Below, one piece after another: positions 1 through 42,072 of a stretch of DNA of 42,072 nucleotides. Each line of letters begins with the position of its first letter. The first letter of the stretch is position 1. This stretch comes from a virus, in the IMG/VR virus record IMGVR_UViG_3300012039_000017, positions 1 to 42,072 of that record, one strand, 5' to 3'. The notes beneath the pieces were generated by a model. That model worked only from the letters and a program-made list of their open reading frames with translations. It made no database searches and had not been told where the DNA came from. Both the position numbers and the translations under genes were made by a program.

Positions 1-331
1 TGTATTCAACGAACATATGGGTATCGAGTGAAGTTGTGGAGCCGGTAAGGTTGAAAGCTTTATCTTTTATGTAAACCGTTCGAGGCAGGAACAGAAGCTT
101 TAAAGCCTGGTGGATAGTGTCGTCATCTTGGCCGGTATGCTCGGCAATCGTCTTCACAACAACACCCCAGTAATACCTGTTCTGATTATTCGTCCGTGAG
201 TGCGTCACCTTTTCAACCGTGACTTCAACGCGCTTTTCGTTGGGGAAAGAGGCAAGGTACTGTTTCCACTGCTCGGCTTTATCAAGAAACAATTTGCCGT
301 TGCGGACTGTTGCTTGAAATACAGACGTCAT
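1..331 (-). CDS. NinB-like recombination protein, N-terminal part (continues at window end)
   Basis: Reads leftward from an ATG at 331 and runs off base 1 in frame; the remainder is at 41990-42072. Merging the 9-base terminal overlap gives a 134-residue protein. It contains RTNNQNRYYWGVV (about residues 46-58), then LTGSTTSLDT and a FVEYTEKCRLWANEFLG segment ending in LQIPLPGEVTV. This layout (NQNxYYWG, 'GSTxxLxT', 'EYxEKxRxWA') is familiar from small phage recombination proteins grouped with NinB/ORF-type mediators; the exact family is from memory. Its ATG overlaps the stop of the upstream gene (ATGA), so the two are probably translationally coupled. AATTAACGCAA lies 10-20 bases upstream instead of a Shine-Dalgarno site. 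Confidence 0.7.
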   Translation of the reverse strand, partial: MTSVFQATVRNGKLFLDKAEQWKQYLASFPNEKRVEVTVEKVTHSRTNNQNRYYWGVVVKTIAEHTGQDDDTIHQALKLLFLPRTVYIKDKAFNLTGSTTSLDTHMFVEY

Positions 332-744
332 TCTCGTTGCGTTAATTCTTTAACTGCCAACCAAAACGGCTTGGAGTTGTCCTTACAATCTTTCCACCCC
401 AGCAACATCCCTCGATTGTTTGCTTGGTCGCCTCCTATAACATGCCGATATTTGTAAACCCCATGGTCAAAGGCCTCATACATCTGACGAAGCCTATCGG
501 TATCAAACACGTCTATGAACAGCCGGCCATAAGCGATTTTGTGAGCCTTGGTGTTGTTCAAAGTCTTTTCCTCCACAAAGAGGTTGCCCGTAATGGCAGA
601 TAGCCAGTCCATTTTGATTTCCCATAAAAGAGGGTTGTGAGGTTGGCCGGTGTAAATATCAAAGTCTTCTCGACGTGGGTCTTCTGTTTCTGAGAATTGG
701 TTAAAGCCGAAAGGGATTTGGCGGTTATGGAAGTGGTCGGCCAT
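328..744 (-). CDS. Possible PD-(D/E)XK nuclease, 138 aa
   Basis: Residues 27-70 carry an acidic-strand arrangement, DFDIYTG...LLWEIKMDW...TGNLFVEEKT, resembling the D...(D/E)xK core of phage PD-(D/E)XK nucleases, with a glutamate (FVE) in the following strand. The gene is coupled by ATGA overlap to the NinB-like gene, which fits a recombination role. The reading frame stays open for 21 sensible codons upstream of the ATG (TTFFEDRDQRGKPLELL) with no ATG, GTG or TTG, so the true N-terminus may be longer or the start may be disrupted. Function is inferred from motif and context only. Confidence 0.6.
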   Translation of the reverse strand: MADHFHNRQIPFGFNQFSETEDPRREDFDIYTGQPHNPLLWEIKMDWLSAITGNLFVEEKTLNNTKAHKIAYGRLFIDVFDTDRLRQMYEAFDHGVYKYRHVIGGDQANNRGMLLGWKDCKDNSKPFWLAVKELTQRE

Positions 745-808
745 TAAAAGCTCTAATGGCTTGCCGCGCTGGTCGCGGTCTTCAAAGAATGTGGTCGTAT
801 GGGTGGGG

Positions 809-828
809 TTAAGTTATCTCTAACTTAA
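809..828. promoter_or_regulatory. Operator-like inverted repeat TTAAGTTA-TCTC-TAACTTAA
   Basis: Perfect 8-base arms separated by 4 bases, 65 bases upstream of the leftward gene starting at 744 and just downstream of the membrane-protein gene. Dyads of this size are typical of dimeric regulator sites. No second copy was seen. Binding by a phage regulator is inference. Confidence 0.4.
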
Positions 829-851
829 TTATTGCAAATCTACAGAGGGCG

Positions 852-1439
852 TCAATCCTGCGGTTTTGTTGGGGATTTGGGTATAGGCACAATTTTATCC
901 ACAGTTAAACCTGGATATTTTCTAAGCAATTTCTTCTGGTAAGCATGAATCTCCGCTCGCCTCTTGTTGCGCCCATTAATAGTAACCACTTTTACCGCAT
1001 CGAGAATTATCGCAATCTGAAATAAAAACAAAATACCGAAGCCAACCTCGTTAATAAGAGTGATAACAATCACAAATCTGAGAGACCATGAAGGAAAATG
1101 AGAAAGGCTGAAAGCACCAGGCGAAGCTGTGCTTAGCCAAGATGCAAACGGTAACCAAGCAGCGGCCACAACACTCATGAAAAGAATTACGACAGCGGTA
1201 AGTAAGTAACACACCCAGATGGCCAAGTCACCCAGCGCATCCACAGGGTGTGCATCGTAAGCATCAATATCCTTTAGCCGTTTCTCATATCGTAGCAAAC
1301 GGAAATATGCGCGTCGTTTTGCAGTCCCAGCCCACCACAACTGAACTTTCGGCGTAATGATGTTTGCGAACACAGAAATCGGAACGGCGAGAACAAAAGC
1401 AACAATCCCAACCCAGGCTACGAACGTATTGAAATCCAT
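852..1439 (-). CDS. Membrane protein, three predicted helices, 195 aa
   Basis: Translation from the ATG at 1439 (MDFNTFVAWVG...) gives three hydrophobic segments at about residues 5-28, 66-95 and 122-152, separated by a basic cytoplasmic-type loop (KRRAYFRLLRYEKRLK) and followed by a basic C-terminal tail. The frame is open upstream to 1742, but that extension is antisense to the 1505-1783 gene and lacks the same composition, so the internal ATG is preferred. TATAGT lies at 1449-1454, only 9 bases before the ATG, so the message may have almost no leader. A perfect DnaA-box sequence lies inside the 3' end (895-903). Function unknown. Confidence 0.6.
   Translation of the reverse strand: MDFNTFVAWVGIVAFVLAVPISVFANIITPKVQLWWAGTAKRRAYFRLLRYEKRLKDIDAYDAHPVDALGDLAIWVCYLLTAVVILFMSVVAAAWLPFASWLSTASPGAFSLSHFPSWSLRFVIVITLINEVGFGILFLFQIAIILDAVKVVTINGRNKRRAEIHAYQKKLLRKYPGLTVDKIVPIPKSPTKPQD
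895..903 (+). promoter_or_regulatory. DnaA-box sequence TTATCCACA
   Basis: Exact match to the bacterial DnaA-box consensus, lying within the C-terminal codons of the membrane-protein gene. One of four exact matches in the window; roughly 0.3 are expected by chance in 42 kb over both strands. Whether DnaA binds here is unknown. Confidence 0.3.
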
Positions 1440-1489
1440 GCGGCGGACACTATACAACCGGTCGAGATGGGATAGGAAGGGTTTCAGGG

Positions 1490-1498
1490 TGATATAAT
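1490..1498 (+). promoter_or_regulatory. Extended -10 promoter, predicted leaderless
   Basis: TGATATAAT is a perfect extended -10 element (TGn-TATAAT). Its hexamer ends 6 bases before the ATG at 1505, so transcription would begin at or next to the start codon and give a leaderless message. No -35 match is seen, as is common for extended -10 promoters. Confidence 0.5.
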
Positions 1499-1504
1499 TC
1501 GCGG

Positions 1505-1783
1505 ATGGCACATGAAATTGAAGTTCGATACAACGAGGATGAGCTGAAGGCCGAGATGGCCTGTCCGCTCTGCAAAAAAGACTGGGTGTTCCCATTCTCT
1601 GCCAGACAAATATTCGGCAAACCGTATCCCACGCCCGAAACAATTGTGAATCTTCATCTTTATGGAGCCGGCAAATCGGGAGTGTGTGACGGATTTGACT
1701 ACGGAAACCTTCTACCAAAAATCGAACGTCTGGAAGATACAACCGTCCGATTAGAGTTCGAACCAGTCAAGCCACTCGTATAA
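1505..1783 (+). CDS. Small CxxC zinc-site protein, 92 aa
   Basis: Acidic N-terminus followed by CPLCKKDWVFPF at residues 20-31, a one-knuckle CxxC site, and a single further Cys (VCDGFDYG) near residue 60. No family recognised. The gene is divergent from the membrane-protein gene; a perfect extended -10 sits 6 bases upstream of its ATG and there is no Shine-Dalgarno sequence. The reverse strand is open over the same bases but reads as Ser/Arg/Pro-rich shadow sequence, so this strand is preferred. Confidence 0.6.
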   Translation: MAHEIEVRYNEDELKAEMACPLCKKDWVFPFSARQIFGKPYPTPETIVNLHLYGAGKSGVCDGFDYGNLLPKIERLEDTTVRLEFEPVKPLV

Positions 1784-2192
1784 GGGTACTAAATAGAAGT
1801 GTAAGCGGTTGCGTTCCGCCGTTTGGAATACAGGGCACAGGGGGCAGGGGTACCCTTCCTCCCTCTCCCCGCCCGAAGCAAGTGTAGGGGCGGCAGGTGC
1901 CCGCAACAGCGAGTCCTTGTCACTTATCCACTATTCCTTGTTTCTAAACGCCGCTTGAATTTTCAAAACGGCGCTTGCTTACGGTATGGGTATGAGGTTA
2001 TCGGGCTCCATTCCTTCTGGCTTCTCGCCACCGTTAATGGAGCAACGGCTTTGTGAAAACACAAAACGCCACCTTAAAGGTCAATGCCTTAAAAGCAGCG
2101 TTCTGTATTCTGAAACATTCTAAATTGTTGAACGATTGTCATTGTAGTGGGGTTAGTTAAGCCGTCCTTCATTCCCTGGGGGCGGCTTTTTA
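1784..2192 (+). ncRNA. Gene-free stretch; candidate structured RNA ending in a terminator
   Basis: No convincing protein is encoded on either strand. The rightward strand holds several hairpins: a nested one around 1950-1980 (CGCCG outside TTGAA/TTCAA, closing with CGGCG), CCGTT/AACGG near 2032-2048, TTGTG-aaaa-CACAA near 2050-2065, and G-rich/C-rich arms near 1840-1875. It ends at the intrinsic terminator at 2160-2191. It may be a 3' untranslated region of the 1505 gene or a separate small RNA. No RNA family recognised. Confidence 0.3.
2160..2191 (+). terminator. Intrinsic terminator
   Basis: AGCCGTCC pairs with GGGCGGCT (with G-U pairs), with an 8-base loop followed by TTTTTATTT. It would end rightward transcription from the 1490 promoter. 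Confidence 0.65.
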
Positions 2193-2339
2193 TTTATCGA
2201 GTATTGTAGCGGCGAGAAACTTAGCTAAAGCTAAAGCTTCTTCTCGTGAGAATTGGATATTGCCGTCCTTATCGGGTTTTCTTGCGTTCTTCTTTAATAT
2301 CCTAACTGCTTTAATAAAATCTTTTTGAATATCTTCCAT
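2190..2339 (-). CDS. Small helical protein, 49 aa
   Basis: ATG at 2339 reads MEDIQKDFIKAVRILKKNAR, then a D-rich turn (KPDKDGNIQFSREEALALAKFLAATILDK). The DKDGNI...SREEA stretch resembles a single EF-hand-like loop but is too short for a firm claim. Amino-acid composition is clearly protein-like for such a short frame. No Shine-Dalgarno site is evident. It lies just downstream of the tRNA-like element and its stop codon abuts the opposing terminator. Function unknown. Confidence 0.5.
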   Translation of the reverse strand: MEDIQKDFIKAVRILKKNARKPDKDGNIQFSREEALALAKFLAATILDK

Positions 2340-2396
2340 AAGAAATGTCAGCCCACGCACTTACGTGCAGGCAATAGACAGGTTGGTTATTTATTT

Positions 2397-2479
2397 AGAG
2401 CTGGTGGTAGAGAATTACACCCTACGTCCTCTGTCTCCGTTATGGGCCACCAGTGCTCTTAGTGAGCTACACCAGCTCT
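2397..2479 (-). tRNA. tRNA-like element, anticodon loop with CAT, degenerate
   Basis: The 5' and 3' ends form a perfect 10-bp stem (AGAGCTGGTG/CACCAGCTCT). TAGCTCACTAAGAGCAC looks exactly like a D-arm, and GTAGGG-TGTAATT-CTCTAC forms a T-arm-like hairpin with a 7-base loop. In between, CCCATAA could be an anticodon loop (CAT) but its stem is not normally paired, and C replaces U33. It is therefore a diverged or defective tRNA, or a tRNA mimic, directly downstream of the HNH gene. Confidence 0.4.
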
Positions 2480-2501
2480 AAAGAAACAAAAACTTTCTTT
2501 A

Positions 2502-3026
2502 CTAACTTAGGTGAGAGCCGCCGACAATCTCAGTACCTTTAAAATTACAAGCTTCATTTTCTTCAAACTCATCTCGAATTTCCAATTCACGAGCTAGAGC
2601 AGCTAGAGCAGCCCATCGTGCGACTGGAAAACCATAAGTATTTCTGCCGTTCAAGTTATACATTATTGTCGAATAAGTTGGATTTTTAAATGTGTGCACA
2701 CCTCTATAAAGAGTGCTATTCGTTTTGTGATAATTTTTCCTGTGGAGTGCGTTAAATTTTCTGCTTACTATTCGAAGATTTTGTTTTCTATTATCCAATG
2801 TATTGTGATTTATATGGTCAATCTGTATTCCTGTGTTTCTTTTAGGAGTCGTTTTAATTAGTAAGACCAAGTGGTGCATAAATACTCTCGCAGCAGAACA
2901 GTAAGCGTACTGGTTCTTTAAATTGCCAATTAGATTCCAGTGTAAACTAGAAAGCCATTCAAAATCGTTATCGTCAACTAAAGCAAATTGTGTTGTTGTT
3001 TTATATTTAATAAGAAGTTGTTTCAT
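2502..3026 (-). CDS. HNH homing endonuclease with AP2-like DNA-binding region, 174 aa
   Basis: An N-terminal 'FALVDDNDFEWLSSLHWNL' region and HHLVLL motif lead into QIDHINHNTLDNRKQNLRIV at about residues 68-87, the HNH core. YRGVHTF and a degenerate AP2-like repeat (ARWAALAALARELEIRDEFEENEACNF) follow. This domain order is that of free-standing HNH homing endonucleases of phages. The gene is visibly more AT-rich than its neighbours, a sign of separate acquisition. It is preceded by its own promoter and by an attenuator-like terminator that ends 15 bases before the ATG. No Shine-Dalgarno site is visible. Confidence 0.85.
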   Translation of the reverse strand: MKQLLIKYKTTTQFALVDDNDFEWLSSLHWNLIGNLKNQYAYCSAARVFMHHLVLLIKTTPKRNTGIQIDHINHNTLDNRKQNLRIVSRKFNALHRKNYHKTNSTLYRGVHTFKNPTYSTIMYNLNGRNTYGFPVARWAALAALARELEIRDEFEENEACNFKGTEIVGGSHLS

Positions 3027-3041
3027 TGAAAGAAATAAAAA

Positions 3042-3096
3042 ACCGCTTTACGAGTGGGGCGAACTTGGGGTTCGAAAACCCCGCTCATAAAACGGT
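3042..3096 (-). terminator. Intrinsic terminator/attenuator in the HNH leader
   Basis: On the leftward strand, arms ACCG...GAGCGGGG and CCCCACTC...CGGT form an approximately 18-bp imperfect stem followed by TTTTTTATTT, then the HNH start codon. The loop contains CGAAC/GTTCG and the sequence ACCCCAAGTT. An upstream leader segment, AACTTGGGGT (reverse complement of 3102-3111), is complementary over 10 bases to that loop, so an alternative pairing could disturb the terminator. Confidence 0.55.
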
Positions 3097-3160
3097 ATTT
3101 CACCCCAAGTTTGGCAATAAACTTTATCTTCAGGCTAGCTACTGTGCTTATTGCTTTGTA

Positions 3161-3189
3161 ATTATTACAAGTAATTAAATAGTCGTCAA
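3161..3189 (-). promoter_or_regulatory. Sigma-70-type promoter for the HNH leader
   Basis: Leftward TTGACG (3184-3189), 17-base spacer, AATAAT (3161-3166). Predicted start near 3154, giving a leader of about 128 bases that begins with GCAATAA/TTATTGC arms (3148-3154 and 3114-3120). Confidence 0.5.
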
Positions 3190-3196
3190 GTCTACC

Positions 3197-3205
3197 TGTG
3201 GATAA
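3197..3205 (-). promoter_or_regulatory. DnaA-box sequence in the intergenic region
   Basis: TGTGGATAA is the exact reverse complement of TTATCCACA. It lies between the divergent HNH and ssDNA-binding-protein genes, inside ACCTGT/ACAGGT arms (about 3194-3219) that precede a T-rich stretch. Confidence 0.35.
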
Positions 3206-3289
3206 CCTATTCGACAGGTTTTATTAAAGGAGTAAAATTATAGTATCAATATTAAAGACCCGAATTATTGGGTCAAGAAAGTGAGCTAT

Positions 3290-3901
3290 ATGTTTCTACC
3301 AGAAAACTATAGGGAAATCCCTGCCAGTATTGGGGATTACATGAGAATGGAAGACGGAGCTAATAATATCCGTATTCTTTCTTCTGCAATTGTCGGTTAT
3401 GAATACTGGAACACCGAAAATAAGCCAGTGAGAAACCGAACACCTTGGGAAACACTTCCAGGCGATATCCGTATCGAAAAAAACGGTTCTATTTCTAAAA
3501 TTAAACATTTCTGGGCGTTTGTAGTCTGGAATTACGAAAAGAGCAAAATACAGATTCTCCAAGTAACCCAAAAAACAATCATGGAGGGTATTAAATCTTT
3601 AATAGACAACCCAAAGTGGGGCGACCCAAAGACCTTTGATATCACAATTACCAAAATGGGAGAGGGTTTAGAGACGAGCTATAGTGTAATGCCTAATCCG
3701 CATTCAGCTGTTGAAGATACCGTTACAGCTGAATTTAGAAAAAAGACTGTTAATCTTGAAGCTCTGTATGAGGGCAAAGACCCTTTCGTAAATACCGCAA
3801 CCCCGGCGGAAATTGTCGCCAAAGCCAGTGGTGGAAAATTCAGCCCGCAGAAACCTTTAAGCACCGAAGATGATAGAAAAATGGAAGAAACAAGATACTA
3901 G
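3290..3901 (+). CDS. Probable single-stranded DNA-binding protein, about 203 aa
   Basis: The order FRILSSAIVGYEYWNT-like (NNIRILSSAIVGYEYW), KHFWAFVVWNY, QILQVTQKTIMEGIKSL, NPKWGDPKTFDITITK and LETSYSVMPNPHS matches, from memory, a phage family annotated as ssDNA-binding (gp32-like/OB-fold) proteins. The C-terminus is low-complexity and ends EDDRKMEETRY; acidic residues near it are usual in such proteins. ATG at 3290 is chosen because AGTGAG sits 5 bases upstream; a GTG at 3281 would add three residues. First gene of a rightward three-gene operon. It would coat single strands during recombination or plasmid-like replication. Confidence 0.6.
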   Translation: MFLPENYREIPASIGDYMRMEDGANNIRILSSAIVGYEYWNTENKPVRNRTPWETLPGDIRIEKNGSISKIKHFWAFVVWNYEKSKIQILQVTQKTIMEGIKSLIDNPKWGDPKTFDITITKMGEGLETSYSVMPNPHSAVEDTVTAEFRKKTVNLEALYEGKDPFVNTATPAEIVAKASGGKFSPQKPLSTEDDRKMEETRY

Positions 3902-3914
3902 AAGCGAAATTAGT

Positions 3915-4118
3915 ATGTCAGTAGAAGACATCTACATTAAACCCCTTGAGCAAATTCTGGTAGAGGGGAAAATCTCCATCTACTACCAGCCGAATTTCAA
4001 TGCTGAAACGGGTGAAAAAGAACCCTATTGGGGTTGTTACTCCCTAAAAAAGTTAAGTGTGAACGGGCGGGGGGCTACTCCAAAAGAAGCTGTGGTAGAC
4101 TTATATAAAAAACTCTAA
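3915..4118 (+). CDS. Small protein, 67 aa, function unknown
   Basis: Reads MSVEDIYIKPLEQILVEG, then YYQPNFNAETGEKEPYWGCYSLKKLSVNGRGATPKEAVVDLYKKL. A short beta-rich middle followed by an alpha-helical C-terminus is suggested. The ATG at 3915 follows the upstream stop by 13 bases; an earlier in-frame ATG at 3870 would overlap the upstream gene and add a basic tail that looks like shadow sequence. The next gene starts directly after its stop codon. Confidence 0.6.
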   Translation: MSVEDIYIKPLEQILVEGKISIYYQPNFNAETGEKEPYWGCYSLKKLSVNGRGATPKEAVVDLYKKL

Positions 4119-4544
4119 ATGTTAGAGCCACATTACAATAAATTGGGCGAGTTTGTTGACCCGTGTATTGTATGTGGTTTTAACAGGTGTAGACGAGAGC
4201 ACGCTGATGGCTGGGTTATTCTTACGGAAGTTATGCTAAAAGCAAGAGGCAGAATTACACAAGACTATAAAGTTAAATTCAAAGAGAAATTCTGGACTGA
4301 ACCTGACCCAATGATAACCCGCCCTGAAGAAATGGGTATGGCTGAACACTGGCTCAAAGGTTTTATTAACGAAAATCTAAAAAAAGGTATGCCCCTAGAC
4401 GAAGCAACGCTAGAGGCGTACAAAAGAGTCAGAAAACTGGTCAAAAGAAATCAAGACGGCAAATCGAATATCTTAACCCCCAGAGGGTGGCAAAGAAGGG
4501 AAAAGCCCCTAGAAGAGATAAGTAAAGAGAAGTGGGGGTTCTAG
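4119..4544 (+). CDS. Zinc-knuckle protein, 141 aa, function unknown
   Basis: Begins immediately after the preceding stop. CIVCGFNRCRREH (about residues 16-28) gives a C-x2-C-x4-C-x3-H arrangement able to bind one zinc. The rest is highly charged and helical, with a basic C-terminus (RKLVKRNQDGKSN...RGWQRREKPLEEISKEKWGF). Co-transcription with the ssDNA-binding protein suggests a DNA-metabolism role; no family recognised. The operon ends at the bidirectional terminator 4561-4600. Confidence 0.65.
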   Translation: MLEPHYNKLGEFVDPCIVCGFNRCRREHADGWVILTEVMLKARGRITQDYKVKFKEKFWTEPDPMITRPEEMGMAEHWLKGFINENLKKGMPLDEATLEAYKRVRKLVKRNQDGKSNILTPRGWQRREKPLEEISKEKWGF

Positions 4545-4560
4545 TCAACTGGAAAGAAAT

Positions 4561-4600
4561 AACCCGCCTGAACGCATTTTTAAGCGTCTGGGCGGGTTTT
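4561..4600. terminator. Bidirectional intrinsic terminator
   Basis: AACCCGCC/GGCGGGTT outer arms with ACGC/GCGT inner arms and an A/T-rich loop lie between convergent operons. T-rich tracts follow rightward and A-rich sequence precedes, so it can stop both strands. Confidence 0.7.
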
Positions 4601-4605
4601 AAAGT

Positions 4606-4926
4606 TTACTTCTTCGTCCAGCCCTTCTCCTCCAGCTCTTTGGCTGTGAAAGCTTTCTTGTCCTTCTGGGTCTTGTGGTGTCTGCGGGAGTGGGGAGGAA
4701 CGGTAGAAAAAGGGCACAGGTCGCACTCTTTAAAGTCGGCGGTCTTCACCTTCTTCTTTTTGCCGTCTTCGGTCAAGACGTAAGCAAAGCCAAGGGCGTT
4801 GAGTTCGGTAATCCCGCCGTTAATCTTTTCCAGGAGTTCTTTTTTGGCGGTTTCCATCAGGGTTGCTTGCTGTTCCTGTAGTTTCTTAATCTGTTCTAAT
4901 ACGTTCACGGGTGCCTCCTTAGGCAT
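4606..4926 (-). CDS. Coiled-coil protein with Cys pair, 106 aa
   Basis: MPKEAPVNVLEQIKKLQEQQ opens a strong amphipathic helix (residues 8-40), followed by GGITELNALGFAYVLTEDGKKKK, a CDLC site (about residues 71-74) and a Lys-rich C-terminus. An excellent Shine-Dalgarno site (AAAGGAGG) lies 10 bases before the ATG. The helical 'ELNALGFxYxL' style is common in small phage proteins, but no function is assigned. It is the last gene of the leftward lysis-region operon. Confidence 0.7.
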   Translation of the reverse strand: MPKEAPVNVLEQIKKLQEQQATLMETAKKELLEKINGGITELNALGFAYVLTEDGKKKKVKTADFKECDLCPFSTVPPHSRRHHKTQKDKKAFTAKELEEKGWTKK

Positions 4927-4954
4927 ATTGAAATATCCTCCTTTAATAAGTCAA

Positions 4955-5113
4955 CTAATAACACCAGGAATGTCGAAATGTTTGTCCAGCCCACAATGGC
5001 AAGCCACACCCCATGCAAGCGTCGGGTTCCATTCGGCGGGCTTCTTCCATTTTCCTACGGGCGCGTCTCTTAGCCTTGAGTTTGGCTTCGCGTACTTTAT
5101 TCCGGTAGGCCAT
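4955..5113 (-). CDS. Small basic CxxC protein, 52 aa
   Basis: Starts MAYRNKVREAKLKAKRRARRK, an intensely basic helix, and ends with CMGCGLPLWAGQTFRHSWCY, a C-x2-C plus terminal Cys cluster able to bind zinc. The ATG overlaps the 3' end of the holin-like gene by 17 bases, implying coupled translation. The basic helix plus knuckle suggests nucleic-acid binding; function unknown. Confidence 0.6.
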   Translation of the reverse strand: MAYRNKVREAKLKAKRRARRKMEEARRMEPDACMGCGLPLWAGQTFRHSWCY

Positions 5114-5324
5114 CAATGGTAATGTCGTTAGGCTTCCTCATTCCAAGAGGGTTTATGTCGCCTTTTCGGTAACGTCCCCAGTAGGCCAAAGCCAAGCCTC
5201 CGAACTGTCCAACCACTTCAACTATTCGGACAAGTTCGGTGTCGGAAACGTTAAAAACGAATCCGAGTTTGTTGGCTAAAGAGCCAAGCAGGGCGATTAT
5301 CAGCCCCGCGATTGTGATACTCAT
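5097..5324 (-). CDS. Putative holin, 75 aa
   Basis: MSITIAGLIIALLGSLANKLG is a first membrane segment; a second hydrophobic stretch (VEVVGQFGGLALAYWGRYRKG) follows a short polar region. The C-terminus 'YWGRYRKGDINPLGMRKP' closely resembles small phage proteins annotated as holins. It lies 4 bases downstream of a peptidoglycan-lytic enzyme gene, the classical lysis-cassette position. It would form the membrane lesion that times lysis or releases the lytic enzyme. Confidence 0.65.
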   Translation of the reverse strand: MSITIAGLIIALLGSLANKLGFVFNVSDTELVRIVEVVGQFGGLALAYWGRYRKGDINPLGMRKPNDITIDGLPE

Positions 5325-5328
5325 ATTT

Positions 5329-5757
5329 TTATTTGTTCTCCCAACATTGTTTGGATGAAAACCAAGGGCTGGGGCCTCGGTGTTTTAAATGTCTAACAGC
5401 TGCGTTTATGTTGGCGTGTGGGTTAAAAACGGAAACGCCAGCTTTTCCTTCGGGGGTGTTCTTCCAGGTGCCTTTTAGGTATTGGTACACGCCAGAAGCG
5501 GTTGAAGTTTTATTTTTGGCATCCCATTTATACCCCGACTCGCACCTTGCAATCGCCAGGGGTAATTTAGGGTCAATCTTGTACGCTTTCGAATACGAGA
5601 TGATAAGTTCCTTTATCTCGTCTTTGGACAGAATCAACGGGCTTGGTGGTGGTGTGCTTATGGGCGTGTTGACAATGGGCGCAGGAGCACTGGCAAGGGA
5701 CGGATGCACTCCAAGTCCAAGTGGGAAGATACAAATTATTAGATAAAGTATTTTCAA
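5329..5757 (-). CDS. Secreted lytic transglycosylase (endolysin), 142 aa
   Basis: Starts at TTG with a signal peptide (MKILYLIICIFPLGLGVHPSLASA) and a Pro-rich linker. A compact transglycosylase/lysozyme-like domain follows: IARCESGYKWDAKN (catalytic Glu73), STASGVYQYLKGTW, VFNPHANINAAVRHL and PWFSSKQCW. The ES and (G)VYQ...TW motifs are those of SLT/lysozyme-fold enzymes that cleave the glycan strands of peptidoglycan. A signal peptide implies export by the host Sec system, as for SAR or secreted endolysins. No Shine-Dalgarno site is seen. Situated directly before the holin gene. Confidence 0.8.
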   Translation of the reverse strand: MKILYLIICIFPLGLGVHPSLASAPAPIVNTPISTPPPSPLILSKDEIKELIISYSKAYKIDPKLPLAIARCESGYKWDAKNKTSTASGVYQYLKGTWKNTPEGKAGVSVFNPHANINAAVRHLKHRGPSPWFSSKQCWENK

Positions 5758-5807
5758 GCATAGGTTTGTTGTCGCCCACAGTTGCCAATGTCAACAAAGT
5801 AAGGGGT

Positions 5808-5839
5808 TTTGTTTACATTTAGGGAAAGATGTAAACAAA
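5808..5839. repeat. Perfect 11-base inverted repeat
   Basis: TTTGTTTACAT and ATGTAAACAAA separated by 10 bases, in the 178-base gap between the endolysin gene and the broken HNH gene. It may act as a regulator site or a weak hairpin. Confidence 0.45.
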
Positions 5840-5864
5840 CACGGCAGTTTTCAGGCGTTAATTA

Positions 5865-5920
5865 TTCACTTGCTCCTACCGACGGTGTAGACGCTGCGCC
5901 GGTAAGAGTAAATGAGTGAA
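5865..5920. repeat. Long imperfect hairpin
   Basis: Arms TTCACT-TGCTCCTACCGACG and CGCCGGTAAGAGTAA-at-GAGTGAA pair over about 20 positions with a few G-U pairs or mismatches and a 12-base loop. Followed rightward by AAAAAAG and leftward by AATAATTAA, so it could act as a transcriptional barrier or RNA stability element upstream of the endolysin. Confidence 0.45.
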
Positions 5921-5935
5921 AAAAGATGGGGCGTT

Positions 5936-6291
5936 TTATTTGAATCGACCGTCTTTGTTGACAATGGTTTTTAAGCGATGGCAGTTGGCACAGAGCGTTT
6001 GGAGGTTCGCGGGGTTATGGTTGCTATGGTTTCCGTCTATATGGTCGACATCAAGTTGGGCAGGATGAACAGGAATAAATCCACAGAAGGCACAGTTGCT
6101 CTTCTTATACCGACGGTAAGCAAAATATGCTCCGCTTCTCCAGCTGTTGGCTGGCCTGCGACAATTGGCGCAAATTGTGCGATATCGTTTTTGACCACGA
6201 CTTTCAACAGGTTTGGTCTTACATTTTATGCAAAGAGGACGGGATATAAATTTAGATAATTAGTGGTAAAAGGTGGGGAACGTTTTACCAT
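5936..6291 (-). pseudogene. HNH endonuclease gene with a frameshift near its start
   Basis: The frame ending at 5936 encodes CIKCKTKPVE...CANCR, then CAFCGF, LDVDHIDGNHSNHNP and LQTLCANCHRLKT, a clear HNH endonuclease with flanking CxxC zinc sites. That frame has no ATG, GTG or TTG. The natural start, ATG at 6291 (MVKRSPPFTTNYLNLYP), is in another frame and the distance is not a multiple of three. One insertion or deletion around 6235-6245 would join them. It is therefore broken, or translated by recoding, or a sequencing error. Confidence 0.65.
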
Positions 6292-6300
6292 TCGTTCCCC
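6275..6300. repeat. 8-base inverted repeat enclosing the HNH start codon
   Basis: GGGGAACG (6275-6282) and CGTTCCCC (6293-6300) are perfectly complementary, with a 10-base loop. On the leftward message the ATG of the HNH gene lies in this loop, so the hairpin could regulate its translation. Confidence 0.45.
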
Positions 6301-6349
6301 AAATCCCAGGTAGCGGTCGGGATAAAACCGAGATAGAAGAATCACCCCC

Positions 6350-7063
6350 TTACTGTGCTAAGAATCCGGCCAGTTTTCCTGTGGCTTTGAATTGGGCGAG
6401 CGGGTCGAGTTCCTTAAACGCGCTTGTGAAGGCGTTGGTAAGGCTCCACATTGTTCGTGCCTTGAACTCGTCGTGCTGCGGGTTAAAGTAGTTGTTGTGA
6501 ACATCTCTGACGAGGTGGCGGGGAACGTCCAGCTCTCCTTCCACGAACGCTTCGTAAATCACCATCTTGGCGTCTGTATCGCTGAGCTGCTGGCCTCTCC
6601 ACATCTCAACCGCTTTCACCATCGGGTCGAATGAACGCTGCATGTCATCCACGCCGGCCGAAAGCGATTTGACCAGGTTGAAGTGTTTGGAGTGCTTAGC
6701 AAGCACAGGCGTGAAGTCTCCGTGGAAGCTCATATTGTCGCAAACGAACACTCGGTAGCCGACAGTCATTGCCAGCCGCATTGTTTTGTCATGCGAGTTG
6801 CGGAGTCCAAGGGCGAAGCGGGCGCCGTTAAAGGTCTGGTCCAGTTCCATCAGGCCGAACATCTTGTTTGTGTCCTGCGAAACCGCAAATTCCATTTTGT
6901 GAACTGCAATGTGTCTGAATCCGAGAGTTTCGACGAGGGCGTTTACCACTTCGTGATGAGGTATCGGTTTGTGTGTCGCTGTCCCTTGTGGGGTGGGGAG
7001 CTGGCAGAGAGTTTGGAAGTCAATCTTTTCGGTGTCAACGTGCGCTATCAAAGTGGAATCCAC
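6350..7063 (-). CDS. DUF932 family protein, 237 aa
   Basis: HKPIPHHEVVNALVETLGFRH (residues 31-51), MFGLMELD, ALGLRNSHDKTMRLAMTVGYRVFVCDNMSFHGD (about 84-116) and a helical C-terminal half are the signature order of DUF932, found on phages and plasmids. Its biochemical role is not established. Start is GTG at 7063 with AAGGAGG five bases upstream, an almost ideal ribosome site, so strong expression is likely. The HNH remnant follows directly. Confidence 0.85.
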   Translation of the reverse strand: MDSTLIAHVDTEKIDFQTLCQLPTPQGTATHKPIPHHEVVNALVETLGFRHIAVHKMEFAVSQDTNKMFGLMELDQTFNGARFALGLRNSHDKTMRLAMTVGYRVFVCDNMSFHGDFTPVLAKHSKHFNLVKSLSAGVDDMQRSFDPMVKAVEMWRGQQLSDTDAKMVIYEAFVEGELDVPRHLVRDVHNNYFNPQHDEFKARTMWSLTNAFTSAFKELDPLAQFKATGKLAGFLAQ

Positions 7064-7166
7064 TTTTCCTCCTTATTGCAGATGAACTGCCCCCCAAGCC
7101 CGAAGGGCTTAGGAGAGGGGTGACGGAAATGTCACTTCGCTCCAGGTCGCACGCTGGAGGGGCAAT

Positions 7167-7343
7167 TCACTTAATCAAACGACTGCGGTAGGCCACTTTC
7201 AAGGCGCGGGCTATTTGTATGTACGCGTTGCTGTGGATGGGTTTATTAATCTGGCGGCAGAAGTCCGAATAAGAAAGGTCATTTCTTAACCATGCCACAG
7301 ACAGGTCTATTAACCGTCTGTCAACGTCAAAACGATGATTCAT
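7167..7343 (-). CDS. Small helical protein, 58 aa
   Basis: MNHRFDVDRRLIDLSVAWLR is followed by DLSYSDFCRQINKPIHSNAYIQIARALKVAYRSRLIK. The second half, 'SYSDFCRQI...SNAYIQIARALKVAYR', has the spacing of a helix-turn-helix but is too short to be sure. AAAGGAA lies five bases before the ATG at 7343. It could be a small DNA-binding regulator. The flanking 7344-7546 stretch has no convincing gene, only a weak hairpin (AACC/GGTT with CGC/GCG) near 7358-7382. Confidence 0.55.
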   Translation of the reverse strand: MNHRFDVDRRLIDLSVAWLRNDLSYSDFCRQINKPIHSNAYIQIARALKVAYRSRLIK

Positions 7344-7546
7344 AAAGTTTCCTTTTAACCCGCATAAAGCGAGTAGGTTATTTATAAAAATGTGATTTCC
7401 CTTGCGGGCGACTGCTGACAGGGCTCAATTCCCGATAGTTTTACGAGTTCACGCTCGCAAGAGTTCTTTGTCAACATGCGTCTGAAAGCGACTTTAGAAG
7501 GCAAGAGGGGCAAAACTTTCGTTCGTCCCTCAAGTATTTGGTGGGG

Positions 7547-7939
7547 TTATTTAAGGTGCTTTTCAACATCCTTTGCACGCTTTAGCAGCTCCTTTTTTAT
7601 CAGAGTTACTTCAAGGTGTTTCTGGGCGTCAACGAAGCTGTATGCGCCGTTGTACTTAATGCTGAAGAATTCATCTTCACGTTGAACGAGTGTTAACCAG
7701 AGGGCGGCGGTTTCCTGGGTGTAAAGGAAGTGTTTTTGGTCAGCTTCGAATTCTGCTTTCCGTTTTGCTGCCTCGCGTTCCGCTTTGTCGCGTTCTGCGT
7801 GGCGAATTTCGGTTTGCATTTGAAGCTCGAACATTTGCAGCTCGTTTAGACCAAGCGGTCTCTGCGCGGTCAAGGGCAGAATCGACTGCCCTATCATAAA
7901 TCCAGCCAGGAAGAGGGAGAACTTCGATGTCCATTTCAC
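7547..7939 (-). CDS. Membrane-anchored coiled-coil protein, 130 aa
   Basis: Starts at GTG 7939 (VKWTSKFSLFLAGFMIGQSIL), which overlaps the TGA of the upstream zinc-protein gene (GTGA) and has GGAGGG five bases upstream. One N-terminal membrane helix (residues 6-23) precedes a highly charged coiled coil (EIRHAERDKAEREAAKRKAEFEADQK) and an alpha-helical C-terminus. An i-spanin-like lysis role is possible from topology and position in the lysis region, but there is no sequence proof. Confidence 0.6.
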   Translation of the reverse strand: MKWTSKFSLFLAGFMIGQSILPLTAQRPLGLNELQMFELQMQTEIRHAERDKAEREAAKRKAEFEADQKHFLYTQETAALWLTLVQREDEFFSIKYNGAYSFVDAQKHLEVTLIKKELLKRAKDVEKHLK

Positions 7940-8094
7940 GACGTCCCTCCAACGGTTTTGACTTTCAGTACGAGAAGCGGGGCGTTGTCCTTGATGTGTT
8001 TCTTGAAGCATTTGCCGTGGAAGACAAACTTTCCAAGTTTCTGTTTCTCGGGGTCGGCGGGGTAGACGGTTAAATTACATTCGTGGCAATACAT
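7936..8094 (-). CDS. Zinc-site protein, 52 aa
   Basis: MYCHECNLTVYPADPEKQKLG then FVFHGKCFKKHIKDNAP: CHEC and H-x2-C-x3-H give a complete zinc-binding set of ligands in a LIM/treble-clef-like arrangement. AGGAG lies seven bases before the ATG. The ATG overlaps the stop of the preceding frame (TGATG) and the stop overlaps the next GTG (GTGA), so it sits in a tightly coupled chain of small genes. Function unknown. Confidence 0.65.
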   Translation of the reverse strand: MYCHECNLTVYPADPEKQKLGKFVFHGKCFKKHIKDNAPLLVLKVKTVGGTS

Positions 8095-8264
8095 CAGTAT
8101 CTCCTAAGTGTTGCGTAACAGTGGTTGCACTTTGATTGGCCGGTGTCCTCTTGAGGCCACCAACAAATCCGACAGGTAATCAGGGGGTACCTTACGGTAG
8201 GCGTCGTAGGTAGGCGGTGCTGTAAACCAGCACAGCTCCGAAAAGCACTAAAACAATAATCCAC
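8094..8264 (-). CDS. Possible small zinc-ribbon protein, up to 56 aa
   Basis: The C-terminal part reads TCRICWWPQEDTGQSKCNHC, two CxxC knuckles typical of a zinc ribbon, and its TGA overlaps the next ATG (TGATG). The only standard start in frame is GTG at 8264, shortly after AAGGAGG, giving an N-terminal part of unremarkable composition that overlaps the 24-residue membrane peptide frame. A shorter product from a non-standard start is also possible. Confidence 0.4.
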   Translation of the reverse strand: MDYCFSAFRSCAGLQHRLPTTPTVRYPLITCRICWWPQEDTGQSKCNHCYATLRRY

Positions 8265-8266
8265 AC
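8192..8266 (-). CDS. Possible 24-residue single-helix membrane peptide
   Basis: GTG at 8266, four bases after AAGGAGG, encodes MWIIVLVLFGAVLVYSTAYL followed by RRLP. One hydrophobic helix with a positive C-terminal end is characteristic of real membrane microproteins. It uses the same ribosome site as the alternative frame starting two bases further on, so one or both may be made. Confidence 0.4.
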   Translation of the reverse strand: MWIIVLVLFGAVLVYSTAYLRRLP

Positions 8267-8298
8267 TAATCCTCCTTAACGAGCAGCTCGCTCGCGGG

Positions 8299-8345
8299 TG
8301 CCAGCGACGGGGCGTAAATCCCCGGCTCGAGCGATTTCGCTGGCA
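8299..8345. other. Branched hairpin element
   Basis: TGCCAGCGA and TCGCTGGCA (9 bp, perfect) enclose CGGGG-cgtaaat-CCCCG and the palindrome GCTCGAGC, giving a three-way-junction shape. Lies in the 8267-8391 gap between two small membrane-peptide genes. No RNA family recognised; it may stabilise the message or act as a terminator-like barrier. Confidence 0.4.
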
Positions 8346-8391
8346 TACGTGGGAAAGTTGTTAGGAGTGATTAAAGCGTAGCAAGGTATAA

Positions 8392-8502
8392 CTAATCGAG
8401 CAAACAGGTTATCAACAGGACGAATCCACAGAGAATAAACAGGACAATCGAGCCTGCAAGAAACGGGTGGTTTAGTATGTCGTTAAAAATGTCGATAGGC
8501 AT
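8392..8502 (-). CDS. Single-helix membrane peptide, 36 aa
   Basis: MPIDIFNDILNHPFLAGSIV then a hydrophobic helix (LFILCGFVLLITCLLD). The ATG overlaps the stop of the protease gene (TAATG), giving translational coupling. Typical of small phage membrane proteins near lysis genes; role unknown. Confidence 0.5.
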   Translation of the reverse strand: MPIDIFNDILNHPFLAGSIVLFILCGFVLLITCLLD

Positions 8503-9374
8503 TACCAGGGTCTTTTAAACAGGTTCCATTCTTTTTCTTCCAGTCGATAATCAGGGAAAAGGGTTGTCATTGAGTTGTAGAACTTGTTTTTGCGTGTCTC
8601 GGTATCAAAGGGTACATATACCCCTTTTTCCTTATCTGACCAACCTACCTGTCTCATCACAATTCGACTGTCTGTCAAAACAACCTTCAAAGCAGAAGCG
8701 GGTGGGCCAGACATGGTCTTTAAGTGAGGAGCGTAAGAATCGTAGTAATAGAAAAGGTTTTTCTGAACATCCACATAAACCAAAACCACTGCGTGGTAAG
8801 GTTTGCTTCCGGGAATTGTTATTTGAATCGGGGCGTGCCTTAGATGGTAAGCCAAAGTCTGTGCGTTAGACGGTATCCATTCATACGCAACGGCAAAAGG
8901 GAATTCAGTCTTGCCTTTTATAACCACATCAGGGGGAATGTCCGTGTAATAAGACTCCCACGTGTAGTCATTGGGTTCAGGCCAAGTTTCCTGTTTTACC
9001 AATCCCAATTTTCTGGCGGTGTCTGCTACGGTGTTTAAATAGTTTCCTTGCCTCGTCGTGCCGGAGAGTTTGGCTAAAAAGCGGTCAGAGAAATTAAAGT
9101 CCTGCCCGGTGAGTTTCTTTAATTGAATTTCAACACAGTTGGTAAAGGAGTACGAAACACACGCCATCGTGTCAGCTCGGCCGTTAGACTGGCGTTCATC
9201 AGAGGGTAAATAAGGTCTCCAATCGGCAGAAGCGTTTCGGACTTCAAAAGGAATCGCTCCGGCGACGAAGTCTTCAGGCTTTACGCCTTCCAAAACGCCC
9301 TGGTTGTCGGTGGGGAATGTGTTATGGGGAACGGGCCTCCTAAAAAAGGAAAGAAGCCAGGAGAGAATGTTCAT
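8502..9374 (-). CDS. Papain-like cysteine protease, 290 aa
   Basis: DWRPYLPSDERQ...MACVSYSFTNCVE places a candidate nucleophile Cys72 after a papain-type 'DWR...Q...CxSxxxxxxxE' lead-in. His194 in KPYHAVVLVYV and Asp212 in YYYDSYAPH fit the His and Asp/Asn of a C1-fold triad. The N-terminus has a short hydrophobic stretch (ILSWLLSFF) followed by RR, perhaps a membrane tether. Situated among lysis and membrane genes downstream of an XhlA-like protein, so it may act on the host envelope at lysis. Transglutaminase-like or C39-like relatives are the alternative. Confidence 0.6.
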   Translation of the reverse strand: MNILSWLLSFFRRPVPHNTFPTDNQGVLEGVKPEDFVAGAIPFEVRNASADWRPYLPSDERQSNGRADTMACVSYSFTNCVEIQLKKLTGQDFNFSDRFLAKLSGTTRQGNYLNTVADTARKLGLVKQETWPEPNDYTWESYYTDIPPDVVIKGKTEFPFAVAYEWIPSNAQTLAYHLRHAPIQITIPGSKPYHAVVLVYVDVQKNLFYYYDSYAPHLKTMSGPPASALKVVLTDSRIVMRQVGWSDKEKGVYVPFDTETRKNKFYNSMTTLFPDYRLEEKEWNLFKRPW

Positions 9375-9595
9375 TTGCTGAAAAGATTAATTATTTGATC
9401 TTTAAAGAAGCTGGCGAGAAAAAGTAAAACTCCCAGAATGGCCGCAATCTTCCATTGCCACTTTTCAAGTGAAGTTACTCGGCCGTTGGTTTTCTTAACT
9501 TCGGCATGAATATCTGAAAGGCGCGACTCCATCCGCCCAAGCTTTTCATGGACGGAATTAAGGGTTTCGTGGATGTTGTCTATTCGGTCGGACAT
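9371..9595 (-). CDS. XhlA-like coiled-coil membrane protein, 74 aa
   Basis: MSDRIDNIHETLNSVHEKLG begins a heptad-rich coiled coil (residues 1-45), followed by KWQWKIAAILGVLLFLASFF, one C-terminal membrane helix. This is the architecture of the haemolysin XhlA family that accompanies phage holins. The stop overlaps the protease ATG. AATTAACGCAA occurs 19-20 bases upstream of the ATG, the same 11 bases found before the NinB-like gene. First gene of the leftward lysis-region operon. Confidence 0.65.
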   Translation of the reverse strand: MSDRIDNIHETLNSVHEKLGRMESRLSDIHAEVKKTNGRVTSLEKWQWKIAAILGVLLFLASFFKDQIINLFSK

Positions 9596-9627
9596 GGGGA
9601 TAAGTGGACTTGCGTTAATTATTAGGG

Positions 9628-9656
9628 TTGCTAGGATTTATATAAGCCTATATAAT
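9628..9656 (+). promoter_or_regulatory. Sigma-70-type promoter for the winged-helix gene
   Basis: TTGCTA (9628-9633), exact 17-base spacer, TATAAT (9651-9656). Predicted transcription start near 9663 gives an approximately 80-base structured leader. Confidence 0.65.
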
Positions 9657-9673
9657 TGAATTACTTATTAGTA

Positions 9674-9740
9674 ACCGGGAGTTATTAAAGCCTCTATGTT
9701 CCTCCCGGTGCATAGGGGTTTTAATAACAAACACTGGGAG
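9674..9740 (+). promoter_or_regulatory. Structured leader that can sequester the ribosome-binding site
   Basis: A 17-bp helix with two G-U pairs joins 9682-9698 and 9711-9727; its loop holds CTCCCGGTG (9702-9710). The loop can pair with ACCGGGAG just upstream (9674-9681, 8 bp) or with CACTGGGAG (9732-9740, 9 bp, one G-U), which contains the gene's Shine-Dalgarno GGGAG. The two GGGAGTTAT copies thus compete for one anti-Shine-Dalgarno loop, implying a translational switch or pseudoknot. Confidence 0.55.
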
Positions 9741-9744
9741 TTAT

Positions 9745-10167
9745 ATGGGTAGGTTTTGGATGGATGATGATTTCATCCGGGTTAAGGCTAGGCATTTATC
9801 ATTAAAAGCAATTGTGGTGTTTATGGCTCTAAGTAGCCACGCTAATGGTAAGGGAAGTACTTTTATCGGTCATCGTAAATTAGGAGAGGAATTAGGTCTA
9901 AATAAGGATTCTGTTACACGGGCAATGAGGGAATTGGAAGCGTCCGATTTGGTCAGACGGTTAAGGGGTAAAAATGGTCTACCGTCCGAAACTGTCGTGC
10001 CAACCGTCCGAAACGACACTCTTAGACCGTCCGATTCTGTCAGACATAAGGAAGTAATTAAGGAAGATATTAAGGAACAGAATTTAATAGGTAAGATGAT
10101 GAGAGGTTCAACTAAAGGTCGAGTATCGTTGGCGAAGGAAGCGCTTCGCGCAAAGTGGTCAGTGTAA
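9745..10167 (+). CDS. Winged-helix DNA-binding protein, 140 aa
   Basis: RHLSLKAIVVFMALSSHAN...FIGHRKLGEELGLNKDSVTRAMRELEASDLVRRLRG (residues 17-73) is a winged-helix domain like those of replication initiators and phage regulators. The rest is a charged linker and basic tail. GGGAG lies five bases before the ATG. It is the only sizeable rightward gene inside a long leftward stretch, with its own strong promoter and a structured leader, so it is a plausible master regulator or replication initiator. Which of the two cannot be decided from sequence. Confidence 0.7.
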   Translation: MGRFWMDDDFIRVKARHLSLKAIVVFMALSSHANGKGSTFIGHRKLGEELGLNKDSVTRAMRELEASDLVRRLRGKNGLPSETVVPTVRNDTLRPSDSVRHKEVIKEDIKEQNLIGKMMRGSTKGRVSLAKEALRAKWSV

Positions 10168-10185
10168 TTATTAATTATTTCACAA

Positions 10186-10251
10186 ATGGAATTTATAATC
10201 GGTCTAGTCGTCGGTGTGATAGGGACTTTGTTCGCTATTGAGAATTGGTAG
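10186..10251 (+). CDS. Possible 21-residue membrane peptide
   Basis: MEFIIGLVVGVIGTLFAIEN followed by W: one hydrophobic helix with acidic ends. It follows the winged-helix gene by 18 bases and is preceded by TAATTATTAATTATTT rather than a Shine-Dalgarno site. Its last codons overlap the convergent virion gene. Low certainty because of its size. Confidence 0.35.
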   Translation: MEFIIGLVVGVIGTLFAIENW

Positions 10252-11770
10252 CGAGGAAAACATTACGGAGTAACGGTATGGCTTTTGAAAGCATGCCTTT
10301 TTGTTCAGGTGAAAGGGACGCAATACCTTTCGCTATTCTTGTCTTTGCTGCTGGCGAGCCTAAGGCTTTGCCTCCGGCTGCAAACCCTCCAGCAACAATC
10401 AAATCCTTAAACAACCCCTCAATATCTCCTTCTTTCAAATTCTGAGAAATGCTCGGCGCAGTGACTGCGGCTCCGGTAATGGTTCCGCCGAGAGTAGTCA
10501 GATTCAAGCGCTTTGTGATATTTGCTCGGTACTTGGCTGCGGTCTCTGCGCTGGTAAGGTTCGCATATCGCTCGTTCAAGTTCTTTATGGACGGAATGGT
10601 TTTATCACTGGCGCGCCCCTTTTCTACCGCTTCCTCTAAAAGGTCACGAACCTGCCGGTAGACTTTTGTTTTAACCTTATTTAAATCGTTGTCTAAGCCT
10701 TCCCGCCACCTTATCGAATCGCTTACATCAATTTTGAATTGCAAGGCTCCTTCGGGGTTCACCTTGAGGGTCTTCGTACCAGTTTGTACAAGCTTGTTGT
10801 CTATCCGTTGAAAGGTGCCGGTAACGCTGTTGCGAAAATCCATCAGAGCATCAATCATCTTTTGGTCACCCGTTCGGGTGGCCTTATTCAGGGCGTCATC
10901 AATCGGGGAAAGCGCCTTGGCAAGGTCAACTTGCTGGGTAGACACCTTCGGGTGCTTCAACGTCTGTCCAATTTCTGTCCCAATCTCTGCACGCTTCACG
11001 CCCAACTTGCCAATGAGGTCATCAAAAGAATTAGCAGCTATCTTTTCTCTTATCACGCCTAAACCGGGATTCTTGCCGAATTCGAAATCTTTGCTAAGAG
11101 GTTTTATCAGGCTGTTAATCACGCGTGGCGCGAGCTTGTCGGCAACTTTTCCAATTCCCTTACCAATCAATCCCGCACCTCCTGCGAAGGCAAGGTTTTC
11201 TGCCACGTTTTTATTGCTTCCGCCTTGTGCTTTTGTGACGGCCCCAATGCCGGCAGCTTCAGTGAGAAACTTTGTCGCCTTTATCGCCTTGCTTCCTGCT
11301 CCGGCAACTTCTAGTGCCTTCCCTGCTTTACCAGCCGCTCCTCCAGGTATGAAAAACTCGGCCACCTTTTCAGCACCAAAACCGACTGTTTGCGCTGTTC
11401 CTTGTGGTTTTAAAGCAGTCGTCCCTTCAAATGCCTCGTTCATTGTTGGGCTGGCTTGGTATGGTTTACCCGTTATGGCCTCGCTTATAGGTTTCGTAAT
11501 CCAATCTAAAGTTCGCTGCCCTGCAGAACCGACGTTGCTAACTGTGCTGGCGGCTCCTTTGTAAGCTCCTTTCAGAAAATTCCCGACGGCACCACCAGCT
11601 GCTTGCGCGATGCTTTTCTGGGGTTGAATGGGGGCAGGGGCAGTTGTCGTAATCTGACTCTGATATTGTGGGTACTTTGAAAGCACCTTCTGTCCAACCT
11701 CCGAATCAGAAAGGTTACCGTACTGCGGATATTTCGTTTTCGTCGCCCTCCCCAAGTCGTCAATGGTCAT
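10235..11770 (-). CDS. Internal virion/ejection-type protein, 511 aa
   Basis: The N-terminus holds two copies of a KYPQY motif (residues 13-17 and 32-36, as in KYPQYGNLSDSEVGQKVLSK), a repeat typical of podovirus internal virion proteins. Long Ala/Gly-rich amphipathic segments follow (AGGAVGNFLKGAYKGAAS, GAGSKAIKATKFL, FAGGAGLIGKGIGKVAD) and then a helical, charged C-terminal half. No enzyme motif is visible. Last gene of the virion operon, coupled by overlap (stop and start around 11770) to the preceding protein. Likely ejected with the DNA to cross the envelope. Confidence 0.6.
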   Translation of the reverse strand: MTIDDLGRATKTKYPQYGNLSDSEVGQKVLSKYPQYQSQITTTAPAPIQPQKSIAQAAGGAVGNFLKGAYKGAASTVSNVGSAGQRTLDWITKPISEAITGKPYQASPTMNEAFEGTTALKPQGTAQTVGFGAEKVAEFFIPGGAAGKAGKALEVAGAGSKAIKATKFLTEAAGIGAVTKAQGGSNKNVAENLAFAGGAGLIGKGIGKVADKLAPRVINSLIKPLSKDFEFGKNPGLGVIREKIAANSFDDLIGKLGVKRAEIGTEIGQTLKHPKVSTQQVDLAKALSPIDDALNKATRTGDQKMIDALMDFRNSVTGTFQRIDNKLVQTGTKTLKVNPEGALQFKIDVSDSIRWREGLDNDLNKVKTKVYRQVRDLLEEAVEKGRASDKTIPSIKNLNERYANLTSAETAAKYRANITKRLNLTTLGGTITGAAVTAPSISQNLKEGDIEGLFKDLIVAGGFAAGGKALGSPAAKTRIAKGIASLSPEQKGMLSKAIPLLRNVFLATNSQ

Positions 11771-13239
11771 TAGAGAATATTTAGCGGATCTGAATCCTGC
11801 GACTGCTGCAAAGAACTGCTCGGTGTTATGCCGCTGGCATTGTTAATAGTATTGATGCGTAACGTTTCAATAAACTCTTTTAGGGTTTTAAGTTTCGATT
11901 GAATCACCAGTGGGCTGTCATTAATTCCAGGCGTGTACGTGTTGAGCAACTTCTCTTCGTTCGGAGTAAAACTCGTACCACCCCGAAGTTTCGCAATGGT
12001 ACCTTTTATTGTTCCAATTAGATTTCGAAGTTCCTCTCCCTCAGGGGTACCTTTTCCAAAATTCTTTGCCAGGAATTGATTTACCGTGCCTTGGCCAAAT
12101 CCGCCAACGCCACTGAACTGAGTCTGCTGCCCTATAGAGAGAATCTTGTCCGCTAAGTCATTTACTGTATCCATTGTGGTAATAAGCTCTTGCTGCGCGG
12201 CCGGAAGTTTTACTGGTGTGGGCGTTCCTGCTGTGCCGAGAGTTCCACTGCCGGTGCTTCCTCCTCCTCCTCCGCCACCGACTTCACTAGCAAAGACGGT
12301 GCGGAATTGTGATTCTCTAAAACCCGGCACAATCTTCGCTTCGCCAGTTTGTTTATTAAAAAGTAACGGCGTGCCGTCAGGCGTAACTGTTAAAGAAAAG
12401 TCTGGTGGTACTTCAACATTCACTTCTACTCGTTTTGGTTCTCCGGTCGTTGGGTCAATGCCCCAGAACATACCCTTTCCATCTGACAGTTTTTCAAATT
12501 TCCAGTCCACTTGCTGTTGTTTCGGTTTCATCGAGTCATAAATCAATTCACCTAACCCTTCATCGCCGTAAGCATTTCTAAGCAGGAAACTCTTTCTGGC
12601 TGGGTCAATCTTGCTCAAATCCACATTACTCTTAGCCAAATTGCCTAACATACCCTTCGATTGTTCTTGAGCCTTGGTTAAATATTCTGTGTAAGCCTCG
12701 CTATGACCCAAAGCTTCGGCTTTTCTGGCAGTTATTTCTTCCCGGGCGGTCTTATCAATATTGCTGTAAACGGCCGCAACCTTCACTGCCTGTTCGTCCT
12801 GTATTGCTTTTCTGGCTACCTCATTCTTTCCTTTTTGTTCCAAATCGCGGGACGTGGCAAAGGTACTGCCTCCGAGTCCTGCATTCACATTTATAGCCCT
12901 TACTTTGTCCAAGCGTCCTGCGCCGGCCTCGTCTTCCCGCCTTAAGAGTTGCGCTGTCTCGGCGTTAATAGCGTCAATGTAGGTTTGGTTGTATTTCCTG
13001 ACATTCTCACGGATGGCGTTTTCATCAACACCCGTTCTTTGTTTACTGAACTCATCAAAGCCTAAAAGCCCGCCAGACGCAGGATTCTGCCCGCTGACAG
13101 GTGTTATCGGTGCGGGTTGGGGTTGTGGGGTGGGTAACGGGGGCTGCGTATAACGCCGAACAACCGTTCCACCCTGGCCTCGACTTTGGCCAGTGGGATC
13201 TACTTCTTCCTCCATGAATTTGTATATTTGTGGGGGCAT
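11770..13239 (-). CDS. Internal virion protein, 489 aa
   Basis: A Pro/Gln-rich N-terminus (PPLPTPQPQPAP) is followed by a long helix-rich region with 'LGGSTFATSRDLEQKGKNEVARKAIQDEQ' character (residues about 120-170), a beta-containing middle (WKFEKLSDGKGMFWGIDPTTGEP), a poly-Gly linker and a helical C-terminus. Similar proline-rich helical proteins precede ejection proteins in podoviruses. No catalytic motif. The start is preceded by GGTAATTAAC, containing the stop of the upstream gene, and no Shine-Dalgarno site. Confidence 0.5.
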   Translation of the reverse strand: MPPQIYKFMEEEVDPTGQSRGQGGTVVRRYTQPPLPTPQPQPAPITPVSGQNPASGGLLGFDEFSKQRTGVDENAIRENVRKYNQTYIDAINAETAQLLRREDEAGAGRLDKVRAINVNAGLGGSTFATSRDLEQKGKNEVARKAIQDEQAVKVAAVYSNIDKTAREEITARKAEALGHSEAYTEYLTKAQEQSKGMLGNLAKSNVDLSKIDPARKSFLLRNAYGDEGLGELIYDSMKPKQQQVDWKFEKLSDGKGMFWGIDPTTGEPKRVEVNVEVPPDFSLTVTPDGTPLLFNKQTGEAKIVPGFRESQFRTVFASEVGGGGGGGSTGSGTLGTAGTPTPVKLPAAQQELITTMDTVNDLADKILSIGQQTQFSGVGGFGQGTVNQFLAKNFGKGTPEGEELRNLIGTIKGTIAKLRGGTSFTPNEEKLLNTYTPGINDSPLVIQSKLKTLKEFIETLRINTINNASGITPSSSLQQSQDSDPLNIL

Positions 13240-13252
13240 AAAAATTAGTTTG

Positions 13253-14614
13253 TTAATTACCTATAAATTGCGCGTTAAACTGGGTAAATCCTCCTGATGC
13301 AGGGGTGCAAGTAGAGCCTTGGTTTGCGGTGTTGCTGTTTATACCTAAGAGGGCAACCGTGTGGGTAGCTGCGGTAACCTGGGGGCTAATATAGGTAAAG
13401 TTTAAAGGGTGTAAAGGCCCGTTCGCGCCCGATTCATTTTGCATATAAGCAAGTCCTGTGGTTGTTCCTGTGAAGTCAATAGACACTCTTACCTGACAAA
13501 TACCGCTGTTTGTGCCATTGCCTACACTTAATGTTCCGCTAATAAAAAGCCTTTGGGCACTGGTCGGAGCAACAGTTATGGTTGCAAGGGTGGTAGTGCC
13601 GTCACCCCAGTTTGCCGCAAGTAAAGTCGTAGTGGAGTTTCCGAAAATGCTTGGACTTCCCCAGCTTAGAGTTCCGCTTCCGTTATTAGTTAGAACGCCA
13701 CTGACTTGGGAAGGCGGGAAAACATAACTCATACCCCTAAGCACTAAGGGTGCAGAAGAAGTTGCTGCTAGAGTGGTTGTGGCTGTAAATGTCCAGGCCT
13801 CGGTCAAATCCAAAAATCCTTGCGAGAGTTTTCCGTTGGTTTTGGTTACCGGAATAATCGTGGTTGCAGAAGACGTGGCATTGAATAGGGAAGCAGCAGG
13901 TATGAGCGTGTACGCACCCGTCATTCCCGTCCCCGCAATTATCTGTGCTGTGGTCGCAATTTGAACAATACCCGGAGTCGTAGTTGTTGCTGTTGGCGCT
14001 CCCTGCAAGGCAATCCCGTTGACATAAGAAATATTTGCCAAATAGTTTGTGTTGCTCGAAAGCGTGGTTGTAGAAATCGAGCTGTCGTAGCGAATCGGAC
14101 TGGGCAGGGTTTCATCGCCGTTTAAAATCCGTCCGTGCAGGGCAACGTGCGGGTGGTCGGTAATCTTTATACTCGCGCCTCTGCGGTGGGTCTGTTTGAG
14201 AGAGGTAACGGAGCTGGTGCCGGTGACGGGAGAAATACCTCTTGTAAGGCTGGAAACAGCCGTACCCGAAGCCGTGCCGCACACATCCTCTGCAACAGAG
14301 GTTCCTTCATCAATCGTGAAACAGGTGAAACCGGAAAGGGAGTTGCCGGCCGTATCCGTTCCCGATACAAGCGTCATAGAAGTGGCGGAATCCGTAATAG
14401 AGGCTTGGAGGGAAGTCTCAAAACGGGCAACGGCAATGGGAATGGTCGCCCCCAAGGGTTGTTCAATTACCTGTATGGGATTCGTAATATTTTGAATTAC
14501 AGGTTCAACGGGAGCGGGGATATCACTTTTCATGGCAACACCAAAGAAACCGGCAATAGCTGCCACAGTGGAAATGATTGCTACACTTATTTTTGCAAAC
14601 AGGGAATCGAGCAT
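13253..14614 (-). CDS. Membrane-anchored virion surface protein, 453 aa
   Basis: Begins with a hydrophobic helix (SVAIISTVAAIAGFFGVAM, residues 10-28). It continues with a beta-rich region containing GFTCFTIDEGTSVAEDVCG and RRGASIKITDHPHVALHGRIL,  which I recognise from uncharacterised Patescibacteria and associated-phage proteins. TTTTPGIVQIATTAQ and Ser/Thr-rich strands follow; the C-terminal 120 residues form a compact all-beta domain with two Cys. Likely a tail or fibre component. The hydrophobic start is odd for a phage tail protein. No Shine-Dalgarno site; TAATAATTAA precedes the start. Confidence 0.6.
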   Translation of the reverse strand: MLDSLFAKISVAIISTVAAIAGFFGVAMKSDIPAPVEPVIQNITNPIQVIEQPLGATIPIAVARFETSLQASITDSATSMTLVSGTDTAGNSLSGFTCFTIDEGTSVAEDVCGTASGTAVSSLTRGISPVTGTSSVTSLKQTHRRGASIKITDHPHVALHGRILNGDETLPSPIRYDSSISTTTLSSNTNYLANISYVNGIALQGAPTATTTTPGIVQIATTAQIIAGTGMTGAYTLIPAASLFNATSSATTIIPVTKTNGKLSQGFLDLTEAWTFTATTTLAATSSAPLVLRGMSYVFPPSQVSGVLTNNGSGTLSWGSPSIFGNSTTTLLAANWGDGTTTLATITVAPTSAQRLFISGTLSVGNGTNSGICQVRVSIDFTGTTTGLAYMQNESGANGPLHPLNFTYISPQVTAATHTVALLGINSNTANQGSTCTPASGGFTQFNAQFIGN

Positions 14615-14632
14615 AGGAGAGAAATTTAATTA

Positions 14633-16495
14633 TTAAGCGGCTACTCTGTACCGACGGGGTATTCGTTGCCCCATTCTTTTAAGGTCAAAGTAGTTGTACA
14701 TAGAAACAGAAAAGTAACCAATGCCCGTAGCGACAAATTTAATCTGTGCTTCGTCGAATTTGTCCTGGCGGACGGAAAGCTCGCGGAGGTAGTTGTAGGC
14801 AACAGCTCCGTCCCCTCCGCCCCCCACAGGGTTTTTGCCAATCACTTCGTTGCCAATTAGGGCTTGCGAGGTTCGGTCAACATAGCTGCCTGAGCCTTCT
14901 ATCGTGCCGATGAATACAAATGGGGCTCTGTCTAAAGAGAGCCACACTTCACATTCCTGGTCGGGTCCCGTCTCTCCCTGTATCCGCAGTTTCTTGGACT
15001 TCTTCAGCTCTTTAATTCCGAGTTCTGAAATGTTGCTGATCCATTCGTTGGGGATCTCCGAGTCCTGGTCATCAAATCCTGAAAACAACTCAAATACGTT
15101 GTTGCTCATCGAATCACCCGCCACCAATGCTCCGTTGTAAATGTCGAAGCAGGAAGCGTAGTAATCGAGCACATCAAGGGCTTTTAACAGGCGGTCGTAG
15201 ACAATTACGCGGTTGTTAACGGTGCTGTCAGAAGTTCGGCAGGCAAACAAAATCCAATCGTTAAACAAAATGCCTGCGGCAGTATCAAATTCATAGTCTT
15301 CTAAATTAAGGTTGTCGGACTTGGAAACGGGAATAACCTGCGTGGCGAGTCGGTCAAGGGTTAAGAGGCGGAGTCGTTTGTCGTTGTCATCAATGTAGTA
15401 AATCCCTTCCCCTGTCTCCACCTGCGCGCGGAAGTTGGGAATGCCAACCTGCTCTCTAAAAATAAGGTTGGTCAGTTCCAAATCGTCCAGGGATTCGCTC
15501 ACTTTCCACGTTTTCTTTTCGTGGAAGCAGTACTTTTCGTCACCATAAAAGCCGATGCTTTGAAATTTACCCCCGCCGTCATCCTGCCTCAAAACATAGC
15601 CTTGTCCTGCCGTGCGTGTGCCGGAATAGGAGAAATCGGCTATGCCTCCGCTTGTGGAATCTTCCCAGTAATAATCAGCGGTAACCGCGCCTACTGCTGC
15701 CACAGCAAAGGTCACGCTGTACGCCCCGGTGGTGTAGTTAATCGTTCCTGTGCCTCCTGCACTTCCTACCAGTAACCCGTTCTTGTCGTCTGTAAAAGTT
15801 TCGCTGGTGTCGTCAATGCGAACCAAAAAGCACGTTCGTTTCGAGCCAGCCGCCTTAAAGGCCAAGGTTCCTGTGTAGGTAAGGGAGCCGCTGCTGCCTA
15901 TGGCCTCGTTGGTAATCTCGGTGAAATCCGAAACTTCGTCTTTGTCGATTTTCGAGCGGTAGAGGCCTGTCTCATCCTTCCCGCCGTTGGTTCCTTTTCT
16001 GTCCCACAAATACATCCTTCCGGTTTTAATGCGGATTTTGCCTTTATGGTCAGTGGAGAGGAGGTCGGTAATCGAGCCGGGGTTGGCAGCCATTATTTTG
16101 TAAATGGAGCTGCTTTTGGAGGACAGGTAACCGGCCGCGCCGGAAAGTCCGCTGTACGGTTCTATGGAAATATCCTCGCCGTCTGCTGCGGCAGGAAGGA
16201 CGTTTGAGCCGTTTTCTATCCAGTCTTCAGTAACGGTGTCAAAATACTCAACTTTTCGGCCTCGGGTTCTTACCAAGACCTCGGTGCCGTCCTGTTTTTT
16301 CAAAGTCCGAAGCCCTGTCACCCTGCCGGCGCCGGCATCACTTCCTAAACGGGTAGATCCTCGGCGAACTTCTATCTTGTCGCCCATCGTCTGCCAATTC
16401 AGAGAACTTGAAGCGGCGCCCTCAGGAATGCTTTGGGCTTCGAATTCATCAACAATTCCGTGTATGAAGTTTTTTACTTGGTGCTGGGGGAGCAT
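14633..16495 (-). CDS. Tail hub/nozzle-like beta-propeller protein, 620 aa
   Basis: All-beta protein starting 'VKNFIHGIVDEFEAQSIPEGAASSSLNWQ', a lead-in seen in phage tail proteins in which blades begin 'G...L.W'. It has repeated strand-turn units (VYDRLLKALDVLDYYASCFD, YLSSKSSSIYKI) and a central immunoglobulin-like insert (about residues 200-300: SLTYTGTLAFKAAG...INYTTGAYSVTF). Size and position after the adaptor fit the nozzle (P22 gp10/T7 gp12-like) of a short tail. Assignment rests on architecture and order. Confidence 0.55.
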   Translation of the reverse strand: MLPQHQVKNFIHGIVDEFEAQSIPEGAASSSLNWQTMGDKIEVRRGSTRLGSDAGAGRVTGLRTLKKQDGTEVLVRTRGRKVEYFDTVTEDWIENGSNVLPAAADGEDISIEPYSGLSGAAGYLSSKSSSIYKIMAANPGSITDLLSTDHKGKIRIKTGRMYLWDRKGTNGGKDETGLYRSKIDKDEVSDFTEITNEAIGSSGSLTYTGTLAFKAAGSKRTCFLVRIDDTSETFTDDKNGLLVGSAGGTGTINYTTGAYSVTFAVAAVGAVTADYYWEDSTSGGIADFSYSGTRTAGQGYVLRQDDGGGKFQSIGFYGDEKYCFHEKKTWKVSESLDDLELTNLIFREQVGIPNFRAQVETGEGIYYIDDNDKRLRLLTLDRLATQVIPVSKSDNLNLEDYEFDTAAGILFNDWILFACRTSDSTVNNRVIVYDRLLKALDVLDYYASCFDIYNGALVAGDSMSNNVFELFSGFDDQDSEIPNEWISNISELGIKELKKSKKLRIQGETGPDQECEVWLSLDRAPFVFIGTIEGSGSYVDRTSQALIGNEVIGKNPVGGGGDGAVAYNYLRELSVRQDKFDEAQIKFVATGIGYFSVSMYNYFDLKRMGQRIPRRYRVAA

Positions 16496-16507
16496 TTAAG
16501 GTGGGGG

Positions 16508-17188
16508 TTAATAACGAATTCCTAACGCTACATTATCTTGTCCGTCTGTTTCTCCATACGGCGTGGAGCGGCCTATTGCGGATAATTTGAGATCAGCATC
16601 CCAATCGCGCATAGCGTTCTTCCCGACGCTGTATTCCAATTCCCATTCTGGTTTCCAGCTTCGGCCTTTTTCGCCTCGTTCAATCTGGTCAAAGAGCTTC
16701 ACCATGTCAAAAGGGATGAGGAAGTGGAATTCGGTTGGCCAAATAACAGTAGTCGTGCCGGCATCAATGCTGGCCTGGGTGATGTCGGTCGTTTTCTTTA
16801 GATAGGGGATGGTAATGGTCTGGGCGCTGGTTTGTATCCCGCAAAGGTGGAGGTTGTTATTGGCCGTATCCAGGTAGAAACGATTACCCCCGCTTTCGCG
16901 GTACTCAACGCTTCGGTCAAACGGAACAGGGAAATAAGGGCTTGTACCAACGTAAATCCTGTCGGTGGCAAGTCCTCTAAAAGCCGCCGGTAAGGCTTTG
17001 GCAGTAGTATAGGTCTGTCCTGCCGCAGTGGTGTTGCTGCTGTCCAACGCCTTAATAATTTCGAGCTTCATCTCCCGCTCAAGTTTGTTTTTGGCGTTGT
17101 TGGCGAGCTGAATCTTCAGCGTGTCGGTAAGCGTGCTGTCGTCGTCTACAAGGTCAATAAATTGTTGGATTATTTCTGAATCGGTCAT
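16508..17188 (-). CDS. Head-tail adaptor protein, 226 aa
   Basis: N-terminal helices (TDSEIIQQFIDLVDDDSTL...NNAKNKLEREMKLEIIKAL) are followed by a central beta region (YVGTSPYFPVPFDRSVEYRE) and a C-terminal helical part (FHFLIPFDMVKLFDQIERGEKGRSWKPEWE). This matches the organisation of podovirus adaptor (gp4/gp11-like) proteins that sit between portal and tail. It lies directly before the nozzle-like gene. Start preceded by TAATTAA and CCCCACCTCAATG, with no Shine-Dalgarno site. Confidence 0.6.
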   Translation of the reverse strand: MTDSEIIQQFIDLVDDDSTLTDTLKIQLANNAKNKLEREMKLEIIKALDSSNTTAAGQTYTTAKALPAAFRGLATDRIYVGTSPYFPVPFDRSVEYRESGGNRFYLDTANNNLHLCGIQTSAQTITIPYLKKTTDITQASIDAGTTTVIWPTEFHFLIPFDMVKLFDQIERGEKGRSWKPEWELEYSVGKNAMRDWDADLKLSAIGRSTPYGETDGQDNVALGIRY

Positions 17189-17203
17189 TGAGGTGGGGTT
17201 TAA

Positions 17204-18016
17204 TTATCTAATAATTGTGTCACCATTAAGTTTTACTTCGCCTAAAAGCCAGACTGTAGGAGTAACAGCAGCAACTGCGGCGGCAGCAAAAGGACAGGCT
17301 TTTCCGTTTCCTGAATTATAGAGTTCGGTTCTTTCGTCAGAGGTGAGAGTGCGTTTCCAAAATCCTACTTCATCAATAAGGCCGTCAAATTTAATCGCGC
17401 TGCCGACAAAACCGCCCATCTGAAACGCATTTGCTTCGTCTTGTGTCCCACCACTCCAAGCCGCTTCAGCAGGCGTACCGTTGTCGATTTGAATGAAAAT
17501 TTTGTCTGCTGCCGAATCATGCCAGGCAACTACATAAAACCAAGTCCCGGCTGAGGAACCTGAACCGGTAACGGTGGCATTTGAAGAGCCGTTACCAACA
17601 TTAAACTTAAAATTATTGTCAGCATTGCTAATCCACACGGTATAGGCAGTACCGTTTCCAAAAAAATCACTACCCTTATTAACAATCGGCATATTGAAGA
17701 CGGGAAGAGTTTCGGGCTTAACCCATGCGCCCCATGTGAAATCCGTATCAGCGCCAAGTGAGAGGTCGGCATGGTCGGCATGCTCAAAATATTCACCATT
17801 ATCAAGTTCTAAATCTCGCGCTCCGCTAATCTTGCCTGTAGTTGCGGCAACAGTATTGTTATCGGTAAGGGTTCTGGAGCCGAAAGCATCAACTGCGTTT
17901 CCACTGGCTTCATCAAGCGCCCAACAGGAAACAAGGGTGGTCTGTAAATCCGCCCCTGCGGCATACGGCGACAGGAGAAGAACTACGCTTAAAAAAAGTG
18001 AGATTAGTTTCTTCAT
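17204..18016 (-). CDS. LamG/concanavalin-like protein with signal peptide, 270 aa
   Basis: Cleavable signal peptide MKKLISLFLSVVLLLSPYAAGA at residues 1-22. A LamG/jellyroll domain follows: CWALDEASGNAVDAFG, ADTDFTWGAWVKPE, GTAYTVWISN, GTWFYVVAWHDSAADK and FDGLIDEVGFWKRTLTSDE. The closing 'IDEVxxWxRxLTxxE' is the signature of sugar-binding LamG_3-type domains. It could bind host-surface glycans. A secretion signal on a protein inside a virion operon is unusual: it may be exported to the host surface (for instance in lysogens) or assembled by an unusual route. Confidence 0.75.
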   Translation of the reverse strand: MKKLISLFLSVVLLLSPYAAGADLQTTLVSCWALDEASGNAVDAFGSRTLTDNNTVAATTGKISGARDLELDNGEYFEHADHADLSLGADTDFTWGAWVKPETLPVFNMPIVNKGSDFFGNGTAYTVWISNADNNFKFNVGNGSSNATVTGSGSSAGTWFYVVAWHDSAADKIFIQIDNGTPAEAAWSGGTQDEANAFQMGGFVGSAIKFDGLIDEVGFWKRTLTSDERTELYNSGNGKACPFAAAAVAAVTPTVWLLGEVKLNGDTIIR

Positions 18017-18483
18017 GGTTTAAGCATTATCCAATCGTGGTCTTTGTGAGTTTCCGGGCCGAAGTTCTCAGACTTCTCCCACAGAACCTCACCGTCTATA
18101 AACGAAGTAGTAATAACGTACCCCCATCCTTTGGGTCCTTCATAAACATCAACTCTGGTTGAAAACGAAGCGTCTTGGGGCATAACTATTCCGGTGTCGC
18201 TCCATTGTTCCGCATAATCAGTAGTACCTTTTACTGGGTTAATTATTTCTTTCTCTCCATCTTTAGGCATTTTGGAAGTAGTCTCAAGTCCCTGCCAATA
18301 TCGTCTATTGTTTATGAAGTAGTCATGTTGAAACGCCTGAATCTGTGAAGATATTTCTGCCCGATAAGCATCCGCTTCACTCTTAATCTCTGGGGGTGTT
18401 GCAAAAAAGATTGGCGCAGCAAAAGCCACGGGAATTAATAACCCAACAAGCCGTTTCCATTTTCTTTTTATCCAATTAATCAT
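18013..18483 (-). CDS. Signal-anchored pilin-like/surface protein, 156 aa
   Basis: MINWIKRKWKRLVGLLIPVA is a basic N-region followed by a hydrophobic helix ending in FAAPIFFATPPE, then a helical segment (EADAYRAEISSQIQAFQHDYF) and a beta-rich C-terminal domain. The ATG at 18483 overlaps the fibre stop (ATGA); an alternative ATG at 18489 adds two residues. The layout (basic N-terminus, hydrophobic helix, long helix, globular domain) recalls pilin-like or anchored surface proteins. Function unknown; probably acts with the LamG and fibre proteins around it. Confidence 0.55.
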   Translation of the reverse strand: MINWIKRKWKRLVGLLIPVAFAAPIFFATPPEIKSEADAYRAEISSQIQAFQHDYFINNRRYWQGLETTSKMPKDGEKEIINPVKGTTDYAEQWSDTGIVMPQDASFSTRVDVYEGPKGWGYVITTSFIDGEVLWEKSENFGPETHKDHDWIMLKP

Positions 18484-21400
18484 TGGCAAATACTTTCACT
18501 AGTTGAGGTGGTAAAAGTCCCGCCCGCAAACTTCATATACACATAAAGAGCGGCGGTTTTATCGTAAAGAGCCAAACAGCCCAACTTGGCAGTTGTAGGT
18601 GTGGTGGTTCCGCCAATCCGCAAAATGGCAGGTTGAGTGGTGGAGGATGAATCAACTAAATGCAGCAAAGCTTCGGGCGTAGAAGTGCCAATACCAACCC
18701 TACCGCTTGGAAGTACGGTTAACAGACTTGCTCCTGTGGATGAAGCAATATGAAGCGGAATTGCAGCCCCGGTTCCCTGTATGGTTAAAGTAGACCCTGG
18801 GGTTGCTGTCCCAATACCAACATTACCGCCTAAGAGAGCAGCAGCGTAGTTGTTGGTGGCGCCGGTGGAAGCCTGCAAGTATAAACCATAAGCATTGGTA
18901 GTGGAAGCGTTAAGGGTAGAGCTGGTTATGGAGATGGCGGTTGATGAGGAAATAACAACTCCAAGTCCGGCAATAGGGTTAGCCAGGCTTAAGGTGGAGG
19001 CGTTGGCAAGAGTGTAGGCAGCAGACGATGCTGTGGCTATGGTCTGCGGGTTAAGCAGCATTTGGTAAGCAGTGGAAATGGTGGTGTTGGTGGAAAGGGT
19101 AGTTATAAGGGTTGAGGATGATTCAAACATCCTGTAGTCAAAGGCAGAGGTGTTAATTGGGTTTATGAAAATACCACGGCTCACGCCGGAAGCGGAGGAC
19201 GTCTGGTTGGTAGTTCCCTGAATTTCAAGGATATGCGAAACGCCAGTACCTGAAGTGGGGGCAAATGTGTTGTTACTAATATTTACAACTCTTACTGTAC
19301 CGGACGTAAGGGTATTACTACCACCTGTTTGAATTGAAAAGTTCGTACCTGAGTTCAGCGCGGTAACTGCCCCGCTTAAAGTATAGGCAGCTGATGCTAA
19401 AAGGCTGCTACTCGTTAAGTTTGTTCCCCCGTTAAAAGTTACGAATGTAGAGCCAAGGTTTAAAGTGGACAAACCTGAACCAATATTAAGCGTGGCGGCT
19501 CCACTTCTATATATGACAGAAGCCGCATCTCCTAAGTTAATACCCTGAGTTGCAGCAGTTCCGCCCGACGGGAAGGTCAGCAAAGCTCCGGGAGTAGAAG
19601 TCCCTATTCCAATTTTCCCGTTAGCAGCAACAGTGAGTAAAGAAGTGCCGGTTGATGACGCTGCCACGAATACAGGAAGCACAGGTAAGGTAGACGTACC
19701 CTGGACAGCTAATGTAGCAATCGGGGAGGTAGTACCAATCCCTACAGACCCATCGGGAGTTATCCTCATTCTCTCAACGCGTGTAGTGGAGGAAGCATTG
19801 GTAGTTTCAAATGTCATATAGGTGCTTTGGTCAGCGTCTGTCCAATTAGCACCGGTAATCATTTGGATTGCGGCTTTGCTGCCAGCAGCCCAAGTCGAAG
19901 TACCGTGCCCCCTAGCTCCCATAAAATAAAGGACATCGCCACTTAAACTGACTGTTGGAGCGGCGGGAGTGCCACGTGCTGAAAACGTATTTATTCCGGC
20001 AGAGCCTCCGCCATAATTTGCAATACCTATAAGATTCCCCGCCGCTGCGCCGCAATTCGTACAAGAAGAAACAAAATTACCAAGACCTACACCACTAGCA
20101 AAAGGTCCATTAGCAGTAGTTGGAGGTGTAGCCCCAACAACTAAAGTGCCCGTATTATGTAGAGTTAGTAATTGGGCACCTGTAGCGGAAGCGATATTAA
20201 ATAGTTTAGTCGTGCCATTACCCTGAATATCTAGTGTATAAGCAGGGGTTGATGTGCCAATTCCTATTTCATCTGTGGAAGTAGCGTTGTAAATTAATCC
20301 ACTGCCCAAAGTCCAAGCTGAATCCCCACCACCACTATTAGCGTCAGTTCCACAGTAAAGCTCTCCGCTCGCTGCTAAAGCTTTAACATCACAGTTTGCA
20401 AGCATCAAAGAAGTAATCGAGGTAGAACCAACTACGCTTAAAGCCTGGGCGGGGGTTTGAGTGGCTATACCTAATTTCTGACCAGTAAATGTTCCGAATA
20501 CGAGTGAGCCTGCTTGATTTAAAAGAAGAGTCGTATCAGCAGCAAGAACCATAGTGCCACTGCCCTGCGTCCTAAAAGTAATGTCTTCATTTGTTCCCCT
20601 GGAAATAATAGTGTGGAAATCAGACCCCGACACAGCAGTTGCGCCGATGCTCAAACCACCTGCCGATGTACCTGTAAGCAGGCTGGGGACAGTAGTGCTG
20701 GCGGTTATTGTGCAACCCACGTCAGAATTGCTGTTTAAACACGCTTGAGTAGTAGAGCTGGTTAAGGCAGTTGTGGTAAATGTTCCTGTAAACACGTTGG
20801 AGGAAATTACATCTGAAACGGAAGTGGAAGCATTCACACCGTAACGGTAATCGTGGCCGGTAATAGAAATAAAGGTGTTACCGGTAATTGTATTCTTGTA
20901 ACTCTGGCTTAAAATAATCGCGTCGGTTACATCATCAGTGCGGTTGTCCCCGCCGTAAAACTCGTTTCCGGTAATCTGACTGCCGTAAGAGCTGTTAGCT
21001 TCACCCTGATACCTGCCGTCAATACAAATATCGTGACTATAGTTAAGGCCAAACTGGTTGCCGTTAATTAAAAGGAGACCTGAAGAAAAACCTGTGGAAG
21101 AACCCGTGGCGTAAAGTCCGCAGTTAACATTCCAGGCAATATCAGAACCTATTATTCTGGCGGCCCCTGCGTTGTGGAGGTGAATCCCATACGTGCCGTT
21201 GTTCTCGGCCTCGGTTAATTTCTCAAATACCGGGTCAGTTGCGTTTTCTATGTAAAAACCTGCGCTCCCGTTCTGAACGGAAGTCACGCCAAAGAATTTA
21301 GGTGCCTGGGCTTCGTTACCGGAATCTGTGGCGGAAATTGCGGCAAAGCCGTGGCGTTTGCAATCGGAAACCTGAACGTCTTCAAAAGTTGTCCACTTCT

Positions 21401-22385
21401 TATTAATCAGAACACAATCCTTCGCAGTCGCGTTATTTGCTTTATTACCGTCAATGGCTATATCCCGAATCGAAGCTCCGGTGGTGGTTGCAATAATCAT
21501 CGCGGCAAGGTTGGTGGTGTTGGCCTGTTTTAAAATCGTGGGGGCTGTGTTGGTAGTGGTGTGCGGGTTGCCGTATCCACTACCGACTAAATGCCCAATG
21601 GTAATAGCTGCGCTGACTGTATAAGTCCCGCCTTGGGTGAAGCGTAAAACTTGGTTCCCATTTAAAGTAACAGCCGTGCTTATCGTCGTGCCACAGCCCT
21701 GGCTTACCCAAATCTCGCCCGGAGTGGTAAGTCCTAAGTCAGCTCTGGCGGCAACAATCTTGGCTCCGCAGTCACTCCCTGGGAAAGTGGAGGCTATACG
21801 AATCGAATCAAGGTTGCGGGGAAGAGTAATGCCTGCCGAAGTGACCTGTAAATAAACAGTGTTGGTTGAAGAAGCAACCCGCAGAATATCCATCGTGGGC
21901 TGGGTAGATGTTCCTTGCGCGACAAAAATCGCAGATGGAGTGGTTGAGTTAATACCCAACGCAACACCTGAAGTTCCTTGGAAGAAGTTCGTTCCACCGA
22001 ATGTGCTGGAATTGACTTTGTACTGAAGGGAATTTGTTAATCCTGCGGGTGTGCTGCTAGATCCGCCTCCTGCGCCTCCGTCGTCATCATCACAAATAAC
22101 GAAGCCGCTCGCGTCCGTGGTCAGCACGCCGTTGTTCGTATAGCCCGTGCAGTTTAGAGCTGAAAGTTGTAAGGGGCTGGATGTCGGTATCAAAACGCCG
22201 TTATTCAGGTTGCGCGGGACCAAACGTTGAACAGTCGATGAGGCAACCCATTGGTTTAAAAGTGTCTGTGTGGCGTCACTGCCCAGAAGCTGCTGTTTGA
22301 GTGCGGGTGGTTTCGAAGATAAATAAAAGCCGCCCGCAAAACCGAGGAGAAATAGAAAACCCAGAATTAAAAGTTTAATCTTCAT
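18480..22385 (-). CDS. Giant tail fibre/spike with beta-helix and GIGTSTP repeats, 1301 aa
   Basis: Starts at ATG 22385 after AAAGGA (MKIKLLILGFLFLLGFAGGFYL, a signal-anchor). Residues of roughly 190-560 form a parallel beta-helix of pectate-lyase/tailspike type (SIRDIAIDGNKAN, FEDVQVSDC, GFYIENATDPVFEK, ITGNEFYGG, NTITGNTFISI). The C-terminal half has five copies of a GIGT(S/T/A)(T/S)P motif followed by L.V/L..G and Ser/Thr-rich strands (such as KIGIGTSTPGALL), a repeat hallmark of Patescibacteria surface proteins. It ends in a small domain (LGCLALYDKTAALYVYMKFAGG). Likely host-recognition fibre, perhaps depolymerising. Confidence 0.8.
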   Translation of the reverse strand: MKIKLLILGFLFLLGFAGGFYLSSKPPALKQQLLGSDATQTLLNQWVASSTVQRLVPRNLNNGVLIPTSSPLQLSALNCTGYTNNGVLTTDASGFVICDDDDGGAGGGSSSTPAGLTNSLQYKVNSSTFGGTNFFQGTSGVALGINSTTPSAIFVAQGTSTQPTMDILRVASSTNTVYLQVTSAGITLPRNLDSIRIASTFPGSDCGAKIVAARADLGLTTPGEIWVSQGCGTTISTAVTLNGNQVLRFTQGGTYTVSAAITIGHLVGSGYGNPHTTTNTAPTILKQANTTNLAAMIIATTTGASIRDIAIDGNKANNATAKDCVLINKKWTTFEDVQVSDCKRHGFAAISATDSGNEAQAPKFFGVTSVQNGSAGFYIENATDPVFEKLTEAENNGTYGIHLHNAGAARIIGSDIAWNVNCGLYATGSSTGFSSGLLLINGNQFGLNYSHDICIDGRYQGEANSSYGSQITGNEFYGGDNRTDDVTDAIILSQSYKNTITGNTFISITGHDYRYGVNASTSVSDVISSNVFTGTFTTTALTSSTTQACLNSNSDVGCTITASTTVPSLLTGTSAGGLSIGATAVSGSDFHTIISRGTNEDITFRTQGSGTMVLAADTTLLLNQAGSLVFGTFTGQKLGIATQTPAQALSVVGSTSITSLMLANCDVKALAASGELYCGTDANSGGGDSAWTLGSGLIYNATSTDEIGIGTSTPAYTLDIQGNGTTKLFNIASATGAQLLTLHNTGTLVVGATPPTTANGPFASGVGLGNFVSSCTNCGAAAGNLIGIANYGGGSAGINTFSARGTPAAPTVSLSGDVLYFMGARGHGTSTWAAGSKAAIQMITGANWTDADQSTYMTFETTNASSTTRVERMRITPDGSVGIGTTSPIATLAVQGTSTLPVLPVFVAASSTGTSLLTVAANGKIGIGTSTPGALLTFPSGGTAATQGINLGDAASVIYRSGAATLNIGSGLSTLNLGSTFVTFNGGTNLTSSSLLASAAYTLSGAVTALNSGTNFSIQTGGSNTLTSGTVRVVNISNNTFAPTSGTGVSHILEIQGTTNQTSSASGVSRGIFINPINTSAFDYRMFESSSTLITTLSTNTTISTAYQMLLNPQTIATASSAAYTLANASTLSLANPIAGLGVVISSSTAISITSSTLNASTTNAYGLYLQASTGATNNYAAALLGGNVGIGTATPGSTLTIQGTGAAIPLHIASSTGASLLTVLPSGRVGIGTSTPEALLHLVDSSSTTQPAILRIGGTTTPTTAKLGCLALYDKTAALYVYMKFAGGTFTTSTSESICQ

Positions 22386-23172
22386 CTTCCTTTGGTTTAG
22401 TGACAGGCACAATGAACGCTATCCTGTTGAATTCCTTTTTCAGGCTTTGAATGCCGGCTTTAAATTCATCCACGTCATTTCCCAAAAACTCCTTTATTCG
22501 GTCAAAAAGGGCATCGAGTTTCTTTTGGAAGTCCTCAACGTTCGGGGTCATATCCCCTTTAAAGGTTTCAAAAGCGTCCAAGACAGGTTGAAGGTCGGTT
22601 TGGGGCGTAGTTTCTTTGTCTTTAATGGCCTTGAGAACAGAACGCTCCAAGGCTTCAAATCTTGCCATTAGGGGAGAGAAGTCGGCTTCCTTGGCGGGTA
22701 CAGGCCGGTTAGCCCTAACTTCTGTCAGAATCGCTTGTAATGAGTTTGAAAAGGGGCTGAAATCGGGGTCTTTGGGGTCGGGGAAAACAATCTTCTTTAT
22801 TTCTTCAGCAATAATCTTTTTAACACGGTTGTAGTCAACGTCAGATCCGCCGCCGCCTCCACTGTGCTTCGGGATGTGTTCAATCCTGTGTTCTTCAAAT
22901 TTCTCGCCATAGTTGGACGATTTCGTGGTGTAGGCCGAATCGGTATAGGCAGTGTATGTAATCAGAATGTCAAAACCTTCACCCGTGGGATCTGCCGGCA
23001 CTCGCCATTCCTTTGTAAAACGTCTGTTGCCTTGGTCGGTAAGGTTTATCGTGTCAATTAAAGCGTCGGTCTTGGCATTACGAATAACAGCCCTGACGTA
23101 ATAAGTCGTGCTGTCCTGGTGGTCTTCTAGGCCACGGGCCAAGACTATTTCGCTTTGAGGTTCTATGCGCAA
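22375..23172 (-). CDS. Virion-associated coiled-coil protein, 265 aa
   Basis: An N-terminal beta domain (residues 1-95; YYVRAVIRNAKTDALIDTINL, RFTKEWRVPADPTGEGFDILITYTAY) resembles carbohydrate-binding or Ig-like modules. It is followed by a Gly-rich hinge (HSGGGGGSD) and a long coiled coil of three helices separated by proline-rich turns. The 3' end overlaps the fibre start by 11 bases. A stalk or chaperone for the giant fibre is a reasonable inference. No Shine-Dalgarno site is obvious. Confidence 0.55.
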   Translation of the reverse strand: MRIEPQSEIVLARGLEDHQDSTTYYVRAVIRNAKTDALIDTINLTDQGNRRFTKEWRVPADPTGEGFDILITYTAYTDSAYTTKSSNYGEKFEEHRIEHIPKHSGGGGGSDVDYNRVKKIIAEEIKKIVFPDPKDPDFSPFSNSLQAILTEVRANRPVPAKEADFSPLMARFEALERSVLKAIKDKETTPQTDLQPVLDAFETFKGDMTPNVEDFQKKLDALFDRIKEFLGNDVDEFKAGIQSLKKEFNRIAFIVPVTKPKEDED

Positions 23173-23184
23173 GGAAAAGGCTGT

Positions 23185-23586
23185 TTAATAATTGGCGTGG
23201 ATAATCAAAAGGCTGTTTGCGGTCGGAGAGGCTATCGCATAAATGTTTCCGTGGAACATTTTGAGCGGAGTCATCTCATAGCAAGAACCACCCGGTATTT
23301 TTATACCGGAAGCGGAAGTAGTCGTTGCGCCCAAGCCTAAATAGATGCCTGCCGCCGCTGTGGTGCTTTCATTGCAAAAAGACAGGTATCCCCGGCCTGA
23401 GTTGGCGGAAAGAATCGGGGATAATGACCAACTTGTCCCGACTGCGGTTGTGGTTGCTGAAGCCGAGTCGTAAAAAAACGTTCCCGGACTCCCACCGCCA
23501 CCGCCTAATGGTTGAGGCTTGGTAAAGCCCCAAATGCCAAGCGTTATAGCCCCAATCAAGGCTAACACTACGAGTAATTGTTTCAT
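23185..23586 (-). CDS. Small anchored decoration protein, 133 aa
   Basis: MKQLLVVLALIGAITLGIWG is a signal-anchor, followed by a Gly-rich linker (PQPLGGGGGSPG) and a compact beta domain (FYDSASATTTAVGTSWSLSP... CNESTTAAAGIYLGLGATTT...GGSCYEMTPLKMFHGNIYAI). Two Cys could form a disulphide. The domain resembles small head/tail decoration proteins that bind periodic surfaces. A GCCCCTTTT/AAAAGGGC hairpin lies in the 60-base gap upstream. Confidence 0.5.
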   Translation of the reverse strand: MKQLLVVLALIGAITLGIWGFTKPQPLGGGGGSPGTFFYDSASATTTAVGTSWSLSPILSANSGRGYLSFCNESTTAAAGIYLGLGATTTSASGIKIPGGSCYEMTPLKMFHGNIYAIASPTANSLLIIHANY

Positions 23587-23646
23587 TGTTGTTTGTTAAT
23601 GATGTTATCCTCCGCCCCTTTTTCTAAAAGGGCGAAAGGAACACCA

Positions 23647-24249
23647 CTAGTTATTGGTATTGATAATCACGTAGTCGTAGCAGAACGGGTTGGTTGTAGG
23701 GGCAATTTGCGTCCTGACAACAAATCCGTTGCCGGGGGTTAAAGTTGTAACAAGCGTGCCGCTCGCAACCGCAGTATTGCAGGTTACGTTCGGAATCGTT
23801 GTGGTAGCTGTTTGGTTTATAAGAACCAAAGAGCTTGACTTTACCGCCGTGGTAGAAGCACCAACAACAGCCGCTGAGGCTGGAATGGTGAATTTACCAA
23901 CTGTACCGCTACCCAAAGCTGCCGGTGAGGTTGAGCTGTTGCTAACATTGCTCATCAACAATCTGGCAAGAGTGCTTGTGCCAGTGACAGCGAGAGTCCC
24001 GCCAACTACACTATTACCTGAATTGGTAATGCCTACGGCGCTTACAGTGCCGGTAGTAGAAGCGTTGCCGCTTGAATCCACGGCAAATTGGTCGGTTGAA
24101 CCGGCATAAAAGCCGTTTACAAAGTTAGAAGCAATCGTCCTAACGTTACTGCCAAGTAATTCTGACTGATTCGCTCCGTTATGGAATACACCGTATCCAA
24201 AACCCAACCCCACAAGGAGCGAAACAACTGAAAGAATGTATTTATTCAT
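23647..24249 (-). CDS. Anchored Ser/Thr-rich surface protein, 200 aa
   Basis: Signal-anchor MNKYILSVVSLLVGLGFGYGVF, then 'FVNGFYAGSTDQFAVDSSGNASTTGTVSAVGIT' and 'GGTLAVTGTSTLA' motifs that I recognise as recurring units of Patescibacteria and associated-phage surface proteins. A beta-strand C-terminal part contains two Cys (PNVTCNTAVAS, NPFCYDYVII). Located directly after the coat gene, where decoration proteins are usual. The start lacks a Shine-Dalgarno site and follows TAATCCTTAACC. Confidence 0.55.
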   Translation of the reverse strand: MNKYILSVVSLLVGLGFGYGVFHNGANQSELLGSNVRTIASNFVNGFYAGSTDQFAVDSSGNASTTGTVSAVGITNSGNSVVGGTLAVTGTSTLARLLMSNVSNSSTSPAALGSGTVGKFTIPASAAVVGASTTAVKSSSLVLINQTATTTIPNVTCNTAVASGTLVTTLTPGNGFVVRTQIAPTTNPFCYDYVIINTNN

Positions 24250-24269
24250 TGAGGTTAGAAGGTTAAGGA

Positions 24270-25535
24270 TTAAGTGTAGGTTCCACTGTCAACTTTGACA
24301 TTGACCAATTTGCGGGCGCCGTCAGCAAAGGTCTTTTTACCAAACAAGGTGTAAGCCTTAATTGCAAATTCATCAATACGCTTTTCCATTCTGTCAATCT
24401 GGATTTGCGGGTTGCGTTGAAGAACAAAATCAACCGCGCCTTTCTTTCCAAACATAAGGTTAGTAATGTTGCTGTATTGAGATTGTGAGGCTACATTCCA
24501 GCCGTCGCCTGCGGCGGTAAGGGTTTCACCCAAAATTGGGGAACCAATACCTCTCCAAGTGACAGTCAATTTGTCTGTGGAGTTGGTGTTAGTCCATGTA
24601 GAACCGTAAAGCAAAGCTTGGTGTTCCGCGGACATGGAAGAATAACCGGTGTCGGTCGCTTCTGCTTCGCTGGTACCTGGCGCGTTTAAGAACTCGGCCA
24701 AATTGGCGCGGGTAATGTCCACCGTGGAGGCAATGTGGACTTCACTCGCACCGGTAGTGGCGGAAAGAGTAGCTACAAAAGTTATAGTGATTGTCTGGTC
24801 GGCAACCTTAATGGTTAAGGTATCGCCGTCAGTTGGCAGAGTGGCCATGTAAAGCGTGCCTGTAAAATAAGCGCCGTTGTTTACATACAGGTCAAAAATG
24901 TTGTACCTGCCGACGTGACCGTTTGTTCCTGTTGAATCGCCTAACGCGCTGTCTTTCCCTGATAAGCGTTCAATAAGAACCTGATAGACATCAGGGGTAA
25001 TGTTAGCGAAAAAGGGAGACTCACCCGGTTTAAAGTTATATACGTTCTGCCTGCCTAAGCGCTTTTGTGCAAGGGCAAACATCTTGTCTAAGTTGTTAAC
25101 GGTAAGAGTTAAACCGTTGCCGGAAGTGCCGCCAAAGTCGGCCGCGTCTACCGTTGAGGTAGCGTTGGCAACTTCAGCGAGATAATAGCCGTTAATAACG
25201 TTGTTCAACTGTTCTACGGCCATGTCAGTGAACTTTTGTCGTGCTTTTGGAGTGGATTGCAATTCGTCCAAGTCTGAAATAACGAACGGAATGGTGGGCG
25301 TTTTATCAACCGTAAGGCTTTCCGCAGTGGTGGTGCCTGTTTGGAGGGTTACGTCGCTATACCTTGTATAGTCATTTGGAACCATCCTGGTTGGATAAAC
25401 ACGTTTTACCGTGTCGCCGTCTTTCAGCTCTTTTTCCAATCGGAAATTAGCCTGGGGACGCCATGCGTTCGATACCCAGAGGACTTCTTGCATTTCCCGC
25501 GACCATATTGTCGCGAAACTTGCAGATAATGCCAT
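24270..25535 (-). CDS. Major capsid protein, P22-like coat, 421 aa
   Basis: MALSASFATIWSREMQEVLW at the N-terminus, KRVYPTRMVPNDYTRY, DKTPTIPFVISDLDELQS and a C-terminal DFVLQRNPQIQIDRMEKRIDEFAIKAYTLFGKKTF are in the order of HK97-fold coat proteins of the P22/coat-protein-gp5 group. A probable insertion domain spans about residues 230-350 (TLTIKVADQTITITFVATL...LTVTWRGIGSPILGETLT). It follows the scaffold gene and precedes decoration genes. The start codon is preceded by TAATTAATCC, including the scaffold stop, with no Shine-Dalgarno site although a coat gene must be highly expressed. Confidence 0.85.
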   Translation of the reverse strand: MALSASFATIWSREMQEVLWVSNAWRPQANFRLEKELKDGDTVKRVYPTRMVPNDYTRYSDVTLQTGTTTAESLTVDKTPTIPFVISDLDELQSTPKARQKFTDMAVEQLNNVINGYYLAEVANATSTVDAADFGGTSGNGLTLTVNNLDKMFALAQKRLGRQNVYNFKPGESPFFANITPDVYQVLIERLSGKDSALGDSTGTNGHVGRYNIFDLYVNNGAYFTGTLYMATLPTDGDTLTIKVADQTITITFVATLSATTGASEVHIASTVDITRANLAEFLNAPGTSEAEATDTGYSSMSAEHQALLYGSTWTNTNSTDKLTVTWRGIGSPILGETLTAAGDGWNVASQSQYSNITNLMFGKKGAVDFVLQRNPQIQIDRMEKRIDEFAIKAYTLFGKKTFADGARKLVNVKVDSGTYT

Positions 25536-25550
25536 TTAAGTAAGGATTAA

Positions 25551-26462
25551 TTATGTTCTGGCATGCCTAATCGGCACGTCAGGTGTCCTTTCATCTCTCC
25601 ATTTGATGTAAGCCTGATATTGAGGGCTGCCTAAGGGTTCTTTATCCAAGAACTCCATTAGTTTAGTTTCGTCGTTATGAATTTCTTCAAAGTCCACAAC
25701 ATCAGTACCTGCCTTACTGCCTCCCTGTGAAGGTTCGGCGGAAGGTTTGCCAGGTTCAACTTCAGGCTTTACGAATTTGTGGTAAAGCTCAAAGAGGGGC
25801 TTTTTGAAGTAAGGTTCACCGTCAGGCGCGGGCTTATCGGAATAAGCCAACTCCATTAGTTTCTCCCGTACTTCGGGCTTTTTAAGAAGCTCGTCACCTA
25901 AAGCGGACTGGAGGCGTGAGTAATCGGCTATAAAAGCCTGTTGCTCGGCCTTTTCCTGCTCGGTTTGCTGCTGCTTGGCAATCAAATCCTGCACTTCTTT
26001 TGGAAGCTCAGGCTTAATGCCGGCGCGAATGGCCACTACAAGGTCGTTGAACAAAGCTTTATTTGCATCATCGACGCCGTATTTTTCGAGAATCTCCGCT
26101 ACGTCGCTTGTGGTAACGGGCGTTGATTGTTCTCCGGCCTTTTGCAAGTGTTGTTGGAGGGCTTTTTCAGCCTTCTCCGCACGCTGCTCAGCTTCGTGCT
26201 TCTTTTCTAGGAGAGTTTGAAAGGGCGTTGCCTTTTTGGGCTGCCGTTCTACTTTCGTATCAGGCTGCTCTTTAGGTTCCTCAACTTTTACCTTTTCAGG
26301 TTCAGTTTTTGGTTCCTCTGTCTTAGGCGCTACAGGCGGTGTTTCAGCCTCCGCAGGCTTTGCCGGTTCCGCTTCAGGTTCTTTAGGAGCCTGTAAATCG
26401 GCTACTGCCTCGGCAGGCAGGTCGGTGACGATTTTGTCGTCACCAATAACTACTTCAGTCAT
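25551..26462 (-). CDS. Scaffolding protein, about 303 aa
   Basis: Very acidic, Glu/Pro/Lys-rich N-terminal half (PKEPEAEPAKPAEAETPPVA), a charged coiled coil (EKKHEAEQRAEKAEKALQQH) and a helical region before a C-terminal segment 'MEFLDKEPLGSPQYQAYIKW'. This low-complexity, helix-rich make-up and the position just before the coat gene are those of phage scaffolds. ATG at 26462 is preferred; the frame is open to a TTG at 26513 but the extra 17 residues are not acidic. No strong ribosome site is seen for either. Confidence 0.75.
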   Translation of the reverse strand: MTEVVIGDDKIVTDLPAEAVADLQAPKEPEAEPAKPAEAETPPVAPKTEEPKTEPEKVKVEEPKEQPDTKVERQPKKATPFQTLLEKKHEAEQRAEKAEKALQQHLQKAGEQSTPVTTSDVAEILEKYGVDDANKALFNDLVVAIRAGIKPELPKEVQDLIAKQQQTEQEKAEQQAFIADYSRLQSALGDELLKKPEVREKLMELAYSDKPAPDGEPYFKKPLFELYHKFVKPEVEPGKPSAEPSQGGSKAGTDVVDFEEIHNDETKLMEFLDKEPLGSPQYQAYIKWRDERTPDVPIRHART

Positions 26463-26552
26463 ATGTTTTTGGGTTGCCCTATCGGGCAAGAATGGCTGTA
26501 AACGGAGAGCCAATTATCCGAAAGCGTTTTGGATTGTTGCTTAAAACAAAAA

Positions 26553-26569
26553 ACCGGCAGATTGCCGGT
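26553..26569 (-). terminator. Intrinsic terminator upstream of the scaffold gene
   Basis: Leftward, ACCGGCA-atc-TGCCGGT is followed by TTTTTGTTTT. It lies between the small head-region genes and the scaffold gene, so scaffold and coat either need their own promoter or depend on antitermination or read-through. Confidence 0.65.
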
Positions 26570-26579
26570 GTTGTATGAG

Positions 26580-26643
26580 CTGCTAAGGACGAGAATCACC
26601 AAGACCTTAGCAGTTTGTACAGTACCGCCAATGTTGGTGATTC
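26580..26643. other. Interleaved complementary arms: pseudoknot or two-state RNA
   Basis: Arms in the order CTGCTAAGG (26580-26588), GAATCACCAA (26593-26602), CCTTAGCAG (26605-26613), TTGGTGATTC (26634-26643). First pairs with third (9 bp) and second with fourth (10 bp), both perfectly. This A-B-A'-B' order defines an H-type pseudoknot or two mutually exclusive hairpins. On the leftward message it directly precedes the terminator, so it could modulate it; on the rightward strand the 4- and 20-base loops suit a classical pseudoknot. Confidence 0.6.
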
Positions 26644-26665
26644 TTTAAATTGTAGTTGAAAGGAA

Positions 26666-26908
26666 CTATCTAACTTCGCCTTTTATCTTACCGGCGTATT
26701 CGCTGGCCAATTTTTTCGCTTCTTTGCCGTGCGCTTCAACACTGTAAGTGCGGACAAATCCGCCTGTAGCGTTGAACACGTCAAAGGAAGTCTTCTTGGC
26801 TTTCTTCGGAGCTGGTGCGGTTTCTTCTATGTCGGCCGCGCCACGCTCGTTGCTGTCTTCATTAACAGCTGGTGCCTTTTCTTCGGCTACCTTTGCCTTT
26901 TTTGCCAT
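26666..26908 (-). CDS. Small Lys/Ala-rich head-region protein, 80 aa
   Basis: Residues 1-35 are low complexity (MAKKAKVAEEKAPAVNEDSN, then ETAPAPKKAKK). A short folded C-terminal part follows (SFDVFNATGGFVRTYSVEAHGKEAKKLASEYAGKIKGEV) with two strands and a helix. No family recognised. CAATTAACCAAG precedes the ATG, the same 12 bases as before the 41714 gene. Ends upstream of the pseudoknot and terminator. Confidence 0.6.
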   Translation of the reverse strand: MAKKAKVAEEKAPAVNEDSNERGAADIEETAPAPKKAKKTSFDVFNATGGFVRTYSVEAHGKEAKKLASEYAGKIKGEVR

Positions 26909-26912
26909 ACAT

Positions 26913-27146
26913 TTATTTCTTGGTTAATTGTGAAAATAATATTGCTACTGTGTGAAAAAACTGAAAGGAATTCTTTTGGTAATCTATGCCATTAACCATC
27001 TTACGGAGAGAGCCATCTTCAATTAACGCGGTTTTGGTTTCACCTTTGTAGGAAAGGGTAACAATTCCTTTTTTGGGAAATGCCGTAATGATAATTACGT
27101 TGCGGTTTGTTACTGGTATCGTAATAGGTCTTTGGTCTCTTGTCAA
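26913..27146 (-). CDS. Small beta-rich protein, about 77 aa
   Basis: From a TTG at 27146: TRDQRPITIPVTNRNVIIITAF, KKGIVTLSYKGETKTALIEDGSLRKMVNG and a helical end. The frame is open up to 27272 but that part lies inside the preceding gene and reads as shadow, so the start just after that gene's stop is preferred. TTG and a weak ribosome site make the start uncertain. Function unknown; position suggests a minor head protein. Confidence 0.45.
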   Translation of the reverse strand: MTRDQRPITIPVTNRNVIIITAFPKKGIVTLSYKGETKTALIEDGSLRKMVNGIDYQKNSFQFFHTVAILFSQLTKK

Positions 27147-27150
27147 AAAC

Positions 27151-27495
27151 TTACGAATTCTTTGCGCGAGCGAGGGCTTCTTTAATGGCGGATTCGAGCT
27201 GTTCTCGATGACTTCCGTTGAAGATTGAGAGAAAGCGGTCACAAATGTCTTTCTTTGCAAACAGCTCGTCACGCTGTCTGTCAGTTAATGTTCTGTCGTT
27301 TTGTAAAAGCAAATTGCAGCGGTCAACTTCAGCCTGTAACCAGTCAATATAATCTTTGAAAACAGGAGTGTCTTTTAGGTTTTCCTTTACCGCTACTTCG
27401 TGAAGTCGTTTCTCAAAATTCAAAACGTCCTTCTTGCTTTCCTCATCAAATCCCCCGCTAAAAACTAATTGCCTAAGCTGTTCAAGTTCTTGCAT
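27151..27495 (-). CDS. Coiled-coil head-region protein, 114 aa
   Basis: Almost entirely helical: MQELEQLRQLVFSGGFDEES, NFEKRLHEVAVKENLKD, FKDYIDWLQAEVDRCNLLLQ, DRQRDELFAKKDICDRFLSIF and a final helix. Overlaps the portal stop by 14 bases, so translation is coupled. Small helical proteins in this position often assist portal or scaffold assembly; this is inference. Confidence 0.6.
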   Translation of the reverse strand: MQELEQLRQLVFSGGFDEESKKDVLNFEKRLHEVAVKENLKDTPVFKDYIDWLQAEVDRCNLLLQNDRTLTDRQRDELFAKKDICDRFLSIFNGSHREQLESAIKEALARAKNS

Positions 27496-29452
27496 ACGGT
27501 GCTGGGGCTAATTGTGTCATCTGTTGCGACTGGCTGGCTGTTCCTTCGGGCGTGTTTGGTGTAGGAGTTTCAGTCGGGAACCCCGGCTCACTTGGCATTA
27601 GGGGTAATCCCTGCTGCGCTCGCGTTTGAACCGCTTTGCGGGCGGCGTTCTCTGCGGCTATAGGCAAATGAATTTCAGCAATCTGCATTAGCTTCATGTA
27701 CTTTTCCAGGGGCAAGTCTTCTTCAGTGGCGAAATCCACAATCTTTTGGCAAAAGACGGTCGTAGCGCCTCGGTATGGCTTGTATTCCTTACCCTCTAAA
27801 CAATCCTGAATCATCTTGGAAGCTCTGCTTAAGACTTCACGGTTGCTTTCATCCTGAAGGTCAAAAGCAAGGCGTATTTCATCGTCAGGGATCTCAATGC
27901 TCTGCATTTTGGTTTTTACGCGCCATTTCGGACTGGTGACAAGCAGCTCATCGGGAGCTAAGGTCTTAAACATTTCCGCTAAGGCTTTTTTCTGCAAAGC
28001 GTCATTCGCTTTCTCATCATCACCACCGGAAACTTGAACGTCCCATTCGGGATTTATTTCAAAACGGTGGAGCTTGTCTTCCTCATAGCCTTTTTCGCCA
28101 ATAATCCTGACAGCCTCGGCTCCTCTCATATGTTCGGAAAGTCCCCATAAAAAGCGCTTACCAATAGCAACCCAGCATTTGGTTTTGGACTCCATAGCCA
28201 ATTTCATGCGCTCGGCTGACTGCTGAACATTTAAGTAAGCAATTCCGACTTTAGAGGTATCGGTATTTCCCTGGGCTTCGCTGTTCACGCCTGTTTTCTC
28301 TTTCAGCATGTTGTCCAGCCAGTTGGCCAGGTCAATGCTGCCTTTTAACTCTGGCGTTTCAAACTGGAATAGGGCTTTGTTCATATCCCCCTGCATCTGC
28401 CATGTGCCGGCTTTTAATGCCACAAGGCCGTCAGGTCGCCACTCTAACTGGGCAGGTTCGGGGAAAACAGAGGGGTCATAGGCTCTTTGGCCGTAGTTGC
28501 GTTTGTTTCTGTTGTCTAATTCCTGGTTGATCAGGATGCGGATAGATTCAGCAACCGGCAGGATGTCATCACACGGACTCTTGCTCCAGAAGTTGAAAAT
28601 ATCCCGGTTGGTGGCCCACGAAGGCCAGCACCACAGGTTCGATTTAAAACGTTCTTTCCACGGTACACACGCTACCCAAATGCCTGTTTCATAGTTCCAA
28701 ACAACGTAATTGCGTTCACCGTTAAAAGTAGTCCCCGATTCAACAAGCTTGTAAAGGTTCTGGCCGGCATAGTTGTGAGTTATCCCGTCCATTCCCAAAG
28801 CCATTAAACGACTGTGCTTGGCTTTAAACTGTGTGTCATTGTCAACAAGGGTTTCGGTTTTGGTCGCGTTAATCAGCTTAGAAACCTGCCCTGCGTCATA
28901 CAACCCGGCTTCAGCTCCCGCTTTCAATTCCTCTTTAGAACGGAAAATGTTGTCCTGGCCTTTATATTTGGCGCGTTCGTCAATCCCTCCGCCAAGAGGG
29001 TCGGTGTAGAAGTCATAAACATCAACCGGTTCAAGGTTGCTTTCATATCCCTTAGTGGAGCTGGCGTAATATTTGTAAATCGTGCGGCCGTAGATTCCTG
29101 CAAGCTTCGTGCCGTCTGTTTCCTGCATATCCCAGTCATACTCATCCTTGACCTTAATCTTCCCGTAAAAAGCTGTGGTTTTCTTTGCGGCTCGGTAATC
29201 AGCCGAATCAACGCCCTGGTCAAAGGTAAGCGGAACGTGTTTCGCCATCTTTGCCTGCCACGTATCCACGAAGCCGGAAATAATCGGGACAGGCACATTG
29301 AATTTGCCTTTGATGCTTTTCTTTACGCGGTTGAAGTAAGCATCTTCAATCAAGCTCCAGGAGGCTTTTTCTCGGTCGTGACGATAAAGCATACCGGCTT
29401 GGTATTCGGCTCTGACTTGTTTGGCTATTTGTTCTTTTGTGTTATCCGCCAT
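27482..29452 (-). CDS. Portal protein, 656 aa
   Basis: Features of P22-like podovirus portals: RAEYQAGMLYRHDREKASWS at the N-terminus, FNVPVPIISGFVDTWQAKMA, DVYDFYTDP, NLWCWPSWATNRDIFNFWSKSPCDDILPVAESIRILINQELDNRN in the centre, and a long helical C-terminal barrel-type region ending in a Pro/Gln-rich tail. It follows the large terminase gene with an 11-base overlap. It would form the dodecameric DNA channel at the head vertex. Confidence 0.85.
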   Translation of the reverse strand: MADNTKEQIAKQVRAEYQAGMLYRHDREKASWSLIEDAYFNRVKKSIKGKFNVPVPIISGFVDTWQAKMAKHVPLTFDQGVDSADYRAAKKTTAFYGKIKVKDEYDWDMQETDGTKLAGIYGRTIYKYYASSTKGYESNLEPVDVYDFYTDPLGGGIDERAKYKGQDNIFRSKEELKAGAEAGLYDAGQVSKLINATKTETLVDNDTQFKAKHSRLMALGMDGITHNYAGQNLYKLVESGTTFNGERNYVVWNYETGIWVACVPWKERFKSNLWCWPSWATNRDIFNFWSKSPCDDILPVAESIRILINQELDNRNKRNYGQRAYDPSVFPEPAQLEWRPDGLVALKAGTWQMQGDMNKALFQFETPELKGSIDLANWLDNMLKEKTGVNSEAQGNTDTSKVGIAYLNVQQSAERMKLAMESKTKCWVAIGKRFLWGLSEHMRGAEAVRIIGEKGYEEDKLHRFEINPEWDVQVSGGDDEKANDALQKKALAEMFKTLAPDELLVTSPKWRVKTKMQSIEIPDDEIRLAFDLQDESNREVLSRASKMIQDCLEGKEYKPYRGATTVFCQKIVDFATEEDLPLEKYMKLMQIAEIHLPIAAENAARKAVQTRAQQGLPLMPSEPGFPTETPTPNTPEGTASQSQQMTQLAPAPYART

Positions 29453-30752
29453 ATATGCTTGCCGCCTCTACGGGCGGTTGTATATAAACTTTAGGTTCTT
29501 CATTCGTCATCTGGTCTTCAATCACGGCTGCGTAACTGAATTCATCGGCGGCGTGTGATGTGAAGTCGTGGAGGGGCTTTTCCTTAAACATCCCTTTGTC
29601 GTCGTCCCATTCCTGGTGGTACTGGGCGATGTAATCAAGCCAGAGCTGGCAGTTCGGTTCGTTTACCCAGAAATGTGACCACATCAGCCGGGCCTTTGCT
29701 ATTCGGTCGTCAATTGAAAGCTTTGGTACTACTACCCATTCAACGTTCGGCCAGAGTGCCTTTGCGGTCGCTAATCTGGTCTTTCCTGTGGAGATTTCCG
29801 TGCCTTCTGCATCGTGCGGGACAAATACTTTTCCATAAACATAAGGTTTGTTTTGCAGGGCTTTAATCGCCTGCGGCATCCCGTCCTTGTTGCTGCCTTC
29901 CCAGTAATCAATCTTGTGCGTTTCGTTTCCAATTCTCTGGTAGATACCAGCCGACAAGTTCTGTCCAACGCCGAGGTCAAAAACGATATGAGCTTTCAGT
30001 GCGGGGTCGTACGGAACGGACTTTATTCGACCTTGCTTGCGTGCTTCTGCTATCTGCTGCGCGTAATATGCGCCTTTTATCGCTGCTTCGAATGAGCAAT
30101 ACCATTCCTGATCAAATTCTTCCTGTGTCATCAAACCTTGGGCAACCAGCCGGCGGTCGTCTTCCAGGGCAATGCGGAGGTTTTGTATCGTCTCGCCTTC
30201 TTCATCTCTTAGCGAGTCGTCTATTGTTTTGAAAACTACTGTCCAGTCAGGGTTGCTGAGGGCGGATTTGTAGATTCGGTGGAATTCGTTTTTGCCTTTG
30301 GGGGTACCGAAGAAAATTGCGTAACCGAGGTGGTCAGCAAGTGCCTTCGAGATGATTTCAGAAAAAATGTTAGAAGGCTGTTGGCTATATTCGTCGAAGC
30401 CGACGCCCCAGAGAGCGAGTCCACGGAGGGAGTCTGGGTTGTCCGAACCGACGAGGATAAGTTTGCTTCCATTGGGGTATTTAATCGTTAATTCTGATTC
30501 GTTGTATTCAATGCCGGGAATATCGCGGCTGATCTTCTTGGCAATGTCCCAGGCAACACGCTTGGACTGTTTATATGTGGGGCCGATGTAAGCAAACTGG
30601 GATTCGGGAGTTCGGATGCAATCGCGTTGGAGGTGGTTTAAGACTGCGGTGGTTTTTCCTGCACGGCGGTGAAGAACGAGAACAATCCAGCGCTTTACGC
30701 TGTTATGGAGACTTTCGGCCCATTTTCTTGGTTTGTAGGGGATGATAACCAT
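29442..30752 (-). CDS. Terminase large subunit, 436 aa
   Basis: Walker A HRRAGKTT at residues 28-35, Walker B GVGFDE at 116-121 and coupling motif FFGTPKGK at 147-154 define the packaging ATPase. The C-terminal RNase H-like nuclease has VFDLGVG (about 257-263), VPHDAEGTE (about 313-321) and FTSHAADEF near residue 405, supplying the expected acidic residues. It overlaps the small-subunit gene by 58 bases and the portal gene by 11. Together with portal and small terminase this is the DNA-packaging machine. Confidence 0.93.
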   Translation of the reverse strand: MVIIPYKPRKWAESLHNSVKRWIVLVLHRRAGKTTAVLNHLQRDCIRTPESQFAYIGPTYKQSKRVAWDIAKKISRDIPGIEYNESELTIKYPNGSKLILVGSDNPDSLRGLALWGVGFDEYSQQPSNIFSEIISKALADHLGYAIFFGTPKGKNEFHRIYKSALSNPDWTVVFKTIDDSLRDEEGETIQNLRIALEDDRRLVAQGLMTQEEFDQEWYCSFEAAIKGAYYAQQIAEARKQGRIKSVPYDPALKAHIVFDLGVGQNLSAGIYQRIGNETHKIDYWEGSNKDGMPQAIKALQNKPYVYGKVFVPHDAEGTEISTGKTRLATAKALWPNVEWVVVPKLSIDDRIAKARLMWSHFWVNEPNCQLWLDYIAQYHQEWDDDKGMFKEKPLHDFTSHAADEFSYAAVIEDQMTNEEPKVYIQPPVEAASIYGG

Positions 30753-30961
30753 GCGAGTTGAATAGGCTCTCCGCCCGCGCCGGTTATCTGTGTGGGAATC
30801 ATCTTCGGATATGCTTTGGAAAGCTGCTCAAGAGCAAACCGCTGGTCGCCTTTTACCTTACTGTTTAAAAACTTCTGAAGCACTTGAAAATAGCGGTCTG
30901 ACAATGCGGCATACCGCTCGACTATCTGCAACTCTTCAAATTTGCTTTTTCTTCCAGCCAT
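30695..30961 (-). CDS. Probable terminase small subunit, 88 aa
   Basis: Basic start MAGRKSKFEELQIVERYAAL followed by helices (SDRYFQVLQKFLNSKVKGDQRFALEQLSKAYPKMIPTQI) and a flexible tail, as in short small-terminase subunits that recognise packaging sites. It is the first gene of the virion operon and overlaps the large subunit by 58 bases. TGATTAATGTGAAATG precedes the start, again without a Shine-Dalgarno site. Confidence 0.7.
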   Translation of the reverse strand: MAGRKSKFEELQIVERYAALSDRYFQVLQKFLNSKVKGDQRFALEQLSKAYPKMIPTQITGAGGEPIQLAWLSSPTNQENGPKVSITA

Positions 30962-30985
30962 TTCACATTAATCACTCTTTAAGGC

Positions 30986-31138
30986 TTATTTAAAACCAAT
31001 TTGCTTCAACCGTTCGTCTTCCCACTTCTCATCGATAAACACTTCGCTGGCGTGAATGTGTTTCTCTTTCCGGAGTGCATCCTTTACTGACCTCGCCATT
31101 ACGAGCTTTCTTACGATGTACCGTTTTATTTCAGGCAT
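30986..31138 (-). CDS. Small phage protein, 50 aa
   Basis: MPEIKRYIVRKLVMARSVKD then ALRKEKHIHASEVFIDEKWEDERLKQIGFK. The pattern 'KxYIVRKxVMARSxxxALxxEK...V.VDExW' is one I recognise from small uncharacterised phage proteins. A beta hairpin plus helix is likely. It lies just upstream of the small terminase; function unknown. Confidence 0.6.
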   Translation of the reverse strand: MPEIKRYIVRKLVMARSVKDALRKEKHIHASEVFIDEKWEDERLKQIGFK

Positions 31139-31143
31139 AACTC

Positions 31144-31152
31144 TGTGGATAA
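31144..31152 (-). promoter_or_regulatory. DnaA-box sequence
   Basis: TGTGGATAA, exact reverse complement of TTATCCACA, directly upstream of the 50-residue gene and at the edge of the structured leader of the rightward 31394 gene. Confidence 0.35.
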
Positions 31153-31180
31153 ATAATGGAATCTGGCTTATCTAAGCGAG

Positions 31181-31393
31181 TTGACGCTTTCTGTAGATTT
31201 GTCAAAATAACTATGTGAGACGAAGAGAGGGCGAAAACTGGCGTTTGGCACTACTTCTAGCTGACGAACTTTAAGGAAGCTTTTAACAAGGAAGTAACCC
31301 CACCGTCTCACACAAATAACCATTCATGTTCTTGCCTCTTGATACTGCCTGAATGGTCGGTATCGAGGGGTTAGAACACAAGAAAGGCTCTAT
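31181..31393 (+). promoter_or_regulatory. Promoter-like site and long structured leader
   Basis: TTGACG (31181-31186) with a weak -10 17 bases later. The leader holds TGTGAGACG/CGTCTCACA (31214-31222 with 31304-31312, 9 bp) closing an approximately 80-base domain. Interleaved arms follow: CCATTCA/TGAATGG (31320-31326 with 31350-31356) and CCTCTTGATAC/GTATCGAGGGG (31335-31345 with 31360-31370, two G-U). TTCTTG (31329-31334) can also pair with CAAGAA (31379-31384) next to the ribosome site. This looks like a cis-regulatory or separate RNA. Confidence 0.45.
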
Positions 31394-31687
31394 ATGAGCA
31401 CATTTAAGCACCTATTGGAAAATCTACGGGAGGATTACAGCGGCTTATTGCCGTTACCAGAGGAAACTCAAAAGGAACTCGAATACCTCACACACATAAC
31501 GCTGCACAAAAAGTATTCTGACCGTACCTGCTCGCTGTGTGTAATTGACCCTGAATTTGAAGAACACAGGTTGGAACACTTTAAACATCCATCAATCAAC
31601 TGTCATTTCTGTGTTCAGAATGCGGATTTGCCGTCGCCTGATGAAGAGAGAATGTCTATGGAAGAAATGGAGGCGTCAAATGACTAG
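31394..31687 (+). CDS. Acidic double-CxxC protein, 97 aa
   Basis: Helical N-terminus (MSTFKHLLENLREDYSGLLP), then DRTCSLCVIDPEF at about residues 45-57 and SINCHFCVQ at about 68-76, two CxxC knuckles that could bind one zinc together. The C-terminus is acidic. AGAAAGG lies six bases before the ATG and the upstream leader is extensively structured. The stop overlaps the end of the convergent 31684 gene. Function unknown. Confidence 0.6.
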   Translation: MSTFKHLLENLREDYSGLLPLPEETQKELEYLTHITLHKKYSDRTCSLCVIDPEFEEHRLEHFKHPSINCHFCVQNADLPSPDEERMSMEEMEASND

Positions 31688-31911
31688 CTTGCCTTTGCGT
31701 TCGGCTCTACACTGCCACTGGCGAGCTGGCGGTGTGTCGTTTCAACCGCGTGTTCAAAAGTACGGATTCTTTCTGCTGCTTGCTTTTCTTCTGCCTGTAC
31801 TTGCCTATCTATATTTCGGTTAGCCATTAGCAAATCTAAATCCAGCAAGAACGAAAGGTTCCCCTTTGCGGCGGCTTCTATTTGGAAGTATTGGCGGAAG
31901 TTAATCTGCAT
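31684..31911 (-). CDS. Small helical protein, 75 aa
   Basis: MQINFRQYFQIEAAAKGNLSFLLDLDLLMANRNIDRQVQAEEKQAAERIRTFEHAVETTHRQLASGS: one long amphipathic helix rich in Gln/Glu/Arg, probably a coiled coil. AGGA lies near the ATG and GTAATTAGG precedes it. The opposite strand is partly open but reads as Leu/Phe-rich shadow. Function unknown. Confidence 0.45.
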   Translation of the reverse strand: MQINFRQYFQIEAAAKGNLSFLLDLDLLMANRNIDRQVQAEEKQAAERIRTFEHAVETTHRQLASGSVEPNAKAS

Positions 31912-31939
31912 ATCCTAATTACATTAAAGGGGAGATTAT

Positions 31940-32005
31940 ATGAGTTGTCAAATTAATGGCTTATTATCACTTAAAGGCTTATTTATCTTTTGGAGAAGAA
32001 GCTAA
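31940..32005 (+). CDS. Possible 21-residue peptide
   Basis: AAAGGGGAG, a strong Shine-Dalgarno site, is followed after five bases by ATG and MSCQINGLLSLKGLFIFWRR plus S. It is antisense to the 3' end of the 31979 membrane-protein gene. The ribosome site is the only real support. Confidence 0.25.
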   Translation: MSCQINGLLSLKGLFIFWRRS

Positions 32006-32455
32006 TTCAATCACCTGCTTAAGCCTCTTCACTCTATATTCATACTGGTATAGACCGCTCAAAACGCGCCATACTTCCCGCAGCTTACTTATGGACATCG
32101 CCACTATCAAAGGCGCAACGATAGGTGTGCTACTGACCTGCGCTGCGATTAGGTACCCCATCGGAACTAACGCATATAAAACGATAGTTACTATGACGAT
32201 TGCCCAAAGGGACCATACGATTGCCGACACGATTTCAAACGCCAAATAAAGAACTAGTTCGTAGACATTGCCGTGAATACGCATTAAGTCATTCAGTTCT
32301 TTTTGGCTCCTAAGCGCCCTGACACCACGAAATACAGAACCCGAAAAAATCACAGACTTATCGAGTGCAGCCCGAATCTCTGTTCGAAACAGTGCAAGGA
32401 AGAAAAGGAAGAAGGTCAATAATCGTTCGGGTGCTAGGAGCCATTCGAAATTCAT
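31979..32455 (-). CDS. Membrane protein, 158 aa
   Basis: MNFEWLLAPERLLTFFLFFLALF gives a first helix; LVLYLAFEIVSAIVWSLWAIVIVTIVLYALVPMGYLIAAQV gives one long or two short further helices; a third region (TPIVAPLIVAMSISK) is weaker. Charged loops (RALRSQKELNDLMRIHGN) and a C-terminal helix complete it. The promoter at 32553-32581 and the terminator-like hairpin at 32482-32511 lie in its leader. Function unknown. Confidence 0.6.
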   Translation of the reverse strand: MNFEWLLAPERLLTFFLFFLALFRTEIRAALDKSVIFSGSVFRGVRALRSQKELNDLMRIHGNVYELVLYLAFEIVSAIVWSLWAIVIVTIVLYALVPMGYLIAAQVSSTPIVAPLIVAMSISKLREVWRVLSGLYQYEYRVKRLKQVIELASSPKDK

Positions 32456-32481
32456 ATCAGCAAACTCTCATAGAAACGAAA

Positions 32482-32511
32482 AAGCCGCCAATCCTTTCGG
32501 AGAAGCGGCTT
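32482..32511 (-). terminator. Terminator-like hairpin between promoter and gene (possible attenuator)
   Basis: Leftward, AAGCCGC and GCGGCTT (7 bp, 16-base loop) are followed by TTT C. It lies between a leftward promoter and the membrane-protein gene it should express, so it may attenuate. Confidence 0.5.
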
Positions 32512-32552
32512 TCTTGTGGGCATACCGCCCAAGAGTAATTAGCTCTGAGCCG

Positions 32553-32581
32553 ATAATCCCAAAATACACTCCACTCGTCAA
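32553..32581 (-). promoter_or_regulatory. Sigma-70-type promoter, leftward
   Basis: TTGACG (32576-32581), exact 17-base spacer, GATTAT (32553-32558, 4 of 6 consensus). Predicted to transcribe the hairpin at 32482-32511 and the membrane-protein gene. Confidence 0.4.
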
Positions 32582-32651
32582 GACCTATCTCGTTTGATGT
32601 ATTACAGTTAGAATACCCACAGTTACCGACAATCTAATAAGGAGGATAAAG

Positions 32652-33605
32652 ATGCCCGACATCAACAAGGATCTGCGGGAAATCCCGCTTCCTGTCGTCT
32701 TTCAATGGCTCGGCATAGATTTGTCGGGCTTTAAAACTCGTAAGGGTGGGACGGAATGGTATGGTCGTTGCTTTTTCCACGAAGCACAGAAAAACACCAC
32801 CTCGCTTTCGTTCACGGCGGAGCTGGCGCATTGCTTCAGTTGCCAAATGAAATTCAAAGGGGCAATCGACGCGGTTATCCAGTACAAGAAAGTGGGCTTC
32901 CAAGAGGCCACTGCCTGGCTAAAAGAAATGAAAGGGAATTCTCCTGCTCAACCTGCCATCGTTCAACCTGGGGCAGAATCTAGCGTTGTAGAGCCTCTAA
33001 AACCCTTCACCGGCAAATATGAAAAATACGCCGTTCCCTGTGAATGGTTGGAGAAACGGATTCCCGATGAAGCGGTTAGAAAACGGTACGGCGTGTTCTG
33101 CTACAACAACCCAGCTCGTAAGAGTGCTTACAGCGGGAGGGTTATGCTGCCGGTGCGTGACACACAGGGCACGCTCTATGGTTATCTTGGGCGTGCAATT
33201 TCAGACACGAAAGACAGCAACAACAGTGAACCGAAATACCTTTTCCCCCCGAACTTCCCAAAGTCTCGCTTTCTGTTTGGCGCTCATGAACTGGGTACGT
33301 TCGGTTCTCTTCCATTACGTGTCGTTTACCTGGTCGAGTCTCCGTTTTGCGTGATGAAGTTTGCGCTGTATGGTCTGCCGGCCGTGAGTCCTTTCGGCTG
33401 GTCTGTATCACCTGAGCAACTTTCAATTGTTCAATCTCTGACACGCGGCTTGATATACATACCAGACAGCAACAAGTATCAAGAGTGTGAACGTACGATT
33501 GCCCAATTAAGTCGCGTTCTTTGGGTGAAAGCTCCGCCGCTTCCTGCCGGGATTGATGACCCCGAATATCTGAGCCTTGAACAGATCCAGGCTCTAACCC
33601 GCTGA
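32652..33605 (+). CDS. DnaG-type primase (CHC2 zinc finger plus TOPRIM), 317 aa
   Basis: C40-x2-H43...C61-x2-C64 (GRCFFHEAQKN...AHCFSCQ) is a CHC2 primase zinc finger. A linker region (residues 120-190) leads to a TOPRIM-like fold: VVYLVES with Glu229, 'ALYGLPAVSPFGWSVSPEQLSIV' and a second acidic site. That site reads PDSN (Asp272), replacing the usual DxD, so metal binding may be reduced. AAGGAGG lies eight bases upstream of the ATG. No helicase domain and no helicase gene elsewhere. It would synthesise primers, possibly working with a host helicase. A strong terminator follows. Confidence 0.8.
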   Translation: MPDINKDLREIPLPVVFQWLGIDLSGFKTRKGGTEWYGRCFFHEAQKNTTSLSFTAELAHCFSCQMKFKGAIDAVIQYKKVGFQEATAWLKEMKGNSPAQPAIVQPGAESSVVEPLKPFTGKYEKYAVPCEWLEKRIPDEAVRKRYGVFCYNNPARKSAYSGRVMLPVRDTQGTLYGYLGRAISDTKDSNNSEPKYLFPPNFPKSRFLFGAHELGTFGSLPLRVVYLVESPFCVMKFALYGLPAVSPFGWSVSPEQLSIVQSLTRGLIYIPDSNKYQECERTIAQLSRVLWVKAPPLPAGIDDPEYLSLEQIQALTR

Positions 33606-33759
33606 CAACTTCGTCGGCGGGCTTTTTTTCGTCCAAATACTTTTCCAACCCCTCCGCCTTTAGGTTTTCAAACGGAAGTGTAGGCTCACACGCCAAACAC
33701 CGCGCTTCACCTCTAGAGCATTTACACACAAATCTATCTAACCAGTTAAAACCCCACAT
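33142..33759 (-). CDS. Doubtful Cys-rich protein, antisense to the primase gene
   Basis: The first 50 residues, outside the primase gene (MWGFNWLDRFVCKCSRGEAR, then CLACEP...GLEKYLDEKKPADEV), look protein-like with a CKC...CLAC cluster, and AATTAACA lies upstream of the ATG. The remaining 150 residues run antisense through the primase gene with shadow-like composition. Either only the start is a remnant of a short gene, or the frame is chance. Confidence 0.25.
   Translation of the reverse strand: MWGFNWLDRFVCKCSRGEARCLACEPTLPFENLKAEGLEKYLDEKKPADEVVSGLEPGSVQGSDIRGHQSRQEAAELSPKERDLIGQSYVHTLDTCCCLVCISSRVSEIEQLKVAQVIQTSRKDSRPADHTAQTSSRKTETRPGKRHVMEENRTYPVHERQTESETLGSSGGKGISVHCCCCLSCLKLHAQDNHRACPVCHAPAA
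33598..33629 (+). terminator. Intrinsic terminator of the primase gene
   Basis: CCCGCTGAC-aacttc-GTCGGCGGG (9 bp, one G-U) followed by CTTTTTTT; the stem begins within the last codons of the primase. Confidence 0.8.
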
Positions 33760-33846
33760 TGTAATTTATGTTAATTAGTTTTAGGGCGACAGAAACGAAT
33801 TCATCTCCTCAAGGGCCGAAGTAGATAAACGCTTCACGCCAGACCC

Positions 33847-33948
33847 TTAGAAGCTACCCGGCAACTTCCCTTCAAGCGTGATTCCAGTAGACTCCCCAAT
33901 TGGAGAGCTACCCCACACAAACAACAGATAACCGGATATAGGGGCCAT
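33847..33948 (-). CDS. Possible 33-residue peptide
   Basis: ATG 33948 reads MAPISGYLLFVWGSSPIGES then TGITLEGKLPGSF. Weak AAGG site upstream, and a TATAAT on the leftward strand near 34000. The same bases also form several hairpin arms (for example ACGCTT/AAGCGT), so the stretch may instead be structured non-coding DNA. Confidence 0.2.
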   Translation of the reverse strand: MAPISGYLLFVWGSSPIGESTGITLEGKLPGSF

Positions 33949-34343
33949 ACCTTGCCTGATGTTTTAAGATGACTGGGCTTCTATCGCCTTACTGACATTA
34001 TAAATTGTATTAACGTAATTGTATTGTTAGGTCGGCTCTGGGTTACGCAAGGCAGAGGTTCTTTGCCGTACTTGGCAATACAGACACTATTGGATGGACG
34101 GGCTTCGCATACGGTTGCTGTGAGTAATTGTTGTACATAATGGTGTGTTTAATTGAAGTGCAGCTGGCGTGTTGTATTCCCAGTATCCGAAAGAGTAATA
34201 TTTTACCCTCTCAGCATATTCTCGCGAGAAGGCCTGACAGTTAGAAGAGGTAGACTTTAATCCATACCTCAATTTATGGAACCAGCTGTGAAATGATCAA
34301 CGGAGAACATCTGTTCCCCTCCTATATGATTGCAGTTAAAAAA

Positions 34344-34469
34344 CTATCCATCAACCCTCGCATATCCGCACAAATCCGTATTCCCGCCAAACTTATCCAC
34401 AATTCTATTCGCTAACCTAAACCCAGCACCAAACACCAACATCACGCAAAACACCAACCCAAGAAGCAT
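34344..34469 (-). CDS. Possible single-helix membrane protein, 41 aa
   Basis: ATG 34469: MLLGLVFCVMLVFGAGFRLA then NRIVDKFGGNTDLCGYARVDG, one membrane helix with a polar C-terminal tail. A TTG at 34502 would add 11 residues (LPTAKTHWDRA). The gene contains a perfect DnaA-box sequence at 34393-34401. No ribosome site is clear. Confidence 0.35.
   Translation of the reverse strand: MLLGLVFCVMLVFGAGFRLANRIVDKFGGNTDLCGYARVDG
34393..34401 (+). promoter_or_regulatory. DnaA-box sequence TTATCCACA
   Basis: Exact consensus match in the gene-poor region upstream of the relaxation module; overlaps the possible 41-residue membrane protein gene. Confidence 0.35.
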
Positions 34470-34519
34470 CGCCCTATCCCAATGCGTCTTTGCCGTAGGC
34501 AAAGAACCGAGGGAACCTA

Positions 34520-35120
34520 ACTCTCAAATCCTTTTGAAAAAATCGTCGCGAGCGAAGCGAGAGACAGCCGACCGAAGGGAGGCTGAACTGTCCCCTGTTC
34601 CTTGTCCCCCTGTTCCCTCGTTCAGGCGTTTTACGTGTGATTTCTCACCAGCTCACAACCCGTCTTTATGCAAAATAGGCTTTCCTCTCTTACTGCCTAT
34701 CACCCCTTTTAGGTCCTGACGACTTGCACTGAAAAACGGATAGAAAAGAGCGCCCTTGGCGCTATCCAGCCCTTTCCCCGTCCGCTTCCCGGATTTTTCA
34801 GAACACCGTGGTGCCAGACAAAGACAGAACCGAATTATGCGAGCCGGAGGCGAGCCAAACGGGGAACCGCCGAGCCAATACCGCCAGTAGCCGTGTTTGT
34901 TTCACGTATTAGGGCGGCGGTAAACGGCGTTACCGCACGTCTGGCAAGACAGCCAGATTCCGAATGCTCGCGTAAGCGAAGCCACCCTGGCGTACCGCTG
35001 TTAAGTGGTTGCGGAGCAAGTCGTTAGACTAGACGGGGTGGCTTCGCTCGGAGAGCGAGCAGGAGGAATAGCCCGACCCCAATTTCATTGGGTAGCCAGC
35101 CACACGAAAGTGTAAACAGA
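34520..35120. ncRNA. Large hairpin-rich, gene-poor region; candidate structured RNA
   Basis: No convincing protein. Helices seen: GGCTGAAC/GTTCAGGC-type arms at 34581-34627 around a C-rich loop with two TGTCCCC-TGTTCC units; GGAT-AGCGCC/GGCGCT-ATCC at 34738-34767; TACCGCC/GGCGGTA at 34879-34922; TCTGGC/GCCAGA at 34940-34957; and GCTCGC plus a perfect 12-bp GCGAAGCCACCC/GGGTGGCTTCGC stem joining 34966-34987 with 35036-35060. Such density suggests a large RNA or a replication/packaging locus. No known RNA family recognised. The interval 33630-34520 holds weaker arms and only doubtful short frames. Confidence 0.35.
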
Positions 35121-35144
35121 AATATTGACGATGTTAATCGTCGT

Positions 35145-35522
35145 TTATATGCGCTTTTTGACCCAAGTATGCACCGGCCGTAAGTGCCGGAAATTCCGGT
35201 TAGGGGCGTAGATTGACTTTCCCTCGACAAACTGTTTCATCAGTTTCACGGCTCGCCATACCTGTCGCCTGTTAAGGCGAAACCACTCTCCCCAAACGTG
35301 GTTCTTGAAATGAAGCCGATGCATCCAATCTTCCAGCTCAACGTATCGTTCGGTGACGGCAAAATGAACCACCTTGACAATTTTGTGGGTCTTTTGCCTC
35401 TCATAAAAACGCCACCGATTAGCCCAATTCGAAGTACGCCCGAATTTAACGAGACCATCAGCACGCCGGATAATATAAACACCTGATAACTTTTCGTTCA
35501 TAACCATACCGACTGGCTCCAT
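35145..35522 (-). CDS. T5orf172/GIY-YIG-like nuclease-fold protein, 125 aa
   Basis: SGVYIIRRADGLVKFGRTSNWANRWRFYERQ (residues 13-43) matches the start of the T5orf172 domain in the GIY-YIG superfamily (GVYIIR standing for GIY, and a KFGRT with the conserved Arg). It continues with VELEDWMHRLHFKNHVWGEWFRL. Such proteins occur as free-standing or intron-associated endonucleases or nucleic-acid-binding modules. In-frame ATGs at residues 6 and 8 are possible starts. It is flanked on both sides by hairpin-rich non-coding DNA. Confidence 0.75.
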   Translation of the reverse strand: MEPVGMVMNEKLSGVYIIRRADGLVKFGRTSNWANRWRFYERQKTHKIVKVVHFAVTERYVELEDWMHRLHFKNHVWGEWFRLNRRQVWRAVKLMKQFVEGKSIYAPNRNFRHLRPVHTWVKKRI

Positions 35523-35796
35523 CCAAAGTCATCATCCCGAACTTCTCAGACACACCCCTCCGTAAGGAGGGGCTCACCTAAGTGCGGTACTAAAACTCAC
35601 TGATGCAGTCATAAGCCGTAAGGCTTACCCCTCGGATTAGGAGAGAGCATTTAGCGACATGCAGGGGCGTCCCACTGGAGTTGAGCCTGGGGAAACAGCC
35701 GGTATGGTAATAATCAAAAACCCACCTGCGAACGACGAAGTTGCACAGATGGATTATTATCGTCGTTCTTTAAGCAGTTACTTGAATTATAACGGG
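35523..35796. other. Candidate origin or nic region beside the relaxation gene
   Basis: A 274-base gene-free stretch directly after the replication-relaxation gene. It contains CCCCTCC-GTAA-GGAGGGG (35555-35572), TAAGCC-GTAA-GGCTTA (35612-35627), both capped by the same GTAA tetraloop, and AACGACGA/TCGTCGTT arms (35731-35738 with 35760-35767). Perfect hairpins beside a relaxation-type gene are what plasmid origins or oriT sites look like; function is inference. They could equally be part of the message leader of the 35522 gene. Confidence 0.35.
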
Positions 35797-36636
35797 TTAT
35801 GAGAGTTCCGTCAAAACCACCTTCTTATCGGGAAAGGTCGGGGAAAACCAAATCGGAGCGAGCGGGTTTTCCAAAACATCAGAATGGAGAGCGACAAAAA
35901 ACCTTATTCGCGTATTTTTCTTTCTCGCAAAGAGATTAAGCATTTCTCTTGTCCGTTCTAACGCCCCTTCGGGGTCTTCATAACCATAACGCCAATCCTG
36001 AACCGTAAACAAAATATTCGCCGCGCTGTTCTTTAGGTGCTGGAAAAAACGTATATAAAGCTCAATCTTCTCGTTAAATTGTGTAGTTAGATGTTCAGTA
36101 CCTCGGTCAACCTCTAAGAGGAATAATTCATCAGCCAGTTTCAAGCGGCGGTCATACCAAATCGGGTACTGTTGCTTCTTTTCATCTGAACCAATATTGA
36201 AAGCTTTTTTCTCATCAGCATCCCAAGCGTTATCCCAATGTTGAAGTTTTCCCGTTTGCCAAAACGCAACAAATAAATTAGCACAATCAAGCTCGTGCGG
36301 TACGCTCTTATAGCGCGAAATACCCTTGATGGCAGGGAGAGAATAAATATCAGGTAGGTTCCGGTGAGGCCTTCCGTGCTTTACGAGTTCTTTTTGATTT
36401 ACCATCCGGTTTAGCATTTGCTTCGTGTGCGGGTAACTCCCCGGATACATTATTAAGCGCGGCTTTTCTCGAATCAAAATAGGCTTCAAAAGCTGTCCCG
36501 TCTTGTCGTACGGATACAGTTTCGCCAGTTGGAGTGCTGTCATTCTTGGTTCTAGATGTAGAGCCTTCAAAATTGCCTTTTTTCTGTCTACCAATCCTTC
36601 CCTCTCTAAGTTCGGTTGTACTCTTAGAATTTGCAA
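35797..36636 (-). CDS. Replication-relaxation family protein (plasmid type), up to 279 aa
   Basis: N-terminal winged-helix pattern (KKAILKALHLEPRMTALQLAKLY, residues 19-41, and QMLNRMVNQKELVKHG). Then comes the family core: VPHELDCANLFVAFWQTGKL (112-131) and LFLLEVDRGTEHLTTQFNEK (171-190), the hallmark 'PHxLxxxxF...FLExDRGTE' of the Replic_Relax family used by plasmids for replication and DNA relaxation. The long form starts at TTG and shares 287 bases out of frame with the end of the ATPase gene; an ATG at 36540 would cut into the winged helix. It is not a known phage-structural function. Confidence 0.75.
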   Translation of the reverse strand: MQILRVQPNLEREGLVDRKKAILKALHLEPRMTALQLAKLYPYDKTGQLLKPILIREKPRLIMYPGSYPHTKQMLNRMVNQKELVKHGRPHRNLPDIYSLPAIKGISRYKSVPHELDCANLFVAFWQTGKLQHWDNAWDADEKKAFNIGSDEKKQQYPIWYDRRLKLADELFLLEVDRGTEHLTTQFNEKIELYIRFFQHLKNSAANILFTVQDWRYGYEDPEGALERTREMLNLFARKKNTRIRFFVALHSDVLENPLAPIWFSPTFPDKKVVLTELS

Positions 36637-38104
36637 ATCTATGTGTTATTTCCCCCCAAACCTCCGCCGTGCGGCGGTATAGCTGGGGATTACTTTTGAA
36701 TAAATGCTTTAAAAATTCGGTCACTTGTTGATCAGATACTTCCGCATCAATGTCTGGCCACGTTCTCATATCGCAAATACGAGGTAGTTGTTTGTTTATC
36801 CTAATAGCAGCCTGTCGCTTTTTAAGGGCTGACAAAACGAAAGTAATTTCCCGGTCAGTAATATCGCCGCCGTAACCCATCGTACCTATCATCTCCCGAA
36901 CGTCGTCCTCATCTGGTGTCCAAAACAGAAACTTGCTTTTACAACCGCCCTTTACCGCCCCTTTGACTTTCGGCATGTTATCAATCTGCCAGAACCACTG
37001 ATGCGCCAAAGTAAGGTAAATCTTTAAGTGCCGCCCCATTGTTAAAAGGTCGGCAATCTTGTCAGTTACGTAATAAGAAAATTCATCAATGTATACATAA
37101 AATGGAGTGGTGTTACCCTTCATGCGCTCGCGGGCTCGAATGACCTCATTGAGTATTGCGGTTCCTAATAGACTTTGCTGCGGCTTATCGTAAGTGCCGG
37201 TCTTGTCGAGGTTGCAAAGGATAATCCAGCCGTCACTGATTAACTGCTGAAAATTAACGCCTTGCTTTGAGCCGAAAATCGTCTTCATCGACGAATGGGT
37301 AAAAGGACCAAATCTTCTTAATGTCGCCTGAACGTCTACCCATGCCCTATCTGGATGTTTATCTTGGCAAGTCTTATAAATTCTGTCCAGTTCCTGCCGA
37401 GTTAACCAAGAAATGCTTTCGTTGTTGATTATCTGGTCTCGCTGATTAGCCAATGATGGGAAAATCATTTGCTCACATTCAGCGAGGGTATAACCGCCCC
37501 TGTGTAAGGCTTCAACAATGAAGCGAACATTGTGAGTAATAATAGATTCCTGCGTGAAATCGGCTGAATTCCATAAAACTCTCAAAGTGTCGGCAACGTG
37601 AGCTGCCATCGGTTCAGTTGGCGCGTTATAGTCAAGCGGATTGATAGGAACCACATATCGCAAGTCTTTATCAGGGTGGTTCATCAAAGACGGGTCAATT
37701 ACCAAAATCTTTTCAAAACCTTTCTTGATTGCGTATTTCAGGACTTTCCCCATCGTCGTACTCTTTACGTCACGAGTACTGTCGATAAAAAGGAAAGGTG
37801 CTTGGTAAGGCGGGTCTAAGGTTTTGTCCATGAGCATGTGGATATCCATGCTCATTAGCATTTCGAGAAAAGTACTCTTACCTTGTTCGGTAGTGCCTAA
37901 AACGTGGATGTGCTGCTGGCGGTCGTGTTCGTAAAAGAGGATTCTGCCGTCTTGTTCATTGTCAGCAATGTATCGGCCAGGGTAAGGGGATTGCTCTTCG
38001 TTAACTAACTCATCAATTACCTGACGGGCTGTCTGTCGCCTGGTCCACTGCTTGTAGGTTTGCCCCGTTTCCTGCTTGAAGTAGATGTCGCGCCATTTGC
38101 TCAT
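36350..38104 (-). CDS. VirD4/TraG-type coupling ATPase, 584 aa
   Basis: Walker A GTTEQGKST (residues 70-78), a second strand with DSTRDVKSTTMGK, Walker B FYVYIDEF (335-342) and the LTLAHQW glutamine motif (365-370) identify a VirD4/TraD/HerA-FtsK superfamily DNA-pumping ATPase. No N-terminal membrane helix is present; the co-transcribed four-helix protein could provide the anchor. The C-terminal 100 residues are disordered and basic, and their DNA also encodes the start of the next gene. AGGA nine bases upstream of the ATG is the ribosome site. The 5' end overlaps the coiled-coil gene by 92 bases. Confidence 0.8.
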   Translation of the reverse strand: MSKWRDIYFKQETGQTYKQWTRRQTARQVIDELVNEEQSPYPGRYIADNEQDGRILFYEHDRQQHIHVLGTTEQGKSTFLEMLMSMDIHMLMDKTLDPPYQAPFLFIDSTRDVKSTTMGKVLKYAIKKGFEKILVIDPSLMNHPDKDLRYVVPINPLDYNAPTEPMAAHVADTLRVLWNSADFTQESIITHNVRFIVEALHRGGYTLAECEQMIFPSLANQRDQIINNESISWLTRQELDRIYKTCQDKHPDRAWVDVQATLRRFGPFTHSSMKTIFGSKQGVNFQQLISDGWIILCNLDKTGTYDKPQQSLLGTAILNEVIRARERMKGNTTPFYVYIDEFSYYVTDKIADLLTMGRHLKIYLTLAHQWFWQIDNMPKVKGAVKGGCKSKFLFWTPDEDDVREMIGTMGYGGDITDREITFVLSALKKRQAAIRINKQLPRICDMRTWPDIDAEVSDQQVTEFLKHLFKSNPQLYRRTAEVWGEITHRFANSKSTTELREGRIGRQKKGNFEGSTSRTKNDSTPTGETVSVRQDGTAFEAYFDSRKAALNNVSGELPAHEANAKPDGKSKRTRKARKASPEPT

Positions 38105-38828
38105 TTAAATTCATCCTAAAGGCGGCTATCAGTTCATCTTTGGTTTGCAGTGCCATTTCTCTACTCTCATCATCCAAGGTGAAATCAGCTTTAATTTTGG
38201 CGCGTTGGTAAACCGCTCGTTGAATTTGAGCTTCAAGACTCTGAACCGTCAAATGTGGGAGTAAGCGTTTTGCGGTGGCTGCCTGAAGGTCAAGGCCTAT
38301 TTCCCGTTCATAAGCATCTAAACGGTTGGCATCCATTCTTTTAGTTTCATCAATTTTAATGTTCGATAACTTCTCTGTCTTTTCCAATTCGAGCGTGTGC
38401 TTTTCGCGTTCGACTTTCACCAAGCCGTAGGTGGGGACATCCATCCCTTCTTTAAGAGCCAAATTGACTATTCCCGCAATCGCCTGATTCTGCGCTAACG
38501 CTGTTTCGTGGATAGCTTTTAAAAGCTCGTCCTGCTGCTTTAATTTGGTTGGTAAAGTGTGAAGAGCGTGCTGCGCTGCCTGCACACTGCCTTCAACATT
38601 GGAAGAATGATTTATTTGCGCAATTTGGAGCTGTGCCTGAGCATTAAAATCCCGGATTCGGGCTTCACTTCGTCCGGCAGACCAATTGGGGAAAAGAACT
38701 GCGGGTTGGGGAGTTTCAATATAAGGTTCAATTATTGGAGGCGCAGCTAAGGTAATGGCCTCCGTAGCAACTGCGTCATAATCAATTTCCCCATGAAATT
38801 CTTCAGCGAGTTTGTCGTAGTCTTTCAA
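38013..38828 (-). CDS. Coiled-coil protein of the coupling module, 271 aa
   Basis: Starts at TTG overlapping the stop of the membrane-protein gene (TTGA). Contains long Gln/Glu/Lys-rich helices (RIRDFNAQAQLQIAQINHSS, EREKHTLELEKTEKLSNIKIDETKRMDANRLDAYEREIGLDLQAATAKR) with a Pro-rich N-terminal part (APPIIEPYIETPQPAVLFPN). No catalytic motif. A linker between membrane protein and ATPase is a reasonable inference from operon order and coupled starts. Confidence 0.55.
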   Translation of the reverse strand: MKDYDKLAEEFHGEIDYDAVATEAITLAAPPIIEPYIETPQPAVLFPNWSAGRSEARIRDFNAQAQLQIAQINHSSNVEGSVQAAQHALHTLPTKLKQQDELLKAIHETALAQNQAIAGIVNLALKEGMDVPTYGLVKVEREKHTLELEKTEKLSNIKIDETKRMDANRLDAYEREIGLDLQAATAKRLLPHLTVQSLEAQIQRAVYQRAKIKADFTLDDESREMALQTKDELIAAFRMNLNEQMARHLLQAGNGANLQAVDQATDSPSGN

Positions 38829-39358
38829 GGAATCCCTGCTTTCTTTTTAAAAGCATCAAGTGCTGCCTGATTTGGAAACGTATAGACCTTTCCGTTAGGA
38901 GCCGTAACGGAGAAACTACCTTCTTCAGGAACAATCTTAAAAATCAATAACAGAATAACAAGATGAACAATTCCATCAATAATTGACCAAGTGTTATTAG
39001 GTGCCGTTATAGTAAAAAGGTGAAGAGCAGTAAACGTTCCCGATAAAAAAACAAGTAAAGCCGCGCCACGCCCAAAGATTTTTACTGTCGAACGTACTCG
39101 GTCTGATTCCTCATCATCAGGTAATCCTCGTATAGGGAAAACGAAACGCAAAAATACGAACCCTGTGACAAAAATAATAGCGGCGTTCAATACAACAATG
39201 GCCTCAGGCACAAAATATTGCTGCGTCATATCAATGCCAAAGTCAGAGGGCAAATTCCGAAACCGAATAATGAAATAAACCGTAAAAATAAAAGCAAAAT
39301 TTCGGACTGTTTGCCTCTGCTGGCGTTCATACGCAGTCAAAGAAAGTTTGGAAGCCAT
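38825..39358 (-). CDS. Four-helix membrane protein, 177 aa
   Basis: Predicted membrane helices at about residues 19-35, 52-74, 95-114 and 123-142. A soluble C-terminal tag (GSFSVTAPNGKVYTFPNQAALDAFKKKAGIP) follows; I recognise its 'APxGKxYxFPxQAALDxFK' form as a recurring small module in other proteins. First gene of the leftward coupling module, transcribed from an ideal promoter whose start point is only two to three bases before the ATG. May anchor the ATPase to the membrane. Confidence 0.65.
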   Translation of the reverse strand: MASKLSLTAYERQQRQTVRNFAFIFTVYFIIRFRNLPSDFGIDMTQQYFVPEAIVVLNAAIIFVTGFVFLRFVFPIRGLPDDEESDRVRSTVKIFGRGAALLVFLSGTFTALHLFTITAPNNTWSIIDGIVHLVILLLIFKIVPEEGSFSVTAPNGKVYTFPNQAALDAFKKKAGIP

Positions 39359-39367
39359 TTGCCGCGG

Positions 39368-39396
39368 ATTCTACATCCCGCATACGGTTAGGTCAA
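39368..39396 (-). promoter_or_regulatory. Sigma-70-type promoter of the coupling module, nearly leaderless
   Basis: TTGACC (39391-39396), exact 17-base spacer, TAGAAT (39368-39373), then CCGCGGCAA and the ATG at 39358. Transcription should begin two or three bases before the start codon. Confidence 0.65.
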
Positions 39397-39442
39397 ATGA
39401 GGTGTTGCCTTGAAGTTTGGAGTTTTAAGAAAGGGTCGGAAG

Positions 39443-39522
39443 TGGAGTAGAATCAGTCGAGCCGAGGGTTTAGTTTCCTCATGCGTGTGAAGCATGCGCT
39501 CTTCCAACTGAGCTATGATCCC
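39443..39522 (-). other. tRNA-Val(CAC) 5' half, probable phage attachment site
   Basis: Leftward from 39522: GGGATCA acceptor strand, TA, D-arm GCTCAGTTGGAAGAGC, G, anticodon arm CATGC-TTCACAC-GCATG (anticodon CAC), AGG. All positions are canonical to about nucleotide 46. After that no normal T-arm exists, although TGATTCT (39449-39455) could pair with the acceptor. A truncated tRNA next to a tyrosine integrase gene is the usual mark of attP; a tRNA with an aberrant T-arm is the alternative. Confidence 0.6.
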
Positions 39523-39600
39523 TTTTGAATCTATGGCTTAGAAAAACGAAGGCGAATTTTGACCCTCTGCCTAAAGGGTCAATTTGTCTACACAATCAGC

Positions 39601-40074
39601 TCACATTTTACTTTGTGCTTCCCAAAACTCCAAAGCTTCCTTCGTTGGACTTCCAAAGCGATACGTTCCAACCAACGTTCTCTTCCGGTGGCAATTCGCG
39701 CATCGAACATCACACTTACTTATCTCCTCAATCAAAGTTTTTAAAGAACACTTACTAAGAACTAAAGCTGTCACCGCCCGTTTCTTCTTTCCTCTTACGT
39801 GGTCGTATTCCAAAACAACAGGATTCTTCTCTCCGCAATCAACACAAGGGTGCAAAAGCAAATGAGCAAGCAAATATGCTCGGTTGCGCTGCAATACAAA
39901 ATCAACAAGTCCTTTCCTTCTAAGATTTATTTGAACCTGATTTCTAGCGTAATAATCACGTTCAATTCTTGCCTGACACGCTCGACAGTATCGCTGCAAA
40001 CCATCTTTATTCGTCCTGTTCTGATTAAAAGAACTCCCCCTTCTTTTTTTCTGACATCTCAAACAAATTTTCAA
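39601..40074 (-). CDS. HNH endonuclease, 157 aa
   Basis: N-terminal zinc knuckles CLRCQKK and RYCRACQARIERDYY, then CVDCG...VLEYDHVRGKKKRAVTAL and CDVRCANCHRKRT (about residues 77-132): a Cys-Cys/DH/N-x-x-H HNH core in the form common in phage homing and packaging-linked nucleases. The start is TTG at 40074, preceded by TAATTAACC rather than a Shine-Dalgarno site. Divergent from the integrase gene with only 17 bases between start codons, next to the attachment-site candidate. Confidence 0.75.
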   Translation of the reverse strand: MKICLRCQKKRRGSSFNQNRTNKDGLQRYCRACQARIERDYYARNQVQINLRRKGLVDFVLQRNRAYLLAHLLLHPCVDCGEKNPVVLEYDHVRGKKKRAVTALVLSKCSLKTLIEEISKCDVRCANCHRKRTLVGTYRFGSPTKEALEFWEAQSKM

Positions 40075-40091
40075 AGAAATCGAGGTTAATT

Positions 40092-40889
40092 ATGAACACT
40101 GACAAATTTATAAATGAAAGAAAGTATCTCAAAGCCGTCACTCCCTGCACTCTCGCCTGGTACAAACAATCTTTCAAAGCTTTTGAAGATGCACTGGAAA
40201 CTACAGAGGAAATCAAGCAGCGAATTGTTGAGCTACGGGAACGGGGAACGAAACCTGTTTCAATCAACACTTATCTTCGGGCGGTAAAAGCGTACTGGTT
40301 GTGGCAAGGGAAGAAATGGGAAGTTGGTCATTTAAACGAAGAATCTAAAATCCTAAGTACGTTTTCTCCCCATCAGGTCAACCAATTTCTCAAGTCTCGT
40401 CCTGGGCGCACGCACACGCTTGTGTGTTTGTTGTTTGATAGCGGGCTTCGCATTTCCGAAGCTCTTTCGCTGAAAAAAGAGGACATAGATTTGGACGGGT
40501 TTACCCTTCGGGTCTTGGGCAAGGGCGGAAAACACCGTCTTGTGCCGTTTTCGGCAGAGTTTCGCAAAATCCTTTTCCGTTATCTGGTCAAATTTCCGAG
40601 TCAGAATTACGTTTTTGCTACTCGAAATAACACAAAGCTCACCGTTAGAAACTTCCTGCGTGATTTTAAAAAACTGGGTCATCAATTAGGGGTTAAGAAT
40701 GTAAGAATTTCACCACACACTTGCCGCCATTCTTTCGCTGTCAACTGGTTAAGACGGGGAGGGAATTTATATTCGCTTCAGCGGATACTCGGCCATTCGA
40801 GTATTACAACTACAGAACGTTACTGCCGGTCTTTGGGGATAGAGGATATTATCAAGGAACACAGCTCACGCAGCCTTTTGTGCGGGTAG
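40092..40889 (+). CDS. Tyrosine integrase, 265 aa
   Basis: N-terminal core-binding SAM-like domain (residues 1-75; SINTYLRAVKAYWLW) and catalytic domain with Arg120 (GLRISEAL), Lys147 (GKGGKHRLVP), His209-x-x-Arg212 (HTCRHSF), His235 (LGHSS) and nucleophile Tyr244 (TERYCRSL). All six signature residues are present, so it should be active. It is short and XerD-like. GAGG lies seven bases before the ATG. Together with the tRNA fragment it indicates site-specific integration into a tRNA-Val gene. Confidence 0.92.
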   Translation: MNTDKFINERKYLKAVTPCTLAWYKQSFKAFEDALETTEEIKQRIVELRERGTKPVSINTYLRAVKAYWLWQGKKWEVGHLNEESKILSTFSPHQVNQFLKSRPGRTHTLVCLLFDSGLRISEALSLKKEDIDLDGFTLRVLGKGGKHRLVPFSAEFRKILFRYLVKFPSQNYVFATRNNTKLTVRNFLRDFKKLGHQLGVKNVRISPHTCRHSFAVNWLRRGGNLYSLQRILGHSSITTTERYCRSLGIEDIIKEHSSRSLLCG

Positions 40890-41243
40890 GGAATCAAGCA
40901 ACTGCTGAATGCCAAGGAGGGCTAATTTGTCGTCTTTTTTTCGGTATGCAAAGGCGCGGAGTTTGAGTTTCTTGTACCCGTCCTCTCCGAGTTGCTTCTT
41001 CTTGAAAGCGATATATTCTTCTCTTCCGTCTCCTCCAAGATATTGATGGCAACTGAAACACAGGGCATCGCAATTATCTGGGTCAAAGCGTGTGTTCTCT
41101 CGCGCTCGTCCCCAAAAATGAGAATTTTGTAAGCCTTCTGTTGGCGGCCGAAATTGCTTTTGGCAGAAGACACATCGCCAACCGTCTCTTGTTCGGATGT
41201 ATTTTGAAAATACTGCATCGGCTTTTCGGATTTTAATTTTCAA
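40866..41243 (-). CDS. NinG-like HNH nuclease, 125 aa
   Basis: KYIRTRDGWRCVFCQKQFRP, LQNSHFWGRARENTRFDPDNCDALCFSCHQYLGGDGREEY and FKKKQLGEDGYKKLKLRA match the order of NinG/Rap-type phage recombination nucleases (C-x2-C, H-F-x-R, N-x-x-x-x-C-x-x-C-N/H). It starts at TTG overlapping the preceding gene and its 3' end overlaps the integrase gene by 24 bases. With the NinB-like and PD-(D/E)XK-like genes nearby, it forms a probable recombination set. Confidence 0.75.
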   Translation of the reverse strand: MKIKIRKADAVFSKYIRTRDGWRCVFCQKQFRPPTEGLQNSHFWGRARENTRFDPDNCDALCFSCHQYLGGDGREEYIAFKKKQLGEDGYKKLKLRAFAYRKKDDKLALLGIQQLLDSLPAQKAA

Positions 41244-41457
41244 GATTGATATTGCTAATCATGTCAACGGGGGTCAGCTTACCTTTATAAACAATCCTGC
41301 AACCGCCCCAAAAATCCCATGATGGTTGCCAGTCACTATACCTGGAATAACAGCTCGGTGGGTCAATTACGGCATACAGAGCAACTATCAAAGCAACAAC
41401 ACCAATTACGAATAAAATAATCACCCAACCTAAGTTTTCAAACATCCAATCAGACAT
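41233..41457 (-). CDS. Small membrane protein, 74 aa
   Basis: MSDWMFENLGWVIILFVIGV then VALIVALYAVIDPP: one long membrane helix, followed by a Trp/Tyr/Cys-containing polar part (SCYSRYSDWQPSWDFWGGCRIVYKG) with two Cys. AAAGGA five bases before the ATG is a good ribosome site. Function unknown. Confidence 0.6.
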   Translation of the reverse strand: MSDWMFENLGWVIILFVIGVVALIVALYAVIDPPSCYSRYSDWQPSWDFWGGCRIVYKGKLTPVDMISNINLEN

Positions 41458-41501
41458 CCTTGTCCTTTCGCGCCTCTTATGGGCGCATTAATTAATCATT
41501 C

Positions 41502-41714
41502 TTATACAAAGTCTTCTTCTAAAATATTTATGACAATCGGATTCTTGGGGTATTTTTGTTTAAAATAATCAATCATTTGAACACTAGAACCTTCAGTTCC
41601 TGACCAATCGTGCATTCGGCAAAGCCGACACACAGCATAAATTTCGTAACTGTCCCAAATATCTACCTCGTGTTCATGTGGGCCGATGTCTTTTTCTACA
41701 ATGCTAGATTTCAT
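41502..41714 (-). CDS. Small zinc-site protein, 70 aa
   Basis: MKSSIVEKDIGPHEHEVDIW then YAVCRLCRMHDWSGTEGSS: an early H-x-H plus C-x2-C-x2-H could bind zinc. The C-terminal half (MIDYFKQKYPKNPIVINILEEDFV) is alpha/beta. CAATTAACCAAG precedes the ATG by 12 bases, identical to the stretch before the 26908 gene. Function unknown. Confidence 0.55.
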   Translation of the reverse strand: MKSSIVEKDIGPHEHEVDIWDSYEIYAVCRLCRMHDWSGTEGSSVQMIDYFKQKYPKNPIVINILEEDFV

Positions 41715-41738
41715 TTACGTGCTTGGTTAATTGTTTTC

Positions 41739-41747
41739 TGGCAGAAT
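41739..41747 (+). promoter_or_regulatory. Extended -10-like element, predicted leaderless
   Basis: TGGCAGAAT (TGn plus a 4-of-6 -10 match) ends 6 bases (GGCGGG) before the ATG at 41754, the same distance and GC-rich spacer style as at 1490-1504. No -35 match. Weaker than the other candidate. Confidence 0.3.
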
Positions 41748-41753
41748 GGCGGG

Positions 41754-41993
41754 ATGAGCAAATGGGAATACACAACGCGCGTTGCTGTCTTTAAGGAAGA
41801 ATCTGGTGAGTGGTTCATTGCGGCAGGTCCTGGCGTAGGTCCTGATGCTGCGCTCAATGAACTAGGAGAACAAGACTGGGAGCTTGCGGGAGCGTTACCG
41901 GCATGGGAAAAGAACGCTACAAAGTCAAGCGTGCTGATCTTCAAACGCCCTAAAGGCAAAGAGTTAAAACCGGCTCGTGTTCGCACGCTTTAA
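41754..41993 (+). CDS. DUF4177-like small protein, 79 aa
   Basis: MSKWEYTTRVAVFKEESGEW, then GPDAALNELGEQDWELAGALPAWEKNATKSSVLIFKRPKG: the 'WEY...LNELGxxxWELxxxxP...FKRP' pattern is that of small DUF4177-type proteins, two strands, a helix and further strands. The ATG at 41754 has no Shine-Dalgarno site but a -10-like element directly upstream; the frame is open earlier to 41610, where it is antisense to the zinc-site gene. Its stop overlaps the convergent NinB-like stop. Role unknown. Confidence 0.6.
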   Translation: MSKWEYTTRVAVFKEESGEWFIAAGPGVGPDAALNELGEQDWELAGALPAWEKNATKSSVLIFKRPKGKELKPARVRTL

Positions 41994-42072
41994 ACCGTAA
42001 CCTCTCCCGGCAACGGGATCTGTAGCCCCAAAAACTCATTCGCCCACAGCCGGCATTTCTCGGTGTATTCAA
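41990..42072 (-). CDS. NinB-like recombination protein, C-terminal part (continues at window start)
   Basis: Encodes EYTEKCRLWANEFLGLQIPL followed by PGEVTV and a TAA stop at 41990-41992, completing the gene that starts at 331. The last nine bases (TGTATTCAA on the given strand) equal the first nine, and the codons agree across the overlap. Confidence 0.7.
   Translation of the reverse strand, partial: EYTEKCRLWANEFLGLQIPLPGEVTV

Follow-up and report, generated by a model that had tools for sequence, protein, structure and literature searches.

The leader of a putative replication initiator gene in a 42,072-base IMG/VR virus record (IMGVR_UViG_3300012039_000017; this whole stretch is called the window) may act as a promoter-proximal RNA switch. 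Two interlocked and mutually exclusive hairpins would control the gene by attenuation and probably also by gating its translation. We give this reading a roughly even chance of being right. The presence of an RNA switch in the leader as such is well supported by the recurrence of the layout, the bias of G-U pairs towards the sense strand, and the linkage to promoters. The phage infects a bacterium and encodes homologues of terminase, major head protein, primase and integrase.

Segments of the leader and their complementarity

The initial annotation had described a strong promoter, an 80-base leader and a 17-bp helix, the loop of which is complementary to both an upstream segment and the ribosome site of the gene. 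All of these elements were recovered (Table 1). The promoter gives rise to a leader of ~82 nt; a match of 10/12 within 75 nt upstream is found at 1.0% of random window positions. Segments B and B' form 17 pairs including two G-U pairs, while A and A' are perfectly complementary over 8 Watson-Crick pairs. The loop (9702-9710, CTCCCGGTG) can form 9 pairs with A'', one of them G-U. When the loop was kept and its flanks were shuffled, a match this good occurred upstream in 0.7% and downstream in 0.45% of the trials. RNA folding, proposed earlier as a check, was run computationally, and the 118-nt region folded 4.75 standard deviations better than its shuffles (z-score -4.75).

The two loop targets are imperfect direct repeats, as had been noticed before, with exact copies of GGGAGTTAT at 9677 and 9736. 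This repeat runs on (TTAT) past the part that pairs with the loop, a caution that comes from the sequence only. In the best fold, the ribosome site is paired with the 5' end of the RNA; this pairing was dropped, since 19.5% of the shuffled flanks do as well. Imperfect direct repeats (~80-85% identical) also link the promoter spacer and -10 region (9631-9653), the A-B arm (9676-9698) and the ribosome site (9734-9746), and are possibly operators or the remains of an old duplication.

Table 1. Features of the leader, the downstream gene and the sister elements (window coordinates unless a contig is named)
Feature	Position	Strand	Remarks
Sigma-70-type promoter TTGCTA-N17-TATAAT	9628-9656	+	10/12 match; predicted start near A9663
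Segment A, ACCGGGAG	9674-9681	+	Abuts 5' foot of stem; exact loop complement
Segment B	9682-9698	+	5' arm of long hairpin
Leader ORF, MFLPVHRGFNNKHWELYG followed by stop	9696-9752	+	Predicted; starts at hairpin apex, stop overlaps gene start
Segment A', CTCCCGGT	9702-9709	+	Loop segment
Segment B'	9711-9727	+	3' arm; GGGG then TTTTAATAA; weak U-tract at 9719-9722
Segment A'', CACTGGGAG	9732-9740	+	Ribosome site of the gene; second loop complement
O-like/DnaD-like replication initiator homologue, 140 aa	9745-10167	+	HTH_36 (2.1e-6); PHROG replication families
Four in-gene iterons CGTCCGAWW, putative origin	9941-10045 (at 9941, 9983, 10005, 10028)	+	Pattern count
AT-rich stretch (72%), putative unwinding element	10046-10105	+	Follows the iterons
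Sister element E2	31319-31378	+	A 8, B 21-22 pairs; 16 nt before ORF 31394
Sister element E3	35709-35768	-	TTGACG-17-TATAAT promoter, T-run; GIY-YIG-like gene 193 nt downstream
Sister element E4	3032-3111	-	TTGACG promoter, DnaA-box motif, TTTTTT; 6 nt before HNH endonuclease gene 2502-3026
Hairpin E5	26561-26646	.	27 pairs, loop matches 11 nt of flank; possible member only
DnaA-box motif TTATCCACA	3189-3205; L031 4560; L042 8314 and 7514; L004 121; L034 15140	-	

Predicted competition between an early and a late hairpin

The order of the segments is A-B-A'-B', with almost no linkers. Because of this interlocked order, A:A' and B:B' cannot both form fully. A full H-type pseudoknot was judged unlikely on geometry and set aside, with zero linker to the 17-bp stem. 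Forced pairing of the loop with the Shine-Dalgarno (SD) sequence was ~11 kcal/mol worse than the best fold, and forced pairing with the upstream segment (A:A') ~16 kcal/mol worse. Given this cost and the stem of 17-18 bp between the loop and its targets, a choice of the loop between the two targets in cis is not supported; as long as the stem persists, neither target is within its reach in cis. The earlier idea of a translational switch operated by such a choice is thus supported only in part: in positing an RNA switch for the leader, but not in its mechanism. Instead, in the folding model an early A:A' hairpin competes with a later B:B' hairpin.

When the growing RNA was folded, A:A' was the minimum-energy structure once A' was complete and remained so to a length of 55; from a length of 56 onwards it was B:B'. 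This crossover is the exact point where GGGG ends and TTTT begins. In all eight copies of the layout examined, A:A' had the lowest energy in the nascent RNA as long as the GC block of B' was incomplete, and in seven of them a T-run follows directly. The strength of this run differs: E3, E4, E8 and E9 have a strong run, the window leader a weak one and E2 none, and the last two observations count against the reading given at the outset. A simple terminator scan, which accepts loops of at most 8 nt only, found no terminator. The AUG of the leader ORF was unpaired to 61-74% in the nascent RNA versus 0-1% at full length in three of five elements (E1, E4, E7). The AUGs of the other two, E2 and E6, showed the opposite or no effect, which also counts against this reading. 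So does the two-dimensional model, which without a helper settles in the repressive fold at equilibrium.

We propose the following sequence of events. In the nascent RNA, A would pair with A' first and hold B in its loop; the RNA would then be open and antiterminator-like, its leader AUG accessible. As B' emerges, the longer B:B' hairpin would become the more stable fold, and the T-run directly after the crossover, in the window leader and in most copies, means that it could act as an attenuator. Where transcription has already passed this point, B:B' would hide the leader AUG and lower translation. In this way the dose of the initiator would be kept low or made conditional. The balance could be tipped in trans, if the loop of the short RNA binds segment A, and here also the ribosome site, of the next transcript. 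Sequence or computation shows the complementarity, the exclusivity in two-dimensional folding, the recurrence, the promoter linkage, the G-U bias of the sense strand and the position of the crossover; we infer termination, a role for leader ORF translation, and a factor tipping the balance.

Each of the five elements that have a neighbouring gene contains the start of a short ORF, the end of which coincides with the gene start or lies no more than 9 nt from it. The probability of this arrangement in shuffles was 0.08-0.25 for each, and of the 42 other ATG-started ORFs in the window with at least 100 aa, 7 likewise have an upstream ORF that overlaps them. The pattern is therefore suggestive only. 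No gene lies close by E3, E8 and E9.

Recurrence of the layout in the window and in related phages

We searched for the layout by topology alone, not by sequence, in the window and in related phages collected via their terminase. Hairpins of at least 15 bp with a loop complementary to the flank numbered 5 in the 42-kb window versus 0.06 expected from shuffles (none of 100 shuffles held more than 1). Unrelated viral contigs (1.11 Mb), a control set that came from the first iteron-pattern scan, held 9 hairpins of this class. A strict module, defined by a promoter of at least 10/12, an abutting A of at least 8 and a B of at least 12, was found 5 times in 456 kb of the phage group and not once in the 1.11 Mb of unrelated contigs.

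Further copies are present in the related contigs L026, L042 (two) and L031. Promoters of at least 10/12, usually of the TTGAC type, lie just upstream of three of the four copies in the window and of those in these contigs. In L026, the terminase of which is 56% identical, the topology precedes a distant O-like gene (HTH_36 9e-7) with four in-gene repeats of its own: a promoter TTGACA-16-TAAAAT is followed by A-B-A'-B'. Its gap of 17 nt between A and B counts against the proposed reading. The copies are non-homologous, and each has its own letters in A and A', with the complementarity kept. Common to the copies is the upstream target, whereas the SD target is seen in the window leader only. 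Leaving out E5, the sense fold was more stable than the antisense fold in 10 of 10 elements, with ~34 G-U pairs on the sense versus 6 on the antisense strand. Both features favour the transcribed strand and thus RNA rather than DNA. The more stable strand of E5 is opposite to the neighbouring genes; an antisense RNA is one possible reading of this hairpin, a bidirectional element another. Two further candidates were set aside, E10 (L039), which lies within an open reading frame, and E11 (L005), which has no promoter. It counts against the proposed reading that the members were partly found by seeking the layout.

Since the layout recurs with wholly different letters before other genes of this phage and its relatives, it has the look of a built-in on/off switch that can be reused. 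We tentatively suggest, as a possibility that falls somewhat short of even, that this phage lineage uses a portable, sequence-free module (promoter plus A-B-A'-B') before replication, endonuclease and accessory genes, each copy with a private A/A' code, so that the copies would form orthogonal self-regulated or immunity-like switches. If such a module works, one phage lineage would control several genes, the replication initiator included, by an RNA topology that is kept without sequence. A design of this kind would escape covariance-model libraries. In its logic it would also be a compact relative of immunity RNAs of the P4/C4 kind, and orthogonal synthetic switches could readily be drawn from it.

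The DnaA-box motif TTATCCACA is enriched in the phage group, with 26 occurrences in 506 kb (some contigs overlapping) versus 4 in 1.11 Mb of unrelated contigs. In about seven cases it lies 13-19 nt upstream of a TTGAC-type -35 element, suggesting DnaA-linked promoters. At 39448-39522 (-), the window holds a tRNA according to Rfam (36 bits) but not to ARAGORN.

Comparison with known systems and alternative explanations

In attenuators of the trp type and of the pT181 and pIP501 rep genes, a hairpin formed early between promoter and gene keeps a terminator-like one from forming, and replication initiator genes are among their targets. The window leader likewise places exclusive early and later hairpins between promoter and gene. 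Usual antiterminators have a strand in common with the terminator, whereas the window helices have no common strand and exclude each other by topology only. In the RepZ leader of the IncI plasmid ColIb-P9, as in the window, the loop has a second site as its complement and the replication initiator is coupled to a leader ORF, and there a pseudoknot forms and activates; the zero linker to the 17-bp stem makes a full pseudoknot unlikely in the window leader. The leader hairpins on HNH and GIY-YIG genes (E3, E4) resemble the ribosome-site hairpins of T4-type homing endonuclease genes (PMC2988022), but the latter are simple sequestering structures without a loop/flank partner.

The logic of one loop and two targets is also that of the immunity RNAs of phage P4 (CI, with seqA, seqB and seqC) and of P1/P7 (C4). 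The CI RNA of P4 pairs with seqA and seqC (PMC4825925). In both cases the loop is complementary to a site upstream and to one over the ribosome site and is co-transcribed with its target; a leader ORF before the gene is a further common feature, and in P4 the RNA controls replication genes of a temperate element. We used P4 as positive control for the Rfam models C4 (RF01695) and isrK (RF01394), which it matched at 6e-14 and 1e-11, respectively. Its loop TCCTGTGAA is complementary to the upstream TTCACAGG and also to TTCACAGGA, a segment overlapping the ribosome site AGGAGG; one loop with a pair of targets of this kind is also what the window leader has. The window leader, in contrast, gave no match to C4 at gathering or up to E=10, and none to isrK. 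Moreover, it has everything within ~70 nt, in one hairpin and with no separate processed RNA, and most copies in the lineage have the upstream target only. Since neither model matches and the SD target is unique to the window copy, the logic is similar, but we do not assign the leader to this family. IsrK of prophage Gifsy-1 is comparable in that one promoter gives a short RNA ending at a terminator and a read-through mRNA, on which a leader ORF is coupled to the gene (PMC4825925). It differs in structure and in activating in trans.

These parallels raise the possibility that the leader encodes its own antisense RNA of the immunity type, as P4 CI and P1 C4 do. A short RNA ending after B' would act in trans, its loop A' binding A (like seqA) and A'' (like seqC) of new transcripts, resulting in termination and a block of translation of the replication gene. 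The P4 control has the same pair of targets, and the window places upstream target, loop and SD target on the replication gene of an integrase-bearing phage; moreover, P4 CI acts on an upstream and a downstream target, and IsrK, which is short and ends by termination, acts on its own read-through mRNA (PMC4825925). We still regard this explanation as unlikely, as the C4 and isrK models do not match, the other copies lack the SD target, and action in trans does not require A to adjoin the foot of the stem.

A purely translational kinetic switch appears quite unlikely as well. Here, nascent A:A' would free the start of the leader ORF for coupled translation and B:B' would later silence the mRNA, with no termination. 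The position of the leader ORF end in 5/5 elements with an adjacent gene and the flip in AUG exposure in E1, E4 and E7 agree with such a switch, and functional metastable mRNA hairpins are known (PMC6733600). However, it leaves the T-runs right after the GC stem in 7/8 elements unexplained, the AUG effect is reversed or missing in two elements, and E3, E8 and E9 have no gene nearby. We consider it very improbable that a repressor binds the repeats GGA[GT]TTAT at the -10 region, A and the ribosome site as DNA operators, with the hairpin as a by-product. The imperfect repeats between 9631-9643 and 9734-9746 and between 9634-9653 and 9678-9697, together with the two copies of GGGAGTTAT, would suit a repressor, but G-U pairs on the transcribed strand are not needed for DNA binding, and no sequence is common to the sister elements.

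The downstream gene

The gene behind the leader had been taken for a lone regulator gene. This view was not borne out: the protein is replication-initiator-like, with a winged-helix HTH_36 domain, matches to PHROG replication families (DnaD-like loader and O-like/replication-initiation families, 3.9e-7 to 0.009) and iterons within its gene. The four iterons compare with 0.45 in synonymous-codon shuffles, and 0 of 5000 shuffles reached four. In lambda, the replication origin lies within the O gene itself, and the window gene resembles it in having in-gene iterons followed by AT-rich DNA, in addition to the winged-helix domain of O-like phage families. The 140-aa protein did not reach the cut-off of Pfam Phage_rep_O (E=0.19; 12.7 bits versus 28.7).

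Homologues of the gene or the leader were not found in viral contigs, GTDB genomes or INPHARED phages. A plasmid search for homologues of the gene gave weak matches to HTH regulators only (best E 7e-3), and scans with the iteron pattern retrieved no relatives carrying the leader. The nearest terminases in named genomes are at most 42% identical. A single-sequence AlphaFold model of the protein (pLDDT 46) was too poor for use.

In the relative G007, the slot of the O-like gene is occupied by an unrelated signal-peptide-like gene, also a lone plus-strand gene (L031, 11411-12064 (+)). The syntenic slot thus holds different lone genes, which makes the O-like gene unit moron-like. An unrelated GC-rich phage contig (L109) carries at 12915-14261 (-) a wHTH gene with in-gene repeats that share the CCGTCCGAATC core of the window iterons.

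Follow-up and report, generated by a model that had tools for sequence, protein, structure and literature searches.

A coupling-protein-like ATPase and a MOB_C-like protein encoded together in an integrating tailed phage of Acidobacteriota: a candidate mobilization module

Among described systems, CloDF13 (MobB/MobC) and pAD1 (TraX) encode a relaxase together with a VirD4-like ATPase, and do so without a full type IV secretion system (T4SS). The family PF13814 (Replic_Relax) has been equated with the MobC relaxase, beside a VirD4 protein (PMC5357655), and a review describes MOB_C as PD-(D/E)XK, TraX having a winged helix at its N-terminus (PMC12857230). Here we analyse a comparable locus in a viral sequence of 42,072 nucleotides (IMG/VR record IMGVR_UViG_3300012039_000017, its whole length being called the window below). 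It shares with CloDF13 and pAD1 the PF13814/MobC-type relaxase-like protein, for which a winged helix and a PD-(D/E)XK-type core are predicted, as well as the VirD4-like ATPase encoded beside it in the absence of a full T4SS. It differs from them in its location in a tailed integrating prophage, in an ATPase that lacks a transmembrane (TM) domain and has separate membrane and coiled-coil partners, and in the overlap of about 100-300 nt between the ATPase and relaxase genes. Unlike theirs, the relaxation and transfer functions of the window module are putative and its oriT is a candidate. The mobB and mobC genes are broken into several frames in the CloDF13 record and were therefore left out of our alignment.

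Similar gene pairs occur in phages. In Bacillus tyroviruses, gp17 (a type IV secretion system protein) adjoins gp18 (replication-relaxation) (PMC9703825). These viruses and the phages Pony, Izhevsk and Novomoskovsk/Bolokhovo resemble the window in that a T4SS-type (or FtsK-type) ATPase gene adjoins a Replic_Relax gene. The preliminary description of the window held that coupling ATPases are not normally found in tailed phages, which is broadly true, although the tyroviruses, with their annotated T4SS protein, depart from it. The Bacillus phages differ from the window in belonging with Firmicutes and, for some, in carrying ParM or RHH partition-type genes, whereas the module of Acidobacteriota is accompanied by conserved membrane and coiled-coil proteins, by tRNA att sites and by a structured cis element. 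A further case, Microcystis phage Mwe-JY31 (PP438423), presents an ATPase (XAI96380; DUF87/TrwB/TraG-D_C) directly followed by a Replic_Relax-like gene (XAI96379). However, it is a 22-kb plasmid-like element with a Rep3 initiator and ParA, and its relaxase match is weak (14.5 bits, the profile alignment covering just 24 N-terminal residues). A HerA-clade ATPase is also found in NurA-HerA, SIR2-HerA, DndFGH and MADS (mad8), and its partner in the window is a probable PD-(D/E)XK nuclease. In contrast to these HerA-nuclease systems, the window nuclease matches no defence model, the ATPase is closer in sequence to coupling proteins (T4CPs), and the module has a linked cis element and a mobile-element context.

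The module is a leftward operon on the minus strand, extending from 39358 to 35797 (Table 1). All four open reading frames (ORFs) of the preliminary description are present, and they overlap by 4 nt (membrane and coiled-coil proteins), 92 nt (coiled-coil protein and ATPase) and 287 nt (ATPase and Replic_Relax protein). The promoter first described as ideal is better called good: a sigma-70-like site does lie upstream, but it matches at 10 of 12 positions, and 1.25% of shuffled versions of the 242 nt preceding the operon contain an equally good one. An 11/12 promoter-like site (35814-35786) lies at the opposite end of the operon.

Table 1. Module genes, neighbouring genes and sites in the window
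Feature	Position	Strand	Details
Gene 1, small integral membrane protein	38825..39358	-	177 aa; ORF
Gene 2, Q/E/K/R/A-rich protein, probably coiled-coil	38013..38828	-	271 aa; ORF
Gene 3, HerA/VirD4-clade ATPase, coupling-protein-like	36350..38104	-	584 aa
Gene 4, Replic_Relax / MOB_C-like protein	35797..36636	-	279 aa
Sigma-70-like promoter, 5' of operon	39368..39396	-	TTGACC-17-TAGAAT, 10/12 positions
Conserved cis element, candidate nic/origin site	34965..35107	-	hairpin 1, CTATT, long inverted repeat
GIY-YIG/MUG113 homing-type endonuclease	35145..35522	-	PF13455 25.7 bits; phrog_18411 homing endonuclease
CHC2/TOPRIM-N primase	32652..33605	+	PF01807, PF08275; context, outside module
SSB-like gene	3281..3901		
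attP, tRNA-Val(CAC)-derived	39448..39522	-	Rfam tRNA 36.2 bits
Tyrosine integrase, other side of attP	40092..40889	+	Pfam Phage_integrase E 1.6e-33

The product of gene 4 contains the LEVDRGTEHL core noticed earlier and matches PF13814 at 30.0 bits, above the Pfam cutoff of 25.3 (E 8.6e-9), in agreement with its initial naming. The family also exceeds its cutoff in the relatives G002, G006, G011, G025, G027, G028 and G031-G035, and in none of 14 control genomes. Translation probably starts downstream of the listed TTG, for example at the TTG at 36594. The structure model (pLDDT 81, pTM 0.83) comprises an N-terminal winged helix and an αβββαβ core, with the active-site signature D162…E175-x-D/E177…K190…Y194; D162 and E175 are kept in all 17 homologues compared, Y194 in 16 and K190 in 15. 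Foldseek returned weak MarR and restriction-enzyme matches for this model (E 0.08 or worse), the best restriction-enzyme match of the nuclease core having an E-value of about 0.1. The predicted fold and the D162/E175/D177/K190 pattern suit a MOB_C relaxase, and the core is a probable PD-(D/E)XK-type nuclease. By its PF13814 match, the gene 4 product is related to the PF13814/MobC superfamily as used for mobilizable elements, which we treat as the MOB_C relaxases. A replication-relaxation protein from a Paenibacillus plasmid can be aligned with this family across the active-site residues (hhalign 94.4%). That plasmid also has an annotated conjugal transfer gene near its replication-relaxation gene. 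An Alicyclobacillus gene located beside a TraG-like protein was considered as another relaxase homologue and found to be unsupported.

The ATPase encoded by gene 3 was initially assigned to the VirD4/TraG type with intact Walker motifs. Both motifs (GTTEQGKS for Walker A, YVYIDE for Walker B) are kept in 7/7 relatives, and the family profile, A5, has significant matches among PDB sequences only to coupling proteins (TrwB, E 7e-4, and DotL). TrwB_AAD_bind is matched by five of the seven family members and TraG-D_C by four, the window member matching neither. Structural matches from Foldseek include HerA, TrwB, DotL, VirB4, DndH-C, SIR2-HerA and TdpAB, while PADLOC gives a mad8 match at 36-53 bits and HerA models at E 9e-4 or worse. 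A terminase or FtsK identity is ruled out by these T4CP and HerA matches and by FtsK_SpoIIIE and DUF87 scores below the Pfam cutoff for the window protein. Profile and structure comparisons place the ATPase in the HerA/VirD4/VirB4 clade, away from terminases; its sequence is closest to coupling proteins. Because a hydropathy scan reveals no TM segment of its own, whereas most T4CPs have an N-terminal TM domain, we call it coupling-protein-like rather than a canonical VirD4.

The product of gene 1 belongs to no Pfam family. Four helices had been attributed to it, which is plausible though uncertain: a simple hydropathy scan finds three clear TM segments in the window (residues 54-72, 99-117 and 125-143) and four in the G006 counterpart. 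Its counterparts in relatives, with 1-4 TM segments, are likewise encoded upstream of the ATPase. Gene 2 is 33% identical to its own counterpart in G006. In G025, G026, G028, G030 and G031 the gene 2 equivalent carries one or two TM segments, that is, anchor and helical adaptor would be fused in one protein. We propose that gene 1 provides a membrane anchor and gene 2 an adaptor.

Downstream of the relaxase gene we found a conserved cis element, detected in 6 of 16 module loci and not in relatives without the module. It comprises hairpin 1 (35092-35078), the CTATT motif (35071-35067) and inverted-repeat arms at 35048-35034 and 34989-34975. Two-sided changes occur in 13 of its 22 pairs, and its covariation of 0.545, against 0.236 for shuffled alignments, is reached by none of 500 shuffles. 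It matches no Rfam family, and the window region searched contains no simple direct repeats of the kind typical of some oriT sites. We regard this element as a candidate nicking or origin site. The GIY-YIG endonuclease gene between it and the relaxase gene is a probable later insertion; the distance between the relaxase stop and the element is 110-140 nt in G002, G006, G026 and G029, and about 750 nt in the window.

What kind of virus carries this operon, and in which host? The window reads as a closed circle: followed past the 1|42072 junction, the minus-strand ORF 2-331 recovers the C-terminal end that its homologue has. Matches to Terminase_6N (TerL, 47.6 bits), the SU10 adaptor (27.9 bits) and the major head protein phrog_267 bear out a tailed phage (Caudoviricetes), with a weak SU10 portal match (25.7, below its own cutoff). 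Within attP, 46 nt (39477-39522) correspond to the 5' half of a tRNA-Val(CAC) gene; they recur with one mismatch in one of 396 Acidobacteriota genomes, inside a tRNA-Val(CAC) called by ARAGORN. The preliminary description pointed to a phage-plasmid and looked to Patescibacteria, and neither suggestion held. The tRNA-derived attP, the integrase and a chromosomally integrated relative argue against a phage-plasmid, and the window proteins scanned (all but the smallest ORFs) include no plasmid Rep (initiator) or Par (partition) family. As for the host, every close copy in a cellular genome comes from Acidobacteriota. The matches in Patescibacteria are distant, those in Saccharibacteria showing 22-27% identity along most of the sequence. 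Among the Patescibacteria loci, L089 alone has a relaxase match, which is weak, is separated by some kilobases from the query match and adjoins a second, weaker ATPase. The neighbouring DUF932 gene, sought in genome contigs as a host tracer, was not found there. The virus is an integrating prophage of Acidobacteriota.

The overlapping ATPase-relaxase pair has at least 15 other occurrences (11 in IMG/VR phages, four in Acidobacteriota genomes), which, with the closure of the window into a circle, rules out a chimeric join and agrees with the conserved module foreseen at the outset. A single-sequence search of viral contigs yielded no close relatives of either protein; the alignment-based search found them. 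Motifs and gene order persist although the sequences have diverged to about 30% identity. The pair recurs in company with unrelated terminases; G013, G017 and G023, whose terminases are related, have no relaxase homologue by profile. One Acidobacteriota genome contains a complete prophage of 42.8 kb between 52-bp tRNA-Asp repeats, the module and the integrase lying at opposite ends. Another, from Pyrinomonadaceae, carries the module in an integrated element of 49.8 kb that has att repeats and, among the families listed, no virion genes, so the module is not tied to virion formation. VirB4 (PF03135) was detected in none of 13 phage records and none of the four module-carrying Acidobacteriota assemblies, a Caulobacter control being positive. 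No resident channel is therefore visible, and these elements do not appear to encode a complete T4SS or to be conjugative.

We propose, with moderate confidence, that an integrating tailed phage has in this operon a MOB_C-type module for DNA processing and translocation, most likely serving mobilization. In the scheme we infer, the winged helix of the Replic_Relax protein would bind the cis site and its PD-(D/E)XK core would nick it. The VirD4/HerA-type ATPase would form a hexamer and pump the processed DNA, with the gene 1 protein and the coiled-coil adaptor keeping it at the inner membrane in the manner of a split coupling protein. The element, excised or integrated, would then pass, as DNA, through a conjugation channel that a different element provides, on the model of CloDF13 with its own T4CP (MobB) and MOB_C relaxase (MobC). 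Counting against mobilization are the failure to find VirB4, the weak Foldseek support for the nuclease, the likeness of the ATPase to HerA, DndH and mad8, and the restriction of the cis element to six loci.

The same proteins might instead serve replication, the Replic_Relax protein nicking the phage origin, the HerA-like ATPase acting as translocase or helicase, the primase and SSB completing the replisome, and the products of genes 1 and 2 tethering replication to the membrane. A CHC2 primase is indeed encoded nearby in the window, in G002, G006 and G025 (45-52% identity) and, as another homologue, in the G029 copy; plasmids of Alicyclobacillus and Methylomagnum likewise have CHC2 genes close to TraG-like ATPases. 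The annotation of a distant homologue, gp146 of phage G, reads 'replication initiation by nicking'. The window has an SSB-like gene, and an origin is a conceivable role for the cis element. However, no homologue of the window primase was seen in G026 and G027 despite their module, and the lack of a relaxase homologue in G013, G017 and G023 indicates that the protein is not a required replisome part. The ATPase is, moreover, closest to coupling proteins and encoded beside membrane proteins, and 'replication-relaxation' is a family label whose functional role here is putative. We consider this explanation unlikely.

It also seems improbable that the operon is cargo for defence or superinfection exclusion, in which a membrane-tethered HerA-type ATPase and a PD-(D/E)XK nuclease would destroy incoming DNA. 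The Foldseek matches to HerA, DndH-C, SIR2-HerA and TdpAB and the mad8 match point this way, as do the accessory distribution of the module and its position at the att end of the prophage, a frequent place for cargo. Yet the relaxase-like protein matches no PADLOC model, the HerA models score poorly, and the PDB matches of the ATPase profile are T4CPs rather than HerA. Mad8 is the sole MADS component matched, which rejects membership of that system, and no methyltransferase, needed by a MADS-type system, was seen in the set of window proteins scanned. Self-processing is the more usual setting for a dedicated, structured cis site next to its genes. A plasmid-derived set now used in prophage maintenance (dimer resolution, segregation or help with excision) or in DNA entry is very unlikely, even though the Bacillus versions have been read as plasmid-maintenance genes (PMC9703825, PMC9658697) and a role in DNA injection was suggested for the FtsK-like protein of phage Pony (PMC3853050). 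Prophages that integrate in tRNA genes have no obvious need of segregation help, and motifs and gene order kept at such low identity argue against a relic.

Transmission in virions and conjugative mobilization are usually regarded as separate, and the module, if our mobilization reading is true, would join both. It is conceivable, if somewhat doubtful, that these temperate tailed phages spread by two routes, as virions and by relaxase-driven transfer through a helper conjugation channel, and that the same mobilization module, common to integrated elements without virion genes, links Acidobacteriota prophages and mobilizable islands. The module itself is shared with such integrated elements and exchanged among phages with different heads. 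A defined set of genes and a candidate cis site are now available as test objects, and prophages are described for the Acidobacteriota, which are abundant in soil and have a poorly known virology.

ORF reading of the window, an IMG/VR virus record of 42,072 bases, recovered the leftward operon claimed in the preliminary description: four overlapping minus-strand genes (overlaps of 4, 92 and 287 nucleotides, in order), with a sigma-70-like promoter (10/12 matches) just upstream and a Replic_Relax product exceeding the Pfam cutoff. Among terminase relatives of the window taken from IMG/VR, ATPase and Replic_Relax matches were both present in phages G002, G006 and, as a distant type, G011; profile searches then added phages and copies in Acidobacteriota genomes. 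In all 15 tabulated loci (12 phages, window included, and three bacterial copies), the relaxase gene directly follows the ATPase gene in a different frame, overlapping it by 104-296 nucleotides. A sixteenth locus, in the Acidobacteriota genome G045, has the same layout. Membrane and helical proteins lie upstream of the ATPase wherever the contig reaches that far. Recurrence of the pair in other phages and in Acidobacteriota genomes rules out a chimeric assembly join.

The start of the relaxase winged helix is encoded within the disordered ATPase tail, in the window and equivalently in the 15 loci; a conserved overlap of such length is unusual. G011, a 44.6-kb phage with a window-type terminase (77% identity), is arranged differently (L043-L045), with a 405-aa ATPase, a full-length PF13814 (Replic_Relax) protein and a second ATPase of 431 aa.

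Coordinates of features in the window and in compared genomes
Feature	Genome	Position	Strand	Remark
Four-gene operon	window	39358→35797	-	
Gene 1 (first), membrane protein	window		-	177 aa
Gene 2, charged helical protein	window		-	271 aa
Gene 3, P-loop ATPase	window		-	584 aa
Gene 4 (last), Replic_Relax protein	window		-	279 aa
ATPase–relaxase gene overlap (winged-helix start within ATPase tail)	window	36350-36636		
Cis element	window	34965-35107	-	
GIY-YIG endonuclease gene	window	35145-35522		between cis element and relaxase gene
Other HNH or GIY-YIG genes	window	2502-3026; 39601-40074; 40866-41243		
attP, tRNA-Val(CAC)-like	window	39448-39522		Rfam 36.2 bits
DUF932 protein	window	6350-7063		
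att repeat, tRNA-Asp 3' end	G045	245,698-245,749; 288,477-288,528		52 bp, 98% identical
Element repeat, tRNA-Asp 3' end	G030	262,355; 312,176		49 bp, perfect
364-aa protein	G030	C18:300627-301721 (L169:630-1721)		no Pfam family
Second ATPase	G030	L169:2713-3948		
ATPase–relaxase-like locus	Saccharibacteria	L089:14812-17837		

What kind of ATPase does the operon encode? Against PDB sequences, the family profile significantly matches coupling proteins only, TrwB at E 7e-4 and DotL less strongly at E 0.005, in line with the coupling-ATPase assignment made earlier, and family members match TrwB_AAD_bind and TraG-D_C. The ATPase model matches the folds of HerA, DotL, TrwB, VirB4 and DndH. The window ATPase has no transmembrane segment, and thus lacks one common feature of type IV coupling proteins. 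Ahead of it lie genes for a distinct membrane protein and for a helical protein; in G025, G026, G028, G030 and G031 the helical protein is itself membrane-anchored, which suggests that the two partners work as a single anchor.

In the AlphaFold2 model of the relaxase-like protein (mean pLDDT 81, pTM 0.83), the element order gives a winged helix at the N-terminus and a core of type αβββαβ. Its Foldseek matches are weak, none below E 0.07, and comprise MarR-type regulators and R.BspD6I, McrBC and PaqCI. Across 17 aligned sequences, D162 and E175 are invariant, residue 177 is acidic in nearly all, and K190 and Y194 occur in 15 and 16, respectively; a Paenibacillus plasmid replication-relaxation protein aligns across this D162–Y194 stretch (94.4% probability). 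PF13814 has been taken as a MobC relaxase (PMC5357655), and MOB_C relaxases have been described as related to PD-(D/E)XK enzymes, TraX carrying a winged helix (PMC12857230).

A shared cis element follows the relaxase gene downstream in six loci (window, G002, G006, G025, G026 and G029). It has three parts: a hairpin, CTATT (identical in all six) and a long inverted repeat (arms 13-22 bp, loop 37-58 nucleotides). In the alignment of these six sequences (A9), 13 of 22 pairs show two-sided changes with pairing kept; the covariation score is 0.545 versus 0.236 for shuffled alignments (0/500 reach it), and the signal is lost on shifting partners by 1-3 columns. Two-sided changes far outnumber one-sided G-U changes (24 versus 4 cells), so this small set tends to favour an inverted repeat at the DNA level over an RNA. 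A covariance model matched strongly only the six loci used to build it, and did not find the element in phages without the module or at the remaining module loci. The element may act as an oriT or as a replication origin, or may function as an RNA.

Judged by its terminase (Terminase_6N), SU10-type adaptor, major head protein and integrase, together with a weak SU10-type portal match, the remainder of the window is a tailed phage; its terminase is up to 38% identical to those of Pelagibacter podoviruses. The window closes into a circle: an ORF cut at position 2 is continued from 42072, and its product thereby recovers the C-terminal end of the G007 homologue. The attP lies between integrase and module, and its 5' 46 nucleotides are matched with one mismatch by an Acidobacteriota tRNA-Val(CAC). 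Integration would thus place integrase and module at opposite ends, the arrangement seen in G045; this layout may account for many phage contigs breaking exactly at the attP region. Two of the window's four endonuclease genes flank the integrase. The DUF932 protein, 47-59% identical to homologues in G007, G011, G025, G026 and G027, belongs to a shared non-virion backbone.

G045 holds a whole prophage of 42.8 kb between its repeats: an integrase adjoining tRNA-Asp at 245.7 kb is followed by early genes and by genes for tail, head, portal and terminase similar to those of the window and G028; the genes for relaxase, ATPase, adaptor and membrane protein come next, and host genes follow. Window-type terminases occur in G002, G006 and G028 (63-76% identity); G025, G026 and G027 carry the module with no detectable terminase of this type, and G013, G017 and G023 carry the terminase (about 68, 58 and 43%) with no relaxase homologue found by profile search. 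From these distributions, the module is independent of the virion. In the Pyrinomonadaceae genome G030, it sits in a 49.8-kb element with an integrase at the opposite end. Among the 25 PHROG families listed (of 35, for 35 proteins) are methyltransferases, a helicase and integrases, and no head, tail or terminase families. The G031 module starts about 180 bp past a tRNA-Asp gene. The 364-aa protein of the G030 element has homologues in about seven compared phage pieces. This element also carries a second T4CP-like ATPase (TrwB_AAD_bind and TraG-D_C above cutoff, mad8 54 bits) and, elsewhere, methyltransferase and DndB-type genes, possibly a defence island.

The strong bacterial copies found by profile searches are all from Acidobacteriota (RIFCSPLOWO2_12_FULL_68_19, two Pyrinomonadaceae and G045, taken from the phylum of G030), and the suggested Patescibacteria link was not upheld. 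Saccharibacteria RIFCSPHIGHO2_12_FULL_44_22 has a relaxase-like match, weak at 3e-4, right after a second, weaker ATPase match; this is possibly a distant Patescibacteria version of the pair. Nor did the phage-plasmid claim gain support: neither a plasmid initiator nor a partition gene turned up among the window proteins scanned. An episomal phase is nonetheless conceivable.

Most likely, the relaxase-like protein would recognise and nick a site on the element, and the ATPase would pump DNA at the membrane, held there by its two partner proteins. The mobilizable plasmid CloDF13 has this layout: it encodes both a coupling protein and a MOB_C relaxase, and relies on a borrowed channel (PMC7431656). 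VirB4 was found neither in the phages nor in four host assemblies; this is the main weakness of transfer, which we offer as a proposal, and the negative is limited by incomplete MAGs and by helper channels that need not be resident. Alternatively, the genes may form a nicking-type replication module or a HerA-nuclease defence cargo, for which the match of the ATPase to mad8 speaks. They may also be a maintenance relic. Pairs of T4SS-type ATPase and replication-relaxation genes are already known from Bacillus tailed phages (PMC9703825; related PMC9658697, PMC7685451, PMC3853050), where they are taken as plasmid-maintenance genes, or a DNA injection role is considered for the Pony FtsK-like protein. 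In the jumbo Bacillus phage G (NC_023719, L184), gp146 is a distant homologue of Replic_Relax whose annotation reads replication initiation by nicking; gp155, labelled VirB-like, is encoded a few kilobases away.

We found no description of such a module in Acidobacteriota prophages in the open-access literature. The present analysis adds a distinct family, conserved in Acidobacteriota, that has four genes in its layout, together with prophage boundaries, a covarying cis element beside the module, exchange of the module between virion types, and a further copy in an element that shows no virion genes.
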